A stretch of 64,000 nt of DNA. Source: Lysobacter sp. (GTDB lineage Bacteria > Pseudomonadota > Gammaproteobacteria > Xanthomonadales > Xanthomonadaceae). The position numbers were made by a program, and so were the translations under genes. The notes under the pieces are model-generated. The model ran no database searches. It was given only the letters and a program-made list of their open reading frames with translations, and was not told the DNA's origin. The first letter of the stretch is position 1. Every line of letters starts with the position of its first letter. Shown in pieces: positions 1 through 64,000 of this stretch. Location: NCBI GenBank assembly GCA_011526085.1, contig WYBC01000017.1, positions 62,001 to 126,000 on the forward strand. The letters run 5' to 3'.

Positions 1-28
1 GCCCAAAGGCCGACATGCTGAATCGCCG

Positions 29-1372
29 TCACGCCTCCCGCAGCGCGAACCCCACGCCGCGCGCGAGCGCGTCGAATCCCGGGAACGAGGTCGCGACGTT
101 GGCGATGTCGCCGATGGTGAATTCGCCCGGGCAGCGCTGGCCGGCGATGGCCGAGGCCATCGCGATGCGATGATCGCCGTGGCTGTCGATCGCGACCGGC
201 GACGACGGATCCAGGGCGAAGGCGCCGCCGTGGATGATCGCGCCGTCGTCGGATTCGTCGACCCGGATGCCCAGCGCGCGCAGCGCGGCCGACATCGTCG
301 CGAGGCGGTCGGACTCCTTCACCCGCAGCTCGGCGGCGCCGGTGATGCGGGTCTCACCTTCGGCGCAGGCCGCGGCCACGAACAACGCCGGGAATTCGTC
401 GATCATGTCCGGCACGATCGCCTCCGGCACCGCGATGCCGCGCAGCGGCGCGGCGCGCACGTGCAGATCGGCCACCGCTTCGCCGCCGGCGCTGCGCGCG
501 TCGGTTTCGACGATGTCCGCACCCATCGCGCGCAGGGCCTGCAGCAGGCCGGTGCGGCGCGGATTCATGCCGACCGCTTCGAGCACGAGGTCGGAACCCG
601 GAATCACGCTGGCGGCGACGAGGAAGAACGCGGCCGAGGAGAAATCCGCGGGCACGTGCACATCGGTCGCGCGCAGCGCATGCGCATTGCCGGCGCCGCC
701 GCGCACGCGCGCGACGCCGGGTTCGAAATCGATCGGCCAACCGAACGCCGAGAGCATGCGCTCGGTGTAGTCGCGGGTCGGATGCGGCTCGCGCACGACG
801 GTGTCGCCCGCGGCGTAGAGGCCGGCCAGCAGCAGCGCGGACTTCACCTGCGCGCTCGCGACCGGCAGCGTGTAATCGATGCCCTGCAGCGTGCGGCCGC
901 CGCGGATGCGCAGCGGCGGCAGGCCGCCCTCTTCGCTGTCGATCGCGGCGCCCATGCGCGACAGCGGATCGATCACCCGCCGCATCGGCCGCTTCGACAG
1001 CGAGTCGTCGCCGACGAGCGTGCTGTCGAACGCCTGCCCGGCCAGCACGCCCGCGAGCAGGCGCATGCCGGTCCCGGCGTTGCCGCAGTCGAGCGCATCG
1101 GCGCTGGCGCGCAGCCCGTGCAGGCCGACGCCATGCACGATCCGCGACTGCGGCGAGGGCGCTTCGATGGTCACGCCGAGCCGCTGGAACACCGCCGCGG
1201 TCGCACGGGTGTCCTCGCCTTCGAGGAAGCCGTCGATCCGCGAGACGCCTTCGGCCAGCGAGGCGAGCATGATCGCGCGATGCGACACCGACTTGTCGCC
1301 GGGCACGCGGATGCGGCCGGTGAGCGGCGTTCCGGCGCCGACGATCCAGTTCTTCCTGACGGCGCCACTCAT
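29..1372 (-). CDS. aroA: 3-phosphoshikimate 1-carboxyvinyltransferase (EPSP synthase)
   Basis: EPSP synthase transfers the enolpyruvyl group of PEP to shikimate-3-phosphate in the cytosolic shikimate pathway. The 447-residue product has the usual family length. It shows the N-terminal PGDKSVSHRA substrate loop, the LDCGNAGTGMRLLAG segment near residue 90 and the late KESDRL and DHRIAM motifs. The open frame runs further upstream, but the ATG at 1372 fits the protein family and overlaps the hisC stop in an ATGA arrangement, so translation is probably coupled. It is the last of four minus-strand genes (serC-pheA-hisC-aroA). The 28 bases beyond the stop hold nothing I can assign. Confidence 0.97.
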   Translation of the reverse strand: MSGAVRKNWIVGAGTPLTGRIRVPGDKSVSHRAIMLASLAEGVSRIDGFLEGEDTRATAAVFQRLGVTIEAPSPQSRIVHGVGLHGLRASADALDCGNAGTGMRLLAGVLAGQAFDSTLVGDDSLSKRPMRRVIDPLSRMGAAIDSEEGGLPPLRIRGGRTLQGIDYTLPVASAQVKSALLLAGLYAAGDTVVREPHPTRDYTERMLSAFGWPIDFEPGVARVRGGAGNAHALRATDVHVPADFSSAAFFLVAASVIPGSDLVLEAVGMNPRRTGLLQALRAMGADIVETDARSAGGEAVADLHVRAAPLRGIAVPEAIVPDMIDEFPALFVAAACAEGETRITGAAELRVKESDRLATMSAALRALGIRVDESDDGAIIHGGAFALDPSSPVAIDSHGDHRIAMASAIAGQRCPGEFTIGDIANVATSFPGFDALARGVGFALREA

Positions 1373-2544
1373 GCCCGCACCTCGTCGAGGCCGGCCAGCA
1401 GCCGGCGGTTCTCGTCGGCGTTGCCGACGGTGATGCGCAGGCAGTGGCCGAGGCCGTAACCGCCCATCGGCCGCAGCACGATGCCGCGTTCGCACAGCGC
1501 CATTTCGATGCCGGCGACGCGGGCCTCGTCGCCCGGTTCGGCGAACTGCACGAGGAGGAAATTGGTCTGCGACGGAAACACCCGCAGGCCGCGGTCGCGC
1601 AGCGCGGCCGCGAGCGCGGCGCGCTGTTCGGCGTTGCGGGCGACCACCCACCGCAGGTGTTCCTCGTCGCCCAGCGCGGCTTCCGCGGCGGCCAGTCCGG
1701 CGCTGTTGACGTTGAAGCTTTCGCGCGCCCGCTCCATCACCGCGATCAGCGCGGGATGGCCGATGGCGAACCCGACGCGCAATCCGGCCAGCGCATAGGC
1801 CTTGCTGAAGGTGCGGGTCACGACCAGATTCGGATGACGCGCCTGCACGGTCAGCGCCGAGGCCCACCCGGGCGCATCGACGAATTCGGCATAAGCCTCA
1901 TCGACCACCACCACCACGTCGCCCGGCACCTTCGCCATGAACGCGGCGAAGGCATCGGCGTCGTACCAGGTGCCGGTCGGATTGTTCGGATTCGCCAGGT
2001 ACACCAGCCGGGTCGCATCGGTGATCGCCGCGGCGATGGCGTCGAGATCGTGGCCGCGCGGCATCGCGCGATCGTCCGGATGGCACGGCGCGACCCGCAG
2101 CGTGGCGCCGGCGCACTGCGCGGCGATCGCGTACACCGCGAAACCGAATTTCGAGGCGACCACGTCGACGCCCGGGCCGGCGAACACCTGCGCGAACTGC
2201 ATCAGCAGTTCATGCGAACCGTTGCCGAGCAGGATCGCGCCGGCATCGACGCCATGCTTCGCGGCGAGCGCGCGCTTGAGATCGCCGCCGAGCGGATCGG
2301 GATAGCGGAAGCTGTCGTGGATCGTGCCGAGTACGGCTTCCTTGGCCCGCGCGCTGGGGCCGTAGGGGTTCTCGTTCGATCCGAGTTCGACGAGTGGATG
2401 GGAGCCGGAATACCGGCCTTCGAACCGGCGACGGAACGCGACGAGGTCGTGGCCTGGATCGTAGGCGCGCAGGCGCTGGATGCCCGGCTGTGCGAGCGCA
2501 GAGAAAAACGATTCGTCCACCCGCACCTCGGGAACCGACTCCAT
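1369..2544 (-). CDS. hisC: Histidinol-phosphate / aromatic aminotransferase
   Basis: A fold-type I PLP aminotransferase of 391 residues. It has the SNENPYGPS N-terminal motif, the NPNNPTGT segment and the TRTFSKAYALAGLRVG region carrying the PLP lysine. HisC-type enzymes convert imidazole-acetol phosphate to histidinol phosphate and often also transaminate phenylpyruvate or prephenate. The position directly between pheA and aroA suggests aromatic amino acid transamination is at least part of its job. Start choice: ATG at 2544, two bases after the pheA stop; a longer open frame upstream only reads through pheA. The end overlaps the aroA start by four bases. Confidence 0.93.
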   Translation of the reverse strand: MESVPEVRVDESFFSALAQPGIQRLRAYDPGHDLVAFRRRFEGRYSGSHPLVELGSNENPYGPSARAKEAVLGTIHDSFRYPDPLGGDLKRALAAKHGVDAGAILLGNGSHELLMQFAQVFAGPGVDVVASKFGFAVYAIAAQCAGATLRVAPCHPDDRAMPRGHDLDAIAAAITDATRLVYLANPNNPTGTWYDADAFAAFMAKVPGDVVVVVDEAYAEFVDAPGWASALTVQARHPNLVVTRTFSKAYALAGLRVGFAIGHPALIAVMERARESFNVNSAGLAAAEAALGDEEHLRWVVARNAEQRAALAAALRDRGLRVFPSQTNFLLVQFAEPGDEARVAGIEMALCERGIVLRPMGGYGLGHCLRITVGNADENRRLLAGLDEVRA

Positions 2545-2546
2545 GC

Positions 2547-3782
2547 TCAGAGCACCGCGACCGGATAGGAACCCAGCACCCGGATATTGCCCGCGAAGGC
2601 GACGATCTCGGCCAGGGCGTCCTTCAACGGCGATTCGTCGGCATGGCCGGCCACGTCGATGAAGAAGGCGTACTGCCACAGCTTGCCGTGCGCGGGCCGC
2701 GATTCGATCCGGTTCATGGTGATCCCGCGGCGCGCCAGCGGTTCGAGAATGCGGTAAAGCACGCCCGGAACGTGCGGCTGGTCGACGGTGAAGACCAGCA
2801 GCGACGTGCGGTCGTTGCCGGAACTGGGAAACGCCGAACGGCCGATGACCAGGAACCGGGTGGTGTTGTCGTCGCGGTCCTCGATCGGGCCCGCCACCAC
2901 CTTGAGGTTGTAGGCCTGGCCGGCGTTCTCGCCGGCGATCGCGGCGACGTCGTCGGCGTTGCGCGCGGTGCGGGCGGCCTCGGCGTTGCTGACCATCGCG
3001 TGCTTTTCCACGCCGGGCAGATTCTCGCGCAGCCAGGCCCTGCACTGCACCAGCGAGAGCGCGTGCGAATACACCCGCTTGATGTCCTCGATCCGGCCGC
3101 TGCGCGACAGCAGGTACTGATGCACGCGCAGTTCGATCTCGCCGCAGATCATCAGCGGCGAGGTGAGGAACAGGTCGAGCGTGGACTGGATGGTGCCGGT
3201 ACCGGAATTCTCCACCGGCACCACGCCGAAATCGGCATGACCGGCGGCGACTTCGTCGAACACTTCCTCGACCGTGGTCAGCGGCAACGCCTTCGCGGAG
3301 TGGCCGAAGTGCTTGTAGACCGCCTGCTGCGAAAACGTGCCTTCGGGACCGAGAAAACCGACCTTCAGCGGCTCCTGCTGCGCGAGACAGGCGGACATGA
3401 TCTCGCGGAACAGCCGCACGAGCACTTCGTCGGCGAGCGGACCTTCGTTGCGGTCGATCACCCGGCGCAGCACCTGCGCTTCGCGCTCAGGACGGTAGTA
3501 ATCGACCGCCGCGGCGAGCTTGCCCTTGGCCTTGCCGACCTGATGCGCCCACAGCGCGCGCTCGGCGATCAGTGACTGGATCTCGCGGTCGATGCCGTCG
3601 ATCTGCGCGCGCACCGCGAGCAGATCGGGTTTGCCCTGGGCATCGGTCGGAATTTCGACCGCGTCCCCGGACTTCGCGGCACGCTTGCCGGCCTTCGGCT
3701 TCGCCGACGGCGCCACGACCGGCTTCGCGGCCGTCTTCGCGACGGGCTTCCCCGCGCCCTTGCGCGTGCGTTTCTCAGCCAT
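2547..3782 (-). CDS. pheA: Bifunctional chorismate mutase / prephenate dehydratase (P-protein)
   Basis: P-protein of phenylalanine synthesis, 411 residues. In order: a Lys/Ala/Pro-rich N-terminal extension of about 45 residues; an AroQ-type chorismate mutase helix bundle ([18 protein letters not shown], about 52-135); a prephenate dehydratase domain starting at [14 protein letters not shown] with the [10 protein letters not shown] motif; and an ACT domain containing the ESRP motif ([14 protein letters not shown]), which is the usual phenylalanine feedback site. The basic extension is longer than in E. coli PheA. It overlaps serC by eight bases upstream and abuts hisC downstream, so the cluster is very likely one operon. 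Confidence 0.96.
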
Positions 3783-4860
3783 GACGTTGCTTGAAATCCT
3801 GCATGAAATCGGCCAGCGCCTTCACGCCTTCGACCGGCATGGCGTTGTAGATCGAGGCGCGCATGCCGCCGAGGGCGCGATGGCCCTTCAGCGCCATCAG
3901 GCCGGCGGCCTTGGCTTCGGACAGGAACGGCTTGTCCAGCGCTTCGTCGTGGAGGAAGAACGGCACGTTCATGCGCGAGCGCACGGCGGCGGCGACTTCG
4001 TTGCGGTAATAGCCGCCCGACGCGTCGATCACGTCGTACAGCAAGGCCGCCTTCTCGGCGCTGCGGCGGGCGAACTCGGCGACGCCGCCTTCGGCCAGCA
4101 TCCACTTCACGTTGAGGCCGAGCATGTACCAGTTCCAGGTCGGCGGCGTGTTGAGCATCGACTCGCCCTTGAGGTGCGAGGCGTAGTTGAAGATGTCGGC
4201 GCGCGGCTGGCCGGCGCGCTCCAGCAGATCGCGACGCACGATCACCACGGTGATGCCGACCGGGCCGAGGTTCTTCTGCGCGCCGGCGTAGATCACGCCG
4301 TATTTCGAGATGTCGACCGGCTCCGAAGCGATGCTGGAGCTGAAGTCGGCGACCAGCGGCACGTCGCCGACGTCCGGCGTGTCGCGGAACTCGACGCCAT
4401 GGATGGTCTCGTTGGCGGTGATGTGGACGTAGGCGGCGTCGGCCGACAACTGCCAGGTATCGCGGGCCGGAATGTCGCGGAATCCGCCGGCTTCGCTGGT
4501 CGCGGCGATGCGCACGTCGACGTAGGGCTTGGCCTGTTTGATCGCGGTCTTGCCCCAATGGCCGCTGACGACGTAATCGACGGCCTGGCCGGGGGCGGCG
4601 AGGTTCAGCGGGATGAGCGCCTGCTGGGTGGTGGCGCCACCGCCGAGGAACAGCACCGCGTAATCGGCGGGAATCGACATCAGCGTGCGCAGGTCGGCCT
4701 CGGCCTCGGCCGCGACCTGGATGAACTCCGGTCCGCGATGGCTGTGCTCGACGATGGAGGCACCGGAATCGCGCCATTCGAGCATTTCGTCCCGGGCCTG
4801 GCGGAGGACGCTTTCGGGCAGGGTGGCGGGACCGGCACTGAAGTTGAAGGCGCGCGACAT
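3775..4860 (-). CDS. serC: Phosphoserine aminotransferase
   Basis: PLP enzyme converting 3-phosphohydroxypyruvate to phosphoserine (serine and pyridoxine pathways). The 361-residue length matches the family. It begins [17 protein letters not shown], has the FLGGGATTQ motif, and carries the PLP-lysine region [15 protein letters not shown]. It is the first gene of the serC-pheA-hisC-aroA cluster; its stop lies inside the pheA start. The 167 bases upstream separate it from the divergent msrP gene and must hold both promoters, but I do not see a clear hexamer pair. Confidence 0.97.
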
Positions 4861-5027
4861 CGGACGTTCCAGGGCGTAGGGAGTGGGCTCCGGAGTATGC
4901 CGCAGCGCAGCATGCTTGTGGGCGTGCCGGGATGCCGAAAAGAAATTTGCAGATGCCGCGCAACCGATGGCCCCCTACCAACGTCTTATAGTCGAACCCA
5001 CCCCGCCTGCCAGGCCCCGGAGCCCCC

Positions 5028-6008
5028 ATGCCTCTGCCCGCTTCCCTCCGCGACGCCCTGCGGATTCCCGCCGCCGAGATCACCGACGAGGCCGTGTACC
5101 GCGACCGACGCCGCCTGCTCGGTGTGATGGCCGCCGCACCCACCCTGGCCCTCTCCGGCTGCGCCGATGCCGAGCCGCCGCCACCGCCCAAGGCCACGAT
5201 CAGCCCGGCGCAGCTGAAATCCGGGTTCCGCACCGCCGAGGAACCGACCCGCTACGAGGATGCGACCACCTACAACAACTTCTACGAGTTCGGTACCGGC
5301 AAGGCCGACCCCTCGCAGGCGGCGAAGACCCTGCGGACCAAGCCCTGGACCGTGACCGTCTCGGGGGAGTGCGCCAAGCCGGGCAAGTTCGAACTGGCCG
5401 ATCTGCTCAAGGGCCTCAAGCCCGAGGAACGGATTTACCGGCTGCGCTGCGTCGAGGGCTGGTCGATGGTGATCCCGTGGCTGGGCGTGCCGCTGGGCGC
5501 GCTGCTGAAACGCTTCGAGCCGACCTCGAAGGCGAAGTACGTGGCCTTCACCACCCTCGCCGACCCGAAACAGATGCCGGGCGTGCGCTATGCCTCGATC
5601 GACTGGCCCTACGTCGAGGGGCTGCGCATCGACGAGGCCATGCATCCCCTGACCCTGCTCGCCACCGGCCTGTACGGCAAACCGATGCCGCAGCAGAACG
5701 GCGCGCCGGTGCGGCTGGTGGTGCCGTGGAAATACGGCTTCAAGAGCATCAAGTCGATCGTGGAGATCCGGTTCGTCGAAACGATGCCGCCGACCGCATG
5801 GAACCAGCTGCAGCCCGAGGAATACGGATTCTTCAGCAACGTCAATCCGAACGTGGACCACCCGCGCTGGAGCCAGAAGACCGAACGCCGGATCAGCGGC
5901 ACCGCCAGCAAGCTGTTCGCGGAACGCATCCCGACCCGGATGTTCAACGGCTACGCGGAGCAGGTGGCGCGAATGTACAAGGGCCTCGATCTCAGGAAGT
6001 GGTTCTGA
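5028..6008 (+). CDS. msrP: Protein-methionine-sulfoxide reductase, catalytic subunit MsrP
   Basis: Periplasmic molybdopterin enzyme (YedY family) that repairs oxidised methionine in envelope proteins. The 326-residue protein has a twin-arginine-like N-terminus (DRRRLLGVM followed by a hydrophobic stretch), consistent with Tat export of the folded molybdoprotein. The molybdenum-ligand cysteine is C141 in the [11 protein letters not shown] motif. Downstream motifs AVEP-like to [14 protein letters not shown] and [10 protein letters not shown] fit the family. The adjacent msrQ gene encodes the heme membrane partner that feeds electrons to it. Confidence 0.95.
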
Positions 6009-6099
6009 AGCACCATGGCCGATGCCGTCATCCCGGCGCCGGAGACGCGTAAGCCGGGTCGGGATGACCACTCTCTGCAACGATCGCCGAAGCCACCCC

Positions 6100-6759
6100 A
6101 TGCCCAAACGCTCTTCCCGCCTCATCGCCGCCAAGACCGTCGTCCACGCGCTCTGCCTGACGCCGCTGGCGATCCTGGCGTGGCAGTTCTGGGATGTGTT
6201 CCGCACCGGCAGCGACGTCCTCGGCGCCGATCCGGTGGCCGAGGTCGAGCATCGACTCGGGATCTGGGCGCTGCGATTCCTGCTGATCGCGCTCGCGGTC
6301 ACACCACTGCGTCAGCTCACCGGGCAGGCGGTCGTGATCCGGTTCCGGCGCATGCTCGGGCTGTACGCCTTCGCCTACGCCACCCTGCATCTCGCCGCCT
6401 ATCTGGTGCTGGACCTGCGCGGCTACTGGCTGCAGATCTTCGAGGAGATCGCGAAGCGGCCGTACATCACCGTCGGGTTCGCGGCCTGGCTGCTGCTCGT
6501 GCCGCTGGCCATCACCTCGACCCAGGGCTGGATCCGGCGCCTCGGCCGGCGCTGGGGCCAGTTGCACAAGCTCGTCTACGCCATCGCCGTGTTCGCGGTG
6601 CTGCATTTCTGGTGGCTGGTGAAATCCGACATCCGCGAGCCGGCGCTGTACGCCGGGATCCTTGCGGCCCTGCTGGGCTGGCGACTCTGGAAACGCTGGC
6701 GCGCACCGGCGCGCAAGCCGGTCGCGCCGGCGCGATCAACCGCCGCCGAGCAGCAATAG
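6100..6759 (+). CDS. msrQ: Heme-binding membrane subunit MsrQ
   Basis: Inner-membrane heme protein of the ferric-reductase transmembrane family that passes electrons to MsrP. The 219-residue product has about five or six hydrophobic helices and conserved histidines in HLAAY, LHKLVY and LHFWW contexts. The start is placed at ATG 6100 (MPKRSSR), because the extra upstream reading frame has no family similarity. It lies 91 bases after msrP on the same strand. The last 24 bases overlap the end of the convergent FHA gene. Confidence 0.93.
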   Translation: MPKRSSRLIAAKTVVHALCLTPLAILAWQFWDVFRTGSDVLGADPVAEVEHRLGIWALRFLLIALAVTPLRQLTGQAVVIRFRRMLGLYAFAYATLHLAAYLVLDLRGYWLQIFEEIAKRPYITVGFAAWLLLVPLAITSTQGWIRRLGRRWGQLHKLVYAIAVFAVLHFWWLVKSDIREPALYAGILAALLGWRLWKRWRAPARKPVAPARSTAAEQQ

Positions 6760-7527
6760 ACCCGCGATCGCGGCCGCGAGCACGGCCGCGGTCAACAGCA
6801 GCCACGGCAGGCGCCTGCCGCGCCGGCGCGGCGGTGCCGCGATCTCGGGCGCATCGTCGTTGCCGGCGACCCGGGTCAACAGCACGGTATGCGCGGCCGG
6901 CGCCTCGATCACGAACCGATGGTGGACGTCGAACACGATCTGGTCGCCCGGCGAGAGCAGCGCATCACGTACCGCTTCGCCGTTGACCACGCTGCCCTCG
7001 CCGCTGCCGAGATCGCGCAGCACCACCTGATTGCCGATCATTTCGATGCGGGCGTGGCGTTCCGCGAACGCCGGGTCGTCGATCCGGATGTCGGCCTCGT
7101 CGCTGCGACCGATCAGCCGCGGCGCCTCCAGCGTGAAGCTGCGGCCATGGTGGCGGCCGCCGACCCCGCGCACCACCACCCGGCAATCGCCGCGGAATTC
7201 GCCCGGCACATGGCGCAGCGCCTCGGGCAGGGCTTCGACCTTGCGCGAGGACACCAGCAGCATTTCCACGCCGTCGAGGTAGATGGCATCGCCCAGACGC
7301 AGCATCGCCATGCGCTTCACCGGCCGACCGTTGACATGGATGCCGCGGGCGCCGTCGGCAACGGTCATCCACACCCCGCGCCGGTCGACGAACAATCGAA
7401 TCGACGGCGACTCGTCGTCGCCCACCAGGCCGACGGTGTCGCCGATGCGACCGATGGCATGGACCCCCGAGCCCAGCGGCATTTCGGGGTGGTGGTGTTC
7501 GGGGAAACGCAGTTTCAGACCTTCCAT
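6736..7527 (-). CDS. FHA-domain membrane-anchored protein
   Basis: A 263-residue protein with a forkhead-associated phosphothreonine-binding domain at roughly residues 105-200: LIGRSDEADIRIDD, AERHARIE, and GSVVNGEAV match the GR-S-H-NG pattern. The first 100 residues look like a second, more degenerate FHA-like unit (GIHVNGRPVKRMAMLRLGD). After a basic RRRGRR segment there is one C-terminal transmembrane helix ending in LLLLGGG, so it is probably tail-anchored with the FHA domains in the cytosol. ATG 7527 (MEGLKLRF) is preferred over the alternative start 18 bases upstream. No kinase gene lies nearby, so the partner is unknown. Confidence 0.8.
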   Translation of the reverse strand: MEGLKLRFPEHHHPEMPLGSGVHAIGRIGDTVGLVGDDESPSIRLFVDRRGVWMTVADGARGIHVNGRPVKRMAMLRLGDAIYLDGVEMLLVSSRKVEALPEALRHVPGEFRGDCRVVVRGVGGRHHGRSFTLEAPRLIGRSDEADIRIDDPAFAERHARIEMIGNQVVLRDLGSGEGSVVNGEAVRDALLSPGDQIVFDVHHRFVIEAPAAHTVLLTRVAGNDDAPEIAAPPRRRGRRLPWLLLTAAVLAAAIAGLLLLGGG

Positions 7528-7679
7528 GCGGCCGCAATCTACCATGGCCCGCGCGCCGCTTGGCCCCGGCGACAGACGGCGCCGCTGCGGCTAGACTTCC
7601 GCATTCCGCATCGTCCCAACCTGTTCAGCCGGATCCGTTCGGCCCGACCGGTTCGGCGCAACCAGTCCAGGGGAGTTCC

Positions 7680-7955
7680 ATGTCCGGTATCGACATCCGC
7701 CATTCGCATTCCCTGCCGCACGCCAAGGCGCGCAAGGCGGTCGAGGAAGTCGCGAAGAAACTGGCCGAACGCTTCGAGATCGAATACGAATGGGACGGCG
7801 ACGACCTGCATTTCAACCGTTCGGGCGTCGACGGCAAGATCGCGCTGAAGCCGAAGGAGCTGCACGTCACCGCCAAACTCGGTTTCTTCGTCTCGGCCTT
7901 CAAGGGCCCGATCGAACACGAAATCCAGCGCGTCCTCGACGAACGGTTCAGCTGA
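7680..7955 (+). CDS. Polyhydroxyalkanoic acid system family protein
   Basis: A small 91-residue cytosolic protein that matches the PHA-granule-associated family (PHA_gran_rgn type). It begins DIRHSHSLPHAKARKAVEEVA, then WDGDDLHFNRSGVDGKI and LGFFVSAFKGPIE. Family members are found with phasins and PHA synthases, but their exact role is poorly defined. Start ATG 7680 follows a GGGGAG ribosome-binding site. The context supports a PHA role: phasins lie 2.7 and 7 kb downstream and phaC/phaE at 48-50 kb. Confidence 0.82.
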   Translation: MSGIDIRHSHSLPHAKARKAVEEVAKKLAERFEIEYEWDGDDLHFNRSGVDGKIALKPKELHVTAKLGFFVSAFKGPIEHEIQRVLDERFS

Positions 7956-7978
7956 GCACGTCAGCTGAGCGCGCCGCC

Positions 7979-8785
7979 TCAGCGGTTGCGCATGCGGGTA
8001 CGCTTCGCCGCCGGTGGATGCGCGTCCGGCAGCGATTCGAAAGGCCTGGGATGGTCGGCGAACAGGCGCCGCGAAACCTCGCGTTCGCTGCGCTCGATAT
8101 CGGCGATGAAGTCCGCGACATCGTCCAGCTCGGCATAAGCGCCGAAACCGCGCTCCAGGAACGACTGCAGTTCGCCGAAGCCGGCCGCACGCGCCGGGCC
8201 GCGCAGTACGCTGAGCAGGGTCGACACGCCGCGCGTGCGCAACGCGTGGCCCAGGCCATACCCTGCGACCACGATCAGATCGATCTGATGCGCCCGCAGC
8301 CGCGGCAGCCCCACCTCGCGATACGCCTTGCCGTAGAGCGCATCGTCGAGCGTGGTCCGGCGCGGCGCCAACCGCTGCAGCGCCTCGGCCATGCGCAGAT
8401 CGAAGGCATGGCTGAGCGCACCCAGTTCGACCGCGTCCGCCAGGGTCTCGAGCAGGCTCTGCGGCAACAGGCGCTGCATCTTCGGCACCACTCTGGCGAT
8501 ATCGGCGTCGCGGCGGCTGAAATCGCGGTCGCCGTAAAGGTCGGTCAGGAAGAACTGCGCGGCCGGCTGGCGTTTCGGATCCGCCATGAAACCCTCGAAA
8601 CTCGCCGCCAGCCGTGCCGCCTGCCAACGCCGCAGCTCCGGCAACCAGCGCAGACCGTTGCGCGGTTCGCGCTCCGGATCGTGGACGGCCTGATGCCAGG
8701 CCAGCCGCCGCGCAAGCACGCTGCTGAGCTTGCGCTTGTCGAGCCGGCGGCGCCCGTGGGCCAGGTCGGGAGTGACGATCTTCAT
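7979..8785 (-). CDS. FFLEELY-motif family protein, function unknown
   Basis: A 268-residue soluble, arginine-rich, predicted helical protein without signal peptide or membrane segments. It carries the signature FFLTDLYGDRDFSRRDADIA near residue 80, a variant of the FFLxxLYGxxDF motif of an uncharacterised proteobacterial family, followed by VVPKMQRLLP. The family has no known activity that I can name. It is convergent with the PHA-system gene 23 bases away and stands upstream of the divergent patatin gene, so a link with PHA or lipid metabolism is possible but only by position. Confidence 0.75.
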   Translation of the reverse strand: MKIVTPDLAHGRRRLDKRKLSSVLARRLAWHQAVHDPEREPRNGLRWLPELRRWQAARLAASFEGFMADPKRQPAAQFFLTDLYGDRDFSRRDADIARVVPKMQRLLPQSLLETLADAVELGALSHAFDLRMAEALQRLAPRRTTLDDALYGKAYREVGLPRLRAHQIDLIVVAGYGLGHALRTRGVSTLLSVLRGPARAAGFGELQSFLERGFGAYAELDDVADFIADIERSEREVSRRLFADHPRPFESLPDAHPPAAKRTRMRNR

Positions 8786-8991
8786 CGGCAGGGATCATCG
8801 GTCCCGCATCCGTCCACGGCAAGTCCGGACCGCGGAAGCGGCCTATTCCCACCCACTGCGCACGTCGAATCAATGACTTGATCGCGGCGGACCCGCGGAC
8901 GCATCGGGACGCATGCCTATCCGACCATGGTGCATGGCGCCGCACCGGACCCTTTCGGCTACACTCGGGACGTTTCCTTCGTATCGACTGC

Positions 8992-10281
8992 ATGCTCTCA
9001 CTCCACGCCGCCAAGCGACCGGTCCCGAACAAGACCGGCAAGCGCAAACCGTCCGCCAACGCCCCCGCACCGTCCTCCGCCCGCATCGGTCTCGCGATCG
9101 CCGGCGGCGGGCCGATCGGCGCGATGTACGAGCTGGGCGCGCTGCGGGCACTCGACGAGGCACTCGACGGGATCGATCTCACCCGGATGGACTGCTACGT
9201 GGGCGTCAGCAGCGGCGCCTTCCTCGCCGCTGGCCTGGTCAACCGCATGTCCACCGCGGAGATGTGCCGGATCTTCATCACCGGCGACAGCGACGACGTG
9301 CGGTTCCGGCCGGAGACCTTCCTGCGCCCGGCGGTCTTCGAATACATGCGCCGCGCCTCGGCCCTGCCGCGGCTGACCCTGGAGTGGTGGAGCAGCCTGC
9401 TACGCCCGCGCGACTCGCGCCTCTCCGACCTCATGGTGCGCTTCGGCAGCCTGGTCCCGACCGGGCTGTTCGACAATTCCGAAGTCGAGCGCTTCCTGCG
9501 CGAAATCTTTTCGCGCCGAGGCCGCAGCAACGATTTCCGCCAACTCGAGCGCGAGCTGTACGTGGTCGCGGTCGATCTGGACAGCGGCGAAGCCGTACGC
9601 TTCGGCGCCGGCGACTGGAAAGACATCCCGATCTCCAAGGCCGTCCAGGCCAGCGCAGCACTGCCGGGGCTCTATCCGCCGGTAGAGGTGCGCGGCCGGC
9701 ATTATGTCGACGGTGCCCTGCGCCGGACCATGCATGCCTCGGTGTTGCTGGAGCGCGGCATCGACCTGCTGATCGGCATCAATCCGCTCGTGCCCTTCGA
9801 CTCGACCAAGGTCGACAGCGACGCCGGCCACCGCGGCGGGGTCGACCCGCATCGGATCTGGCAGGGCGGCCTGCCGGCGGTGATGTCGCAGACTTTCCGC
9901 ACCCTGCTGCAGTCGCGCATGCAGGTCGGGTTGGCGAAGTACGCCCAGCAATACCCCGACATCGACCAGTTGATCTTCGAGCCCAATTCGAACGACGGCG
10001 AGATGTTCTTCACCAACGCCTTCAGCTTCTCCAATCGCCGCCGGGTCTGCCAACTGGGTTATCGCAACACCCTGCAGGACCTGCGCAACCGCGCCGAAGC
10101 CCTGGGGCCGGTCCTCGCCGCGCACGGCATCCGCGTGCGCGAAGACGTTCTCAACGATCGCCATCGCACCGTGCTCAGCGGTCTGGGCGAAGCGCCGCCG
10201 CGCAGCACCGAAACCACGGCCCGGCTGCGCCGCGCGCTGGACGAGACCGAACACCTGATCCGGCGACGCAGGCGGAGCTGA
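8992..10281 (+). CDS. Patatin-like phospholipase
   Basis: Patatin-fold lipid acyl hydrolase of 429 residues. It has the glycine-rich oxyanion loop IAGGGPIGAMYELGAL (about residue 36), the nucleophile elbow GVSSG with Ser73, and the DGA motif (HYVDGALRR) that supplies the catalytic Asp. The N-terminal 30 residues are Lys/Ala/Pro-rich and not a clear signal peptide, so the enzyme is probably cytosolic. ATG 8992 is chosen over longer in-frame starts because patatin similarity begins shortly after it. It precedes a phasin gene by 124 bases, which suggests action at the PHA granule surface, though membrane phospholipid turnover is equally possible. Confidence 0.88.
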   Translation: MLSLHAAKRPVPNKTGKRKPSANAPAPSSARIGLAIAGGGPIGAMYELGALRALDEALDGIDLTRMDCYVGVSSGAFLAAGLVNRMSTAEMCRIFITGDSDDVRFRPETFLRPAVFEYMRRASALPRLTLEWWSSLLRPRDSRLSDLMVRFGSLVPTGLFDNSEVERFLREIFSRRGRSNDFRQLERELYVVAVDLDSGEAVRFGAGDWKDIPISKAVQASAALPGLYPPVEVRGRHYVDGALRRTMHASVLLERGIDLLIGINPLVPFDSTKVDSDAGHRGGVDPHRIWQGGLPAVMSQTFRTLLQSRMQVGLAKYAQQYPDIDQLIFEPNSNDGEMFFTNAFSFSNRRRVCQLGYRNTLQDLRNRAEALGPVLAAHGIRVREDVLNDRHRTVLSGLGEAPPRSTETTARLRRALDETEHLIRRRRRS

Positions 10282-10405
10282 GTCCGCAGCGCCGTCTTCG
10301 GCACCGCGATCGATCCGCTGCGGCGGGTCCGCGTCCTCGTGTGAATACTCTAGACAAGCGGCGCACTCTGCCGGGCAATCGATCACGCGCCCGTCGGGAG
10401 GGCAT

Positions 10406-10951
10406 ATGGCCAAGTTCAAGAAGACCACCGCGAAGAAGACCACCACCAAAACCTCGCAGGCCGAAGCGGAGCGTCTGTCCAAGTCGCTGAGCGAATCCGC
10501 CCAGCAGATCTGGCTCGCGGGCGTCGGCGCGTTCTCGCGCGCGCAGGCCGAGGGCACCAAGCTGTTCGAAGGCCTGGTGAAGGAAGGCATGGGTCTGGAA
10601 CAGACCGTGCGCAAGTTCGCCGGCGGTCGCGCCGAGGTGGTCCGCGACGTGGTCGAAAGCCGCGTTGGCCAAGCCCGCGAACGCGCCACCGACACCTGGG
10701 ACAAGCTGGAAAAGGTCTTCGAAGACCGCGTCCAGCGCGCCCTGGTCAAGCTCGGCGTGCCGAGCCGCGAAGACCTCAACGACCTCAGCAGCCGCGTCGA
10801 AGCCCTGACCGCCGAACTGCGTCGCCAGGGCGGCAAGCCGGCCGCCGCGCCGCGCAAGGCCGCGAAGGCGACGAAGGCCACCAAGCAGGCCGCGCCGGCC
10901 AAGGCGCCCGCCAAGCGTACCCGCAAGGTCAAGCCGGCCGCCACGGAATAA
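10406..10951 (+). CDS. Phasin family PHA granule-associated protein
   Basis: A 181-residue granule-coat protein of the PhaF/PhaI type. After a lysine/threonine-rich start come the phasin signature (QQIWLAGVGAFSRAQAEG, about residues 34-51) and a long amphipathic coiled-coil-like helix (to about 135). The C-terminal tail is rich in Lys-Ala-Pro (KAAKATKATKQAA, KAPAKRTRKVK), resembling histone-H1-like tails that let PhaF-type phasins bind DNA. It lies downstream of the patatin gene on the same strand and is a likely partner of PhaC at 47.9 kb. Confidence 0.9.
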   Translation: MAKFKKTTAKKTTTKTSQAEAERLSKSLSESAQQIWLAGVGAFSRAQAEGTKLFEGLVKEGMGLEQTVRKFAGGRAEVVRDVVESRVGQARERATDTWDKLEKVFEDRVQRALVKLGVPSREDLNDLSSRVEALTAELRRQGGKPAAAPRKAAKATKATKQAAPAKAPAKRTRKVKPAATE

Positions 10952-11286
10952 TCCGGGACCATGACCGGAGCCGGGGCTCGCAATCGTATGCAGTCCCAGC
11001 GCCGTCGTTTCCTCTGTTAGGTTTCAGCTGTCGCCACCCCGTCTCTCTCTCGCGTCGCGGAAGCGACGCACCCATTGATGGCCACGGCCGTCCTTGACCC
11101 GCCCACCGACGACGAAGACCGTAGCTCCCCTCCCCTCACGGCTTCTGGTAGGCGGGTTTCTTTTTGCCCGAAGAAAGCCTTGGCAAGGCCAAGGGGATGC
11201 GCAACGGACGCAGGAAAAACGAAAGGCAGCCCTGCGGCTGCCTTTCGCGTTTTCGATGATGGATGTCCCGGACCTACCTTCCGGAC
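10952..11286. other. Intergenic region between convergent phasin and acyl-CoA reductase genes
   Basis: These 335 bases hold no gene that I can support. At 11052-11069 there is a 7-bp hairpin (GCGTCGC, loop GGAA, GCGACGC) without a T tract, and at about 11220 a stronger terminator (listed separately). The remainder, including a CCTTGG-x5-CCAAGG palindrome near 11178, is unexplained. Confidence 0.5.
11220..11253 (-). terminator. Rho-independent terminator of the acyl-CoA reductase gene
   Basis: A 12-bp stem (CGAAAGGCAGCC with GGCTGCCTTTCG) and CTGC loop, flanked by A-rich sequence on one side and GTTTTC on the other. It sits 34 bases past the stop of the minus-strand acyl-CoA reductase gene and could stop transcription from both directions. 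Confidence 0.75.
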
Positions 11287-13275
11287 CTACCAGTGGACGC
11301 CGCGCATCAGCGCCGCGAAGGCGATCTGCTCCTGGCTGGGCTGGTCTTCCTTCAACGCCTTCTTGTCGCCCTTGGCCGCGGCCGAATCCGGGAACAGCTC
11401 GAACGCCGTGCTCATGATGACCTCGTAGGCCTTCGGCGCCACCGCGTTGAGCAGCGCGGAGAAGATGCCGAGTCGGGTCGCGATGCGGCTGGGCTTCTCG
11501 ATGATGCCCTTCACCACCATGTCGGCGGCCTCGTCCGGGCTCAGCGTCGGCACGCTTTCGTACATCTTGGTCGGCGCGATCATCGGCGTGCGGACCAGCG
11601 GCATGTTGATCGTGGTGAAGCTGATGCCCTTGCCGGACAGCTCGCCCTGTGCGCAGCGACTGAACGCGTCCAGCGCGGCCTTCGATGCGACGTAAGCCGA
11701 GAACCGCGGCGAGCTGGCCAGCACACCGATCGAACTGATGTTGATGATGTGGCCCTTGCGGCGCTGGATCATGGTCGGCATGAATCCCATGATCAGGCGC
11801 AGGCACCCGAAGTAATTCAACTGCATCGTGCGCTCGAAGTCGTGGAAACGGTCGTAACTCAACTCGATCGAGCGACGGATGGAGCGACCGGCGTTGTTGA
11901 CCAGGATGTCGACATGGCCGTGCTCCTTGAGAATGATCGATACCAGACGGTCGCAATCGGCCATGTCCGCCAAGTCCGCGGTGTAGGCGAACACCTTTCC
12001 GCCGGCCTTCTTCATTTCGTCGCGGGCCTTGAACAGCTCTTCCTCGCCGCGCGCCACGATCACGGTAACCGCGCCGGCTTCGGCCACGCGCTGCGCGGTC
12101 GACAGGCCGATGCCCGACGAGCCGCCGGTCACGACCACAACCTTGCCCTTCACCTTGCCTTTCAGGCTGCGATCGATGAACAGATCGGGGTCGAGGTGGC
12201 GCTCCCAGTAATCCCACAGGCGCCACGCGTAGCTCTCGAGATTGGGCACGGCGATGCCGCTGCCCTTGAGCGCGCGCTCGGTCTCGCGATTGTCGAAGCG
12301 GGTGGGATACGTGATGAACTTGAGCACGCTCTTCGGGATCTTGAAGTCGCGCAGCAGCATGCCGACGAAGCGCTTCACCGGCGGCAGACTGCCGACCGCG
12401 CCGCGGATGCCGCTGGGCACGAAGGCGAACATCCGCGCGTCGAGACGCATGGTCATCTCCGGCGCATGGCCGGCGCGGGCGAAGGTGTTCAGCACTTCAC
12501 CGACACGCATCGGCTCGGGATCGACGAGATGGAAACAATGTCCGTCAAGCTTGGGCTTGTGCGCGATGTGATCCATGGCGTCGACCACGAAATCCACCGG
12601 CACGACGTTGATGCGACCGCCTTCGATGCCCAGCATCGGCATCCACGGCGGCATCATTTCGCGCATTTTCTTCAGCAGGGTGAAGAAATAGTAGGGACCG
12701 TCGATCTTGTCCATCTCGCCGGTCTGCGAGTGGCCGACGACCATGCCCGGGCGATAGATCCGCCACTTGATCCGCTTCTCCTTGCGGACCAGCCCCTCGG
12801 AATCGTGCTTGGTGCGCAGATACGGATCGTCCAGGCCCTCGGCCTCGTCGAACATGTCTTCGCGGAAGATGCCCGGATAAAGACCGGCGGCGGCGATCGA
12901 ACTGGTGTGATGGAAACAGCCGGCGCCGATCGCGGCGGCGAGGTCGAGGGCATTCTGGGTCCCGTCGACATTGGCCTTGCGCTGGCTTTCCGCGTCGGCG
13001 GTCAGGTCGTAGATCGCGGCGAGGTGAAAGAAATGCTTCACCTTGCCGGAAAGGGTTTTCAACTGCGCTGCGGTCAGGCCGCATTTCTCCGCGGTCATGT
13101 CGCCATGCACCGGCACCACCCGCTTCGGATCCCAACCCATCTTTTTGGCCAAGGCGTCGTATTTCTTCTGCGAATCCTTGCGCACCAGCACGTAGACCGT
13201 GCCCTTGCGCTTGAGCAGATTGCCGACCAGGAAACGACCCAGAAACCCGGTGGCGCCGGTAACGAAATAACTCAT
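11287..13275 (-). CDS. Alcohol-forming fatty acyl-CoA reductase (two-domain SDR)
   Basis: A 662-residue fusion of two Rossmann domains. The N-terminal half starts MSYFVTGATGFLGRFLVGN and has the YLRTKHDSE active-site region, typical of male-sterility type fatty acyl reductases. From about residue 370 a classical SDR follows (VVVTGGSSGIGLS, NNAGRS, ISSIGV, YVASKAALDAF). Architecture and motif order match, from memory, the Marinobacter fatty acyl-CoA reductase Maqu_2507 (about 660 residues), which reduces acyl-CoA through the aldehyde to the fatty alcohol. Divergent neighbours are an acyl-CoA-binding protein and a TetR regulator, which supports an acyl-CoA substrate. The 220-base divergent region upstream likely carries the promoters. 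Confidence 0.86.
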   Translation of the reverse strand: MSYFVTGATGFLGRFLVGNLLKRKGTVYVLVRKDSQKKYDALAKKMGWDPKRVVPVHGDMTAEKCGLTAAQLKTLSGKVKHFFHLAAIYDLTADAESQRKANVDGTQNALDLAAAIGAGCFHHTSSIAAAGLYPGIFREDMFDEAEGLDDPYLRTKHDSEGLVRKEKRIKWRIYRPGMVVGHSQTGEMDKIDGPYYFFTLLKKMREMMPPWMPMLGIEGGRINVVPVDFVVDAMDHIAHKPKLDGHCFHLVDPEPMRVGEVLNTFARAGHAPEMTMRLDARMFAFVPSGIRGAVGSLPPVKRFVGMLLRDFKIPKSVLKFITYPTRFDNRETERALKGSGIAVPNLESYAWRLWDYWERHLDPDLFIDRSLKGKVKGKVVVVTGGSSGIGLSTAQRVAEAGAVTVIVARGEEELFKARDEMKKAGGKVFAYTADLADMADCDRLVSIILKEHGHVDILVNNAGRSIRRSIELSYDRFHDFERTMQLNYFGCLRLIMGFMPTMIQRRKGHIINISSIGVLASSPRFSAYVASKAALDAFSRCAQGELSGKGISFTTINMPLVRTPMIAPTKMYESVPTLSPDEAADMVVKGIIEKPSRIATRLGIFSALLNAVAPKAYEVIMSTAFELFPDSAAAKGDKKALKEDQPSQEQIAFAALMRGVHW

Positions 13276-13495
13276 GTCCTCGCCCTCATGAGACCAAAAC
13301 GATCGACCGCGGCGCGGCCGTGGGGCCTAAATTGCCAGAGCCGGCGATCAAGAACAATCCGCGTCCACGCGACCTCCGGGCTGGGCGCTTGGGCTCCGGA
13401 TCACCCTGGAGGTCCTCCGGGACACCATCGCTGGTCGTATTGACCCCGCCGGCCACCCCATGCTGTCATGCCCGCCTTACCGGAGGGATCACACC

Positions 13496-13753
13496 ATGTC
13501 CGACCTGCAGAGCCAATTCGAACAAGCCGCCAAGGACATCCAGAGCCTGGCCGAGCGCCCCGACAACGACACCCTGCTCCGCCTGTACGCACTGTACAAA
13601 CAGGGATCCGAAGGCGACGTCCACGGCGACAAGCCCGGCTTTTTCGATTTCGTCGGCACCGCCAAATACGAAGCCTGGGCCAAGCTCAAGGGCACCGGCC
13701 AGGACGATGCCAAGAAGAAGTACATCGATCTGGTGAAGAAGCTGGCCGGCTGA
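13496..13753 (+). CDS. Acyl-CoA-binding protein (ACBP)
   Basis: An 85-residue four-helix acyl-CoA-binding protein. It shows the family motifs LLRLYALYKQGSEGD (the YxLYKQ-like ligand motif), GFFDFVGTAKYEAW and the C-terminal KKKYIDLVKKLAG. ACBPs bind long-chain acyl-CoA in the cytosol and present it to enzymes. The start is ATG 13496, after a GGAGGG ribosome-binding site; the longer open frame is not conserved. It is divergent from the fatty acyl-CoA reductase and 50 bases upstream of a TetR regulator on the same strand, a neat acyl-CoA handling cluster. Confidence 0.95.
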   Translation: MSDLQSQFEQAAKDIQSLAERPDNDTLLRLYALYKQGSEGDVHGDKPGFFDFVGTAKYEAWAKLKGTGQDDAKKKYIDLVKKLAG

Positions 13754-13803
13754 GCCGTGCCGGCGACTTTCCGCCGGCACCTCCGGACGCAGCCGCCGCT
13801 CCG

Positions 13804-14430
13804 ATGGCGAAACAGACGCGACAGCGCATCCTCGACGCATCCCTTGCGATGTTCAACACGCAGGGGGAGCCCAACGTCACCACGAACCACATCGCCGACG
13901 AGCTGGAAATCAGCCCGGGCAATCTCTACTACCATTTCCGCAACAAGGACGACATCATCGAGCAGTTGTTCGCGCGCTACGAAGAGCGCATGGACAATGC
14001 GCTCGCCGCGCCCAGCGGACGACTGCCCGAGCTGGAAGACATCTGGCTGCAGTTGCATCTCGTGTTCGAGTGCATCTGGGACTATCGCTTCCTCTACCGC
14101 GACCTGGTCGAGATCCTCAGCCGCAACCGGCGCCTGCGACTGCGTTTCGCGCGGATCCTGAAACGCGCGGACGATCGCGCGCACGGGGTCATGCGCGGCC
14201 TGTCGCAGGCCGGAATCATGCGCGCATCGGCCGATGAGCTCGATGCGGCCGCCACCAATGTCCTGGTGCTGTCGACGTTCTGGCTGAATTACTCCGCCGC
14301 ACGCGGCGATCGCGACGAGCAGATCGCGATCCGCCAGGGCATCGTCCAGGTGATGATGCTGCTGGCGCCGTTCCTGCGCGACGCGGAACGCCTGCATCTG
14401 AACACGTTGATCCGGGCCTACATCGAATAA
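13804..14430 (+). CDS. TetR/AcrR family transcriptional regulator
   Basis: A 208-residue one-component regulator. The N-terminal TetR helix-turn-helix reads TRQRILDASLAMFNTQG, then NVTTNHIADELEISPGNLYYHFRNKDD split across residues 22-50; the remaining helical domain is the ligand-binding part. It follows the acyl-CoA-binding protein gene by 50 bases and probably shares its transcript. By position it may sense acyl-CoA or fatty acids and control this cluster and the divergent reductase; the ligand is not evident from sequence. Confidence 0.92.
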   Translation: MAKQTRQRILDASLAMFNTQGEPNVTTNHIADELEISPGNLYYHFRNKDDIIEQLFARYEERMDNALAAPSGRLPELEDIWLQLHLVFECIWDYRFLYRDLVEILSRNRRLRLRFARILKRADDRAHGVMRGLSQAGIMRASADELDAAATNVLVLSTFWLNYSAARGDRDEQIAIRQGIVQVMMLLAPFLRDAERLHLNTLIRAYIE

Positions 14431-14535
14431 GCCCCGTGACGAATGCGCGGAAGCGTGCGCATGCGCAAGAAAACATGGCGCCGGGTCGGGCTATCTTCGA
14501 CCGCACAGGGGACATCCAACGGAAGGAGTTTCACG

Positions 14536-14730
14536 ATGAAACGTTCCATGATCGCGGCGCTGGCCACGGGCGTGACCCTCATGATCGCCGGCACGCTCGC
14601 GAACGCCGCATGCTCTCCGAACACGTGCTATCAGCAGTTCCGCCAGTGCCGCAGCAGCGGAGTCTCGTATTACGAATGCTATTCCAGGTACGAGGATTGC
14701 CTCGCCCGGAATGGTTGCCCGATCCCCTGA
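14536..14730 (+). CDS. Small exported cysteine-rich protein
   Basis: A 64-residue protein with a clear Sec signal peptide (MKRSMIAALATGVTLMIAG, cleavage probable after LANA). The mature part of about 40 residues has six cysteines (C-x4-C-x6-C-x9-C-x6-C-x5-C), enough for three disulfides, plus several Tyr and Arg residues. ATG 14536 has a GGAAGGAG ribosome-binding site. I do not recognise the family. A periplasmic or secreted structural, inhibitory or toxic peptide are all possible. Confidence 0.7.
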   Translation: MKRSMIAALATGVTLMIAGTLANAACSPNTCYQQFRQCRSSGVSYYECYSRYEDCLARNGCPIP

Positions 14731-14761
14731 TCGGCCTTTCACGCGGCTTGTGCTGCGACAG

Positions 14762-14790
14762 AAAAAAGGGCGCCGAGGGCGCCCTTTTTT
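14762..14790. terminator. Bidirectional Rho-independent terminator
   Basis: A 7-bp GC stem (GGGCGCC, loop GAG, GGCGCCC) is flanked by six As on the left and six Ts on the right, so it works on both strands. It lies between the convergent cysteine-rich gene and the second phasin gene. Confidence 0.88.
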
Positions 14791-14821
14791 CGACTTGCTG
14801 CAGAAGACGATCGAACGTCGA

Positions 14822-15217
14822 TCAGGCCTTGCGCGTACGCTTGGCGACGGCTTTCTTGGCGGTGCGACGCACGTTCTTCTTGGCAACCGGCTTGCGGCCG
14901 CGACGGGTCGCGCGCTTGGCCTTGCCGGGCTTGAACTTCGCGACCAGCGGTGCCAGCGCCGTTTCGATCTTCTGGCTGGCCTGGGCGACGCCTTCGCCGA
15001 TCTGGCCACGCAGGTCGCCAGCGGTTTCGATCAGTCGGGACTGCACCTGACCGGCAGCGGCGGCAACCTGACGGCGGGCCTGGACCACGCGGTCGACCGC
15101 CTGTGCGGCGGTCGCGACGGTCGTGCGGCCGGCCATCGAAGCGAGGCCGAGACCGGCGAGCCAGAAATGACGCGCGGTCGCGTCGGGGACGGTGCGGGTG
15201 ATCTTCTTGCGTGCCAT
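14822..15217 (-). CDS. Phasin-like protein with basic C-terminal tail
   Basis: A 131-residue protein with the phasin-type segment ARHFWLAGLGLASMAGR near residue 15, an alanine-rich amphipathic helix to about residue 95, and a strongly basic tail of Lys/Arg/Ala repeats (KRATRRGRKPVAKK). It looks like a shorter paralogue of the 10.4 kb phasin and probably coats PHA granules, with the tail contacting DNA or the negatively charged granule surface. It is alone on its strand between a terminator and the divergent TPR-like gene. Confidence 0.78.
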   Translation of the reverse strand: MARKKITRTVPDATARHFWLAGLGLASMAGRTTVATAAQAVDRVVQARRQVAAAAGQVQSRLIETAGDLRGQIGEGVAQASQKIETALAPLVAKFKPGKAKRATRRGRKPVAKKNVRRTAKKAVAKRTRKA

Positions 15218-15374
15218 GCGTGTGCTCCGGTTGCGGGGGGCCGGTCGACCCGGCTTGGGATGGGATCAGCATGCGCGGTCGCGGCCGAGCAAACACACTA
15301 GCCCGTATGGTCGGGGCTTGCCTCGCATCGCGACTCGCGGGATGCTGGCGGCTTCCATCGAGAGGACCCGAAAC

Positions 15375-16226
15375 ATGGCCAAATCCGCCTGGGCCGCATT
15401 TCCGCACGACGCCAAGGCTTATGCCTACGCGGGCGATGCGCTGAAGAAAGCATGGCCCAAATTGCACGCCGGAGATTGCGAGCCCTTCCCGGACGACAAG
15501 CGCGCCGCCGCGTTGATCAAGGCCGCGGGCAAGGCCGCACCGAAAGGCCTCGATGCCGGTGCGCTCGCGGAAGCGCTGCAGGACGCCTGGCGCGCGTTCC
15601 ACCGCGGCGATTTCAGGACCGCCTACGAGGCAGGTGAAGCCTTGGGTCCGGTGGGCGCATCGGTCGCGGTCAAGGCCATCGGCATCCATGCCACTTATCT
15701 CGTCGATGACGACAAGGAAAAGCTCAAGCGCTTCGAGGAAGCCGCGAAGCTGGCCGAAGCCGCGATCAAGGCTCTGCCCCAGGACGCCAACAGCCACTAT
15801 CGTCACGCCTTCGCGCTGGGCCGCTACAGCCAGGGGCTGTCGATCGCCAAGGCCCTCAAGGACGGGATCGCCGGCAAGGTCCGCGCATCGCTGGACACCG
15901 CGCTGGAACTGGAACCGAAGCACGCGGAAGCGCACACCGCGATGGCGCTGTATCACGGCGAGATCATCGCCAAGATCGGCGCGATGATCGGCGGCCTGAC
16001 CTACGGCGCGAAGGCCTCGGAAGCCGAGAAACACATCAAGGAAGCGCTCAAGCTGACGCCGACCTCCCCGATCGCCCTGATCGAGCACGGCAACCTGCTG
16101 ATGCTGCTGCATGGGGACAAGAAGGAGGACGATGCCGCCGCGGCCTACGAAAAAGCCGCCAAATCCAAGCCGCTGGACGCGATGGAGGCGCTGGACGCGG
16201 CTTACGCGAAGTCCGAGATCGAATGA
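15375..16226 (+). CDS. TPR-like helical repeat protein, function unknown
   Basis: A 283-residue, lysine/alanine-rich protein made of helical hairpins resembling tetratricopeptide repeats. Examples are AHTAMALYHGEII, GAKASEAEKHIKEALKLTPTSPIALIEHGNLL, and a final unit with AAAAYEKAAKSKPLDAMEALDAAYAK. No signal peptide or membrane helix is seen, so it is probably cytosolic. Start ATG 15375 has a GAGAGGA ribosome-binding site about 10 bases upstream. I do not recognise the family beyond the repeat fold. Confidence 0.75.
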   Translation: MAKSAWAAFPHDAKAYAYAGDALKKAWPKLHAGDCEPFPDDKRAAALIKAAGKAAPKGLDAGALAEALQDAWRAFHRGDFRTAYEAGEALGPVGASVAVKAIGIHATYLVDDDKEKLKRFEEAAKLAEAAIKALPQDANSHYRHAFALGRYSQGLSIAKALKDGIAGKVRASLDTALELEPKHAEAHTAMALYHGEIIAKIGAMIGGLTYGAKASEAEKHIKEALKLTPTSPIALIEHGNLLMLLHGDKKEDDAAAAYEKAAKSKPLDAMEALDAAYAKSEIE

Positions 16227-16276
16227 CGGCCCGAACCCGCCGGCCGCCGGTCCGGGCACGTCGCGCCCTCGACGAC

Positions 16277-16305
16277 TTGCCTCGGCGCAGTCCGCTCCGT
16301 AAAAT
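16277..16305 (+). promoter_or_regulatory. Sigma-70-type promoter of tRNA-Val
   Basis: A TTGCCT hexamer at 16277-16282 and a TAAAAT hexamer at 16300-16305 are separated by exactly 17 bases. Transcription would start near 16312, about ten bases before the tRNA. The position and match make this one of the more convincing promoters in the window. Confidence 0.65.
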
Positions 16306-16321
16306 GATCGGCCCGAACATC

Positions 16322-16396
16322 GGGCGGTTAGCTCAGCGGTAGAGCATTGCCTTCACACGGCAAGGGTCGCAGGTTCGAACCCTGCACCGCCCACCA
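16322..16396 (+). tRNA. tRNA-Val (anticodon CAC)
   Basis: A 75-base cloverleaf with all arms. The 7-bp acceptor stem pairs GGGCGGT with ACCGCCC, the D arm starts GCTCAGC, and the anticodon stem TTGCC/GGCAA carries the loop TTCACAC (anticodon CAC, reading GUG valine codons). The T arm contains GGTTCGAACC. The 3' CCA is encoded. It has its own upstream promoter and a terminator directly after it. No duplicated tRNA 3' end was seen elsewhere, so there is no sign of use as an integration site. Confidence 0.97.
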
Positions 16397-16403
16397 GTTC
16401 CAC

Positions 16404-16434
16404 GAAAGCCCGGCTCCGGCCGGGCTTTCGCTTT
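16404..16434 (+). terminator. Rho-independent terminator of tRNA-Val
   Basis: A perfect 10-bp stem (GAAAGCCCGG, loop CTCCGG, CCGGGCTTTC) starts seven bases after the tRNA CCA end and is followed by GCTTTT. Confidence 0.88.
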
Positions 16435-16471
16435 TCACGGACCCGATTTTCACGGACACACCTTTCACGGC
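16431..16471. repeat. Three short tandem-like repeats, TTTTCACGGAC unit
   Basis: The unit TTTTCACGGAC occurs at about 16432 and 16446, and a variant CTTTCACGGCC about 15 bases later, giving three copies at roughly 15-base spacing just after the tRNA terminator. The last copy is 60 bases from the end of the convergent effector gene. Function unknown; it may be a decayed short duplication. Confidence 0.6.
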
Positions 16472-16528
16472 CCGAAACAGATGGGGCCGGCAGTGGACGC
16501 ATGGCGTGCGCCCACTGCCGTCTCCGCA

Positions 16529-19225
16529 TCAGGCCATCATGGTCCGCGGGGTGTCGCGCTGCTGCGTCGTATCCTGCGCGGGCGCCGGCGTCTGTTGCTG
16601 ATTCTGCGTGTTCTGCTGCATCAGCTGCGTGCTCTGCTGCACCGTCTGCTGCACCGCCTGCTCGCGATCCACGTACACGCGCTTGTTGGCGGGATCTTCC
16701 AGACCGCCCTGCACCGCGAAGAAACCGGCGTTGTTGCCCCCGGCCTTCACGTGATCGATCTGGCTCAGGCCCGACACCTTCGCCTCGAACGCGATCGTCG
16801 CCGCCGCGTTCTCGCGCTCCTGCGCATTCTTGAACGTCCCCGCGGGCATCTGTTCCAGGCCCTTCATCGCCTGCTGGTACAGCGCGTTGTCCGGATGGTT
16901 CGGATTCGACAGCTTCGGCGACTGCTCCGCCTTCGACAGCGCTTCCAGCGTCTTCGGACCGGCGATCCCGTTCGGGTCCATGCCGTTGTCCCGCTCGAAC
17001 GCCTTCAGCGCGTGCGTCGTAGCCGCATCGAAAGTCCCGTTGGTCGGAATCGGCTGACCGTCAGGGCCGCGATAGCCCTGATTGTTCAACGATGCCTGCA
17101 GCTTCGCCACCTCCGGGCCTGTCGAACCCTGCTGCAGGATGCCTTCGCTCGCCGCCACGTTCGCGGGAACCGTGGCGTTGGGCTGCGCGGGTGTGTTGGG
17201 CTGCGGTTGCGTCGGCGTGTCGGCGCGCGGCTGCGTCGGCTGCGGCGTGACCTGCTCGGGTTGCGCAGGCGTCGGCGTGGGCGCATTCGGCTGCGGCTGG
17301 GTCGGGGTGTCCACCTTCGGCTGCGCCGGCGCCTGTTCCTGACCCGGGAAGATGCCCAGCGCCTTCAGCGTGTTCTCGCCCGCCTTGCCGTCGACTTCCA
17401 GGCCCTTCTGTTCCTGATACTTGCGCACCGCCGCTTCGGTCTTGTCGCCGAAATAACCCGTGGTCGGCAGCGGCTGGCCCTGATCGTCGCGGATGCCGGC
17501 ATTGTTGAGCGCTTCCTGCAGCCGGCGCACACCTTCACCGCGTTCCTCCTTCACCAGCAGCTTGTCGTCGAGACCGCCCTTCTGGCCGGTGGTCTGTCCC
17601 TGCGACTGGTTCTGACCGAAGTTCTTCGGATCGCCGCTCAGCGCGCGATAGGCCTCATCCGGATTCATGCCGGCGGCCACGTTCTTCTGGTACTGGTCGC
17701 GCATGCCGTTCAATTTCTGCCCGACTTCGTCCGGCGTGATCGATGCGGCGTTGTTGGCGGTGCCGCCGTAGTGGCTGGCGCCGCCCTTGCGCGGATCGCC
17801 GACGCTGGCCCATTCCAGGGCGGTCGCGTACTGCGCGCGCTCCAGACCTTCGGGGCCGCTGGTCTTGCCGGTGACGTACGCCTTGATGTCCGGGCGTTTC
17901 TCGTCCATCAGATAGTCGGCGAAGATCCGCTCCTGCAGCTGCGGCGTGAATTTCGCATCCTTGTCGATGCCCAGGGTATCGACCGCGCCTTTCATGGTCG
18001 ACGGAATGACCTGGTATTTGCCGACCGCGAACAGACGATCCGGATCACCCGCCGGCAGATCCTGACGACGCATGACTTCGCCCACGGTCATCTGCGAGAA
18101 GTCGATCTTGTCGCCCTTGGCGTCGCCGGCACGGCCGCGGTTGTACGAACCATAGTCGCCTTCGCCGCGCGCGATGAGGTTGCCGAGCGGATTGTCCGAA
18201 CCGTAGTCGTTCGGCCCGCCGGAAATCCTGCCGGGCGTCGTCTGCTGCGCGGGCGTCTGCTGCGCGGGCGTCTCCTGCACGGGCGTCTGCTGCACCGGAG
18301 GTTGCTGCGTCGGGGTCTGCTGGGCAGGCGGTTGCTGCGTCGGCGTCTGCTGCGTCGGCGCGATCACGCCCAGGTCGGTCAGCATTTTCTGGTCGGCCAC
18401 GCCGGTGACGGTCTGGCCGTGTTTCCGCTGGTAGTCCTCGACCGCTTCGCGCGTACGCCGCCCGTAGTCCTGGTCGGGATTCAATGCCTTGCCTTCGGCA
18501 TCGACCGCACCGGCCGCGATCAACGCGCGCTGCAGTTTCTCGACCTCGGGTCCCTTCTCGCCGTAGCTCAGCTTGCCGTCGGCCAACGGCGGATCGGCCG
18601 GCTTCGGGAACGTGCCGGAAATCGGCACGAAGGTGGGGGCGGCGTTGGTGAGGTTTTCGGTCTGCGCGGGGCGCTGGTCCGTGGTCAGCGTGCCGGCGTG
18701 CATGTCCTTGATCCACTTGTCCGCCTGGGCGATGTACTTCGTGTTGACGTCGAAGTGCACGTGGTCCGGGAACGCGTTCGGATTGCCGTTGTTGTAGCCG
18801 TGCTGCTTGCCGAGCGGCTGGCCGTATTCGACCTTGTCGCCGGCCTTGAGGTTCGCATCGATCTGCGCGTGGCGGATCTGGAACATCGTGTCGCCGGTCT
18901 TGGGGTCGTTGATGGTGATCACGCCGTCTTCACGGTCGATCTTGCCGATGACGCCGGCCGCCGGCGAAGGAATCGGCACGTTGCCGTTCGACAGACCGGG
19001 TGCGGTCAGCACCATGTCCTTGCTGACCATGTATTCGCCGCCCGGCGTGAGCACGGCGGTGCCGCGGTAGTTGCCGAGGATTTCCTCGTTCTCGCCATTG
19101 ACGCGCGCATACACGCGGCCGCTTTCCTGCAGCCGTTTGCTCGGATGATGGTTCTCGAGCTGGCCGTAATTGGTGACCAGTTCGCTGTTGCCGCCAACGC
19201 TTTCGTAGATCGTGATCTTGGACAT
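16529..19225 (-). CDS. Multidomain peptidoglycan-hydrolase effector with XVIPCD tail (X-Tfe)
   Basis: A predicted antibacterial type IV secretion effector of 898 residues. In order: an M23/LytM-like region (about 75-160; PAAGVIGKIDREDGV, then PDHVHFDV in place of the usual HxHF motif); a peptidoglycan-binding repeat (220-285); a Gln/Pro linker (288-331); a lysozyme or transglycosylase-like domain (336-495; ARGEGDYGSYNRGR and GKYQVIPSTM, candidate catalytic Glu355); two more peptidoglycan-binding repeats (551-624, 695-763); and a C-terminal XVIPCD (774-870; SGLSQIDHVKAGG, FFAVQGGLEDP) ending Gln-rich. XVIPCDs direct proteins to the Xanthomonadales VirB/VirD4 machine through VirD4. There is no signal peptide, as expected for this route. 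ATG 19225 has a GGAGAG site. The gene just upstream probably encodes its immunity protein. Confidence 0.9.
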   Translation of the reverse strand: MSKITIYESVGGNSELVTNYGQLENHHPSKRLQESGRVYARVNGENEEILGNYRGTAVLTPGGEYMVSKDMVLTAPGLSNGNVPIPSPAAGVIGKIDREDGVITINDPKTGDTMFQIRHAQIDANLKAGDKVEYGQPLGKQHGYNNGNPNAFPDHVHFDVNTKYIAQADKWIKDMHAGTLTTDQRPAQTENLTNAAPTFVPISGTFPKPADPPLADGKLSYGEKGPEVEKLQRALIAAGAVDAEGKALNPDQDYGRRTREAVEDYQRKHGQTVTGVADQKMLTDLGVIAPTQQTPTQQPPAQQTPTQQPPVQQTPVQETPAQQTPAQQTTPGRISGGPNDYGSDNPLGNLIARGEGDYGSYNRGRAGDAKGDKIDFSQMTVGEVMRRQDLPAGDPDRLFAVGKYQVIPSTMKGAVDTLGIDKDAKFTPQLQERIFADYLMDEKRPDIKAYVTGKTSGPEGLERAQYATALEWASVGDPRKGGASHYGGTANNAASITPDEVGQKLNGMRDQYQKNVAAGMNPDEAYRALSGDPKNFGQNQSQGQTTGQKGGLDDKLLVKEERGEGVRRLQEALNNAGIRDDQGQPLPTTGYFGDKTEAAVRKYQEQKGLEVDGKAGENTLKALGIFPGQEQAPAQPKVDTPTQPQPNAPTPTPAQPEQVTPQPTQPRADTPTQPQPNTPAQPNATVPANVAASEGILQQGSTGPEVAKLQASLNNQGYRGPDGQPIPTNGTFDAATTHALKAFERDNGMDPNGIAGPKTLEALSKAEQSPKLSNPNHPDNALYQQAMKGLEQMPAGTFKNAQERENAAATIAFEAKVSGLSQIDHVKAGGNNAGFFAVQGGLEDPANKRVYVDREQAVQQTVQQSTQLMQQNTQNQQQTPAPAQDTTQQRDTPRTMMA
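18238..18359. repeat. 15-bp imperfect coding repeats (Gln/Pro linker)
   Basis: About eight copies of a 15-base unit (plus-strand form GTCTGCTGCGCGGGC) inside the effector gene encode variants of the five-residue unit AQQTP / TQQPP. This is a low-complexity interdomain linker that probably varies in length between strains by replication slippage. Confidence 0.85.
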
Positions 19226-19351
19226 GGGAAGTCTCTCCAATAGACTTGAAACATCGTGTGGGGCGGGCTGCGCCGACGGTCATCCGCTCTGGCGCTAAGC
19301 CCCGTTCTCTGATGATTGACGCGAAACCGCGGGAATGTCTTCCGCGCGGCC

Positions 19352-20221
19352 TCAGGGACTGGGGGGTTCGGGATCCTGGGTGAGGTACCAGCAGCCGTCC
19401 TTCCGCTCGAAGCGGTAGGAATTGCCTTCGGACATGCCGTACTGGTAGCGGACGGTACGCACGTCGTCGCCCTGCGCCTCGATCTTGAGGGGCAACGCCG
19501 ACGCATCCTTCGCGCCTTCGCTGTCGACGAAATGGAAGGCCTTGTCGGCGTAGGTCACATTGAAGTCGTCGTACTTCGCGCCGGGCTCGTAGACGAGCAC
19601 GGTGTCGTCGCCTTCCTCGCCGCCGCCCAGTTCGGCCACCTTGACCAGCGGAGCGATGAAGGCGCGTTCGATCTTCTCGTCGGCGGCGAAATCCTGCAGG
19701 AAGGCTTCGAAATCGCCGGACGGGCACGCCATGGCGGCCGCATTCGCCGCCAGCGGCGACACCTTCCACGACTGCACCGCGACCGCGGCTTCTTCGCCGG
19801 ACTTGTTCCAGCGCTCATAGGGGCCGTAGGTGGAGACGTCGATGCGCTGGCCCTCGGCGGCATTGGCGAAGGCCATGTTGCAATAACCATCGCCGCTGCA
19901 GCTTTCGACTTCCGGCAACTCGCCGCAGACGCTGGATGCCGGGCCTGCGTTGTTTTCCCAGCAGGCGGGGTCGCGCAACGGCAACCAGCCGGCATCGAGC
20001 AACTGCCTGCGCAGCGTCGCGTAGGGCATGTCCTTGGCGAAAGCGGCATCGACCGCCGGCTTGGCCGGCGAGGCCGCGGCCGGCGGCGTTGCGACGGCCG
20101 CCGCTTCGACGGGCGCCGTGCCTGCGGGAGCCGCAGCAACCGCTCCGGCCGCCGGCTCCGAAGGCTTGCATGCCGCCGACAGCAGCGCGGCGATGAGGAG
20201 GGGAATGATTCGGTAGCGCAT
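19352..20221 (-). CDS. Probable immunity lipoprotein (X-Tfi candidate)
   Basis: A 289-residue predicted lipoprotein. The signal MRYRIIPLLIAALLSAAC has an LSAAC lipobox, so the mature protein is anchored at Cys18 and faces the periplasm, where peptidoglycan-cleaving effectors act. An Ala/Pro-rich linker follows, then a globular part with paired cysteines (PACWENN, VCGELPEVESCSGDGYC) and a C-terminal beta-rich region ending RKDGCWYLTQ. It lies 126 bases upstream of the large XVIPCD effector on the same strand, the usual immunity-then-effector order. The immunity role is inferred from location, export and order; I do not recognise the fold. Confidence 0.72.
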   Translation of the reverse strand: MRYRIIPLLIAALLSAACKPSEPAAGAVAAAPAGTAPVEAAAVATPPAAASPAKPAVDAAFAKDMPYATLRRQLLDAGWLPLRDPACWENNAGPASSVCGELPEVESCSGDGYCNMAFANAAEGQRIDVSTYGPYERWNKSGEEAAVAVQSWKVSPLAANAAAMACPSGDFEAFLQDFAADEKIERAFIAPLVKVAELGGGEEGDDTVLVYEPGAKYDDFNVTYADKAFHFVDSEGAKDASALPLKIEAQGDDVRTVRYQYGMSEGNSYRFERKDGCWYLTQDPEPPSP

Positions 20222-20311
20222 GAGTGCTGATCCTTCGTGTTTCTGGAAGATGGATGCTGCTGGCATATCGGAATCCGCCGCTCGAAATCTGCCGATCGCG
20301 GCGGGACATGG

Positions 20312-21319
20312 TCAGACGCTGCGGCCGCGCTCCTGTCGCTGGCCGTCGACCGCGGGATCAGAGGGCGCGGCGAGAGCCGCGAGCTGGGCCGTGGATTTTT
20401 CGACCGGCTGGGCGACCAGTTCGGCCACGTTCAACGACATGAGGCGATGCGAGGGGTCGCGCAGATCGCCCTGCACCGCGAACACGGTGCCGCCGGGCCC
20501 CGGAACGACGTGATCGACCTGCTGCAGCTCCGCGGTGCGGGCCGCGACCATGATCGACGCGGCCGCGCGCTGGCGCGCGGTCTCGCCTTCCAGGCCCGGA
20601 ACACCGGTCAGCGCGGCATCGATCTGGCGGAAACGGGCGTGATCCGGATGATCGGCATGCGCCACCGACGCCGGCAGCGTCGCGGCGGCCGGCTTCTCGA
20701 CGCGCGCGTCGGGCGCCATCAGCTTGTCGAGGCCGTCGCGGTTGCGGCTGATGTCGTGGATGAGGTCGTAGTTGCTGACGCCGTTGACGTCGCGATAGGC
20801 GCGCCCGCCGGTCATCGCCTCGCGGGCGCTGTTGAAGCCGACGACATGCGCGGCCTTGAGGAAGCCGGCGATGCGGCCGGGTTTCTCGTCGTCGCCGAGG
20901 ATGCCCTGCTCGCGGGCGCGGGCGTAGTCGTGTTCGGCGTTGACCTTGAACGCGCGATCCTGCAGGTCCGGCGACTGTTTGTACGCGTCGAGCGTCAGCC
21001 CGTTCTTCCAGTTGGCCGGATCTTCGAGGAATGCGGCCATGCCACCGGTCTTCGCCCACGCCCATTCCGAGCGGTGCCCGCTCATGGCCTGGTCGAGTCT
21101 GTCGCGATCGACATAGCCGGCTTCGGCGAGAAATTCAGCGCCGGCCTTGTAACGCCCGACGAATCCCAGGCGATTGGAAGCGGCCAGTTCGCCGCCGTGA
21201 CTTTCGGTCATCACGGTGGAGGCGATCAGCCTGCGGGTCGTCGCGTCGTCCAATGTCGCGATCGTGCCCTGTCGGTACTCATCGGCAGTGGCCACTGCCT
21301 GTTGTCGAATATCAGCCAT
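20312..21319 (-). CDS. Lysozyme-like XVIPCD effector (X-Tfe)
   Basis: A 335-residue second predicted X-T4SS effector. Residues 1-200 resemble a lytic transglycosylase or muramidase domain: STVMTESHGGEL with candidate catalytic Glu39, then SNRLGFVGRYKAGAEFL, which matches the GRYQxGA motif of phage-type lysozyme-like domains. Residues 222-312 form the XVIPCD (DHPDHARFRQIDAAL, LQQVDHVVPG, VFAVQGDLRDPSH), followed by an Arg/Gln tail. No signal peptide. ATG 21319 is preferred to the preceding TTG; GGAGACAG lies just upstream. It follows the candidate immunity gene at 21.4-22.0 kb and precedes the lipoprotein and large effector. Confidence 0.88.
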   Translation of the reverse strand: MADIRQQAVATADEYRQGTIATLDDATTRRLIASTVMTESHGGELAASNRLGFVGRYKAGAEFLAEAGYVDRDRLDQAMSGHRSEWAWAKTGGMAAFLEDPANWKNGLTLDAYKQSPDLQDRAFKVNAEHDYARAREQGILGDDEKPGRIAGFLKAAHVVGFNSAREAMTGGRAYRDVNGVSNYDLIHDISRNRDGLDKLMAPDARVEKPAAATLPASVAHADHPDHARFRQIDAALTGVPGLEGETARQRAAASIMVAARTAELQQVDHVVPGPGGTVFAVQGDLRDPSHRLMSLNVAELVAQPVEKSTAQLAALAAPSDPAVDGQRQERGRSV

Positions 21320-21365
21320 CAAGCTGTCTCCAATGGATATTCAACGAGATGTCGCTCGGTGCTGG

Positions 21366-22040
21366 TCAGCCCTCACGACATCGCATTTCAGCGATCTTTC
21401 CGCCGGGCTCATCGTCCGGCGCGCTTCGGTGGAAAAGGAATGTGGTGGAGCCCGGACTGCTGGAACCTCCCTCTTCGTCGACGAAAACGTCCGCACGCAG
21501 CGGCACGCAGCCGCGCAGGCGGATCAGGAACGAGAGCCCGCGATCGCCCGCGGCGCCCGGCGCCAGCGGTTCGACCATCGCGGACGAACACTGGCGGCGA
21601 AGAATCGTCGCGATGTCTTCGCTCGGATAGCACTTGACCACCGCGATGGCCTCGACCCGGCTGGCACTGCCGAGCAGGGTCACGCCGGATTCGCCTTCGT
21701 TGCCTTCGCGCACATCGCCTTCGCCGTCGGGCAACCAGGTCTGGCCGAAGCCGGCGAGCAGCAGGGTCCCGCTGCGCGAAAGGTTGGATTGCGGGTCGGC
21801 CGGGGCGATGTCCTCGACCGGCGCGGCGTCGCGCCAGTCGAGGCCGGGGACCGATGCACAGGCCGCCCAATCGAGCCCGCGGGCCGCGGCGAAAAGAACG
21901 AGCAGCCGCTCGAGGACGGGGCGTTGGAGGGAAGGAAGGGCGGGTTGGATCACCGGCGCGACCGCGAACGCACGGACAGGCACGCGCGCGACCAGCGCGT
22001 AGCCGTTCCGATCCGGCGATGTCGCCCAGGCATGGCCCAT
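21366..22040 (-). CDS. Hypothetical protein, possible immunity partner of the lysozyme-like effector
   Basis: A 224-residue protein I do not recognise. It lies 46 bases upstream of the lysozyme-like XVIPCD effector, the place of an immunity gene. ATG 22040 has a GGAGGT motif 12 bases upstream; a GTG at 22109 is an alternative. A modest hydrophobic segment (LERLLVLFAAARGLDWAAC) lies near residue 60, and three to four cysteines follow (CYPSED, RRQCSS, RGCVP). No convincing Sec signal is visible, which is odd for a periplasmic immunity protein; either the start is wrong or the assignment is. The immunity idea rests on gene order only. Confidence 0.5.
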   Translation of the reverse strand: MGHAWATSPDRNGYALVARVPVRAFAVAPVIQPALPSLQRPVLERLLVLFAAARGLDWAACASVPGLDWRDAAPVEDIAPADPQSNLSRSGTLLLAGFGQTWLPDGEGDVREGNEGESGVTLLGSASRVEAIAVVKCYPSEDIATILRRQCSSAMVEPLAPGAAGDRGLSFLIRLRGCVPLRADVFVDEEGGSSSPGSTTFLFHRSAPDDEPGGKIAEMRCREG

Positions 22041-22197
22041 GTCCGTTCCGTGACCTCCGGTCTGCGTGAAATAACCGATCCGGCACGAACGGGCGCCGGG
22101 CGGAAACACCCAGCCGGCAGGCTAACAATTCCCGGCCCTCGACGGAAGGGACATGGATACCGCGCGTCGGGGCGTGGCATGGCGCGCATCCGTCGGC

Positions 22198-22977
22198 TCA
22201 GCCGTTCCGCAGCCTGCGGACGACGACGATTCCCCCAAGCGCCAGCAGGCCCAGCACCAGTCCCGGGAACCAGCGACTGTGCAACAGCCCGGCGGACGAC
22301 TCGATGAAATTGGCCCCGTCCTTGTCGAAATCGACTCCGGGTGGCGGCTCGGGATCCATGAGATCGAAACGCACGGTCCGCCCGATGCCCGAGACCTCGC
22401 GTCCCAGCAGCAGGCGGATATCGCCCGGCATCACCACCTCCAACTGGTGGCGATAGCCCATGCCCTGCAGCAGGGCGCGGGTCTTCTGCCCGTCGTCGCC
22501 GGACTGCAGGCCCAGCAGCGCGGGCCGCAGCATCGGCCGCGACAGCGGATGGTCGAGGTAGCGGTCGATCGCGAGGTAAGCGCGGCCGGGGTCGGCGCCG
22601 GAAAACGGCGAATCGTCCTTGCCGAATCCGCGCTCCAGTTCGACGACGTTGCCGGAAACCTCGCACGCCGACCAGCCGACGCGCGCGGCCATTTCGCAGA
22701 CCAGGGCCGCATGCCGCGCCTCGCGGGCGTCGACCTTGTCCCTGGCTTCGCCGGTGAGGCGAGCCCACCCGGACCAGTCCTGGAACTCGGCATGGCGACG
22801 GACCGTGGCCGAGCCGTCGCCATGGACCTCCACGCGGTCTTCGATCCGGGCGAATCCGGTCAACAGCAGGGTGCAGGCGACGGCCGACAGCACGCGGGCG
22901 AGCCATGCCGGCGACGACGAGCCGCGCGGGAACCGCGCATGGATGACCGGTTCGCACCCCATTTGCGTCAGAGCCAT
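22198..22977 (-). CDS. Membrane-anchored protein of unknown function, two terminal helices
   Basis: A 259-residue protein with an N-terminal hydrophobic segment (ARVLSAVACTLLLTGFA, about residues 20-38), a large extracytoplasmic region, and a C-terminal transmembrane helix (PGLVLGLLALGGIVVV) followed by a basic RRLRNG tail. This topology, a secreted beta-rich domain between a signal-like helix and a stop-transfer helix, resembles LppM-like proteins, but I cannot confirm the family. The middle contains EVHGDGSATVRRHAEFQDW. It is upstream of the effector cassette on the same strand and divergent from the next gene. Confidence 0.65.
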   Translation of the reverse strand: MALTQMGCEPVIHARFPRGSSSPAWLARVLSAVACTLLLTGFARIEDRVEVHGDGSATVRRHAEFQDWSGWARLTGEARDKVDAREARHAALVCEMAARVGWSACEVSGNVVELERGFGKDDSPFSGADPGRAYLAIDRYLDHPLSRPMLRPALLGLQSGDDGQKTRALLQGMGYRHQLEVVMPGDIRLLLGREVSGIGRTVRFDLMDPEPPPGVDFDKDGANFIESSAGLLHSRWFPGLVLGLLALGGIVVVRRLRNG

Positions 22978-23090
22978 CACCGCCCCTCGTCCACGGCACC
23001 GGAGGTGAAGATGCCCCGGGACGCGGCCGATGACAACGGGACATCGGCGAGCGTTGTTACACTCGGGCACGCCTCCAGGGGAACCTCGTC

Positions 23091-23699
23091 ATGAAAAGCG
23101 CCGGCATCGTCCTGATCTCCGCCATCGGCCTCGTCGCCGGCATCCTCGCCTATCAGGCGCTCACGCCGGGACCGGCGCGCCCGCCCACCGCGGCCGACGT
23201 GAAGACCCAGATCGACGCGCTCAAGGCCGAAGCGGCACGCGCGCATCCCGGAATGGCCCAGAGCGACGCGATGAAGGAAGTCGCGGTACGCCAGGCCCGC
23301 GAGAGCCTCGGCAAGGGCGATGCCCTCAGCCGGTCGCGCACCGCCGCCGGCATCTTCTTCGGTTCCTACTTCATGAACACGCGGGCACGCCCCGAATACT
23401 GCCGCCAGCGCGGCGTCGACCTGCAGCCTTTCGTCACCGTCTACGAAGAAGTGCACCGCGCCGAACTGACGCGCGCGCGGTCGATCTTCGCGGAGGCCGG
23501 CATGAACCCCGACTCGCTGGCGCCCGCGCTGCAGAGCCAGTTCGTCGGCATGGTCGAGCAGGACATGAAGGACTTCGCCGCCGGCGCCCAGGTGCCGCTG
23601 GAGCAGACCTGCGGGCTGTTCAACGAAAACGCGAAATTGATTTCACAGGCCATCGAACTTCCGAAAGAAGTCAGGCAGGCCCTGTTCGCCACGCAGTAA
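23091..23699 (+). CDS. Hypothetical protein with N-terminal signal anchor
   Basis: A 202-residue protein starting MKSAGIVLISAIGLVAGILAYQ, a signal peptide or anchor helix, followed by an alpha-helical, Ala/Glu-rich exported domain. Two cysteines (ARPEYCRQRG and LEQTCGLFN) could form a disulfide. No family is recognised. It is divergent from the membrane protein at 22.2-23.0 kb with 113 bases between starts. Confidence 0.65.
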   Translation: MKSAGIVLISAIGLVAGILAYQALTPGPARPPTAADVKTQIDALKAEAARAHPGMAQSDAMKEVAVRQARESLGKGDALSRSRTAAGIFFGSYFMNTRARPEYCRQRGVDLQPFVTVYEEVHRAELTRARSIFAEAGMNPDSLAPALQSQFVGMVEQDMKDFAAGAQVPLEQTCGLFNENAKLISQAIELPKEVRQALFATQ

Positions 23700-23859
23700 C
23701 CGCGGAAGGCGCGGATGACCTCCGCGGCGCGTACGCCCGCTCACCGGTGGCGGCGCCATCCGTTCGCGCTCAGCGGTCCGGCGATGCTGGCCGCTTCGAT
23801 CGGCGCACCGGTCCTGCTGCCCTACCCGCCGCCGGTCGCCTCGCTGCGCCGGGGCTGGT

Positions 23860-24282
23860 GTGGTTGCCCCGGCCGGTATTCCCGACGGGCGCCGCCTGCT
23901 GATCGCGACCCTCGCGGCCTGTCTGGTGCTGGAACCCGGCGCCTGGGCGCACAACTTCATCCGCGACGCCGCCGAGCCGGCGTTGTTCCACCCGCAACTG
24001 CTGCCCGACCTGCTGATGGCCGCCGGTTTCCATGCCGGCTGGTGGCTGGCCTGGTGGTGGCTGCTGCGGCGCTGGCGCATGTCTGGACCGATGGGCAGAC
24101 CGCGAACAACGCTGCTCGGCCGCTGGAAATATCCGGCGGCGCTGGCGGCGATGTGCGCGGGCTCCGTGGGCCTGATGATCCTGTGGAACCTGCCGCTGTC
24201 GTGGCTGGATGCGATTCCGCCGGAGCGCCTGCCGATGCGCTCGCATCCGTTCCGGCAACCGCGTCCGATGATCGCGGCGTGA
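23860..24282 (+). CDS. Small integral membrane protein, probably frameshifted at its 5' end
   Basis: The reading frame opening at GTG 23860 gives a 140-residue protein with three hydrophobic helices (LLIATLAACLVLEPGAWA, HAGWWLAWWWLL, AALAAMCAGSVGLMILW), with His-rich motifs AHNFIRD and FHAGWW. Upstream, a different frame starting at ATG 23715 encodes a plausible first membrane segment (SGPAMLAASIGAPVLLPY) and loses sense near 23855. Joining the two would need a one-base shift. It may be an intact gene with a GTG start, or a 568-base gene carrying a frameshift or a base-call error. Function unknown. Confidence 0.5.
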   Translation: MVAPAGIPDGRRLLIATLAACLVLEPGAWAHNFIRDAAEPALFHPQLLPDLLMAAGFHAGWWLAWWWLLRRWRMSGPMGRPRTTLLGRWKYPAALAAMCAGSVGLMILWNLPLSWLDAIPPERLPMRSHPFRQPRPMIAA

Positions 24283-24373
24283 AGCGATACGGCCGGGACA
24301 GCCTGCCCAGCGCCCGCCACCGTGTTTTGCTGCGATCATAGGTCCGCATTCCGCACGTCGCCCGCCCATCCCC

Positions 24374-25396
24374 ATGACATCGCTGCGTTTCGCGTTCCTC
24401 GCCTTCGCCCTGACCCTCGCCGCCGGTTGCGGCGGCTCACCCGTCAGACCCGATCCACCCGCACCCGTCGCGAAACCGGCCGTCCCCACGCCGCCGGTGA
24501 AGATCCGCATCGGTCTGGCGCTCGGCGGCGGCGCGGCCAAGGGCTTCGCTCACATCGGCGTGATCAAGATGCTGGAAGCCAACGGCTTCAAGCCCGAGGT
24601 CGTCTCCGGCACCAGCGCCGGCAGCGTCGTCGGTGCGCTCTACGCCAGCGGCATGGACGTGTTCCAGTTGCAGGAGCACGCAGTGTCGCTGGACGAAGCC
24701 CGCATCCGCGATGTCGCCCTGTTCAACGGCGGGCTGGTCCGCGGCCAGAAGCTGCAGGACTACGTCAACGAGATGGTCGGCAACCGGCCGTTCGAGAAGA
24801 TGAAGAAGCCGTTCGCGGCGGTGTCGACGCGACTGGAGACCGGCGAACGCACCGTGTTCAACCGCGGCAACGTCGGCCAGGCGGTGCGCGCTTCCTGCAG
24901 CATTCCGGGTGTGTTCGAGCCGGTGAAGATCGGCGACGGCTATTACATCGACGGCGGCGTGGTCAGCCCGGTACCGGTGGATGCCGCGCGCCAGCTCGGC
25001 GCGGATTTCGTCATCGCCGTGGACATCTCCACCAAGACCACCGGCAAGACCCCGGAGTCGATGCTCGGCGTGGTCAACCAGTCGATCACGATCATGGGCC
25101 AGAAGCTCGGCGAGCAGGAACTGGCGCGCGCCGATGTCGTGATCCAGCCGCGGGTGAACGATGTCGGCCCGGCCGATTTCGAACGCCGCAACGCGGTCAT
25201 CCTCGAAGGCGAAAAGGCCGCCCTGGCGGCGCTGCCGCAGATCCGCGCGAAGCTCGCGCAGATGCGCGTGGCCCGCGCCGCCGCGCAGGCCGCGAAGCGC
25301 AACCCGCCTCCGCCGCTGCCGGAAAAATGCGAGGAACCCGGCCTGATCGGCGGACTGCTGGGCCAGGAACGGAAGTGCAAACCGCGCGGCAACTGA
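24374..25396 (+). CDS. Patatin-like phospholipase lipoprotein (RssA-type)
   Basis: A 340-residue patatin-fold hydrolase with a lipoprotein signal (lipobox LAAGC, Cys19), so probably membrane-anchored and periplasmic. The catalytic dyad is visible: Ser81 in GTSAG, and Asp193 in DGG; the oxyanion loop is LALGGGAAKGFAH. The C-terminal third is alpha-helical and Ala/Lys-rich, ending with two cysteines (KCEEPG, RKCKPRG). Compared with the 9-10 kb patatin it belongs to the bacterial RssA-like subgroup. A strong terminator follows 19 bases after the stop. Confidence 0.92.
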   Translation: MTSLRFAFLAFALTLAAGCGGSPVRPDPPAPVAKPAVPTPPVKIRIGLALGGGAAKGFAHIGVIKMLEANGFKPEVVSGTSAGSVVGALYASGMDVFQLQEHAVSLDEARIRDVALFNGGLVRGQKLQDYVNEMVGNRPFEKMKKPFAAVSTRLETGERTVFNRGNVGQAVRASCSIPGVFEPVKIGDGYYIDGGVVSPVPVDAARQLGADFVIAVDISTKTTGKTPESMLGVVNQSITIMGQKLGEQELARADVVIQPRVNDVGPADFERRNAVILEGEKAALAALPQIRAKLAQMRVARAAAQAAKRNPPPPLPEKCEEPGLIGGLLGQERKCKPRGN

Positions 25397-25414
25397 GCGC
25401 CACATGCCTGCAAA

Positions 25415-25441
25415 GGAAGGGCCGGCGATGCCGGCCCTTCC
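25415..25441. terminator. Rho-independent terminator between convergent genes
   Basis: A perfect 12-bp stem (GGAAGGGCCGGC, loop GAT, GCCGGCCCTTCC). It serves the patatin gene and the convergent CxxCH lipoprotein gene, whose stop is 22 bases away. A near-identical hairpin is at 27591-27615. Confidence 0.8.
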
Positions 25442-25462
25442 GCGTCGAGGCAACGCCGCGAC

Positions 25463-27388
25463 TCAATGCACCATGTCGAGCGGCTGGAACTGGATGGCCT
25501 GCAGCAGCCCCGTCGACAGGCAACTGCTGTTCATCAGGTTCGCCAGATCCTGCTGGCGACGCAGCAGATCGCCGAACGGGCGCGACGGCAGCGTGTTGAT
25601 CGGATCCGGCTTGTTGAACGTGGTCGGCACCGCGAGCGTGCCGTTGCCCACCAGGAAGCGCGACAGCCCGCTGACCGCCGCCGGCGCTCTGGGCGCGATG
25701 TGCAGGAACGAAAGATCCGACGGCTGGTTTCGCGTCTCGCCGCCGTGGCAGGCGTTGCAGGTCCCCAGCGAGAACAGGTGACGCTGCTGGTTGCCGACAC
25801 CCGGCGCGTTCCAGACGGCGCCGTCGGCCACGGAGAAGTTGAAGTTGGAACCGGTCAGGAACGGTTGCCCCGTCCAGGTCGTCGGCACCACGTATGTGCC
25901 GCCGAGGATGGCAGCGGAATTGGTGTTGATGTAGTTCGCGAGCAGCGCCGTGTTGTTGCGGGTGTGGTGCGGCGTCTGCTTGGTCGACACGATGTTGAGC
26001 ATCGTCACGACCGGTCCCCTGCCCGGCAGCACGAACTCGCGCAACTCCCACAAGGGATTCAGCGCGTTCTCGTTGGTGCGCAACTGGTTGAGCGCGCTGC
26101 GGTTGGGCTTGTTCGGCGCCGCGTTGGCGGAAGTGAACTGGTCGGTGATCGCCTGCAGCGCCGGATTGAACGCCGCACTGCCGAGCGCGATGTTGCCGAG
26201 GTTCACCCACTGCTGGGCGTAGTTCTTGACGTTGGTGCAGCCGCTGATCGGCACGCCGTATTCGAAGATCACGGTGAAGGGCGTCGTCGAGCAGCCGCCG
26301 GCCACGTTGCGGTTCACGACGCCGAAGACCAGCCGCCCCTCGCCCGCGGAACCGCCGCCATAGACCGAATTGCCGCGCAGATCGACGCGATTGACGATCG
26401 CCAGCAGACGGAACGGCGCGCGATCGAGATCGAGCTTGCCGCCGATCCGCGGCCACGAGTTCAACACCAGCCCGCCGATGTTCGGCCGCGCCGGCACCGG
26501 GAAGGTGTTGATGGTGTGGTTGACGTTCCAGCTCTGCAGCCAGTTCTCCGTGAACACCGCCGGATCGATGCCGGTGAACGTGTTGTTCGCCATGTTGCTG
26601 ATCAGCGTCTTGAAGGTCCAGGCGCCGTTGGGATTGCCGGTGTTGTTGCAGATATCGAAGGTGCGCGTCGGATCGTTGACCACCGACAGATCGGTGATCA
26701 TCAGTTCACGCCGCGGATCGACCGCGGACGGCGGCATCGAAATCGTGAATTTCTTGATCTGGAACGGCGTGGACGACAACCGGGCGCTTTCGACGACCTT
26801 GGGATCGATGAACCCGAACGGATCTTCGCCCAGGAACTCGCGTCCAGCGAACACGGCCTCGCCGTTCGCCCGGGTTTCGACGATCAAGCTCTGGCGGTCG
26901 CGCTGTTCCTGCACGAACCTGTCGAAATCGAAGCGCACCATGCCGTTGAAACGGAACTTGTCCACGGCATCGCGTTTGAACGTGAAGGTGTCCTTGTCGA
27001 CCACCAGCGGCAGCACATCGGGAAGATCCGACCCTTCGCGGAAGCGGATCGACAGCCGTGCGTTGCCTTCGGGATCGCTGCTGCTTTCCATCGGCGTGAG
27101 TTCCATGTCCTCCACCGGCGGCAGACGCGGCGCGGTCGCTTCGGCGAGGCCCGCGACAGGCGCGAAACCGCTGACCTTCGGGGCGGGCCAGCTCTGGCGC
27201 GCGAGGGCGGAACCCGCACCGTCCGCGGACACGTCGGCGACGGTTCGGCCCGACGCGGCGCTCTTCGCGGCGACGGCGCCCGTTCCTCCAGGCAGATCGC
27301 ATGCGGCCAGTCCGCATGTCAGCAAAAAGACCGCGATGGGCGACAGCCATCGACCGGAAGAGACGTTCGTGGATAAACGCTTTCGCAT
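25463..27388 (-). CDS. Exported lipoprotein with a single CxxCH heme-like motif
   Basis: A 641-residue predicted lipoprotein: signal segment SPIAVFLLTCGLAAC with lipobox cysteine at 30. The long central domain is rich in Asn, Phe and Thr and shows no domain I recognise (RPNIGGLVLNSWPRIGGKLD, FRLLAIVNRVDLRGN). Near the C-terminus is C544-N-A-C547-H548 in the context FSLGTCNACHGGET, the covalent heme c motif. A downstream Met that could be the other heme ligand occurs in LANLMN. If heme is attached this is an envelope-anchored monoheme protein. It stands alone between two related terminators. Confidence 0.8.
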   Translation of the reverse strand: MRKRLSTNVSSGRWLSPIAVFLLTCGLAACDLPGGTGAVAAKSAASGRTVADVSADGAGSALARQSWPAPKVSGFAPVAGLAEATAPRLPPVEDMELTPMESSSDPEGNARLSIRFREGSDLPDVLPLVVDKDTFTFKRDAVDKFRFNGMVRFDFDRFVQEQRDRQSLIVETRANGEAVFAGREFLGEDPFGFIDPKVVESARLSSTPFQIKKFTISMPPSAVDPRRELMITDLSVVNDPTRTFDICNNTGNPNGAWTFKTLISNMANNTFTGIDPAVFTENWLQSWNVNHTINTFPVPARPNIGGLVLNSWPRIGGKLDLDRAPFRLLAIVNRVDLRGNSVYGGGSAGEGRLVFGVVNRNVAGGCSTTPFTVIFEYGVPISGCTNVKNYAQQWVNLGNIALGSAAFNPALQAITDQFTSANAAPNKPNRSALNQLRTNENALNPLWELREFVLPGRGPVVTMLNIVSTKQTPHHTRNNTALLANYINTNSAAILGGTYVVPTTWTGQPFLTGSNFNFSVADGAVWNAPGVGNQQRHLFSLGTCNACHGGETRNQPSDLSFLHIAPRAPAAVSGLSRFLVGNGTLAVPTTFNKPDPINTLPSRPFGDLLRRQQDLANLMNSSCLSTGLLQAIQFQPLDMVH

Positions 27389-27590
27389 GACGATTCACTC
27401 CTTGTGAATGGGAAAGGTGCCGCGATCTGCGCGAAGCGCGCACGGTGCCTGTCCCGGCATCCGTGCCGCATCCCATCGACGCCCTGTGCCGATGCGTTCT
27501 GTCGGAATTCCCGTCGAAGCCTTCCCGCAGATCCATCACGATCGCGACGCGGTCCAGAAGGCGTCACCCACGTCGCACTGCATCCTAAGC

Positions 27591-27617
27591 AAAGGGCCGG
27601 CAATGCCGGCCCTTTTT
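27591..27617. terminator. Rho-independent terminator after rhlE
   Basis: An 11-bp stem (AAAGGGCCGGC, loop AAT, GCCGGCCCTTT) with five Ts on the plus strand and AAA on the other side. It lies 41 bases past the rhlE stop. The core GGGCCGGC-x3-GCCGGCCC is shared with the hairpin at 25415. Confidence 0.75.
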
Positions 27618-27657
27618 CGTCATGAATTGTTTCGATCGAATCGATTCAATGCATCGA

Positions 27658-29010
27658 TCACGCGCGCGAATCGCGACGCCCGCTCGGCTTGCCCTGGCCC
27701 TGCCCGCGTCCCTGGCCCTGCTTCTGGCCGGTGTGCGCATGCGCGTGGGCGCCGCGATCGGCCGGCTTGCCGTGCGCGCGATGGCCCGGCTTGCGCGGCG
27801 TGCGGTTGCCGCCCGGACGCTGACCGCCCGGACGCGCGGCGCCCGGCGCATTGCCGTCGAGACGGATCGGACGGCTGGGTTCATAGCCTTCGATCGCTTC
27901 CAGCGTGATGTCGGCCTTCAGCAGGCGCTGGATCTGGCGCAGCAACTGCGCTTCGTCCGGCGACACCAGCGAGAGCGCTTCGCCGGTCATGCCGTTGCGG
28001 CCGGTGCGGCCGATGCGATGCACGTAATCCTCGGCCACCATCGGCAGATCGTGGTTGATCACCAGCGGCAGATTCGGGATGTCGAGGCCGCGCGCGGCCA
28101 CGTCGGTGGCGACCAGGATCCGGGCCTTGCCGGACTTGAAGGCGTTGAGCGCCTTCTGGCGCGCGGCCTGGCTCTTGTTGCCGTGGATCGCGACCGCCGG
28201 CAGACCGGCGGTTTCGAGCTGTTCGGCCAGTCGATTGCAGCCGTGCTTGGTCTTGCCGAAGATCAGCACCTGCTCGGAGTGGCGACGGGTCAGGATGTCG
28301 ATCAGCAGATCGCGCTTGCGCGAGCCGTCGACCGGATGCGCGCGATGCTGGATGGTCGCGGCGATGGCGTTCTGCGCGGCGACCTGCACCTGCTTCGGAT
28401 CGCGCATGAATTCCAGCGCGAGCTGCTTGATCTGGGATTCGAACGTGGCCGAGAACAGCAGGGTCTGGCGCTCGCTCGGGACGCGCGCCAGGATGCGCTT
28501 CATCGCCGGCAGGAAGCCCATGTCGAGCATGCGGTCGGCTTCGTCGAGGACCAGGATCTCGATCGCGTCGAGCTTGGCGGTGCCCTGCTGCATGTGGTCG
28601 ATCAGGCGACCGGGGGTGGCGACGAGGATGTCGACGCCGCGACGCAGGTTGTCGACCTGCGGGCCCATCCCGGCGCCGCCGAAGATGGTGGTGACGTTGA
28701 GACGGAGATACTTGCTGTAACTGCGGATGCTGTCGGCGACCTGCACCGCGAGTTCGCGGGTGGGCACCAGGATCAGCGCGCGCGGCTTGCGCGGGCCGGC
28801 GGCGGGTTTGTTGCCCTCGGCGAGGCGCTGCAGCAGCGGCAGGCCGAAGGCGGCGGTCTTGCCGGTGCCGGTCTGGGCGCCGCCGAGCACGTCGTGGCCG
28901 GCCAGTACCAGCGGGATGCCCTCGGCCTGGATCGGCGTGGGGGTGGCATAACCGTTGTCGGCGAGCGCGCGCAGCAACGCGGGCGCGAGCCCGAGCGATT
29001 CGAAAGACAT
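27658..29010 (-). CDS. rhlE: DEAD-box ATP-dependent RNA helicase RhlE
   Basis: A 450-residue RNA helicase with all family motifs: Q-motif (TPIQAEGIP), motif I AQTGTGKT, Ia PTRELAVQ, II DEAD, III SAT, and VI HRIGRTGR. The C-terminal 75 residues are a basic Gly/Arg/His/Lys-rich tail (GQRPGGNRTPRKPG and following) typical of RhlE, used for RNA contacts. RhlE acts in RNA remodelling, ribosome assembly and the degradosome, often important in the cold. The long leader region upstream fits post-transcriptional control seen for such helicases in other bacteria; here it is only a suggestion. Confidence 0.95.
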   Translation of the reverse strand: MSFESLGLAPALLRALADNGYATPTPIQAEGIPLVLAGHDVLGGAQTGTGKTAAFGLPLLQRLAEGNKPAAGPRKPRALILVPTRELAVQVADSIRSYSKYLRLNVTTIFGGAGMGPQVDNLRRGVDILVATPGRLIDHMQQGTAKLDAIEILVLDEADRMLDMGFLPAMKRILARVPSERQTLLFSATFESQIKQLALEFMRDPKQVQVAAQNAIAATIQHRAHPVDGSRKRDLLIDILTRRHSEQVLIFGKTKHGCNRLAEQLETAGLPAVAIHGNKSQAARQKALNAFKSGKARILVATDVAARGLDIPNLPLVINHDLPMVAEDYVHRIGRTGRNGMTGEALSLVSPDEAQLLRQIQRLLKADITLEAIEGYEPSRPIRLDGNAPGAARPGGQRPGGNRTPRKPGHRAHGKPADRGAHAHAHTGQKQGQGRGQGQGKPSGRRDSRA

Positions 29011-29374
29011 GATGTGTGGAACTCCGGTGGAATCGCGTCGACGGCCGGTTCCCGTGGGGAATCGGTCCGCGGCGGACGCGAAGCGTTACTCGGAGCTTTC
29101 CAACCGCGCTGCGAGCAAGGGATGAGACGACGCACCACATGGCGGGTCGTGTTCGGCGCGACGAAAGACGTGCGGAGAGTGCTGCGACACCGGGCGCCGG
29201 AAGTCGGCGATGACCGGGACGGCAGCGGCTGTGATCGGGAAAACGGACCAGCCGTGCGCGAAACGAGGTGGATGCTACGCGAAAAATCCGGCCGCCGCCA
29301 GCAAATCCCTGAGTCGACTGGGATTTTCGTCGGAAGGCAGCGACCGGCCGGTCGCCGGGAGGCCGTCGCCGGGC
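29011..29374. other. Intergenic region and probable long leader of rhlE
   Basis: These 364 bases separate the rhlE start from the stop of the upstream minus-strand metallohydrolase gene. I see no supported gene. The length allows an untranslated leader for rhlE on the minus strand. No riboswitch or clear promoter is recognised. Confidence 0.4.
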
Positions 29375-30748
29375 TCAGACCTCCAGCACCAGCCCCGGCC
29401 GCGCCAGGGTGGCGCTGATCCCGCAGGCCTCGCCGATTTCGCCGGCCAGCGCCTCGCGGGCCTTGTCCTCGCCGTGGACCAGGGCCAGCGGCGGGCGGCC
29501 GCGGAAGCCCGCGTACCAGTCCATCAGGCCGCGCTGGTCGGTATGCGCCGACAGGCCGCCGACCGTATGCCGCTGCGCGTTCACGCGCACGTCGTGGCCG
29601 TGGATGCGCACCCATTTCGCGCCGTCGACGATCCGCCGCCCGGTAGTGCCTTCGGCCTGATAGCCGACGAAGACCACGTGGGTCTGCTTGCGATGCAGGC
29701 GATGCTTGAAGTGGTGCAGGATGCGGCCCGCGTTGGCCATGCCCGAGCCGGCGATGACGATGATGCCGCGCTCCATGCGGTTGATCGCCATCGATTCGTC
29801 GACGCTTTCGGTGATGTGCAGGTTCGGCAATCTGAACGGATTCGGATGGTTGCGCCACACCCGTTTCGCGTCGTCGTCGAAGAGGTCGTGGTGGCGGTCG
29901 TACACGTCGACCACCTTCGAGGCCATCGGGCTGTCGAGGAAGATCTGCCAGCGCGACATCTTCCAGTCGTCCCAGTGCTTCGCGAACCAGTACAGCAGTT
30001 CCTGGGTGCGGCCGACCGCGAACGCGGGAATCAGCACCACACCGCCCGACCGCCAGGCATCGTCGAGGATCTCTTCCAGTTCGTGGATCGTCTCGGCGCG
30101 ATCGCGATGCAGGCGGTCGCCGTAGGTCGATTCCATCAGCACCAGATCGGCATCGGCGATCTGCGCCGGATCGCGGAGGATCGGCGTGCCCTTCGGGCCG
30201 AGGTCGCCGGAGAACACCACCTTGCGGCCATCGCCCCACAGCTCGACGCTGCAGGAACCGAGGATGTGGCCGGCGTCGCGGAAGCACATCTCCACCCCCG
30301 GGGACAGCTCGGTGCGGACGTCGTAGGGCAGCGGGCGCACCTGTCGCATCGCCTCGTGCACGTCGTCCTTGGTGTACAGCGGCACCGCCATCGGCTGACC
30401 GTGGCGGCGGTCGCGATTGGCGCGCATGGCCTCGCTTTCGGCGATGCCCGCGGCGTCCAGCAGCATCACCAGCATCAGGTCGGCGGTGGCGGCCTGGGCG
30501 TAGATGGGGCCACGGAACCCGCGCTGCACCAGCAGCGGCACCCGGCCGATGTGGTCGATGTGGGCGTGGCTGAGGATCAGCGCGTCCAGCGCGCTCGGCT
30601 CGAAGGGAAACGGCCCGGCGTTGCGGGCTTCGGCCTCGGGACTGCCCTGGATCATGCCGCAGTCGAACAACAGGCGCTGGCCGGCGACTTCGACCTCGTG
30701 CAGGGAACCGGTGACCTCACCGGCGGCGCCGTGGAAAGTGACGCGCAT
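29375..30748 (-). CDS. MBL-fold / beta-CASP metallo-hydrolase (RNA-processing type)
   Basis: A 457-residue metallo-beta-lactamase-fold protein of the CPSF73/RNase J-like superfamily. The zinc motif is LSHAHIDHIGR (HxHxDH) followed by DAGHILGS and FSGDLG. The beta-CASP region contains MESTYGDR, PAFAVGRTQELLY and FVGYQAEGTTGR, and the C-terminal RNA-specificity motif is GGLSAHTDQRGLMDW. Such bacterial homologues are predicted RNA nucleases, but few have been tested; other phosphodiester substrates are possible. Length and motif order are complete. Confidence 0.88.
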   Translation of the reverse strand: MRVTFHGAAGEVTGSLHEVEVAGQRLLFDCGMIQGSPEAEARNAGPFPFEPSALDALILSHAHIDHIGRVPLLVQRGFRGPIYAQAATADLMLVMLLDAAGIAESEAMRANRDRRHGQPMAVPLYTKDDVHEAMRQVRPLPYDVRTELSPGVEMCFRDAGHILGSCSVELWGDGRKVVFSGDLGPKGTPILRDPAQIADADLVLMESTYGDRLHRDRAETIHELEEILDDAWRSGGVVLIPAFAVGRTQELLYWFAKHWDDWKMSRWQIFLDSPMASKVVDVYDRHHDLFDDDAKRVWRNHPNPFRLPNLHITESVDESMAINRMERGIIVIAGSGMANAGRILHHFKHRLHRKQTHVVFVGYQAEGTTGRRIVDGAKWVRIHGHDVRVNAQRHTVGGLSAHTDQRGLMDWYAGFRGRPPLALVHGEDKAREALAGEIGEACGISATLARPGLVLEV

Positions 30749-30937
30749 TGACCGCTCCGTTCTGATGTGACGACCGGGCCAAAACTACCACGACCGCCCG
30801 GGCAGGGCCCCCGCCCGCCTTTCGCGGGCCGTCGCATGACCTTCGACACCAGCCGGACGCCGGGCAGCGCGCTACAGTCGCGCGTCGCCCAGCCGGGCGC
30901 GTCTCTCCTTTCACATGCCCTCCGGGCCGGAGTCTCC

Positions 30938-33052
30938 GTGAACGCTCAACCCTCCTCGCTCCTCAAGCCGCGCGTCCTGCTGCTGTCGCTGGCCATCGCC
31001 GCGTCCCTCGCCGCCTGCAAGAAGGACGATGCCGCGCCCGCCGCGGATACCGCCGCCAAGGCCGCGGCGCCTGCACTGACCCTCGACGAAAGCAAGCTGC
31101 CGCCGTTCAACCAGTTCAAGGCCGCCGACCTCGACACCACCAAGAACGCCTGTGCCGACTTTGCCGGCTTCGTCAACGGCAAGTGGCTCGCCGCCAATGC
31201 CATTCCGGGCGATCGCACCTCGTGGGGCGCGTTCGAGATGCTGGACGAGCGTTCGACTTCGGTGCAGCGCCAGCTGGCCGAGCAGGCCGCCGCGATGTCC
31301 GGCGCCAAGGGCGTGGAGAAGATCGTCGGCGACATCTGGGCCACCGGCATGGACGAGGCGAAGATCAACGCCCAGGGGATCGCCCCGCTCAAGAGCCGCC
31401 TCGACGCCATCGACGCGCTGACCGACGGCGCCTCGGTCGCCGAGCATCTGCGCAAGAGCTTCGCCAAGGGCGAGCAGGCCGTCTTCGGCTTCGGCCCGAG
31501 CGCCGACTTCAAGGATTCGTCGATGAACATCGCCTATGTCGCCCAGGCCGGCCTCGGCCTGCCCGACAAGGCCTACTACTTCGACGCCGACAAGAAGGAA
31601 AAGCTTGCCGCCTACGAACAGCACATCGCCAAGGTGCTGGAACTGTCCGGCGTCGCCGCGGCCGACGCCGCGAAGCAGGCAAAGGACGTGGTCGCGTTCG
31701 AGACCCGCCTGGCCAAGGCTTCGAAGTCCAGCGAAGAACTGGCCCGCGACGTGTCGCTGTACTACAACCCGGTGTCGGTGGCGGACGCCGACAAGAAGAC
31801 CCCGAATTTCCCGTGGAGCAAGTTCTTCGAATCGCAGGGCATCGCCGCGCCGAAGATGTTCTCGATGGCGATCCCGGAATTCCACGCCGAGTTCGACCGG
31901 ATGCTGGCCGACACCCCGGTCGAGCACTGGAAGAGCTACCTGCGCTTCCACACCGTCGACGGCGCCTCGCCGTTCCTCGGCGACGCCTTCGCCGACGAGA
32001 ACTTCAACTTCTACCGCAAGACCATGCGCGGGCAGAAGGAACAGCAGCCGCGCTGGAAGCGCGTGCTCGACACCATCGAGGGCCAGACCGGCGAGGCGCT
32101 GGGCCAGATGTACGTGCAGGTGGCGTTCCCGCCGGAATCGAAGGCGCGCATGGAGGAACTGGTGAAGAACCTCAGCGCGGCGCTGAAAGGCCGGCTGGAG
32201 AATCTCGCGTGGATGAGCCCGGAGACCAAGCAGAAGGCGATGGACAAGTGGGCCACGTTCACGCCGAAGATCGGTTACCCGGACAAGTGGCGCGACTGGA
32301 CCGGGCTGGACACCTCGCGCGGCAGCTACATCGAGAACGTGCTGGCCGCCAACGAGTTCAACTACAAGTGGAACCTCGGCAAGATCGGCAAGCCGGTCGA
32401 CAAGACCGAATGGGGCATGAGTCCGCAGACGGTGAACGCCTACTACAACCCGCAGTTGAACGAGATCGTGTTCCCGGCCGCGATCCTGCAGCCGCCGTTC
32501 TTCGACGCCAAGGCCGACGACGCGCTGAACTACGGCGGCATCGGCGCGGTCATCGGCCACGAAATGATCCACGGCTACGACGACCAGGGCAGCCGCTTCG
32601 GGCCGACCGGCAACTTCGAGAACTGGTGGACCGACGCCGACATGAAGGGCTTCAAGGGCCTGACCGGCAAGCTGATCGCGCAGTTCGACGCCTACGAGGC
32701 CGCACCCGGCAAGAAGGTCAACGGCAAGCTGACGCTGGGCGAAAACATCGCCGACCTCGGCGGCCTGGCGGTGGCCTACGACGCCTTCCAGCGCGCCAGC
32801 GAAGGCAAGCCCGACGCCAAGGTCGAAGGGCTGCCGCGCGAACAGCGCTTCTTCCTCAACTGGGGCACGGTGTGGCGCCGCAACTTCACCCCGGATGAGC
32901 TGGCCGTGCGCCTGACCACCGATTCGCACGCGCCCGCCAACTTCCGCGCCGTCGGCGCACCGTCGAACCACCCGGCCTTCGCCGAAGCGTTCGCGTGCAA
33001 GGCCGGCGACCCGATGGTGCGCGACGGCGACAAGCGCATCGCGATCTGGTAA
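30938..33052 (+). CDS. M13 family (neprilysin-like) zinc metallopeptidase, lipoprotein
   Basis: A 704-residue PepO/neprilysin-type oligopeptidase with a lipoprotein signal (LLLSLAIAASLAAC), so probably in the periplasm. The zinc site is intact: H541-E-M-I-H545 in IGHEMIHGYDDQG, with the third ligand Glu602 in ENIADLGG. The substrate-binding NAYYNP motif and C-terminal family ending (GDKRIAIW) are present. GTG 30938 is the start that gives a proper signal peptide; the longer frame does not. Its paralogue at 41.8-43.9 kb has lost these zinc residues. Confidence 0.95.
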   Translation: MNAQPSSLLKPRVLLLSLAIAASLAACKKDDAAPAADTAAKAAAPALTLDESKLPPFNQFKAADLDTTKNACADFAGFVNGKWLAANAIPGDRTSWGAFEMLDERSTSVQRQLAEQAAAMSGAKGVEKIVGDIWATGMDEAKINAQGIAPLKSRLDAIDALTDGASVAEHLRKSFAKGEQAVFGFGPSADFKDSSMNIAYVAQAGLGLPDKAYYFDADKKEKLAAYEQHIAKVLELSGVAAADAAKQAKDVVAFETRLAKASKSSEELARDVSLYYNPVSVADADKKTPNFPWSKFFESQGIAAPKMFSMAIPEFHAEFDRMLADTPVEHWKSYLRFHTVDGASPFLGDAFADENFNFYRKTMRGQKEQQPRWKRVLDTIEGQTGEALGQMYVQVAFPPESKARMEELVKNLSAALKGRLENLAWMSPETKQKAMDKWATFTPKIGYPDKWRDWTGLDTSRGSYIENVLAANEFNYKWNLGKIGKPVDKTEWGMSPQTVNAYYNPQLNEIVFPAAILQPPFFDAKADDALNYGGIGAVIGHEMIHGYDDQGSRFGPTGNFENWWTDADMKGFKGLTGKLIAQFDAYEAAPGKKVNGKLTLGENIADLGGLAVAYDAFQRASEGKPDAKVEGLPREQRFFLNWGTVWRRNFTPDELAVRLTTDSHAPANFRAVGAPSNHPAFAEAFACKAGDPMVRDGDKRIAIW

Positions 33053-33086
33053 GCGCGGGCCACCGCGTTTTCGACCGCGTCATTCG

Positions 33087-33120
33087 CGACAGGGGCCCGG
33101 AGCGATCCGGGCCCTTGTCG
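33087..33120 (+). terminator. Hairpin terminator after the M13 peptidase gene
   Basis: A 14-bp stem (CGACAGGGGCCCGG with CCGGGCCCTTGTCG, one G-T pair) and six-base loop begins 35 bases after the stop. The T tract is short (TTGTCGTT). Confidence 0.65.
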
Positions 33121-33342
33121 TTGGCATCGGCACGCTGCATCCGCTCGGCGAAACGCGCCGTATCCATCGGCATGCACGCCTTCCCCGCCCTGCCCCACGC
33201 CCGGTCATGCGATCCGCACGATCGCGCCGGCGTCGCCCCCGGTTCCCGCCGTCCTCGTCACGGAATCCGGGAGCCCCACTTGCCGTCCCGCGACCTGTCG
33301 CTGAACATGACGGCCCGCCCGCACGCCACGACAGGATCCCGG

Positions 33343-33918
33343 ATGCCCGAAATCCGCGCATACGACGCAGCACAGGAGACGCTTGGCCTCGATACGCTGC
33401 TGGTCGACATCGCCGGCGGCAGCCGCAACGCCTTCGAATCGCTGTATCGCGCCACGTCCTCGCGGTTGTTCGCGATCTGCCTGCGGGTGCTGTCCGACCG
33501 CGCCGAGGCCGAGGACGTGCTGCAGGACGTGTTCACGACGATCTGGCACAAGGCGCACCAGTTCGATCCCGGACGCGCCAGTCCGATCGCCTGGCTGGCG
33601 ATGATCGCCCGCAACAAGGCCATCGACCGGCTGCGCGCCGCGCCCGCGCGCGGCACCCTGGCCCCGATCGAGTTCGCGGACGACGTCGCCGATGCCGGCG
33701 CCACGCCGCTGCAGACCGCGGTCTCGGCCGATGAGCGCGAACGGCTGGAAGCCTGCATGCGCCAGCTCGACCCGCGCCGCCAATCGCTGATCCGCGCCGC
33801 GTTCTTCGAAGGTTCCACCTACGAAGAACTCGCGCAGCGCATCGCCTCGCCGCTGGGTTCGGTCAAGAGCTGGATCCGTCGCGGCCTGCTGCAACTGCGC
33901 GGTTGCCTCGAAGCATGA
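33343..33918 (+). CDS. ECF RNA polymerase sigma factor
   Basis: A 191-residue group 4 sigma factor. Region 2 spans about 28-97 (FESLYRATSSRLFAICLRVL, AEDVLQDVFTTIWHKA, WLAMIARNKAIDRLR) and region 4 about 132-186 (STYEELAQRIASPLGSVKSWIRRGL). The stop overlaps the anti-sigma start (ATGA), so the two are translated together. ATG 33307 would add 12 residues. Its position at the head of a lipid-modification operon resembles SigK/RskA and RpoE/ChrR systems that answer oxidative or membrane stress; the actual signal is not known from sequence. Confidence 0.93.
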   Translation: MPEIRAYDAAQETLGLDTLLVDIAGGSRNAFESLYRATSSRLFAICLRVLSDRAEAEDVLQDVFTTIWHKAHQFDPGRASPIAWLAMIARNKAIDRLRAAPARGTLAPIEFADDVADAGATPLQTAVSADERERLEACMRQLDPRRQSLIRAAFFEGSTYEELAQRIASPLGSVKSWIRRGLLQLRGCLEA

Positions 33919-34736
33919 ACATCCGCGACCTCAACGAGCAGGATTTCGAAGGCCGCGAGCCGCCGTCGGCGGACATCTTCGCCGGCGAATACGTCCTCGG
34001 CGTTCTCGACGCCGAACAGCGCCGCGAAGCGCAGACCCGCATCGCGAACGATCCGGGATTCGCCCGCCTCGTCGCCGACTGGGAACAGCGCCTGGCGCCG
34101 CTGCTGGCCGAGTTCGAAGGTGTCGACATCCCGCCGCACCTGTGGCCGCGCATCCGCAGTCGCCTCGGTTGGCCGGCGATCGAAACCGGCAGGTCCGCCG
34201 ACGCCGCCACCGCGAAGTCCGGGCTGTGGCAGAGCGCCGGTTTCTGGCGCGCGGCCACCGGCCTGGCCGCGGCCGCCGCGATCGCCGCGGTGGCCATCGG
34301 TCCGCTGGGCCTGTTCCGCGAGGACATCGCGACGCCGGTCGGCCCCGGCCCGATCGCGGTCGAACCGCCACCGCCGCCGGTCGAAGATCCCGATGCGCCG
34401 AAGCCGGTCAGCACGCTGCTTCGCGACGACGGCAAGCCCGGCTGGCTGGCGTCGGTCGATGCGAAGGCCGGCACCGTGCTGATGGTGCCGGTGCCCGCCG
34501 GCGCCGACGCCGAAGGCCGCGTGCCCGAACTGTGGCTGATTCCGCCGGGCGAAACGCCGAAGTCGCTGGGTCTGGTCTCGATCGATCGTTCGCATACGGT
34601 CAAGGTGCCCGACGCGCTGCGCGACGCGTTGGCGAAGGGCGCGCTGCTGGCGATCACGCTGGAACCGCCGGGCGGCGCGCCGCAGGGCGTGGCCACGGGT
34701 CCGATCATCGCCAAGGGCGATATCGTCACGCTGTGA
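33915..34736 (+). CDS. RskA-type anti-sigma factor
   Basis: A 273-residue membrane anti-sigma factor. The N-terminal 100 residues are the cytoplasmic sigma-binding part (DIFAGEYVLGVLDAEQRREAQ), one membrane helix spans about 110-134 (AAAAIAAVAIGPLGLF), and the periplasmic C-terminal RskA domain contains LWLIPPGETPKSLG and LEPPGGAPQGVATGP. RskA-type factors hold the ECF sigma at the membrane until regulated proteolysis frees it. ATG 33915 overlaps the sigma stop. There is no zinc-binding cysteine/histidine cluster, so it differs from ChrR. Confidence 0.92.
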   Translation: MNIRDLNEQDFEGREPPSADIFAGEYVLGVLDAEQRREAQTRIANDPGFARLVADWEQRLAPLLAEFEGVDIPPHLWPRIRSRLGWPAIETGRSADAATAKSGLWQSAGFWRAATGLAAAAAIAAVAIGPLGLFREDIATPVGPGPIAVEPPPPPVEDPDAPKPVSTLLRDDGKPGWLASVDAKAGTVLMVPVPAGADAEGRVPELWLIPPGETPKSLGLVSIDRSHTVKVPDALRDALAKGALLAITLEPPGGAPQGVATGPIIAKGDIVTL

Positions 34737-34787
34737 TGCGGGCAACGTCGCGAAGCCATCGGGGCAACGCGACGATCTGATTCCAGA

Positions 34788-34823
34788 CGCGGAGACGGTG
34801 CATCCGAACGCACCGCCTCCGCG
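34788..34823 (+). promoter_or_regulatory. Strong hairpin between anti-sigma and desaturase genes
   Basis: CGCGGAG-a-CGGTGC, loop of eight bases, then GCACCG-c-CTCCGCG forms a 13-bp stem with one A-C mismatch, 51 bases after the anti-sigma stop and 29 before the desaturase start. No T tract follows. It could attenuate transcription, stabilise the downstream mRNA after processing, or partly insulate the regulator genes from the lipid operon. Confidence 0.55.
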
Positions 34824-34852
34824 TAGAGGTACCGACAGCCAAGGAATTGCGC

Positions 34853-35851
34853 ATGCCGGTACACGCTCCGCCCACCTCCGATCCGACCGTCGCACCGCGA
34901 CGCCCCCCCGCCTTGCGTCGCGGCATCGCCGCCGTCGCCCGCTGGTTCGATACCGGCACCACGGCGAACGAATCCACCGCCGAAGGCGACCGCATCGACT
35001 GGTTGCGCGCGATTCCTTTCCTCGGCATGCATCTGGCCTGCCTGGCGGTGTTCCAGGTCGGCGTGTCGTGGATCGCGGTCGCGGTCGCGGCCGCGCTCTA
35101 CGCGGTGCGGATGTTCGCGATCACCGGCTTCTACCACCGCTATTTCTCGCATCGCACCTTCCGCACCTCGCGCGCGGTGCAGTTCGTGTTCGCGCTGATC
35201 GGCGCGTCCTGCGTGCAGCGCGGGCCGCTGTGGTGGGCGGCGCATCATCGCAACCATCATCGTCACTCCGACACCGCGCAGGACGTGCATTCGCCGGTGG
35301 TCCACGGGTTCTGGCGCAGCCACGTCGGCTGGTTCCTCACCCGCCACGGCTTCCGCACCGACTGGGAACGCGTCCGCGATCTCGCCCGCTATCCGGAGCT
35401 GCGCTGGCTGGACCGCTTCGACACCCTGGTGCCGGTGCTGCTGGCGGTGGCGCTGTTCCTGCTCGGCGGCTGGCTGGAAGACGCCGCACCGCAGCTCGGC
35501 ACCGACGCCTGGCAGATGCTGGTCTGGGGATTCTTCGTCTCCACCGTCGCGCTGTTCCACGCCACCGTGACCATCAACTCGCTGGCGCACCGCTTCGGCA
35601 AGCGCCGTTTCGACACCCGCGACGACAGCCGCAACAACCTGTGGCTGGCGCTGCTGACCTTCGGCGAAGGCTGGCACAACAACCATCACTTCTTCCCGGG
35701 CTCGGCGCGACAGGGCTTCCGCTGGTGGGAGATCGACCTGACCTACTACGGTCTGCGCACGATGGCGCTGCTGCGCCTCGTCCACGATCTCAAACCGGTG
35801 CCGGCCTGGGTGGCCGCCAGGGCGCGCGGCGCGCGGACGGGAGCGGCCTGA
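34853..35851 (+). CDS. Membrane fatty-acid desaturase (acyl-CoA delta-9 type)
   Basis: A 332-residue integral membrane di-iron desaturase. The three histidine boxes are HRYFSH (95-100), HHRNHH (131-136) and HNNHH (275-279, in GEGWHNNHHFF). Four hydrophobic segments flank them (LACLAVFQVGVSWIAVAVAAALY; VPVLLAVALFLLGGW). Such enzymes insert a cis double bond into membrane or acyl-CoA-linked chains using oxygen. Its stop overlaps the next start (TGATG), making it the first gene of the coupled lipid operon. Confidence 0.93.
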   Translation: MPVHAPPTSDPTVAPRRPPALRRGIAAVARWFDTGTTANESTAEGDRIDWLRAIPFLGMHLACLAVFQVGVSWIAVAVAAALYAVRMFAITGFYHRYFSHRTFRTSRAVQFVFALIGASCVQRGPLWWAAHHRNHHRHSDTAQDVHSPVVHGFWRSHVGWFLTRHGFRTDWERVRDLARYPELRWLDRFDTLVPVLLAVALFLLGGWLEDAAPQLGTDAWQMLVWGFFVSTVALFHATVTINSLAHRFGKRRFDTRDDSRNNLWLALLTFGEGWHNNHHFFPGSARQGFRWWEIDLTYYGLRTMALLRLVHDLKPVPAWVAARARGARTGAA

Positions 35852-37167
35852 TGCGCATCGCCGTCATCGGTTCCGGCATCGCCGGCCTCGCCTCCGCCTG
35901 GCTGCTCTCGAAAGACCCGCGCCACGAGGTCGTGTTGTTCGAGGCCAACGATTATCTCGGCGGCCACACCCATACCCACGACATCGCGCTGCATGGCAGG
36001 CGATATGCGGTCGACAGCGGTTTCATCGTCCACAACCCGGCGCACTACCCGCTGCTGACCGCGCTGTTCGACGAACTCGGCGTCGCCTCGCAGCCGACGA
36101 CCATGAGTTTCTCGGTACGCAACGAGGCCTCGGGACTCGAGTACAACGCGACCGATCTCAACGGGCTGTTCTGCCAGCGCCGCAATCTGGTGTCGCCGCG
36201 CTTCTGGCGCATGCTGCGCGACCTGTTCCGCTTCTATCGCGAAGCGCCCGCGCTGCTCGACCAGCCCGGCGAGGGGCCCACGCTCGGCGAATATCTCCAC
36301 CGCAACGGCTACGGCGCGATGTTCCGCGACGATCACCTGCTGCCGATGGCCTCGGCGCTGTGGTCGTCGCCCTCGACCCGGATCCTGTCGTTCCCGGCGA
36401 AATATCTCGTGCAGTTCATGGCCAACCACCAGATGCTGCAGGTCAGCGACCGCCCGCAGTGGCGCGTGGTGCGCGGTGGATCGAACGCCTACGTCCGCGC
36501 CCTGCGCGCACGCTGGCGCGTGCAGGCGCGCCTGTCGACACCGGTGTCGATGGTGCTGCGCGACGACGACGGCGTCACCGTGTTCACCGATACCGATGCC
36601 GGCAGCGGCGCCGAACGCTTCCATTGGCTGGTACTGGCCTGCCACAGCGATCAGGCGCTGCGTCTGCTCGGCGACGCCACCGAGCGCGAGCGCTCGGTGC
36701 TGGGCGCGATGCCCTACCAGGCCAACGACACCGTGCTGCACACCGATGCACGCCTGCTGCCGCGCCGGCGCAGGGCGTGGGCGGCGTGGAACGCGCTGGT
36801 GCCGCGCGATCCGGGCGATGTCTGCACCGTCAGCTATTGCATGAACCTGCTGCAGGGCATCGAATCGCCCGAGCCCTTCGTGGTCACGCTCAATCGTACC
36901 GACGCCATCGATCCGGCGAAGATCCTGCGCCGCATGCGCTATCACCATCCGGTCTACAGCCACGCTTCGGTCGCCGCGCAACAGCGCAAGGCCGAGATCC
37001 AGGGCCAGCGCCGCACATGGTTCGCCGGCGCGTACTGGGGCTGGGGTTTCCACGAGGACGGCATGCGCAGCGCGGTCGAGGTCGCGGCATCGATGGGCGT
37101 CGCGTGGTCGCCGCGCAGGCACGACGAACATGCCGATGTCGCGACGCCGGAACCGGTCGCCGCATGA
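35851..37167 (+). CDS. NAD(P)/FAD-dependent oxidoreductase (amine-oxidase fold)
   Basis: A 438-residue flavoprotein with an N-terminal dinucleotide-binding motif (IAVIGSGIAGLASAWLL) and FEANDYLGGHTHT, typical of the amine oxidase/phytoene desaturase fold found in bacterial DUF1365-Cfa operons. The C-terminal FAD motif region is WFAGAYWGWGFHEDGMRSAVE. Its substrate is not established; in this setting a role in the oxidation of a modified acyl chain is plausible. It starts one base inside the desaturase stop and overlaps the next start (ATGA). Confidence 0.85.
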   Translation: MRIAVIGSGIAGLASAWLLSKDPRHEVVLFEANDYLGGHTHTHDIALHGRRYAVDSGFIVHNPAHYPLLTALFDELGVASQPTTMSFSVRNEASGLEYNATDLNGLFCQRRNLVSPRFWRMLRDLFRFYREAPALLDQPGEGPTLGEYLHRNGYGAMFRDDHLLPMASALWSSPSTRILSFPAKYLVQFMANHQMLQVSDRPQWRVVRGGSNAYVRALRARWRVQARLSTPVSMVLRDDDGVTVFTDTDAGSGAERFHWLVLACHSDQALRLLGDATERERSVLGAMPYQANDTVLHTDARLLPRRRRAWAAWNALVPRDPGDVCTVSYCMNLLQGIESPEPFVVTLNRTDAIDPAKILRRMRYHHPVYSHASVAAQQRKAEIQGQRRTWFAGAYWGWGFHEDGMRSAVEVAASMGVAWSPRRHDEHADVATPEPVAA

Positions 37168-37958
37168 ACGACGTGCTCGCCAGCGCCGTGTACGAAGGCA
37201 CGGTCCGGCATCGCCGGCACCTGCCGCATCCGCATGCGTTCCGCTACCGGATGGCGCAGCTGTACCTGGATCTCGACGAAATCGACCAGGTGTTCGACCG
37301 CTCCCGATTGTGGTCGGCGGACCGCCGCAATCTCGCCGAATTCCGCCGCGGCGATTATCTCGGGGACCCCGCCGTGCCGCTCGCCGAAGCGGTGCGCGCG
37401 CGCGCCGCCGAAGCGCTCGGCCGGCGCCCGCAGGGCGCGATCCGGCTGCTGACGCATCCGCGCTATTTCGGCTTCGTCTTCAATCCGGTGAGTTTCTACT
37501 ACTGCCACGCCGCCGACGGCGCGCTCGACTGCATCGTCGCCGAGATCACCAACACGCCATGGAAGGAACGCCACGCCTACGTGCTGCCGGTCGACGGCGC
37601 CGACGCGCACGGCCGCGCGCTGCGCTGGTCGTTCCCGAAGCGGTTCCACGTGTCGCCGTTCATGGCGATGGACCGCGACTACGACTGGCGCTTCACCGCG
37701 CCGGGCGCGGACCTGCATGTCCACATGGACGTGCTGCGCGACGGCGCGCGCGAATTCGACGCCACCCTGCATCTGCGGCGCCGCGCGCTGGATGCCGCCT
37801 CGCTGCGGCGGCTGCTGTGGCGCTATCCGCTGATGACCGCGCAGGTGGTCGGCGCGATCCACTGGCAGGCGCTGCGGCTGTGGCTCAAGCGCAACCCGGT
37901 GCACGACCACCCGACCCGGGCACGAACGCCTTCCCTTCCCCTCCGAGGTTCACGATGA
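37164..37958 (+). CDS. DUF1365 family protein
   Basis: A 264-residue member of the DUF1365 family. Diagnostic segments are YEGTVRHRRHLPHPHAFRYR at the start, LLTHPRYFGFVFNPVSFYY, and KRFHVSPFMAMD. The family sits next to cyclopropane synthase-like genes in many proteobacteria. Its biochemical function is unknown to me; a lipid-related role is inferred. The C-terminal part is basic, with one hydrophobic stretch (PLMTAQVVGAIHWQALRLWL) that may touch the membrane. Both ends overlap neighbours by four bases. Confidence 0.93.
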   Translation: MNDVLASAVYEGTVRHRRHLPHPHAFRYRMAQLYLDLDEIDQVFDRSRLWSADRRNLAEFRRGDYLGDPAVPLAEAVRARAAEALGRRPQGAIRLLTHPRYFGFVFNPVSFYYCHAADGALDCIVAEITNTPWKERHAYVLPVDGADAHGRALRWSFPKRFHVSPFMAMDRDYDWRFTAPGADLHVHMDVLRDGAREFDATLHLRRRALDAASLRRLLWRYPLMTAQVVGAIHWQALRLWLKRNPVHDHPTRARTPSLPLRGSR

Positions 37959-39298
37959 CCGAACTCGCCAACCGCATCGCCAACCGTATCGACGCCCCCT
38001 CCGTCGACGCCGTGCATGCCGCCGACTACGGCGCGCTCGATCGTTTCCTGCGCAAACGGCTGATCGCGCGGATGTCGCGGTTGCGCCATGGACGACTGAC
38101 GCTGCACGACGCGCTGGGCACGCTCGAGCTCGGCGAGCCCGCGCACGTCGAGACCGATCTGTGCATCCGCATCGAAGTCGATTCGCCCGGCTTCTACCGC
38201 GCGGTCGCCGCCAACGGCAGCGTCGGCGCCGGCGAAGCCTGGATGGACGCGCAGTGGCGCTGCGACGACCTCGTGGGCCTGGTGCGGCTGCTGGTGCGCA
38301 ACCGCGACCTGCTCGACGCCATGGAAACCGGTCCCGCGCGTCTGGGCGGCCTGGCGATGCAGGCCTGGCATGCCCTGCGCCGCAACACCCGCAGCGGCAG
38401 CCGCCGCAACATCGCCGCGCATTACGACCTCGGCAACGATTTCTTCCGCCTGTTCCTCTCATCGGACCTGATGTATTCCTCGGGCATCTGGGCCGGCGAG
38501 GACGACACCCTCGAAGCCGCCTCCACCCGCAAGCTCGATCGCATCTGCCGCAAGCTGGACCTGAAGCCCGGCGATCACGTGCTGGAGATCGGCACCGGCT
38601 GGGGCGGCTTCGCCGTGCACGCGGCCCGCCATTACGGCTGCCGCGTCACCACCACCACGATCTCGAAGGAACAGCACGCGCTCGCCGCGCAGCGGGTGGC
38701 GGAAGCGGGCCTGGAAGATCGGGTCGTGCTGCTGTTGCAGGACTATCGCGACCTCACCGGCACTTACGACAAACTGGTCTCGATCGAGATGATCGAGGCG
38801 ATCGGCGCGCAGTATCTCGACACCTATTTCGCGAAGATCGGCGCGCTGCTCAAGCCCGACGGGCTGGCGCTGGTTCAGGCGATCACCATCGAAGACCATC
38901 GCTACGCACAGGCGCTGCGCTCGGTCGATTTCATCAAGCGCCACGTGTTCCCGGGCAGCTTCATTCCGTCGGTCGCGGCGATGGTCGCGGCCAAGGGCCG
39001 CGCCAGCGATCTGGCCCTGATCCAGATGGAGGATTTCGGACTGTCCTACGCGCGCACGCTCGAAGCCTGGCGCCGACGCTTCCTCGGCGCGCTGCAGGAA
39101 GTACGTGCGCAGGGCTTCGACGACCGTTTCATCGCGATGTGGGAGTTCTATCTGGCGTATTGCGAAGGCGGATTCCGCGAACGTTCGATCGGCGTGGCGC
39201 AACTGCTGATGGCCCGGCCCGGTCATCGCCGGCCGGCGCCGATGCCCGATCTGCCGACGCATGTGCACGCGCATCGACCGGACGAACTGCAGGCATGA
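37955..39298 (+). CDS. Cyclopropane-fatty-acyl-phospholipid synthase family methyltransferase
   Basis: A 447-residue SAM-dependent methyltransferase that acts on unsaturated acyl chains of membrane phospholipids. The N-terminal domain (1-145) is the lipid-binding part. The class I catalytic domain has SAM motif VLEIGTGWGGFAVHAA, then the CFA signatures NIAAHYDLGNDFFRLFL, SSDLMYSSGIW, VSIEMIEAIGAQY and VFPGSFIPSV. Most features match Cfa synthases; 11-methyl or furan-precursor chemistry cannot be excluded. The end overlaps the DUF2878 start. Confidence 0.93.
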   Translation: MTELANRIANRIDAPSVDAVHAADYGALDRFLRKRLIARMSRLRHGRLTLHDALGTLELGEPAHVETDLCIRIEVDSPGFYRAVAANGSVGAGEAWMDAQWRCDDLVGLVRLLVRNRDLLDAMETGPARLGGLAMQAWHALRRNTRSGSRRNIAAHYDLGNDFFRLFLSSDLMYSSGIWAGEDDTLEAASTRKLDRICRKLDLKPGDHVLEIGTGWGGFAVHAARHYGCRVTTTTISKEQHALAAQRVAEAGLEDRVVLLLQDYRDLTGTYDKLVSIEMIEAIGAQYLDTYFAKIGALLKPDGLALVQAITIEDHRYAQALRSVDFIKRHVFPGSFIPSVAAMVAAKGRASDLALIQMEDFGLSYARTLEAWRRRFLGALQEVRAQGFDDRFIAMWEFYLAYCEGGFRERSIGVAQLLMARPGHRRPAPMPDLPTHVHAHRPDELQA

Positions 39299-39855
39299 GT
39301 GTCTGGGCGAATCTCGTCGGTTACCAGTGCGTCTGGTTCGCCGCGGTGATCGGCGCCGGCCGCGGCCTGTGGTGGCCGGCGGCGATCGCCGCGGCGCTGT
39401 TCGCGCTGCTGCATCTCGCATTGCATCCGCAGACGCCCGCAGAGCGCGCGGCGGATTTCCGCCTGATGGCGGTGGCGATCGGCTGCGGTCTGCTGCTCGA
39501 CGGCGGTCTCGCGTCCTCCGGACTGGCCGAGTACGCCGCCGGCGATGTCGCCATTCCCGGTGTCGGCGCGCCGCTGTGGATCGTGTCGCTGTGGGCCGCG
39601 TTCTCGCTGACGCTGCGGCACTCGATGACCTTCCTGCTGCATCGCCCGCTGCTCGGCCTGGCGTTCGGCGCCATCGGCGGGCCGCTGGCGTATCTCGGCG
39701 CAGCGCGCGGCTGGCAGGCCATCGCCTTCGCCGAACCGCGCTGGATGGCGCTGGTCGCGCTGGCGATCGGTTGGGGCATCGCGATTCCGCTGCTGACGAC
39801 GCTGGCGGTGCGCTGGTCCGCACCGACGCCCCTCTCCGCACGTCCCGTCATCTGA
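39295..39855 (+). CDS. DUF2878 family membrane protein
   Basis: A 186-residue integral membrane protein with about six hydrophobic helices, e.g. LWWPAAIAAALFALLHLAL, VAIGCGLLLDGGLASSGL and LVALAIGWGIAIPLLTTLAV. The motif RHSMTFLLHRPLLGLAFGAIGGPLAY matches the DUF2878 family, split here for length. No function is known. The gene overlaps the Cfa gene by four bases, so it is part of the operon and probably acts in the same membrane-lipid step or as a scaffold. Confidence 0.85.
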   Translation: MSVWANLVGYQCVWFAAVIGAGRGLWWPAAIAAALFALLHLALHPQTPAERAADFRLMAVAIGCGLLLDGGLASSGLAEYAAGDVAIPGVGAPLWIVSLWAAFSLTLRHSMTFLLHRPLLGLAFGAIGGPLAYLGAARGWQAIAFAEPRWMALVALAIGWGIAIPLLTTLAVRWSAPTPLSARPVI

Positions 39856-39913
39856 TCTTTTGAAGCTGGTTTTTGAAGCAGGTTTTTTTAAGCATTCCCA
39901 CGAGGATTCCGCC

Positions 39914-40996
39914 ATGACCCGAACCGCCGTCCTGCCCCGCGAACTCGACCGCGACCGCCCCGGCCCGGGACTGATCGGCCTGGCCGAGCGCGGCCTGCTG
40001 CCCGATGCGCTGCTGCGCCTCGGCATCCGCCGCCAGTGCGAAGACCGCCTGCGCATCGAACTCGCCGGCGGGCCCGAGGCCCAGGCCGAACGCTTCCGCG
40101 AGCGCATCGGCCAGTTGCGCAGCAGCCCGGTGGCGATCCACACCGATGCGGCCAACGCCCAGCACTACGAACTGCCGCCGGCCTTCTTCAGGCACTGCCT
40201 CGGCAATCGCCTGAAATATTCCTGCGCCTACTACCCGCGCGGCGACGAGACCCTCGACCAGGCCGAAGAGGCGATGCTGAAGCTCTACGGCGAACGCGCC
40301 GAACTCGCCGACGGCCAGCGCATCCTCGAACTCGGCTGCGGCTGGGGTTCGCTGACGCTGTGGATGGCGGAACATTATCCCGACGCGCGGATCACCGCGG
40401 TCTCCAACTCGCGACCGCAGCGCGAGCACATCGAAACCCAGTGCCGCGTCCGCGGCTTCGGGAACGTCGAAGTGATCACCTGCGACGTGAACCGGCTGCA
40501 GTTGCCGGACGCCGGATTCGACCGCTGCGTCTCGATCGAAATGTTCGAGCACATGCGCAACTACGAACGCCTGCTCGGCGACATCGGCCGCTGGCTCACG
40601 CCCGGCGGCAAGCTCTTCGTCCACATCTTCGCCCACAAGACCCTGATGTATCCCTTCGAAACCGAAGGCGAGGACAACTGGATGGGCCGGCATTTCTTCA
40701 CCGGCGGGCTGATGCCGGCCTCCGACACGCTGCTGTGGTTCCAGCGCGCGCTGCGGATCGAACAGCGCTGGCACGTCGACGGCACGCATTACGAGAAGAC
40801 CGCGAACCACTGGCTGCGGAACCAGGACGACAACCGCGAAACGGTGATGGCGGTGCTGCGCGAGGCCTACGGCGAACACGCGGCGCTGTGGTTCCAGCGC
40901 TGGCGGATGTTCTGGATGGCCTGCGCCGAATTGTTCGGCTACGACGACGGCCGGGAATGGCTGGTCGCGCACTATCGTTTCGTCCGGCCGGAGTGA
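39914..40996 (+). CDS. Second SAM-dependent methyltransferase, CFA / coclaurine N-methyltransferase-like
   Basis: A 360-residue class I methyltransferase of the CFA/coclaurine N-methyltransferase group. It has the motifs AQHYELPPAFFRHCLGNRL, YSCAYYPRGDETLDQAE, SAM-binding ILELGCGWGSLTLWMAEHYP, and SIEMFEHMRNYERLL. Compared with the Cfa gene before it, it lacks the long N-terminal lipid-binding domain. ATG 39914 follows a GAGGATT site; the upstream extension has none. The 58-base gap before it contains a small direct repeat (GGTTTTT). A lipid substrate is the natural inference from its neighbours. Confidence 0.85.
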   Translation: MTRTAVLPRELDRDRPGPGLIGLAERGLLPDALLRLGIRRQCEDRLRIELAGGPEAQAERFRERIGQLRSSPVAIHTDAANAQHYELPPAFFRHCLGNRLKYSCAYYPRGDETLDQAEEAMLKLYGERAELADGQRILELGCGWGSLTLWMAEHYPDARITAVSNSRPQREHIETQCRVRGFGNVEVITCDVNRLQLPDAGFDRCVSIEMFEHMRNYERLLGDIGRWLTPGGKLFVHIFAHKTLMYPFETEGEDNWMGRHFFTGGLMPASDTLLWFQRALRIEQRWHVDGTHYEKTANHWLRNQDDNRETVMAVLREAYGEHAALWFQRWRMFWMACAELFGYDDGREWLVAHYRFVRPE

Positions 40997-41019
40997 GCGT
41001 GTCTTCAACACCATACGCA

Positions 41020-41090
41020 CCGGTAGAGCGGCCTTCAGGCCGCTGCTTTTCCATACCGCAAGCGCAGCGGCCTGAAGGCCGCTCTACCGG
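41020..41090. repeat. Inverted pair of REP palindromes (GTAG-headed)
   Basis: Two perfectly complementary 27-base arms (41020-41046 and 41064-41090) are separated by 17 bases. Each arm contains GTAG next to the palindrome AGCGGCCTTCAGGCCGCT. A GTAG or GTGG head plus palindrome is the hallmark of REP sequences mobilised by RAYT transposases. The transcript could fold into one long stem, and may end or protect the lipid-operon mRNA just before the lipocalin gene. Confidence 0.88.
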
Positions 41091-41168
41091 CGGCGCTGTT
41101 GGGCCGTCCGGATTTCATATGCACTCCATGAATCCTGAGAAAAAACGCATCCGTACTGGAGTCTCGTC

Positions 41169-41720
41169 GTGAAAAAGCTGATCGCTTCCGCCCTGCTGGG
41201 TCTCATCGGAGCCGCCGCCATGTTCGCCTTCAACGCCAACGGCAAAACGCCCATCCCGCCGGTCGCGAACGTGGACCTGCCGCGGTTCATGGGCGACTGG
41301 TACGTCATCGCACACATCCCGACCTTCCTGGAGAAGAACGCCTACGATGCGGTCGAGTCCTACGCGCTGCGCGACGACGGCCGGATCCAGACCACGTATC
41401 GCCAGCGCAAGGGCGGCTTCGACGCGCCGGTCGACGTGATGCGGCCGGTCGGCACGGTGCGCCCGGGCACCGGCAACGCGGTCTGGGGCATGCAGTTCGT
41501 GTGGCCGATCAAGGCCGAATACGTGATCGTGCATCTCGACGCCGACTACACCCAGACCATCATCGGCCGCAGCGCGCGCGACTACGTCTGGATCATGGCC
41601 CGCACCCCGCGCATTCCCGAGGCCGACTACGCCGCCCACGTCGAGCGCCTGAAGGCGCTGGGCTACGACACCGCGAAACTGCGGCGGGTCCCGCAACCGG
41701 AAGCCTCGCCCGCTCCCTGA
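41169..41720 (+). CDS. Lipocalin family protein (Blc-like)
   Basis: A 183-residue lipocalin with an N-terminal signal or anchor (KKLIASALLGLIGAAAMFAF). The lipocalin motif LPRFMGDWYVIAHIP matches the GxW pattern, and VDLPRF, DYVWIMARTP and the barrel strands QTTYRQRKGGF follow. No lipobox cysteine is seen, unlike E. coli Blc, so it is probably a signal-anchored or soluble periplasmic form. Bacterial lipocalins bind lysophospholipids or fatty acids. Its place after the lipid-modification operon fits transport or repair of damaged lipids. Confidence 0.9.
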   Translation: MKKLIASALLGLIGAAAMFAFNANGKTPIPPVANVDLPRFMGDWYVIAHIPTFLEKNAYDAVESYALRDDGRIQTTYRQRKGGFDAPVDVMRPVGTVRPGTGNAVWGMQFVWPIKAEYVIVHLDADYTQTIIGRSARDYVWIMARTPRIPEADYAAHVERLKALGYDTAKLRRVPQPEASPAP

Positions 41721-41827
41721 ACGGCAACCGCACGGCCGCGCACGGCATAACGTGACACAGGCGGCGTTCGGGGCTCGGGGCCCGCTTGCTACACTGCCCC
41801 GATCCCACGAACGGACCTGACGCCGCG

Positions 41828-43852
41828 ATGCCGAACCTCTCCATCCTGCGCCCCTCTGCCCTCGCCTGTTGCCTGGTCCTCGCCGTCGCCGCGCCGCAGG
41901 CCGACGCCGCGAAGCGGCGCAAGCCCGCCGCGCCCGCTCCGAAGGCCGCGCCGGCGCCCAGCGCCTGCAGCGACTTCTATCTGTTCGCGAACGCGGACTG
42001 GCTGAAGGCGAATCCGGTCCCGGCGGAGGGCGGCGTCAGCGCACTCGGACAGCTCGCGGAACGGTCGCTGCAGCAGCAGCGCCAGCTGCTGGACGATGCG
42101 GCGAAATCGCCGCAGAACGGGATCCAGAAGCTGCTCGGCGATTTCTGGGCCAGCGGCCTGGACGAAGCCGCGGTGGAGCGCGACGGCGCCGCGCCGATCG
42201 CACCGCTGCTGGCGCGCATCGGCGCGATCAAGAAGGCGCAGGACGTGGCGCCGGCGATCGCCGCGCTGCACCAGGTCGGCATCCCGGTGGCCTTCAACTT
42301 CACCGCCGACCTCGATCTCAAGCAGCTCGACACGTATTTCGGCTACTTCGCGCAGGGCGGCCTCGGCCTGCCCGACGCCAGTTTCTACACCCGCACCGAC
42401 GCCGACGCGCGCGCCCTGCTCGGCCGCTACAACGGCCACGTGCAGAAGATCCTCGCCCTGTCCGGCACGCCGCAGGCGAAGCTCGCCGGCGAAGCGCAGC
42501 TGGTGATCGATCTTGAAACCCGCATCGCGCGGATGTCGAAGACCCAGGACGCGCTGCGCGGCCTGCGCGCCAACTACAACCCGGTGCCGACCAAGGATTT
42601 CGCGAAGAAATACCGCAACCTGCAGCTCGCCGCCTTCCTCAAGGCGCAGGGCGTGAACGCCGAGCAGGTGTCGATGGCCGATCCGGCCCTGTTCGCGCAG
42701 CTCGACAAACTGGCCGGCAGCCTGAAGCCGGCGCAGTGGCAGGCGTATCTGCGCTTCCACGTCGGCAACACGATGGCGCCCTATCTCAGCAAGAACTGGC
42801 GCGAGGTCGACCACGATTTCCGCGGCAAACTGCTGCGCGGCGAAGACGAACCCGCGCCGCGCTGGAAACAGGTGCTGGATGCGATCAACGCCTCGGCCGG
42901 CGCGATGGTCGCGCGCGAATACGTCGCCCGCCATCTGCCGGACGCGACCCGCGAGCGCGCGGACGCCATCGCCCGCGGCGTGAAGGAAGCGCTGGGCACC
43001 GCGATCGACCGCAACACCTGGATGGACGCGCCGACCAAGATCGAAGCGCGCGCGAAACTGGATCGCGTGAAGATCGAGATCGGCGCGCCGCGCAGCGATA
43101 TCGATTTCACCGCCCAGCCGATGGGCCGCGGCAGCTTCGGCGGCAACATCCTGATCGCATCGACCTGGCATCACCGCGAGGAGATGAAGCGCATCGGCCG
43201 CGCCAACGCCGACCGGCGCTGGGACGTGCTGCCGCAATACCCCGCGCTGGGCTACGACATCCCCCACAACCGCCTGTTCGTCAGCGCCGCGCTGCTGCAG
43301 CCGCCGGTGCTGGACATGCAGCAGCCGCTGGCCGCGCAGTACGGCAGCCTCGGTGCCGTCGTCGGCCACGAACTCAGCAGCGTGGTCGACACCAGCGGCC
43401 GCCGGGTCGACGCCAGCGAAACCCTGCGCGACTGGTGGTCGGCGGAGACCGCGACCGCCTGGAATGCGCGCACCGCGCCGCTGGCCGCGTTCTACGGCCG
43501 CCTCGCCTATCCCGGCAACGCGACGCTGAAGATCGACGGTGCCCGCGTGCTCGAACAGAGCGTCGCCGACCTCGCCGGCCTGGAACTGGCCTGGGCCGCC
43601 TACGAAAAGGCCGAGCCGCAGGCGAAGGCCGCCGATCAGCAGCCGTTCTTCCGCGGCTGGTCGCGACTGTGGACCCAGCAGTTGTCGGCGCAGGCCGCGA
43701 CCGCGCACGCCGCCGGCGCCCCCTACGCGCCCGGCCCGTGGCGCAGCAACGGCCCGCTGATGCAGCTCCCCGCGTTCGGCAGCGCCTTCGGCTGCAAGGC
43801 CGGCAGCCCGATGCTGCTGCCGGAGGCCGAGCGCATTTCGATCTGGCGCTGA
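41828..43852 (+). CDS. M13-family pseudopeptidase lacking the zinc ligands
   Basis: A 674-residue exported protein of the M13 fold (signal LACCLVLAVAAPQADA). It retains the family frame: FYLFANADWLK, FAQGGLGLPDASFY, LRANYNPV, ALLQPP and the ending AERISIW. The active site is decayed: the HExxH position reads H514-E-L-S-S518, and the segment equivalent to ENIADLGG reads QSVADLAG, with Gln577 in place of the glutamate. The NAYYNP substrate motif is absent (shortened to HNRLFVS). It is therefore probably not a peptidase and may act as a binding protein or regulator. Length and intact reading frame argue for selection. The active paralogue is at 30.9 kb. Confidence 0.88.
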   Translation: MPNLSILRPSALACCLVLAVAAPQADAAKRRKPAAPAPKAAPAPSACSDFYLFANADWLKANPVPAEGGVSALGQLAERSLQQQRQLLDDAAKSPQNGIQKLLGDFWASGLDEAAVERDGAAPIAPLLARIGAIKKAQDVAPAIAALHQVGIPVAFNFTADLDLKQLDTYFGYFAQGGLGLPDASFYTRTDADARALLGRYNGHVQKILALSGTPQAKLAGEAQLVIDLETRIARMSKTQDALRGLRANYNPVPTKDFAKKYRNLQLAAFLKAQGVNAEQVSMADPALFAQLDKLAGSLKPAQWQAYLRFHVGNTMAPYLSKNWREVDHDFRGKLLRGEDEPAPRWKQVLDAINASAGAMVAREYVARHLPDATRERADAIARGVKEALGTAIDRNTWMDAPTKIEARAKLDRVKIEIGAPRSDIDFTAQPMGRGSFGGNILIASTWHHREEMKRIGRANADRRWDVLPQYPALGYDIPHNRLFVSAALLQPPVLDMQQPLAAQYGSLGAVVGHELSSVVDTSGRRVDASETLRDWWSAETATAWNARTAPLAAFYGRLAYPGNATLKIDGARVLEQSVADLAGLELAWAAYEKAEPQAKAADQQPFFRGWSRLWTQQLSAQAATAHAAGAPYAPGPWRSNGPLMQLPAFGSAFGCKAGSPMLLPEAERISIWR

Positions 43853-43895
43853 CCGCTCGGCGCGCATCGGCACACCGCACGTCCCACGGAATCGC

Positions 43896-45272
43896 ATGAT
43901 CACCGACCACCCGCCGCATCCGCAGGTCGCGGCGCTGCTCGCAGCGCTCCGCGCCACCCCAGACAACGTGCCGCTGCAGGGGCTGGTGATCGATGCCTGC
44001 TGCGAACACCGCGACGCCGCCGCGCTCCTCGACGCGCATGCGCTGTGCGGCCCCGCGCTGCTCGACGATCCCGACCGGCGCGTCCGTGCGCTGCGGCTGC
44101 TCGCGGACGCCGGCGAACACGCGGCGGTCTCGCGCATCGCCGCGCCCGGTTCCGCGGAGGCATGGATGGCGCAGGCGCGGCTGCTGTTCGCGGACGGGCG
44201 CCGCGCCGAAGCGCAGGACGCCTATCGCGCGGCGGTGGCGGCGAATCCGGCGATCGAGGACGCGGCCTTCGCCTCGCAGCTCAGCGGCCGGATCGTGTCG
44301 CTGGCGGACGCGCGCGCCCGCAACGACGCCGGCCCTCTGCCCGGCGCGGTGACCAGCATCGCCAACGACGACACCGCCGAGTGGGATTCGGTGCGCTACC
44401 TCGAACCGGCCGCGACCCGCATGGGCTTCGCCGATGTCGGCGGGCTGGACGAGGTGAAGCGCGAAATCACCCGGCGCATCATCACCCCGTTCCTGAAGCC
44501 CTCGCTGTTCCAGCGCTTCAAGCGCCAGTCCGGCGGCGGCATCCTGCTCTACGGCCCGCCCGGCTGCGGCAAGACCCTGCTGGCGCGCGCCACCGCCGGC
44601 GAATGCGGGGCGAAGTTCTACAATGTCTCGATCACCGACGTGCTGGACATGTACATCGGCGAATCCGAGCGCAAGCTGCACGAGATCTTCGAACAGGCGC
44701 GGCGCACCGCGCCGTCGGTGATCTTCTTCGACGAGATCGAGGCGATCGGCGGCAAACGCCAGCACGCGCGCGAAGCGACGTCCGCGAAGATCGTCAGCCA
44801 GTTCCTCACCGAGCTCGACGGCTTCGCCCAGAACAACCAGCACGTGCTGGTGCTCGGCGCGACCAACGTGCCGTGGGCGGTGGATCCCGCGTTCCGCCGG
44901 CCCGGCCGCTTCGACCGCGTGCTGTTCGTGCCGCCACCGGACGCCGCCGCGCGGAAGGTGATCCTCGGCCTGCTGCTGGACGGGCGTCCGGTCGCGGGCG
45001 ACATCGATCTCGACGAGATCGTGCGCCGCACCTCGGGCCACTCCGGCGCCGATCTGCGCAATCTGGTCGACACCGCCGCGGACGAAGCGATCGAAGCCTC
45101 CATCGCCTCCGGGCGCGAGACCGAGATCGCCATGCGCCACGTCCGCGACGCGCTCGCGCAGATCCGCCCGACCACGCTCGAATGGCTGACCAGCGCGCGC
45201 AACCACGCGCGCTACGCCAACCAGGGCGGACAGTACGACGAAGTGCTGAAGTTCCTCGAAAAGCAGGGCTGA
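43896..45272 (+). CDS. AAA+ ATPase (Cdc48/FtsH-like) with helical N-terminal region
   Basis: A 458-residue AAA+ ATPase. The first about 150 residues are Ala-rich helical and TPR-like (AWMAQARLLFADGRRAEAQDAYRAAV, split here). The AAA domain has Walker A GPPGCGKT, Walker B VIFFDEIEAI, and the second region of homology with RRPGRFDR arginine finger, closest in pattern to p97/FtsH-type ATPases, but no protease domain follows. It is the first gene of a three-gene operon with a membrane protein and a TPR protein. Likely a remodelling or chaperone ATPase; its substrate is unknown. Confidence 0.88.
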   Translation: MITDHPPHPQVAALLAALRATPDNVPLQGLVIDACCEHRDAAALLDAHALCGPALLDDPDRRVRALRLLADAGEHAAVSRIAAPGSAEAWMAQARLLFADGRRAEAQDAYRAAVAANPAIEDAAFASQLSGRIVSLADARARNDAGPLPGAVTSIANDDTAEWDSVRYLEPAATRMGFADVGGLDEVKREITRRIITPFLKPSLFQRFKRQSGGGILLYGPPGCGKTLLARATAGECGAKFYNVSITDVLDMYIGESERKLHEIFEQARRTAPSVIFFDEIEAIGGKRQHAREATSAKIVSQFLTELDGFAQNNQHVLVLGATNVPWAVDPAFRRPGRFDRVLFVPPPDAAARKVILGLLLDGRPVAGDIDLDEIVRRTSGHSGADLRNLVDTAADEAIEASIASGRETEIAMRHVRDALAQIRPTTLEWLTSARNHARYANQGGQYDEVLKFLEKQG

Positions 45273-45278
45273 GCCGCC

Positions 45279-45758
45279 GTGGCCGTCGCCCGTTATCGCA
45301 TTCCCGACGAACCCCGGCCTTCCGGCCTGATCCGCTACGCGGTCGATCCGATGTGGCCGCTGCTGGCGATCATGCTGTCCGGCAACGCGCTGGGCCTGGC
45401 TTGGTTCGCCTTCAACAGCCGCGCCCTCGGCAGCGTGTCCGCCGCGCGCGAAGGGGCGTACATCGCCGGCAGCCTGCTCGGCTGCGTCGCCCTCGCCTTC
45501 CTGATCCGCATGGCCGACGAGCAGGGCTTCCTGCCCGACAGGGCCTCGCTGGAATACGCGCTGTTGGCGTTCGCCGCGGTGAAACTTTCGCTGGGCTACG
45601 CGCTGTACATCAGCCAGTCGCGCAGCGCCGAGCTGATCGTCCATTTCGGCGGCGTGCTGCGCAACGGCATCGTCGGCCTGCTGGTGTGCTTCCTGATCGC
45701 GCGCAGCGCGCTCGACGATCTCAAGCTGCCGTGGCTGATCTCGGAGGCCCTGCGATGA
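45279..45758 (+). CDS. Small membrane protein in the AAA+/TPR operon
   Basis: A 159-residue integral membrane protein with about four hydrophobic helices (WPLLAIMLSGNALGLAWFAF, AGSLLGCVALAFLI, YALLAFAAVKLSLGYALYI, GIVGLLVCFLIARSAL). It begins at GTG 45279, six bases after the ATPase stop, and overlaps the next gene by four bases. No family is recognised; operon position suggests it anchors or is the substrate of the AAA+ ATPase. Confidence 0.72.
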   Translation: MAVARYRIPDEPRPSGLIRYAVDPMWPLLAIMLSGNALGLAWFAFNSRALGSVSAAREGAYIAGSLLGCVALAFLIRMADEQGFLPDRASLEYALLAFAAVKLSLGYALYISQSRSAELIVHFGGVLRNGIVGLLVCFLIARSALDDLKLPWLISEALR

Positions 45759-46687
45759 GCGACCTCCGGATCATGCAATTGCTGGGGCACGCCGTGCGCC
45801 TGATGCGCGGCGGCCACACCGACCAGGCCATCGACGTGCTGACCCGGGTGCTCGGCGAAACGCCCGAACTGAGCGCCGCCCACGCCTACCTCGCGGTCTG
45901 TCTGGTGTCGCGCCATCGGCTGCACGCCGCGAAGCTCGAAGCCGAACAGGCGGTGATGCTGGATCCGGATTCCGAACTCGCGCACATGGCGATGGCGTCG
46001 GTCTCGATCGCGCAGCGACGCTTCCGCGAGGCCGAGGCGCATCTGGACGCCGCGCGCGCGCTGTCGCCGGACGACGCCGACATCCTCGCCATGTCCGCCG
46101 GCCTGAACCAGGCCTGGGGCCGACCGGAGCGCGCGCTGGAGGAGATCGCGCGGGCGCATGCGATGGCGCCCGACGATCCCGCCATCCTCGCGCAGTACGG
46201 CCACATCGAATTCGAGCGCGGTCGTCGCGAACCGGCGCGTGCGCTCGCCGAACGCGCGCTGGAGATCGATCCGGGGCACGTCGATGCGCTGACCCTGCTC
46301 GGCCACTGCGACCTCGCGGCCGGGCGCGTGAACGACGCCCGCACCCATGCCGTCTGGGCGCTGCAGAACGATCCGGGCGATGCCGGCGCGCTCACGCTGC
46401 TGGCCGCGGTGAAGGCGCGGCAGAGCTGGCTGCTCGGGCTGTGGTGGCGGTTCCAGACCTGGATTTCCGCGGGCTCGAACCGGCGTGCGATCGCGCTGCT
46501 GGTGGGCGTGTATCTGCTCTACCGCGCCGCCGGCATCGCCCTGACCGATCACGGCCTCAAGGACGGCGCGTCGATGCTGTCGGTGGTCTGGCTCGGCTTC
46601 TGCGTCTACACCTGGTTCGCGCCGTCGATCTTCCAGAAAAGCGTGCGCCGCGAAATGGAAACCGTGCGCCTGCGCCCGGATTATTGA
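45755..46687 (+). CDS. TPR protein with C-terminal membrane segments
   Basis: A 310-residue protein. Residues 1-205 are about five tetratricopeptide repeats (AHAYLAVCLVSRHRL, AHMAMASVSIAQRRF, AILAQYGHIEFERGR and ALTLLGHCDLAAGR). The C-terminal third has two hydrophobic helices (AIALLVGVYLLYRAAGIAL, MLSVVWLGFCVYTWFA), so the repeats are probably membrane-tethered. The start overlaps the preceding gene (ATGA). With the AAA+ ATPase and membrane protein it likely forms one complex, TPRs providing the docking surface. Confidence 0.85.
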   Translation: MSDLRIMQLLGHAVRLMRGGHTDQAIDVLTRVLGETPELSAAHAYLAVCLVSRHRLHAAKLEAEQAVMLDPDSELAHMAMASVSIAQRRFREAEAHLDAARALSPDDADILAMSAGLNQAWGRPERALEEIARAHAMAPDDPAILAQYGHIEFERGRREPARALAERALEIDPGHVDALTLLGHCDLAAGRVNDARTHAVWALQNDPGDAGALTLLAAVKARQSWLLGLWWRFQTWISAGSNRRAIALLVGVYLLYRAAGIALTDHGLKDGASMLSVVWLGFCVYTWFAPSIFQKSVRREMETVRLRPDY

Positions 46688-46727
46688 TTCCCGGGTCGCG
46701 CGGCGCGCGCGATCCGGGAAGATCCCG

Positions 46728-47216
46728 TCAGGCGACCGGCGTCCCGAGCCGCAGCGTCTCCGCCTTCGAATTCGCCCGCAGCCACGGCCACCAGCCGCGG
46801 CCGGTGAGCGCGTAGCGATCGGCCGCGCGCTCGAAACGATTGCGCACGCTCACGCCGCCGAAGAGGAAGTACAGCGGCAGGAACAGCGGCCCCAGCGCCA
46901 TGTACTGCAGCACGTGCGCGCGCTCGTGGTCGCCGATGCGGGTCCGCGGCTGCACGCACCACTTCGCGCGATGGGCGTAGGTGGTGCAGAGCGTGTCGAG
47001 ATCGGTGTGCGTGCTCAGCATCACGTTGCCCAGCGTGAGCGCGCCGCCGGGACCCAGCGGAAACCCGTGGAAGACCAGCGCGAGATCGCGCGTGCGCAGC
47101 TTCGGACGCGCGCCGAACGGCATCGCCAGCGCGCCGGCGATCAGGCCGAGCAGGCTGTTGGGCGCGGTCCACAGCAGGCCGATGCCCAACAGCAGCGCGC
47201 GTCGCCACGGCGTCAC
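46728..47216 (-). CDS. Predicted membrane-associated HExxH (gluzincin-like) protein
   Basis: A 162-residue protein with an N-terminal hydrophobic segment (LLLGIGLLWTAPNSLLGLIA) and the sequence H97-E-R-A-H101-V-L-Q, followed 28 residues later by RFERAADRYA with Glu129. The pattern HExxHVxQ then ExxADxxA matches minimal gluzincins such as the DUF4157-type zincins of bacterial toxin systems, here shorter. A second hydrophobic patch (GPLFLPLYFLF) lies between. Starts at GTG 47216, overlapping the PspC gene stop, so they are co-translated. Function unknown; zinc peptidase activity is a prediction. Confidence 0.6.
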   Translation of the reverse strand: MTPWRRALLLGIGLLWTAPNSLLGLIAGALAMPFGARPKLRTRDLALVFHGFPLGPGGALTLGNVMLSTHTDLDTLCTTYAHRAKWCVQPRTRIGDHERAHVLQYMALGPLFLPLYFLFGGVSVRNRFERAADRYALTGRGWWPWLRANSKAETLRLGTPVA

Positions 47217-47416
47217 GCCGCGCCCTCCTCCGGGATCAGCAGCCAGAGGACCAGATACACCAGGATGCCCGGAAACGCCGCGGACAGCGCCGAGACCAGC
47301 ACGTAGACGATGCGCAGCAGGGTCGCGTTCCAGCCGAAGCGGGCGGCGATGCCGCCAACCACACCGGCGAGGACACGGTCGTTGCGGACGCGGACGAGAG
47401 TTCGGGTGGCGGCCAT
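47213..47416 (-). CDS. PspC-domain envelope-stress protein
   Basis: A 67-residue protein that is essentially one PspC domain: LVRVRNDRVLAGVVGGIA, then RFGWNATLLRIVYVLVSALS and GILVYLVLWLLIPEE (split for length). PspC is an inner membrane component of the phage-shock response that senses membrane damage. No pspA or pspB is seen nearby. The start ATG 47416 (MAATRTL) is preferred over the longer open frame. It overlaps the downstream gluzincin-like gene by four bases (GTGA), an unusual pairing. Confidence 0.88.
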   Translation of the reverse strand: MAATRTLVRVRNDRVLAGVVGGIAARFGWNATLLRIVYVLVSALSAAFPGILVYLVLWLLIPEEGAA

Positions 47417-47448
47417 GCGGAGTTCCAGGGCGTCGTGACGCGGAAAGT

Positions 47449-47865
47449 CTAGCGTTTCGCTGCGGTGCGCAGCGCCTGCAGCCGCTGCCCGAACCACTGC
47501 GCCGAGGGCTCGGCGGCCTTGCCCGGACAGCGCACGCGGTAGGGCTTGCCGCTCATGCTGCTTTCGCTCGCGGCGCGTTCGATGAACAACTCGGCGGTGT
47601 CGGCCATGTCGCGCTTGCGCAGATAGTCGTACTTCTTCCGCAGATGCGCCTGCGCGGTCTTCGCGTCGTACCAGCGGCCGTTGCGCTCGAACGCGCAGCC
47701 GGACGCGCCGAGACCGGCGATCAGCGCGTCGATTTCGCGCTGCGCCTGCGGCGACGGCGCGGCCACCGCCGGCAGCGCGACCGCCGACAACATGCCCACC
47801 GACAGTAGGCCCAGCGACAGCGTGACCGCCGCGAGCAGGACCGCGCGTGCGGAGCGCGCGATCAT
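47449..47865 (-). CDS. DUF5329 family exported protein
   Basis: A 138-residue protein with a Sec signal peptide (LLSVGMLSAVALPAVAA). The mature part contains EIDALIAGLGASGCAFERNG, AQAHLRKKYDYLRKR and FIERAASESSMSGKPYRVRC, which fit the DUF5329 family. The two cysteines probably form a disulfide. Its start overlaps the phaC stop (ATGA), so it is translated with phaC although its product is exported and PHA is cytosolic; function unknown. Confidence 0.85.
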   Translation of the reverse strand: MIARSARAVLLAAVTLSLGLLSVGMLSAVALPAVAAPSPQAQREIDALIAGLGASGCAFERNGRWYDAKTAQAHLRKKYDYLRKRDMADTAELFIERAASESSMSGKPYRVRCPGKAAEPSAQWFGQRLQALRTAAKR

Positions 47866-48935
47866 TTCGCGCGCTTCGCCAGCCAGTCGTGGATCGCGCC
47901 CGGCACTTCCTTCTGCGCGCGGCCCGACACGTAGATGCCGATGTGGCCGCCGCGGAACGACAGTTCGGAATAGTCGTCGCTGCCGATCAGCCCGCCGAGC
48001 GGTTTCGAGGCCGAGGGCGGCACCAGATGGTCCTGCTCGGCGAAGATGTTCAGCACCGGCATGTCGACGAAGCCCAGATCCACCGGACGTCCGCCGATGT
48101 CGATGCCGCCGTTCACGAAACCGTTGCCCTGGTAGTACTGCTTGATGAACTGGCGGAAGGCTTCGCCGGCCTGGTCGGGCGAATCGAAGATCCACTTCTC
48201 CATGCGCAGGAAATCCTCCATCGCCTTGCGGTCGTCAAGGATGTCGACCATGCCCACGTACTTCTGCACGAACAAGCGCCACGGCTTCAGCGTGAGGTAG
48301 CACAGGTTCATGAGGTCGGCCGGCACGTTGCCCAGGGTGTCGACGAAGAGGTCGATGTCGAGGCCGCGGGTCCAGTTCGACAGCATGTTGTCGTCGGTGT
48401 GGAAATCCACCGGCGTGACCATGGTGATGAGGTTCTTGATTTTGTCCGGATGCAGCGCGCTGTAAGTGAGCGAGAACGCGCCGCCCTGGCAGATGCCGAG
48501 CAGGTTGATCGCATCCAGCCGGTGCGCCTGGCGCAGATGGTCGACGGCCCCGCCGAGGAAACGTTCGATGTAATCCTCGAGGGTGAGGAAACGATCGGAA
48601 CGGTCGGTGTAGCCCCAGTCGATGAGGTACACGTCCTCGCCCAGCGCCAGCAGGTTCTTCACCAGCGAGCGGTCGTCCTGCAGGTCGACCATGTACGGTC
48701 GGTTGACCAGCGCGTAGCAGATCAGCAGCGGAATCTTCGCGGTCGGCGCGCGTTCGCCGCGGAAGCGGTACAGCACGACCTTGCCGTCGCGCCACACTTC
48801 TTCCTTCGCGGTGACGCCGTAGTGCACGTCGTCGAGTTCGCGCAGCGTGGCGAGGCCGGCGCCGAGCTTCTGCTGCAGGGCCGCGGCTTCCTCGGCCAGC
48901 TTGTCGGGAGAGACGTCGAATGGGCTGTCGTACAT
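47862..48935 (-). CDS. phaC: Class III polyhydroxyalkanoate synthase subunit PhaC
   Basis: A 357-residue alpha/beta-hydrolase that polymerises 3-hydroxyacyl-CoA, mainly 3-hydroxybutyryl-CoA. The lipase-like box reads G-I-C149-Q-G, and the triad partners are Asp302 (QDHLVPP) and His331 (GGHIG), the same numbers as I recall for the Allochromatium vinosum class III enzyme. Class III PhaC is about 355 residues and needs PhaE. phaE is directly upstream, one base between its stop and this start. Downstream it overlaps DUF5329. Confidence 0.97.
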   Translation of the reverse strand: MYDSPFDVSPDKLAEEAAALQQKLGAGLATLRELDDVHYGVTAKEEVWRDGKVVLYRFRGERAPTAKIPLLICYALVNRPYMVDLQDDRSLVKNLLALGEDVYLIDWGYTDRSDRFLTLEDYIERFLGGAVDHLRQAHRLDAINLLGICQGGAFSLTYSALHPDKIKNLITMVTPVDFHTDDNMLSNWTRGLDIDLFVDTLGNVPADLMNLCYLTLKPWRLFVQKYVGMVDILDDRKAMEDFLRMEKWIFDSPDQAGEAFRQFIKQYYQGNGFVNGGIDIGGRPVDLGFVDMPVLNIFAEQDHLVPPSASKPLGGLIGSDDYSELSFRGGHIGIYVSGRAQKEVPGAIHDWLAKRAK

Positions 48936-48936
48936 G

Positions 48937-50241
48937 TCAGCGCGTCCTCTTCGCGGCCTTGGCCGGCGGCAGCGGTTTCAGCGGCTCCGGCATCGGGATC
49001 GACGCGATCGCCTGTCGCGGCGCACGCTTGGCGGCCGGTTTGACCGCCGCGCGCGACGGCTTGCCGCCCGCGGCTTTCGTCGCCGCGGCTTTCGCCGGGA
49101 ATGCTTTCGCGGATGCGGCCTTTTTCGCCGAAGCCTTCTTCGCCACGACCTTCGCGCTCTTCGCCGGCGGAACCGGCTTCGGCGCTTCAGATTTCAGTGC
49201 GGACGGTTTCACCACCGACAGGGTCGGCTTCGGCGTCGCGGCGGCAGGGCGTTCGGCCGCGGGTGCGGCACGGCGCGGCGCTTCGGCGCCCGCGGCCGGG
49301 CGGACGGCCGACGACGAGCCCGCGGAGAGCCGGCGGACCTGACGCTCCAGCTCGGCGATCCTGCGATGCGCGGCGTCGACTTCGGTGCGGCCCGGCAGGC
49401 CGAACAGATTGCCCATGTGCTCGATCTCGCGCTGGATGCCGGCGCGCACGCGCATCTGCGCGTTGACCAGATCGCCGTAGACCCGGCGGAAGCGCGGCGA
49501 CAGCGCGATCTCGGCATACGCCTCCTCGGCGGCATCGATCCACAGGTCGAACAGCGCGCGCGCCGACTGCAGCTGGCGGCCGGGTTCGCTGCGTTCGGCG
49601 AGCTTGCGCTCGAAGCGCTCGAACGCCTCCTTGCCGGCTTCCAGCATCAGCGCGGTGTAATCGTCGTTGCGCTGCTGCAGATCGAGCTGGGCCTCGGCCA
49701 GCGCCTGCCAGCGTTCCTGGTGTTCGCGGTTGAGGCCGAACGCCGGTGTGCGCAGCCAGCCCAAGCTTTCCTCGCGCAGCCCGCCCATCAGGGCGTTGCC
49801 GGAGAACGCGGTCATCATCGGCGCGATCTGCGCGTACCACTGATCGAAACCCGACTGGCCGCGGCCGCCAAGACCGTCGAACAGACTGGCGAAGGCATTG
49901 CCGCCACCAAGGGCGTCGCGCCACGCGGACGCGATGTCGCTGGCGCTCGCGTTGCGGCCCGCGAACTGCCCGGCGACCTGTTGCATCGTGCCCAGCCATT
50001 GCCGGGCCTGGGTCGAAAAGCGCTCGACGACATCCGCGGCCTCGTTGCGTACACCACCACCCGCGAATTGCGACCAGCTGTCCATCGCGGCGCGCCAGGG
50101 ATCCTGCTGGCGCGGCGCACCACCGGCCGCACGCATGGCGTCGGTCAATGCGCTCCAGTACTGCTGCGCCATCGCGCCGAAGTCGGGGGGCCCGCCGAAA
50201 CCTCCGGGGCCGCCACTTCCGAAACCACCTGCATTGCGCAT
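48937..50241 (-). CDS. phaE: Class III PHA synthase subunit PhaE
   Basis: A 434-residue non-catalytic partner of PhaC. The start is Gly-rich (GGFGSGGPGGFGGPPDFGAM). The PhaE core has WLRTPAFGLNREHQERWQAL, ERFERKLAE and LFDLWIDAAEEAYAEIALS before a coiled coil (VDAAHRRIAELERQVRRL). The last about 140 residues are a Lys/Ala/Pro-rich basic tail (KKASAKKAASAKAFPAKAA), much longer than in typical class III PhaE and similar to the tails of the two phasins in this window. ATG 50241 is chosen over an upstream in-frame Met. Confidence 0.93.
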   Translation of the reverse strand: MRNAGGFGSGGPGGFGGPPDFGAMAQQYWSALTDAMRAAGGAPRQQDPWRAAMDSWSQFAGGGVRNEAADVVERFSTQARQWLGTMQQVAGQFAGRNASASDIASAWRDALGGGNAFASLFDGLGGRGQSGFDQWYAQIAPMMTAFSGNALMGGLREESLGWLRTPAFGLNREHQERWQALAEAQLDLQQRNDDYTALMLEAGKEAFERFERKLAERSEPGRQLQSARALFDLWIDAAEEAYAEIALSPRFRRVYGDLVNAQMRVRAGIQREIEHMGNLFGLPGRTEVDAAHRRIAELERQVRRLSAGSSSAVRPAAGAEAPRRAAPAAERPAAATPKPTLSVVKPSALKSEAPKPVPPAKSAKVVAKKASAKKAASAKAFPAKAAATKAAGGKPSRAAVKPAAKRAPRQAIASIPMPEPLKPLPPAKAAKRTR

Positions 50242-50390
50242 CGCATCGCTCCCGGTCAGAGAAGGCCATGATAACAACGGCGACCGCGGGCGACCGCGCG
50301 GAAACGACCCGCGGACCCGCGATGCAGGCCGGCCGCATGGATCGCGGCGCCAGGATCACCCGGTCGTCGTCGCGGCCCGGAGCCGCGGGT

Positions 50391-51011
50391 TCACCACTTC
50401 GGAATGCGCAGGGTCTTGCTGACCATCAGCGAGCCGGACAGCGCGTAGGCCAGTACCAGCGGGTGCAGGATCCACGGGCCGACCTGATAGGCGCCGAACC
50501 AGAAATCGCCGCCGATCCGTCCCGCGTCAATCGCCACCACCAGCATCACCACCAGCGCGAGGCTGGTCGGGATCGGCGTGCCCTCGAAATGCGTCACCTT
50601 GTCGCCGCCCTCGGCGAGCTGTTCGGCGGTGATGTTGAAGCGCGCCAGGCGACTCACGCCGCAGCACACGAAATAGCCCAGCACCAGCCAGTCCCAGCCG
50701 CCCTGCAGGCCCGCGGCGAAACCCAGCGCGGCCGGCGCGACGCCGAAGGAAATGACGTCGGCCAGCGAATCCAGCTCGCGGCCCAGGGTCGAGGACGATT
50801 GCCGCCAGCGTGCGACGCGGCCGTCCAGCGCATCGAACACGAAGGCCAGCGGCACCAGCGCCAGGCCCCAGATGAGATCGTGCTTCGCGCCGGACTGCAT
50901 GTAGCGCAGCGCGCAGAACACCGCGCTCACGCCGCAGAAGGCGTTGGCCAGCGTGAGCCAGTCGGCGAGATGGAAATCCCGCAACATCGAAAAATGGCGC
51001 CGGATCATCAT
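50391..51011 (-). CDS. pssA: CDP-diacylglycerol-serine O-phosphatidyltransferase
   Basis: A 206-residue membrane enzyme making phosphatidylserine, the precursor of phosphatidylethanolamine. It has the CDP-alcohol phosphotransferase signature DALDGRVARW...GRELDSLADVISFG (DxxDGxxAR-x8-GxxxDxxxD) and six or so hydrophobic helices (LVLGYFVCCGVSRLARFNI). The long upstream frame is not part of it: it is antisense noise from the neighbouring hydrolase. ATG 51011 is followed by a second Met. This is the Bacillus-type PssA, not the PLD-type of E. coli. Confidence 0.93.
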   Translation of the reverse strand: MMIRRHFSMLRDFHLADWLTLANAFCGVSAVFCALRYMQSGAKHDLIWGLALVPLAFVFDALDGRVARWRQSSSTLGRELDSLADVISFGVAPAALGFAAGLQGGWDWLVLGYFVCCGVSRLARFNITAEQLAEGGDKVTHFEGTPIPTSLALVVMLVVAIDAGRIGGDFWFGAYQVGPWILHPLVLAYALSGSLMVSKTLRIPKW

Positions 51012-51079
51012 CGACAGCCCTCCAGTGACCCCAGCTTGCCAGCGATGCGACGGGGTCACAAGCGCGGACGTACGTCGGG

Positions 51080-52951
51080 CTATCGCGCTGCGGGCATCGC
51101 CAGATGTTCGGCGCTCAGCGGCTTGCCGGCGCGCGGCACGGTTTGCACGACCGCGTCGACGGGCATGGCGCCCTCGCCTTCGAGCGCGGCCAGGGTGCGA
51201 TCGAGCGCCGCGTAGACGTAGGGCAACATCGGCAGATAGCGCGCGCCGTAGTCCGGCAGCCCGAGGAACGCGTCGAAGTGCTGGGCGTTCCGCACCTGCC
51301 AGAAGCGCACGTCGCGGCCGGCGGCGCGCGCCTTCGCCACGTACGGCGCGCTGGTGAAGGCCATCGGGATCAGACCGTCGTCGACGCCGTGGATCACCGT
51401 CACCGGCAGTCCCGCGCGCGGCAGGCCGGCGCGGGTCTCGGCGACGCCGCGGCGCACCCGTTCGGCATCGGCGGACGCGCCGCGCCACAGATCGCGCAGG
51501 CAGTGCAGGCGGATCGCGGCGGGATCGACCTTCGCGACCTCGTCGACGATGCCCACGCCCGCGCCCGGCGGAATGCCGCTGGCGTCGCTCCACCACGCGG
51601 CACGCTCGGCGGCGGTCGCCGCGCGCGGCGCGCCGTCGGCGGCCAGCATCGACCAGCGATAACCGCAGGGATGCTCGCCCACGCCGTAGCGGCCATACGC
51701 CGAGGCGTAGGTGATCGCGACCGCGCGCCACAGATCGAAGCCCACGCTGAGCGCACCGGCGCGCAGCGCCTCGTCGGTCCAGCCTTCCGCATGCAGTCTT
51801 GCGCGGGCGTCGCGCGCCTGCGCATCGGTGTCGGCGCCTTCGATCACGCCGGCGTCGCGCAGCGAGGCGCAGCGCTGGATCCAGCCGGCCCGCGCCTGCG
51901 CCTGCAGCGGCGGCTGCGGCAGGTTCTCCATCGTCAGCAGCGCGCAGGGCATCAGCAGCGCCGCTTCGGTGGTGTAGTCGTAGAGCGCGCGGCTGCCGGC
52001 GCCGTCCACCAGCACGCTGGGCTCGCCCGCGACCACCGCATCCAGCCAGTCGCCGTCCTGCTCGGCCGCGCGCAGCACCGCGCCGCCGCCGTTGGAGATG
52101 CCGACCGCGATGATCCGGGTGTTGTCGAAGGTGAAGGGCGCCTCGTCGGGGAATGCGCGATCGAGCGCCTGCAGCGCGAATACGGCAGCTTGGCGCACGT
52201 GCGTGCCCCAGTCGGCCTCGGGATTGTCCTGCGAATGCGCGTGCTTGAACGCGACGCCCGGCGCGCCCGCGGGCGCCTCCGGCGCGAACGCGAGGCCGCC
52301 AGCGGCGTCCGCGCCCACGGTGCCATCGGCACGCGCGCCGCTGCGGGTGTCGAGATCGAAATAATCGGTGCCGGTGCCCTTGTCGGTGTAGGCCACGGCG
52401 CAGCCTTTCGGCAGGCCCCAGGCGCCAGCGACGGCGATCGCGCCGTAGACGCCGCGCGAACCGGACGACGGCGCCACCAGCAGACAGCGGCGCTTGCGGT
52501 CGAACGCATCCGGCACCTGCGCCAGCACGCGATGCGGCTGATGCGCACCGGGCACGGTCGCGAACGCGGAGAACTCGCGGCCCGGCACCGTCGCGGTGCT
52601 GCCGTAGAGCTCGCCGTAACCGCCGCCCGGGGCGAGATCGGCGATGCCGCGCCAGTTGCTCCAGATCGCACGGCGACGCAGTTCCGCCGCGGTGGGCGCG
52701 GCCGGGTCGGCGAACGGCGGCGGCGCGAGACCGCGCAGCCCGGCGAGGCCCAGCCCCGCGGTCAACAGATCATCGCCATCGCGATGTGTGGTCGCGCGAT
52801 CGGCGCTGAACATCATGGACTCCCGCACCCGCGTTCCCGTTTTCGCATCCTCCGGAGTACGTGGACCGCTGGCGCAGGCGGCCACGGCGGTGGTCAACGC
52901 GGTCAGGGCGGAGAGGCGCAACGCGGAACGGAAGAAGGTATTCAAAGTCAT
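51080..52951 (-). CDS. 3-hydroxybutyrate oligomer hydrolase
   Basis: A 623-residue predicted lipoprotein (LTALTTAVAAC lipobox), so export is expected. It matches the D-(-)-3-hydroxybutyrate oligomer hydrolase family: GRCLLVAPSSGSRGVYGAI-like segment RRCLLVAPSSGSRGVYGAI, TDKGTGTDYFDLD, the nucleophile elbow VGISNGGG, and VTVIHGVDDGLIP and NAQHFDAF for the Asp and His. The enzyme cuts oligomers released from PHB into monomers. If the lipobox is used it acts on external oligomers in the periplasm. It is near phaCE but separated by pssA. Confidence 0.92.
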   Translation of the reverse strand: MTLNTFFRSALRLSALTALTTAVAACASGPRTPEDAKTGTRVRESMMFSADRATTHRDGDDLLTAGLGLAGLRGLAPPPFADPAAPTAAELRRRAIWSNWRGIADLAPGGGYGELYGSTATVPGREFSAFATVPGAHQPHRVLAQVPDAFDRKRRCLLVAPSSGSRGVYGAIAVAGAWGLPKGCAVAYTDKGTGTDYFDLDTRSGARADGTVGADAAGGLAFAPEAPAGAPGVAFKHAHSQDNPEADWGTHVRQAAVFALQALDRAFPDEAPFTFDNTRIIAVGISNGGGAVLRAAEQDGDWLDAVVAGEPSVLVDGAGSRALYDYTTEAALLMPCALLTMENLPQPPLQAQARAGWIQRCASLRDAGVIEGADTDAQARDARARLHAEGWTDEALRAGALSVGFDLWRAVAITYASAYGRYGVGEHPCGYRWSMLAADGAPRAATAAERAAWWSDASGIPPGAGVGIVDEVAKVDPAAIRLHCLRDLWRGASADAERVRRGVAETRAGLPRAGLPVTVIHGVDDGLIPMAFTSAPYVAKARAAGRDVRFWQVRNAQHFDAFLGLPDYGARYLPMLPYVYAALDRTLAALEGEGAMPVDAVVQTVPRAGKPLSAEHLAMPAAR

Positions 52952-53087
52952 AACGGAGCAACGTAGCAGCCGGAACGGCCGACGGCATCGTACTTTGGTA
53001 CCAGACCGGCGATCCGCGGCCATGGCCGCGCCCTGCTAGGCTTCACCGGATCGCTTCCGCCTTTCGCCGACCCGCACCGACCCGACC

Positions 53088-53753
53088 ATGCCGCAGCTCC
53101 TGATCGCCGACGACCATCCGCTGTTCCGGGCCGCCCTGCGCGGCGCGGCGGCCGAGGCCGCGGACGATGTGCAGACCTGCGAGGCGGCGTCGCTGGACGA
53201 AGTGCTGGCGACGCTGGAAGCGCGACCCGACATCGATCTGGTCCTGCTCGATCTGCACATGCCCGGCAATCACGGCCTCGCCGGGCTGGCGGCGATCCGC
53301 GCGCAATATCCGGCGGTGGCGGTCGCGCTGGTCTCGGCCAACGAGGACCCGCAGATCATCCGCCGCGCGCTGGACCACGGCGCCGCCGGCTACATTCCCA
53401 AGAGCGCCGGCCTGGAAGAACTGCGCGATGCGATCCGCACCGTGCTGGCCTGCGAGGAATGGCTGCCTCCCGCGCTGCGTCCCGCGGTGGCCCGTGCCCG
53501 CTCCGCGCCGGGCGACGCCGACCTCGCCGCGCGCCTCGCCAGCCTCACGCCGCAGCAGTTCCGGGTGCTCGCGCTGGTCGCCGAAGGCCTGCTCAACAAA
53601 CAGATCGCCGATCGCCTCGACGTGCAGGAACGCACGGTGAAGGCGCATCTGAGCGCGATCTTCGAAAAACTCGGTGCGCGCAACCGCACCCAGGCCAGCG
53701 TGATCCTGCGCGAACTCGAGATCAGCGACCCGGCGCGACAGATGGAATCCTGA
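53088..53753 (+). CDS. NarL/FixJ-type response regulator
   Basis: A 221-residue two-component response regulator. The receiver has Asp7/Asp8 acidic pocket (IADDHP), phospho-acceptor Asp55 (VLLDLHMPG) and Lys105 (GYIPKSAG). The LuxR-type HTH at about 150-210 reads LTPQQFRVLALVAEGLLNKQ, then IADRLDVQERTVKAHLSAIF. No histidine kinase lies nearby, so it is an orphan in this window. It starts from ATG 53088 and is followed 3 bases later by the next gene. Confidence 0.94.
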   Translation: MPQLLIADDHPLFRAALRGAAAEAADDVQTCEAASLDEVLATLEARPDIDLVLLDLHMPGNHGLAGLAAIRAQYPAVAVALVSANEDPQIIRRALDHGAAGYIPKSAGLEELRDAIRTVLACEEWLPPALRPAVARARSAPGDADLAARLASLTPQQFRVLALVAEGLLNKQIADRLDVQERTVKAHLSAIFEKLGARNRTQASVILRELEISDPARQMES

Positions 53754-53756
53754 GCG

Positions 53757-54206
53757 ATGCCGCGGCCCGCACGCATCGTCATCGCGACGCTGCCGGCCTT
53801 GGCGCTGGCAATCGCGGCCGGTCCGGCATCCGCGCTCTGCACGGACGGCCGCCATCCATCGCTGCAGGCGGAATTCGCCGACAGCGACATCGTCGCCACG
53901 GGCACGGCCCGTTTCGTACGTCGCGTGGTCGACCCGAAGGACCCCGAGGGCTACGTCGCGACCATTCACGAGATCCAGGTCCGCGAGATCTTCCGGGGCC
54001 GCATTCCGAAGCGGCTGTACGTCGAAAGCCCCAACACCAGTGCACGCTTTCCGATGGAAGCGAGCAGGACCTATCTCCTGTTCCTGCAGCGGGACGCGAA
54101 TGCGCACCATCATTTTGTCGACAACTGCGGCCATTCGGCGCCTCTCGACGCGGCGCGCAGACTGCTGCCGCAGGTCCGCGCGCTGCGGGCAATTGGTTCG
54201 AAATGA
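53757..54206 (+). CDS. Exported protein, possible TIMP/NTR-like fold
   Basis: A 149-residue protein with a signal peptide (TLPALALAIAAGPASA) ending before LCTDGRHPSLQAEFADSD. Two cysteines (LCTDG, DNCGHS) may pair. The pattern of an N-terminal cysteine just after cleavage, FADSDIVATGTARF, and SRTYLLFLQRD recalls NTR/TIMP-like domains, which inhibit metalloproteases or bind surfaces; similarity is weak. It follows the response regulator by three bases and precedes a metallopeptidase gene, so an inhibitor-protease pairing is worth considering. Confidence 0.55.
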   Translation: MPRPARIVIATLPALALAIAAGPASALCTDGRHPSLQAEFADSDIVATGTARFVRRVVDPKDPEGYVATIHEIQVREIFRGRIPKRLYVESPNTSARFPMEASRTYLLFLQRDANAHHHFVDNCGHSAPLDAARRLLPQVRALRAIGSK

Positions 54207-54433
54207 ATGCCCGGCCGCATCGATCGACACGATCGGGACCGGGCCACGGCTTGCGATGCCCGCCTCGCAGGCGATAGGCTCGCTGCGGGGGATTCCGGTG
54301 ACGCGATACCGCGTCAGCGCTGCAACGACGAGGCCGACCGCTGTCGCCTCGGATCATTTCGCCATGCCGTATCTCCTGCTGCGGGCGCGCGCTTGCGACG
54401 CCCGTACCATCGCCATCGTCAGGAGGACATTTC

Positions 54434-55348
54434 ATGGATATCCGCAGGTTCCAACCCGACAATCCGACCATCGCCGCGATCAGGAAGGTCTACGGGCCCG
54501 ACGCGCAGCTGGTCTCGAACGGACCGCATGCCTTCGATTGGAAGATCCGCAAGGGACAACAGCTCGGCAACGTCGACTTCAGCAGCGTGTTCAAGGCGCT
54601 GCACGGCCCACGCTTCGTCGCCGCGACCTTCGGCGCCGCGCGCGAGGACTGGTACGCCATCGATTTCGATTCCGGCCGCAACGAAATCCTGCCGGTGATG
54701 ATCGTCGCCAACGAACTGTTCGGCGACATCGCACGCGTCAGGACGGCCGCCTATCACTTCCGGTCCAACATCCTGCTGGCGCAGGCCTGGTACCAGCGGC
54801 AGATGGGACGCACGTTCAGCGTGATCGGCGAAACGATGACCATCCACAGCCGCTCGACGGGCGATCAGTGGAACGCATGGGCGCACCAGACCTCCCTGCC
54901 CAATCCCGTGCCGCCTCCGCCGATTCCCAACCGCGACGTGCTGTTGCGCGAACAGGAAGGCACGCTGCATCGCGCATTCGGCCGCCGCATCGACACGCCC
55001 GGCACGATCCTCTGCGTGGGCGTCTTCACCGGCAAGGGCCTGTCGGCGTCGGGATTCGGCGCGGCCAACAACGGCATCGGCGGGCATTTCTCGGGGCAGA
55101 CGCCGCTGATCACCGAATTCCGCGCGCAGGACTATCCGGAAACCCACCAGCTCAACATCGCCGCCGCGTACAGCATCGGTCACGAACTGGGGCATGCGTT
55201 CGGCCTGCCGCATCCCGATACCCGACCGGACCCCAAGGATCCGCAGTCCGGCTACTCGATCATGGGCAACCCCACGAATTTCTTCGGCAAGGCCATCCTG
55301 CTGAACGTGGAGAAGAGCGAGCTGATGCGTTCGCCGTTCATCCGCTGA
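54434..55348 (+). CDS. HExxHxxGxxH zinc metallopeptidase (metzincin-like)
   Basis: A 304-residue protein with the extended zinc motif H250-E-L-G-H254-A-F-G-L-P-H260 and a downstream Met-turn-like SIMG (Met277), the metzincin pattern. The N-terminal about 230 residues show no domain I recognise (LVSNGPHAFDWKIRKGQQ), and a proline-rich PNPVPPPPIPNR stretch lies near 157-167. No signal peptide is apparent, so it is either cytosolic or exported by another route. It is preceded by a possible NTR-like protein gene on the same strand, 227 bases away. Confidence 0.72.
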   Translation: MDIRRFQPDNPTIAAIRKVYGPDAQLVSNGPHAFDWKIRKGQQLGNVDFSSVFKALHGPRFVAATFGAAREDWYAIDFDSGRNEILPVMIVANELFGDIARVRTAAYHFRSNILLAQAWYQRQMGRTFSVIGETMTIHSRSTGDQWNAWAHQTSLPNPVPPPPIPNRDVLLREQEGTLHRAFGRRIDTPGTILCVGVFTGKGLSASGFGAANNGIGGHFSGQTPLITEFRAQDYPETHQLNIAAAYSIGHELGHAFGLPHPDTRPDPKDPQSGYSIMGNPTNFFGKAILLNVEKSELMRSPFIR

Positions 55349-55369
55349 ACGGCGGTCGCGCCGCGCGCG

Positions 55370-55401
55370 CCCGTGCCGACGACGCGCGTCGTCGGCACGG
55401 G
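55370..55401. terminator. Hairpin between convergent genes
   Basis: A perfect 14-bp stem (CCCGTGCCGACGAC, loop GCGC, GTCGTCGGCACGGG) between the metallopeptidase gene and osmC. It has no T tract, so termination is plausible but not certain. Confidence 0.6.
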
Positions 55402-55412
55402 GCGTCGGTCGA

Positions 55413-55847
55413 TCAGCCCAGCGTCGCGTCCAGCGTCACCGGCACCGCGAGCGCGCGGGAGATCACGCAGCCGGCCTTCGCGGCGTTCGCGATCTCGGCG
55501 AACTGTTCGGCGGAGATCCCCGGCACCGTGGCGCTGACGATCAGATGCACGCCGGTGACGGTCGGGCCCGGATCCATGCCCGGCTCCATCGTCGCTTCGG
55601 CGCGGGTCTCGATGCGGGTCGGCGTGAAGCCCGCGCGGCCCAGCACCGCGCTCAGCGCCATGCTGAAGCAGCCCGCGTGCGCCGCGGCCAGCAGTTCCTC
55701 GGGGTTGGTGCCCTTCTCGTCGCCGAAGCGGGTCTTGAACGAATAATTCTGGTCTGCGAACAGACCGCTCTGCGGCGTGCTCATCCCGCCCTTGCCGGTC
55801 TGGATGTCGCCTTCCCAATGTGCGGTCGCGATGCGTTTCAGGGCCAT
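55413..55847 (-). CDS. osmC: OsmC family peroxiredoxin
   Basis: A 144-residue thiol peroxidase that reduces organic hydroperoxides in the cytosol. Both catalytic cysteines are present: Cys60 in AAHAGCFSMAL and Cys127 in AAKAGCVISRAL; the start MALKRIATAHWEGD and GTNPEELLAAAH are typical for OsmC. It stands alone, convergent with the metallopeptidase and divergent from the EF-G-like gene. OsmC often responds to osmotic or oxidative stress. Confidence 0.95.
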   Translation of the reverse strand: MALKRIATAHWEGDIQTGKGGMSTPQSGLFADQNYSFKTRFGDEKGTNPEELLAAAHAGCFSMALSAVLGRAGFTPTRIETRAEATMEPGMDPGPTVTGVHLIVSATVPGISAEQFAEIANAAKAGCVISRALAVPVTLDATLG

Positions 55848-56115
55848 GTTCGAATTCCTGTCGGAAGCGGACTCCGGAGTCTACGCCCGACGCTCCGTGT
55901 CGTCTCCCCGCCCCGGCGGCTCCCGCGGTTGACCGCGATCAAATCCGCGCGACGTCGTGTCGCGCTGCCGCTTGACCGCCGCGGTCGAAGTTCCGATGCT
56001 TGTCGGGCGTCCTTCCGGACGCCCCGCCATGACCGCCCGCCGAGCGCTGCTCGGACGGCAGGCGCCCGCAGCGGACAGCCATGACGGCTCTGACCTTTCA
56101 CAAGGAGAGTCGCTC

Positions 56116-58179
56116 ATGTCCTACAGCACACAACAGATCCGCAACGTGGCCCTCGCAGGCCACCCCGGCGCCGGCAAAACAACCTTGTTCGAAGCCCTGC
56201 TGCATGCCGGCGGCGCGATCCAGACGGCAGGCACCATCGAACGCGGCAGCACGGTCTCGGATCACGACGGCATCGAGAAGGAACGCGGGCACTCCGTCGA
56301 CGCCGCCATCGCCAGCACCGATCACGCACCGGCGGGCCAGCCGCCCGTTCACGTCAATCTGATCGACACTCCCGGTTACCCCGATTTCCGCGGACCGACC
56401 CTGTCGGCCTTGGCCGCGGTCGAAACCGTCGCGGTCGTCGTCGATGCCGACACCGGCATCGGCTACGGCACCCGCCGGATGATGGAATACGCGCAGGCGC
56501 GCAGACTGTGCCGCGTCCTCGTCGTCAACAAGATCGACCACGACGGCGCCAGCCTCGGCGCGCTGCTCGACGAACTGCGCGAGACCTTCGGCAACGAAGT
56601 GCTGCCGCTGAACCTGCCCGCGAACGGCGGCAAGTCCGTGATCGATTGTTTCGGCAACACGGCGGGCGACAGCGATCTCGGCCCGGTCGCCGACTGGCAC
56701 CAGAAGATCATCGACCAGGTGGTCGAGATCAACGAACAGGTCATGGACCATTTCCTCGAAGTCGGCGAGGAAGGCCTCGGCGGCCAGGAACTGCACGACG
56801 CCTTCGAACAGTGCCTGCGCGAAGGCCATCTCGTGCCCGTGTGCTTCGTGTCCGCGCGCAGCGGCGCCGGCGTGAAGGAACTGCTCGACATCGCCGAGAA
56901 ACTCTTCCCGCATCCGGGCGAAGCCAACCCGCCGCCGTTCGTGAAGGGCACCGGCGACGACGCCGCGCCGATCGTCTCCACCCCGGACCCGAACGCGCAC
57001 GTCATCGCCGACGTGTTCAAGATCGTCAACGATCCCTTCGTCGGCAAGCTCGGCATCTTCCGCGTCTACCAGGGCACGGTGAAGAAGGACACCCAGCTGT
57101 TCGTCGACGACGGCAAGAAACCGTTCAAGGTCGCGCACCTGTTCAAGCTCAAGGGCAAGGACCACGTCGAGATCGAACGCGCGGTGCCCGGCGACATCGC
57201 CGCGGTCGCGAAGATCGACGAACTGCATTTCGACGCCGTGCTTCACGACAGCCACGACGAAGACCAGATCCACCTCGCGCCGCTGGATTTCCCGAAGCCG
57301 ATGTTCGGCCTCGCGGTGGAGGCCGCGAGCAAGGGCCAGGAACAGAAACTCGCGATCGCGCTGCACAAGCTGGCCGAGGAAGATCCCTGCTTCCACGTCG
57401 AACACGAGGTCGAGACCAACGAAACCGTGGTCCGCGGCCTGTCCGACCTGCACCTGCGCATCAACCTGCAGCGGCTGAAGGACCGCTACGGCGTCGACGT
57501 GAAGACCCGCCCGCCGCGCATCGCCTACCGCGAAACCGTGGCCGCGAACGCCGAAGGCCATCACCGCCACAAGAAACAGACCGGCGGCGCCGGCCAGTTC
57601 GGCGAAGTCTTCCTGCGCATCGAACCCCTGCCCCGCGGCGGCGGCTTCGAATTCCTCGACGAGGTGAAGGGCGGCACGATTCCCGGACAGTTCATGCCTG
57701 CGGTCGAGAAAGGCGTGCGCCAGGTCCTCGCCAGCGGCGCCATCGCCGGCTATCCGATGCAGGACGTCCGCGTGATCGTTTACGACGGCAAGCACCACCC
57801 CGTCGACAGCAAGGAAGTCGCCTTCGTCGCCGCCGGCAAGAAGGCCTTCCTTGACGCGATCGCGAAAGCGCGCCCGCAGGTCCTCGAACCCATCGTCGAC
57901 CTCGAAGTCGCCGCGCCCGAAGCGCACATGGGCGACATCAGCGGCGGACTCTCCTCGAAACGCGCCCGCATCAGCGGCACCGATTCACTGCGCGGCGGCG
58001 AGATCGTCGTGAAGGCGCAGGTGCCGCTGTCGGAACTCGAAGGGTATGCGGCGGAGTTGAAATCCGTCACTGCCGGCAGAGGACGGTATTCGCTGGATTT
58101 CAGTCATTACGAGCCGGTGCCGGGGCAGGTGCAGTCGAGGCTTGTGGAGGGTTATAAGCCTAGGCATGAGGAGGATTGA
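56116..58179 (+). CDS. Elongation factor G paralogue (FusA2-like)
   Basis: A 687-residue translational GTPase. G-domain motifs are G1 GHPGAGKTT, G3 DTPGYPDF and G4 NKID; domains II-V follow (VFRVYQGTV-like IFRVYQGTVKKDTQLF, GLSDLHLRI, GGAGQFGEVFLRI, and DISGGLSSKRARI). The sequence differs from housekeeping EF-G, and its G2 region and the KKQTGGAGQ motif are those of the EF-G2-like group. No str operon genes are near. It may act in stress or recycling. ATG 56116 has an AAGGAG site; the longer frame upstream has no homology. Confidence 0.85.
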   Translation: MSYSTQQIRNVALAGHPGAGKTTLFEALLHAGGAIQTAGTIERGSTVSDHDGIEKERGHSVDAAIASTDHAPAGQPPVHVNLIDTPGYPDFRGPTLSALAAVETVAVVVDADTGIGYGTRRMMEYAQARRLCRVLVVNKIDHDGASLGALLDELRETFGNEVLPLNLPANGGKSVIDCFGNTAGDSDLGPVADWHQKIIDQVVEINEQVMDHFLEVGEEGLGGQELHDAFEQCLREGHLVPVCFVSARSGAGVKELLDIAEKLFPHPGEANPPPFVKGTGDDAAPIVSTPDPNAHVIADVFKIVNDPFVGKLGIFRVYQGTVKKDTQLFVDDGKKPFKVAHLFKLKGKDHVEIERAVPGDIAAVAKIDELHFDAVLHDSHDEDQIHLAPLDFPKPMFGLAVEAASKGQEQKLAIALHKLAEEDPCFHVEHEVETNETVVRGLSDLHLRINLQRLKDRYGVDVKTRPPRIAYRETVAANAEGHHRHKKQTGGAGQFGEVFLRIEPLPRGGGFEFLDEVKGGTIPGQFMPAVEKGVRQVLASGAIAGYPMQDVRVIVYDGKHHPVDSKEVAFVAAGKKAFLDAIAKARPQVLEPIVDLEVAAPEAHMGDISGGLSSKRARISGTDSLRGGEIVVKAQVPLSELEGYAAELKSVTAGRGRYSLDFSHYEPVPGQVQSRLVEGYKPRHEED

Positions 58180-58210
58180 TTAAGTACCGGAAGAAAGTCA
58201 GGATCATATT

Positions 58211-58231
58211 GGCTTGGCTATTGACCCAGCC
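58211..58231. repeat. Degenerate REP palindrome at the left edge of the AT-rich island
   Basis: GGCTTGGCTATTGACCCAGCC differs at three positions from the perfect palindrome GGCTGGGTCATTGACCCAGC(C) at 60426-60446. The two related copies lie either side of the KAP gene. Confidence 0.7.
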
Positions 58232-58249
58232 AAATTTTCTGAATAACAC
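58221..58249 (+). promoter_or_regulatory. Sigma-70-like promoter of the KAP NTPase gene
   Basis: TTGACC at 58221-58226 and TAACAC at 58244-58249 with a 17-base spacer. The -35 hexamer lies inside the REP palindrome, and an AAAAGGAG ribosome-binding site follows about seven bases before the ATG at 58269. Confidence 0.55.
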
Positions 58250-58268
58250 GCGAACAAAAGGAGTTTGA

Positions 58269-60020
58269 ATGTCACTCGAAGCGACAAAGAACCAGCTGAT
58301 TCAACTTCTACAAGACTCGGACTACAAAGTAATCGCACTTTCTGGCAAGTGGGGCACCGGAAAGAGCTATATGTGGCGAGATATAAAGAAGAATTCGAGT
58401 GACGAGGGCATAAAGAACGCGCTATACGTTTCATTGTTTGGCCTGAACAGCATGGATAGCGTCAAGCTGAGAATTATCCAAAGCTCTATTCCGGGTACCG
58501 AAAAAAACCCTGCGCTTAGGGAGCGTGTTCGTGCAAGCTTAGAGCCAGCAAAAAAAATTCTTGAGTCATTTGATAAGAGATTTTCTGCAATTGGCGATCT
58601 TGCTCTTTTAGCCGTTCCGGCCATCTTGAAGGGTAGGCTTATTGTGCTTGATGACCTGGAGCGCAAGCATGACAAACTTGATATTGACCAGGTACTTGGG
58701 TTTATTGACGAGTTTACCCAGCAGCATGAATCTCGCTTTATCATAATTCTGAATAGCGATCAATTAAAGCAAAAAGAAATATGGAGCATGCTACATGAGA
58801 AAGTTATTGATCAAGAAATAAGATTGAATACTTCATGCAAAGAATCGCTTCAAATCGCAAGCGATCTCAGTCCGTCTTTTTATTCAAAATATATTCTTCA
58901 TCCTGTTGAAATCTGCGGAATTACGAATATACGCATCATTCGAAAAATAATTAAAACGGTTAATCGCATTCTTGGCGGTCACGACAATCTAACAGATGCG
59001 GTAATGAGCCGAGTTATTCCATCCATCGTTTTATTTTCGGCCATTCACTACAAAGGTATTGATGACGGACCACCTATTGATTTTGCTCTTGAGCATGGCA
59101 GCATAGGCGGATGGATTTTCAAAGCTAAAAAGGAAGATCTTGAAACGGATGATGGCAAGCGAAAATTGCGATGGCAAACGATGATAACGGATCTCGGAAT
59201 TCACTCGTGTGATGAGTTCGAACTTATCCTTGTCGAATTCTTGCAGTCTGGAATGTTTGACCCATCAGCGGTTTCAGCCATCATTGAGAGGTACGCTCGT
59301 GAGCAAGATGTTATGACGACCAGACAGGACTGTGGAAATTTTTTTGAAAGCCGCTACTGGGACTATCGAAAGAGTGAAGAAGAGTTTGAGGCGGAGGCAA
59401 AAAGCATATCCGAAAGAGCCCATTTACTTGATGCGTATTGGATTACGTCGTTTTGCAACGAAGCCTCGAAACTGCAAGGCGGGAAGAAAATATCTGATGA
59501 AGCCTTAGAAAATTGGCTGATGAATTTTCGAAATAAAAATCATGATGAAGTAAACGACGAAAATCCGTTTCATAGAGAGATTCACCCACGAATTGTAGCT
59601 GAGTTCGACGCCATTAACGAGAAAGCGCAGTCCAGAACTACTGCGTATGATGCGTGCATATATGCAAAGAAGAACAGTAGCTGGGGGCCACGCCAGGAAT
59701 TGGCCATGAAGGCTGCCTCGCCTCAAGATTTTGAAGAAATCATCAGGACTCGATCACCCATTGAACTCAAACCATTCATTAGGGGGATGCTGGATTTTTG
59801 CCTGCATAAAGAGACGTATGAGCGTCATTTCGGGTTTGCCATGGACAACTTTATCGAAGCATGCGGCGCAATCGTCGAGAGTGATAATCCGCCAAGACTA
59901 GCGGCACTTGTGCAGGATGTGTTTGCGACTGCCGGCCTTGGTCATACGCTCGAAAGGCATCCGAAGACTGGGACATCCACAACCAAGACTTCCCCGACAG
60001 CCGACCGAGCGGTTCCCTGA
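58269..60020 (+). CDS. KAP-like P-loop NTPase in an AT-rich island
   Basis: A 583-residue NTPase. Walker A is GKWGTGKS (26-33), Walker B RLIVLDDLERK (123-132) and a sensor-like FIIILNSD follows (157-163), the pattern of KAP family P-loop proteins. The C-terminal 400 residues are helical with no recognised domain; no clear membrane helix. Base composition and codon use (many AAA, AAT, ATA) contrast sharply with the GC-rich neighbours, so the gene was acquired. The last about 25 residues (HPKTGTSTTKTSPTADRAVP) are encoded by GC-rich flanking DNA and look like read-through, so the native end may be lost. KAP-like NTPases often occur in phage-defence loci; that role is inferred. Confidence 0.82.
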   Translation: MSLEATKNQLIQLLQDSDYKVIALSGKWGTGKSYMWRDIKKNSSDEGIKNALYVSLFGLNSMDSVKLRIIQSSIPGTEKNPALRERVRASLEPAKKILESFDKRFSAIGDLALLAVPAILKGRLIVLDDLERKHDKLDIDQVLGFIDEFTQQHESRFIIILNSDQLKQKEIWSMLHEKVIDQEIRLNTSCKESLQIASDLSPSFYSKYILHPVEICGITNIRIIRKIIKTVNRILGGHDNLTDAVMSRVIPSIVLFSAIHYKGIDDGPPIDFALEHGSIGGWIFKAKKEDLETDDGKRKLRWQTMITDLGIHSCDEFELILVEFLQSGMFDPSAVSAIIERYAREQDVMTTRQDCGNFFESRYWDYRKSEEEFEAEAKSISERAHLLDAYWITSFCNEASKLQGGKKISDEALENWLMNFRNKNHDEVNDENPFHREIHPRIVAEFDAINEKAQSRTTAYDACIYAKKNSSWGPRQELAMKAASPQDFEEIIRTRSPIELKPFIRGMLDFCLHKETYERHFGFAMDNFIEACGAIVESDNPPRLAALVQDVFATAGLGHTLERHPKTGTSTTKTSPTADRAVP

Positions 60021-60072
60021 CGCCGGCCACGAACACGCCAAGCCTCATCTAAAACCGGGACACCCACTTTCC
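59966..60072. repeat. Degenerate direct repeat around the 3' end of the KAP gene
   Basis: GACTGGGACATCCAC at about 59966-59980 and AACCGGGACACCCAC at about 60053-60067 share the core GGGACAyCCAC, with similar C-rich sequence (TTCCCC, TTTCCC) after each. They straddle the KAP stop codon and may be remnants of a mobile or repeat element. Confidence 0.5.
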
Positions 60073-60224
60073 CTGCCCCACCCAACCGCAAGCCGACCAC
60101 ACGAATCGAGCTTCTCCACTGAAGCGCATCCCTGGCGCCGAAACACCCGCCCACGATCAATCCTCCCTGATGGGCCATCTCTTCACCACCGATGACTCAA
60201 CCCAGCCGCAACGCCAACTCGTAA

Positions 60225-60300
60225 GGCGGGCTTGAGCCCGCCCTATGACATCGAGGAAAGTCTTTCTCGTAGGGCGGGCCCTGGGCCCGCCGATAACGAG
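60225..60300. repeat. Two REP palindromes of the GGCGGG type
   Basis: First, GGCGGGCT-TG-AGCCCGCC (60225-60242). Second, GGCGGGCCC-T-GGGCCCGCC (60273-60291), preceded by CTCGTAG and closed by an ACGAG outer arm. Both follow a GTAA or GTAG head, as in RAYT-mobilised REPs. Confidence 0.8.
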
Positions 60301-60422
60301 GCGGATGACACGCCACATGCGGCGATGTTTAAGGATTTTCTGACATCCATATGCGGGTTATGCCGATGTGAAAAAAGCAGGGGTCAAAGTGGAATTTCCC
60401 CAGAAACACACGGGGCACGGCC

Positions 60423-60490
60423 GTAGGCTGGGTCATTGACCCAGCCTCATTCCAGCGTATGACTCGCTGGGTGCAGAGCACCCAGCCTAC
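60423..60490. repeat. Inverted REP doublet of the GGCTGGGT type
   Basis: GTAG followed by GGCTGGGTCA-T-TGACCCAGCC (60426-60446), then GCTGGGTGC-AGA-GCACCCAGC (60466-60486) followed by CTAC. The outer GTAGGCTGGGT and ACCCAGCCTAC are inverted, giving a classic head-to-head REP pair. Confidence 0.85.
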
Positions 60491-60657
60491 AAGTGCAGGC
60501 CGGGTCATTGCACATGCTTCTTCTTCCGTCCTCGGGACCCCGTGGGGCGGAGTTGAAGCAGGCGCTGGACGCGCCTTGCAGCGGAAGCATCCGGCATCGC
60601 GTAGGCTTGCGAAAAACGCCACAGCCCTTCACCAACGTCGCATCCGGAGCGTCCCAC

Positions 60658-61347
60658 GTGACCCGTCCCCTGCCCCTGTTGATCTTCGCCGCCGCAGTGT
60701 CCGCCTGCGGCGGCCCTTCGACCGAACCCACGGCGTCGGCACCACCCTCCGCATCGCAGGCCGGTGCGGCATCCCCGTCGGCATCCGCGCCGGAATCCAC
60801 ATCGGCACCCGCACCCGTCGCGACGAAGCCGCCCGGCATCGACGCGCTGCTCGATGCGGACGACACGCTCGCGACCGCGCAGGCGCGCCTCGGTAAAAAC
60901 AACGTGCGCGAACAGACGCTGGACGGTGCCGAAGGCGAAACCCTGGCGGGCTGGGTGGTGTATCCGGACGATCCGACGCGAACGGCGGACGTGTTTCTCG
61001 ACGAGGCCAACGCGCACCCGACGATGCTGCGCATCCGTGCGCCGGAAAGCCTCTGGACCCGCGCGGACGGCATCCGCATCGGGCTGGGCAGCACGGAATT
61101 GCAGGCCATGAACGGCAAGCCCTTCGCGTTCTACGGGTTCGAATGGGATTACGGCGGCGCGGTCAGCGATTTCCACGGCGGCCGGCTCGATCCCGGAGAC
61201 GCGCCGCGCGGCAGCCTGACGCTGTGCCCGCCGGAGAATGCGGGCGACGACTATCCCAGCGGCGACGCGACGTTCTCGTCCGACGACCCGCGGATGATCG
61301 CGAGACCGGCGACGGTCTGCGAATTCACCGTACCGATCGGAGACTGA
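60658..61347 (+). CDS. Hypothetical lipoprotein
   Basis: A 229-residue predicted lipoprotein from GTG 60658: signal PLPLLIFAAAVSAC with lipobox VSAC, then a 45-residue Ala/Ser/Pro/Thr linker (SASQAGAASPSASAPESTSA). The folded domain of about 150 residues has YGFEWDYGGAVSDFHGG and two cysteines (LTLCPPEN, TVCEFTV) that may pair. I do not recognise the family. An ATG start further upstream would lack a signal peptide. Confidence 0.72.
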   Translation: MTRPLPLLIFAAAVSACGGPSTEPTASAPPSASQAGAASPSASAPESTSAPAPVATKPPGIDALLDADDTLATAQARLGKNNVREQTLDGAEGETLAGWVVYPDDPTRTADVFLDEANAHPTMLRIRAPESLWTRADGIRIGLGSTELQAMNGKPFAFYGFEWDYGGAVSDFHGGRLDPGDAPRGSLTLCPPENAGDDYPSGDATFSSDDPRMIARPATVCEFTVPIGD

Positions 61348-61404
61348 GCACGCGGAAACCGCGCTCCGCGTGCCCCGGATCGTCCATCCGCGGAGTCTTC
61401 CGCG

Positions 61405-61893
61405 TCAGCGCAGATCGACTTCCGCGGTCTTGTCGGCATACGTCTTCTTGGGATCGCGGCCGAACAGCAGGTGGATACCGGCCATCAGCGTGGACTCGTT
61501 CTGCCAGACGTGGGCGTGCTCGGCGTCGAAACGCAGCAGGCGCAGCGACGGATCGCTTTTGCCGCCTTCGTACCAGGCGGCGACGAAGGGGTTCCAGAGC
61601 AGATCGATGATCTCGCGATCGTTGTCCACCTCGATCGGCCCATCGATGCAGGCGAACAGTCCGTGCCCTTTCGCCGCATAGCAGGCCCTCGCCCTGGCCG
61701 AACCGCCTCCGAGGCGCACGACCATGCCGTTGTCGGCGGAGGTGAAGATCCAGATCGGGCCCTTGCCGTCCTCGATCAGCGCGGTCATCGGCCGCATGTG
61801 GTCGTCGTCGTGGCCGTCGAGGCCGAACATCAGCGTGCGATCGCTCTCGATCCCTTTCCAAAGCGCGCGTTCGAGATCCTGGGGCGTGGTCAT
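61405..61893 (-). CDS. Pyridoxamine 5'-phosphate oxidase-like general stress protein
   Basis: A 162-residue split-barrel flavin-binding protein of the general stress protein 26 group. Segments HMRPMTALIEDGKGPIWIFTS and GHGLFACIDGPIEVDNDREI (both split by loops) match this family, with WNPFVAAWYEGGKSDP and LRLLRFDAEHAHVWQ after them. Members bind FMN or F420; a true PNPOx activity is unlikely. Stand-alone gene, convergent with the lipoprotein gene. Confidence 0.9.
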   Translation of the reverse strand: MTTPQDLERALWKGIESDRTLMFGLDGHDDDHMRPMTALIEDGKGPIWIFTSADNGMVVRLGGGSARARACYAAKGHGLFACIDGPIEVDNDREIIDLLWNPFVAAWYEGGKSDPSLRLLRFDAEHAHVWQNESTLMAGIHLLFGRDPKKTYADKTAEVDLR

Positions 61894-62144
61894 TGCGGTC
61901 TCCTGTCATGACGGATGCGAAGGCATCCATGGAGTCGATTGCAAGAGCCATGCCAGCATGAAGACTTCGTCGGATCGCTGGATTTGCGCGGGAAAACGCG
62001 CATGCGGCCGGAGTGGCCGTTGCCGGAATCGTTCCGGCGACGATGCCGCACGCCCGATGAATCGGGCAGCCTGCATGCGGCTTCCCGGCGCCTCGGGACG
62101 GGCTCACGCTCGTCGCGACTGAATGCCCTGATGGGCGGACGAGA
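61894..62144. other. Intergenic region with several short hairpins
   Basis: No gene supported. Small palindromes occur (GGATGC-GAAG-GCATCC near 61914, GCCCGATGAATCGGGC near 62051, an imperfect stem near 62020). They may mark transcript ends but no T tract is present. Confidence 0.4.
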
Positions 62145-62414
62145 TCAGGCGTCCGCGGCGTGCCCTCGGCGCCAGAGCATGCGACCTCCGATCCGGACCC
62201 GCTCGACTTCGCCCGAGGCTTCGAGCCGTTCGAGGGCGATCCCGGTCACCGCGGGCGATTCCGGTATGCCCGGCCAGCGGATCCACCAGTTGTGAACGCC
62301 TTCGAGCGTGTCCGCGCTCTCCGGGCGTTGGCGCAGGTATTCGCGAATGGCGTTGGCGGCGAAGGCGATGAGCGCGTCATCCATCGGAAGCGGTCTGAAG
62401 AACGGGGGAAGCAT
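62145..62414 (-). CDS. Small hypothetical protein, winged-helix-like
   Basis: An 89-residue protein from ATG 62414 (MLPPFFRPLPMDDALIAF). The body is helical, with GVHNWWIRWPGIPES and a C-terminal pattern VTGIALERLEASGEVERVRIGGRMLWR, which looks like a helix-strand wing of a small helix-turn-helix. No family recognised; a shorter start (MDDALIAF) is possible. Antisense open frames through the same DNA have no comparable protein character. Confidence 0.55.
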   Translation of the reverse strand: MLPPFFRPLPMDDALIAFAANAIREYLRQRPESADTLEGVHNWWIRWPGIPESPAVTGIALERLEASGEVERVRIGGRMLWRRGHAADA

Positions 62415-62833
62415 CGTAACAAGTCCTCCGGCCAGCGAAGCGCACCCGTGATGAAACATCGAACGCCTCCCGCGTGCGCGCAGAATCGGCTGCGGCGCGG
62501 CGAAAACCGGGCGGTCCGGGCGGTCGTTGCGGTGTCTCTGCGGTGCGCGATCGGGGCCGGACGCACGGAACACATCACGACGATGCGGGTCGCCCGCGGG
62601 CGGAATCGCATCCGTCACGGAATCGCCGTGCATCCGCATTCGCATGAAAAAAAGGGAAATTCGAAGATTTCACGAAACAGCATCGTCGCCGCATGTCGAC
62701 AGGATGCGCCTTCGTCCGGTGTCCGACAGGCGCGCAGGCGCCGCTTGATGACGCGATTTTCGCGGTGCTAGCGTTCGGCCCGGTCGCCATCCCGGCGCCG
62801 GCCCCGCGTACCTTCACGCGAAAAGGAGTTCAC
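62415..62833. other. Intergenic region upstream of the lectin gene
   Basis: About 420 bases with no supported gene between the divergent small hypothetical gene and the lectin gene. It must hold both promoters; AAAGGAG lies 7 bases before the lectin ATG. No repeat or RNA is recognised. Confidence 0.45.
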
Positions 62834-63271
62834 ATGAGCAGCATTCTTTTCCAGATCAAGATGGGCAACGGCCTTGCGCTGGCGATCGACAAGAACAACC
62901 CCGGGCCGGGCGGTCAATTGATCGTGATGACCGCCAATCCCGGCGATGCCGATCAGCAGTGGACCTGGGTGTACAACCCCGCGTCGAATGCCTCGATTCT
63001 CTACAACCCCGGTCGCGGCCTGTACGCGGCGCCGAAATCGGTCAAGGAGGGCGCGCCCATCGTTCTGAACGCCCTCGAATCTCATTACAACGCCTCGCAG
63101 ACGTTCAATGTCCTCGGCGCCGATGGCGCGGCGGTGCAGTGCGCGGGCGATACCGATCTCAACATGAACGCGTTCGGCGATTCCTGGCCGCCGGGCACCA
63201 AGGTCGGCCTGTGGGGCTGGAGCAAAGGCCAGCAGAACGAAATCTGGACATCGACCGTCCTCAATCCCTGA
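62834..63271 (+). CDS. Ricin-type beta-trefoil lectin-like protein
   Basis: A 145-residue protein that is a single beta-trefoil: three related units with QIKMGNGLALAIDKNNPGPG, NPGRGLYAAPKSVKEGAP and CAGDTDLNMNAFGDSWPPGT, each with a QxW-like end (DQQWTWVY, SQTFNVL, QNEIWTS). No signal peptide is seen, so it is cytosolic or leaves the cell by another route. One cysteine only. Such lectins bind glycans; the ligand is unknown. AAAGGAG ribosome-binding site. Confidence 0.82.
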   Translation: MSSILFQIKMGNGLALAIDKNNPGPGGQLIVMTANPGDADQQWTWVYNPASNASILYNPGRGLYAAPKSVKEGAPIVLNALESHYNASQTFNVLGADGAAVQCAGDTDLNMNAFGDSWPPGTKVGLWGWSKGQQNEIWTSTVLNP

Positions 63272-63380
63272 TGGCGGCCCGAGCGCGCGACATGCGCACA
63301 CTTCAATCCGCCACACATCACCAGTCCCGTTTTGCGATCGTTGCACGTCGGCCGCGGCGCGACAGGACGCCATAGCGCCG

Positions 63381-63404
63381 TGGGGCGGCTCAAGCCCGCC
63401 CCAT
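63381..63404. repeat. REP-like palindrome (GTGG head)
   Basis: GGGGCGG-CT-CA-AG-CCCGCCCC, imperfect by one base, headed by GTGG at the left side. It lies between the lectin gene and the terminal gene and resembles the GGCGGG elements at 60.2 kb. Confidence 0.6.
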
Positions 63405-63444
63405 GGCGCCACTCCGGCAACCAGGATCTCTGCCTCGCGCGCGG

Positions 63445-64000
63445 CTATTCTTTTGCCGGAGGAACAACCGTCCCGGAGATCGTCCATCCCGGCGGCTTCT
63501 TGTCCTCGGACGCCTTCTTTTCCGCCTCGCTGGTGGCGCTGACCAGCTCGACGCAATACCTGGCGTCAGAACCACAGACGTTTTCGGGATATGTGAGCGC
63601 AACGCCGAATTTGACCGTTTCATCAAGGCGGCGGCGTAGCACATAGGTCCAGGCAATCGGTTTCAGGCTCAACGTGATGGTCGGCTTGGGCCGACCTTGA
63701 TCGGACCACTTTTGAAACGCGGCCTGATCACTGCGCAAGAGGGAAGTCGCCGCCGTCGCACTCTTGTCATTGAGACCCCACTGCCGGGTGAAGAAATCGG
63801 TGATCGGCAGAACGGACAACAATGTCTCGACGGTCTTGTCTTCGACCTCAGCCACGGCCTCGGTCATTGTTCCATCCGGGGCGAGCTTGATCGTCGCGCT
63901 CGCGGTGCCGATCCAGGGCCGGCGGGTATTAATGAAATACTGGGTGTCAGACAACTCGCTGGCGACGACCACCGTGTTCTCGATCGTCCTGCCGTACGGA
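63445..64000 (-). CDS. Hypothetical protein, truncated by the window end
   Basis: The 3' part (about 185 codons) of a minus-strand gene. The frame stays open to base 64000, so the start is outside. The visible protein has SDTQYFINTRRPWIGTAS, then TEAVAEVEDKTVETLLSVLP and ends WTISGTVVPPAKE; two cysteines (ENVCGSDARYCVEL) may pair. I do not recognise the family. A GTG at 63972 is in frame but need not be the real start. Confidence 0.6.
   Translation of the reverse strand, partial: PYGRTIENTVVVASELSDTQYFINTRRPWIGTASATIKLAPDGTMTEAVAEVEDKTVETLLSVLPITDFFTRQWGLNDKSATAATSLLRSDQAAFQKWSDQGRPKPTITLSLKPIAWTYVLRRRLDETVKFGVALTYPENVCGSDARYCVELVSATSEAEKKASEDKKPPGWTISGTVVPPAKE

Follow-up and report, generated by a model that had tools for sequence, protein, structure and literature searches.

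A sigma/anti-sigma-linked operon of Lysobacter that probably directs the synthesis of dimethyl-furan fatty acids

Introduction

Which membrane lipid is made by an operon that joins an ECF sigma factor and an anti-sigma factor to a desaturase, an oxidoreductase and two methyltransferases, and how is it controlled? The question arises from a 64,000-nucleotide stretch of Lysobacter sp. DNA (assembly GCA_011526085.1, contig WYBC01000017.1, positions 62,001 to 126,000), referred to as the window in the rest of the paper. The initial annotation proposed an unusual acyl chain (cyclopropane, methyl-branched or furan-type) and assigned no established roles to the second methyltransferase or the DUF proteins. 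This last statement holds for DUF2878, but not for DUF1365 or the second methyltransferase, which resemble UfaO and FufM: the available text of a 2020 description reports UfaM, UfaD, UfaO (DUF1365) and FufM as proven in Rhodobacter sphaeroides and Rhodopseudomonas palustris (PMC7380195).

Results

Organization of the locus

A profile search recovered all nine annotated genes on the + strand in the order first given, each with a domain above the Pfam cut-off:

33136..33162, +, predicted ECF promoter (TGCATCCG-N15-CGTA) ahead of the sigma gene
33307..33918 (start 33307 or 33343), +, ECF sigma factor of a SigK-like clade linked to RskA (Sigma70_r2/r4, tree)
33915..34736 (ATG 33915), +, RskA-type membrane anti-sigma factor (RskA_C, PF10099, E 1.6e-19)
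34799..34825, +, predicted ECF promoter (TGCATCCG-N15-CGTA) ahead of the desaturase, at the start of the lipid genes
34853..35851 (ATG 34853), +, membrane fatty acid desaturase (FA_desaturase, PF00487, E 1.6e-23)
35851..37167, +, UfaD-like FAD oxidoreductase (Amino_oxidase/NAD_binding_8 over cut-off)
37164..37958, +, UfaO-like DUF1365 protein (PF07103, E 1.4e-87, 293.6 bits against a cut-off of 25)
37955..39298, +, UfaM-like methyltransferase ('Cfa'; CMAS, E 2.4e-81)
39295..39855, +, DUF2878 membrane protein (PF11086, E 9.1e-36)
39914..40996, +, FufM-like second methyltransferase of the coclaurine N-methyltransferase type (CMAS and generic methyltransferase models)
41169..41720, +, Blc-type lipocalin, the most downstream gene (Lipocalin_2, PF08212, E 3.4e-41)

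Four-base overlaps, first said to join most of the genes, occur at four of the eight junctions (ATGA, start and stop codons checked: sigma/anti-sigma, UfaD/UfaO, UfaO/UfaM and UfaM/DUF2878). Elsewhere, the desaturase and UfaD genes overlap by one base, and gaps of 116 nt (anti-sigma to desaturase, containing the predicted promoter of the latter), 58 nt (DUF2878 to the second methyltransferase) and 172 nt (second methyltransferase to lipocalin) separate the genes. A perfect 27-nt inverted repeat lies in the last gap, and this predicted hairpin possibly uncouples the lipocalin in part from the operon. The 5' limit of the unit is placed at the predicted promoter upstream of the sigma gene (33136-33162).

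A membrane-anchored anti-sigma factor and a shared promoter motif

The anti-sigma factor carries both marks of the SigK-RskA type, an RskA C-terminal domain and a membrane segment, the latter being its single hydrophobic stretch at about residues 117-135 (hydropathy peak 2.05). The sigma factor scored 148.9 bits against the NCBIfam SigK model, under the cut-off of 226, and is therefore labelled SigK-like rather than SigK. In a tree of sigma factors from which 2 of 67 rows were left out (L033_17412 and L186_17197, ECF genes outside pairs), and for which we assigned the RskA and ChrR labels ourselves (L124 has no recovered anti-sigma gene and L126_1081 forms a long branch), the RskA-linked window protein and the ECF11/ChrR sigma factors form separate clades with support of 100/99. 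ECF11/ChrR membership was ruled out by this separation, by the RskA_C domain and by the lack of an HxxxCxxC motif in the anti-sigma factor. In some relatives the same operon stands under ChrR instead of RskA.

Control by the sigma/anti-sigma pair, as initially proposed, is supported by the promoter check put forward with that proposal: a motif, TGCATCC-N16-CGTA, was found upstream of both the sigma gene and the desaturase gene. Because it was taken by eye from these two sites before testing, the shuffle statistic is post hoc and the relatives provide the independent test. With the window counted, the strict motif precedes the desaturase in 12 of 14 RskA-type regions, compared to 1 of 16 regions in which no regulator is linked; of 13 RskA-type regions, 5 have it ahead of the sigma gene. 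Further sites are present elsewhere in the host genome; in genome G036, whose desaturase has no motif, four pattern sites against three for the reversed control render the scan meaningless. Compared to the ECF11 motif TGATCC-N16-CGTA, reported in Pseudomonas syringae in the available part of the source (PMC5507510), spacing and -10 element are identical and the -35 element is one base longer. We propose that the membrane-anchored RskA-type factor would hold the sigma factor until an inducing signal, presumably a stress, releases it to initiate transcription from the promoters of its own gene and of the desaturase gene.

The UfaM-like methyltransferase lacks a bicarbonate-binding histidine

In CFA synthase the bicarbonate base is held by Glu239, His266 and Tyr317, according to the available text of PMC11387697. 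Aligned with the E. coli enzyme, the window protein has Gln308 for His266 and Ser176 for Cys139, and keeps Glu281 and Tyr365. Since the bicarbonate ligand His266 is replaced by Gln, it is unlikely that 'Cfa' makes cyclopropanes, and we rejected cyclopropane synthesis on this active-site signature. Gln occupies the position in all 82 UfaM copies from the clusters compared (82 of 84 rows retained by length), and in the four UfaMs that adjoin DUF1365 in Rhodopseudomonas-type genomes (genera g245 and g263); His266 is kept in all five other CFA-family proteins of Rhodopseudomonas-type genomes and one related genome. At three signature positions the window protein shows the Ser, Ala and Gln of all four reference UfaM rows. 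It is 41.8% identical to the Rhodopseudomonas-type protein, an identity at which its substrate could be another chain. A whole-genome search with a UfaM query returned two CFA-family genes only, both in the operon (genome about 97% complete).

It is thus very improbable that both methyltransferases are CFA synthases served by accessory redox proteins, even though both carry a CMAS domain: the His266 and His240 positions are both replaced in 82/82 UfaM copies, the second methyltransferase has plant coclaurine N-methyltransferase as its best PDB match (E 1e-70) and matches CFA synthase less well (1.5e-27), and such a product would leave the UfaD and UfaO genes without a job. E. coli possesses a Cfa of its own. 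Expression of a Halomonas UfaM in that host reportedly gave a methyl-alkene, yet cyclic fatty acids were also detected (available text of PMC12089945). For Stenotrophomonas maltophilia, an operon with the same gene order was read as encoding CFA synthases in a 2025 publication, the available text of which does not contain the word furan (PMC11832516). Among the possibilities first listed, furan-type is the favoured one and cyclopropane is disfavoured.

The second methyltransferase keeps company with DUF1365

We take the plant protein LIME1 to be a relative of coclaurine N-methyltransferase. FufM is reported to be 37.87% identical to it (AT4G33110/LIME1; available part of PMC10940516). The second methyltransferase of the window is 46.7-50.2% identical to proteins of three named Rhodopseudomonas loci, the highest value being for the Rhodopseudomonas sp. 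AAP120 protein, which adjoins DUF1295; the RPA0924 family is placed through these congeners and not through RPA0924 itself. As the FufM-type gene of the congeners adjoins DUF1295, so RPA0923 adjoins RPA0924 by number, and we infer that RPA0923 is DUF1295. In Rhodopseudomonas-type genomes, the active-site signature distinguishes UfaM from the third CFA-family protein; by elimination, the orthologue of the second methyltransferase there would be FufM.

In a sample of 299 genomes, DUF1365 is present in 25 of the 26 with the second methyltransferase versus 105 of the 273 without it (Fisher 3.5e-9, kinship ignored). With DUF1365 as marker, the gene is thus confined, as FufM is, to a subset of Ufa-bearing genomes in 25 of 26 cases. 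The exception is G092, which has the second methyltransferase without DUF1365; one relative, G051, has DUF1365 without the second methyltransferase. Among regions taken from related genomes of the same order, 36 of 37 have DUF1365 and the second methyltransferase no more than 8 kb apart, or 36 of 38 counting L223, which was excluded from the tally as a methyltransferase alone (the ufa genes of that genome are in L185). The 38 regions represent 38 of the 41 genomes concerned; three fragmented assemblies (G005, G006 and G023) are not included. Because of this proximity in 36 of 38 regions, the clustering is not attributable to chance.

These associations, and the presumed orthology by elimination, make it unlikely that the operon yields monomethyl-furans only and that its second methyltransferase acts on another lipid or on a small amine, as might be supposed from its nearest solved relatives, which methylate an alkaloid nitrogen, and from the Rhodopseudomonas/Bradyrhizobium loci L086-L096, where the FufM-type gene is separate from the ufa genes.

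Desaturase, lipocalin and DUF proteins

Of the 37 related regions, 32 have a desaturase and 17 a lipocalin no more than 8 kb from the second methyltransferase. A desaturase also heads the Acinetobacter cluster, and none is near the second methyltransferase in 80 named, mostly alpha-proteobacterial loci (the best 80 of at least 410). Fatty acids of this bacterial family are iso-rich. The operon desaturase might set the position of a related acyl product, such as a furan or methyl-diene on iso-branched acids; this alternative, which overlaps the dimethyl-furan reading, seems to us rather doubtful, the known UfaD working, as far as the available source states, on a methylated straight 18-carbon chain.

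In 61 of those best 80 named loci the FufM-type gene has DUF1295 as its neighbour; the absence of DUF1295 from the window operon counts against the dimethyl-furan reading. A DUF1295 gene elsewhere in the genome (C26, behind a sigma motif) was considered as a moved operon gene and rejected, belonging to a different subfamily from the operon copies of close relatives. No PDB sequence relative of DUF1295 was found at E 0.01.

The UfaD-like label rests on NAD/FAD-binding domains over cut-off and on the overlap with the DUF1365 gene. The UfaO-like protein is modelled as a calycin-like barrel (pLDDT 92.6) with no decisive structural relative: VIA-align gave Z below 8 throughout (OlmO spirocyclase 7.2, Ycf58 7.0, nitrobindin-type 6.0-6.6) and Foldseek no match at E 0.001. 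With relatives this weak, haem or another cofactor cannot be read from the fold. DUF2878 is modelled with six helices (pLDDT 94.5), its best Foldseek match, a mycobacterial Insig homologue, being non-significant (E 0.7).

A proposed pathway to dimethyl-furan fatty acids

Membrane acyl chain modification, as first suggested, is supported. The FAD oxidoreductase, the DUF1365 protein and 'Cfa' match UfaD, UfaO and UfaM, and the second methyltransferase is FufM-like. We consider it probable that this is a stress-induced operon that converts acyl chains of existing membrane phospholipids into dimethyl-furan fatty acids. This reading rests on gene content, families, active-site signature, co-occurrence, conserved order, the shared promoter motif and its other sites. 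Each reaction, and their order, is modelled on Rhodobacter and Rhodopseudomonas. The desaturase would supply a cis-monounsaturated chain, to which the UfaM-like enzyme would add a methyl group from SAM, giving a methyl-branched trans alkene with no cyclopropane closure. The UfaD-like protein would desaturate the methylated chain again to a conjugated diene, the UfaO-like protein would insert oxygen from O2 and close the furan ring, and the FufM-like enzyme would put the second methyl on the ring. Roles of the desaturase, DUF2878 and the lipocalin in this pathway are presumed, and the furan fats would serve as membrane antioxidants. The phrase furan fatty acids was not found together with Lysobacter, Xanthomonas or Stenotrophomonas among the literature matches listed.

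Discussion

The four enzyme families are common to the window and R. palustris (ufaM-ufaO-ufaD, RPA2569-2571, and fufM, RPA0924), in which fufM stands at a separate locus; the window gathers all four into a single operon, which also contains a desaturase, DUF2878 and a lipocalin but lacks DUF1295. Consecutive UfaM, UfaD and UfaO genes, as in the window, occur in the Halomonas ufaM-ufaD-ufaO cluster and in the cfa/NTF2/SDR/FAD/DUF1365/DUF2878 cluster of Aeromonas salmonicida, which also shares DUF2878; a second methyltransferase, a sigma pair and a desaturase are unmentioned in the available texts on both (PMC12089945, PMC10012899).

The closest published parallel, S. maltophilia smlt2375-smlt2367, is described in the available text as desaturase, FAD oxidoreductase, hypothetical protein, CFA, two hypothetical membrane proteins, CFA and lipocalin, the order of the window with one additional first gene and one additional membrane gene (PMC11832516). 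Its ECF control was established by experiment, through a divergent rpoE-chrR-chrA operon, a point of difference from the window. There, a chrR mutation raised expression of the cluster 165- to 697-fold in a sigma-dependent manner, and the corresponding sigma factor increased menadione tolerance and susceptibility to the beta-lactam CAZ and left singlet-oxygen tolerance unchanged (same source). We count the lack of effect on singlet-oxygen tolerance against the furan reading.

In R. sphaeroides, the sigma-E/ChrR singlet-oxygen regulon is reported to include furan fatty acid genes, fasciclin (RSP_1409) and folE2 (RSP_1852) (available parts of PMC7074977 and PMC6852236). The zinc anti-sigma factor ChrR is soluble, unlike the membrane-anchored RskA type of the window, whose sigma factor is of a separate clade, and the folE of the window's genome is of the type I family instead of folE2. 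A SigK/RskA-like pair has been noted by others in R. capsulatus, in a source available in part. SAK1-dependent singlet-oxygen genes of Chlamydomonas include, among many others induced, CFA1, CFA2/CPLD27 (coclaurine N-methyltransferase), DUF1365, DUF2177, DUF1295 and a fasciclin-like gene; this is a eukaryote with no operon and another regulator, and the available text reports genes only, with no furan products (PMC4067076).

More tentatively, UfaM, UfaO, UfaD, FufM, DUF1295, DUF2177 and fasciclin might form an ancient photo-oxidative membrane module common to proteobacteria and green algae, with a replaceable switch of the ChrR (zinc) or RskA (membrane) ECF families acting, in related genera, on the same operon through promoters that are almost alike. 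Here the products would be dimethyl-furan lipids, whose chains may be iso-branched and set by the operon desaturase; DUF1295 and DUF2177 would be unrecognised pathway parts and UfaO a calycin-type barrel oxygenase.

Most likely, then, the enzymes are those of a recently discovered pathway, and what is new is their gathering into one operon under a membrane-anchored RskA-type switch, a swap of regulator with the promoter retained. The replacement of His266 by Gln offers a simple sequence test by which annotators can tell UfaM of the furan pathway from cyclopropane synthases, and DUF1295, DUF2177, DUF2878, the desaturase and the lipocalin become candidates for components that furan lipid biology still lacks. 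The finding also indicates which lipid to seek in a group of soil, plant and clinical bacteria, for which the published operon was taken as one for cyclopropane synthesis.

Operon organization

All nine genes lie on the + strand in the order claimed in the initial annotation, which had proposed a sigma/anti-sigma-controlled lipid operon, and every family scored over its Pfam cut-off; that observation was right. The four-base start/stop overlaps were confirmed at four junctions (ATGA), while the others consist of one one-base overlap and three gaps. Features of the region are as follows.

30854-33052, M13-family metallopeptidase gene
33136-33162, predicted promoter of the sigma gene
34799-34825, predicted promoter of the desaturase gene
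37955-39298 (+), 'Cfa', a UfaM-like protein
39856-39913, 58-nt T-rich gap
39914-40996 (+), second methyltransferase, a FufM-like protein
41020-41090, inverted repeat (perfect, 27 nt, 17-nt loop)
41831-43852, M13-family metallopeptidase gene

Metallopeptidase genes of the M13 family thus stand on both sides of the operon. The inverted repeat, located between the second methyltransferase and the lipocalin, lacks a T-run and has no further copy within the window with up to 3 mismatches allowed. The 58-nt gap, in which an apparent imperfect direct repeat can be made out by eye but is absent from the computed repeat list, is the site of a DUF1295 gene in many relatives and is perhaps a deletion scar.

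The Cfa-like protein and cyclopropane synthases

The genes for the UfaD-like FAD oxidoreductase, DUF1365 and 'Cfa' are contiguous. A monomethyl-furan fatty acid is formed on phospholipids by the joint work of UfaM, UfaD and UfaO, the last being a DUF1365 protein (Lemke et al. 2020, PMC7380195), and ufaM, ufaD and ufaO are consecutive in Halomonas (PMC12089945). In E. coli CFA synthase, the bicarbonate base is bound by Glu239, His266 and Tyr317 (PMC11387697). We aligned 'Cfa' to solved CFA synthases and counted the active-site columns over the UfaM copies. Equivalents of Glu239 and Tyr317 are retained in the UfaM-like proteins. The His266 position is occupied by Gln in all 82 UfaM copies of the fetched clusters, the window's among them, and in the four UfaMs adjoining DUF1365 in Rhodopseudomonas-type genomes. 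The same 82 and four proteins carry Ala at the His240 position. Cys139, which we take to be a ligand in the E. coli enzyme, is replaced by Ser or Ala in 80/82 cluster copies and by Ser in 4/4 Rhodopseudomonas-type UfaMs. Cys, His and His are retained at the three positions in five further CFA-family proteins, which come from genome G399 and from genus g245, one of the two genera (g245 and g263) of the Rhodopseudomonas-type genomes. Cyclopropane, one of the three products proposed initially, is therefore not borne out, the His266 bicarbonate ligand of 'Cfa' being replaced by Gln. In the simplest chemical reading of these sequences, the methylated cation, deprived of the bicarbonate base, would lose its proton elsewhere and give a branched alkene, which is the known product of UfaM. 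Searching the whole genome with UfaM returned two matches only, itself and the second methyltransferase.

The UfaO model (pLDDT 92.6) has the appearance of a calycin-type barrel, with no decisive match in the PDB, and the six-helix DUF2878 model (pLDDT 94.5) gave no significant match in a structure search.

A probable FufM counterpart in the second methyltransferase

The closest solved proteins to the second METHYLTRANSFERASE are coclaurine N-methyltransferase (E 1e-70) and pavine N-methyltransferase (E 3e-61), with CFA synthase far behind (E 1.5e-27). The plant protein LIME1 is presumably of the coclaurine N-methyltransferase kind. FufM shares 37.87% identity with AT4G33110/LIME1 (PMC10940516), and FufM (RPA0924), a further methyltransferase, yields the dimethyl form in R. 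palustris (PMC7380195).

The six g245 genomes, all phototrophs, each encode one FufM-type protein (45-50% identical to the second methyltransferase) together with a UfaM-type match close to DUF1365. One more full match to the CFA family occurs in three of them; in another, G454, the additional match is only a weak one (E 1.4e-10). Among the best 80 of at least 410 named matches, proteins of Rhodopseudomonas sp. AAP120, Rhodopseudomonas sp. B29 and R. palustris JSC-3b (so named) share 46.7-50.2% identity with the second methyltransferase, and DUF1295 adjoins the FufM-type gene in all three loci. Published identities to R. sphaeroides UfaM are 26% for RPA0924 and 38% for RPA3082 (PMC7380195). 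Against a Rhodopseudomonas-type UfaM, the corresponding proteins show 28.8-32.2% and 31.2-34.9%, respectively, over the locally aligned part, ranking in the published order but scarcely apart. By elimination, rather than by direct comparison, RPA0924 is the probable orthologue of the second methyltransferase.

Conservation of the gene cluster

Among 299 Pseudomonadota genomes, the second methyltransferase occurs in 26 (E 1e-40) and DUF1365 in 130, the latter being present in 25 of those 26. Among 59 relatives, the counts are 40 and 38, with both in 37. Neighborhoods were counted within 8 kb of the second methyltransferase in 37 regions from genomes of the same taxonomic order, leaving out L223, a locus where this gene stands alone. 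DUF1365 and UfaM were each found in 36/37, UfaD and DUF2878 each in 34/37, the desaturase in 32/37, DUF1295 in 26/37, the lipocalin in 17/37 and the sigma gene in 16/37. In the best 80 of at least 410 named loci, mostly alpha-proteobacterial, DUF1365 (56/80), DUF1295 (61/80), DUF2177 (52/80) and a sigma gene (39/80) are neighbors, and the desaturase in none (0/80). DUF1295 lies inside the operon in one relative of the window's genus (L206) and is absent from it in the window and five other members. In Burkholderia anthina (L033) and Rhizobium tropici (L036), the ufa/fufM cluster and its sigma pair are carried by plasmids classed as conjugative, so the module may be mobile.

Promoter motif and sigma factors

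The check proposed initially, for a common motif upstream of the sigma gene and the desaturase, found TGCATCCG-N15-CGTA at both. Its two occurrences in the window compare with 0.01 expected, a figure obtained after the fact for a motif first spotted by eye; relatives' regions provide the independent test. The strict motif TGCATCC-N16-CGTA precedes the desaturase in 12/14 regions that carry a linked RskA pair (the window among them), in 1/4 with a linked ChrR pair (relaxed, 3/4) and in 1/16 without a linked regulator (relaxed, 3/16); the remainder of the compared regions gave 5 matches in 1.46 million strand-bases. Because the motif precedes the sigma gene in 5/13 RskA-type and 3/4 ChrR-type regions, autoregulation is less consistent than regulation of the lipid genes. 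The P. syringae ChrR-type sigma promoter differs slightly (TGATCC-N16-CGTA, PMC5507510).

In the window's anti-sigma factor, an RskA domain at the C terminus is accompanied by a hydrophobic stretch, and no HxxxCxxC zinc motif was found. A tree of 65 sigma factors taken from these loci separates the 22 RskA-linked from the 43 ChrR-linked proteins, labels that we assigned, into mutually exclusive groups (support 100/99). Four genomes from the family to which the window belongs (G015, G020, G151 and G302) fall in the ChrR group, and three of them keep the motif, strict or relaxed, before the desaturase, so two sigma families would appear to drive one and the same operon through a single promoter type. 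R. capsulatus has already been noted to carry a SigK/RskA-like pair instead of ChrR. In one Bosea locus (L126), the single ufa cluster has sigma pairs of both types around it.

The motif pattern has eight sites in the whole genome and its reverse none; seven genomes of the genus gave 43 versus 0, and the more distant G036 4 versus 3.

Motif sites in the window's own genome
Sites 1-2, upstream of the sigma gene and of the desaturase
Site 3, followed by DUF2177 and non-operon-type DUF1295 genes (L262, 3388-4723, contig C26)
Sites 4-5, both upstream of a fasciclin gene
Site 6, upstream of GTP cyclohydrolase I
Site 7, no assigned gene downstream
Site 8, overlapping a hydrolase-like frame, perhaps by chance

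Paired copies 70-78 bases apart were seen in regions L263, L267 and L268 (the own-genome fasciclin gene and a fasciclin-like frame of G002). Twin sites occur in G003 as well, a genome with neither DUF1365 nor a strong second-methyltransferase match. The R. sphaeroides RpoE regulon includes fasciclin, folE2 and furan genes (PMC7074977; PMC6852236).

Relation to published systems

The gene order of smlt2375-2367 in S. maltophilia is that of the window's operon, which suggests that its hypothetical genes are DUF1365, DUF2878 and DUF1295. The shared arrangement would also fit an origin of the window within the Lysobacterales. In a chrR mutant these genes rose 165- to 697-fold, sigma-dependently; deletion of all nine almost undid the mutant's gains in menadione tolerance and CAZ (beta-lactam) susceptibility, and singlet-oxygen tolerance was unaltered (PMC11832516). 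These data support joint regulation of all the genes, that for the lipocalin among them, and argue against singlet oxygen as the sole stress. The main text of that paper makes no mention of 'furan'. In Chlamydomonas, singlet oxygen induces, in a SAK1-dependent manner and among many others, CFA1, CFA2/CPLD27 (coclaurine N-methyltransferase), DUF1365, DUF2177, DUF1295 and a fasciclin-like gene (PMC4067076), and furan modification was under study there according to a 2021 review (PMC8491031). Within the parts of the open-licence literature searched, we found neither this operon type named as a dimethyl-furan pathway nor DUF1295 or DUF2177 tied to furan lipids.

The evidence points most strongly to a dimethyl-furan fatty acid as the operon product, a candidate within the furan-type chains proposed initially. 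What is new here is the presence of all four predicted pathway enzymes and a desaturase in one operon with an RskA-type switch.
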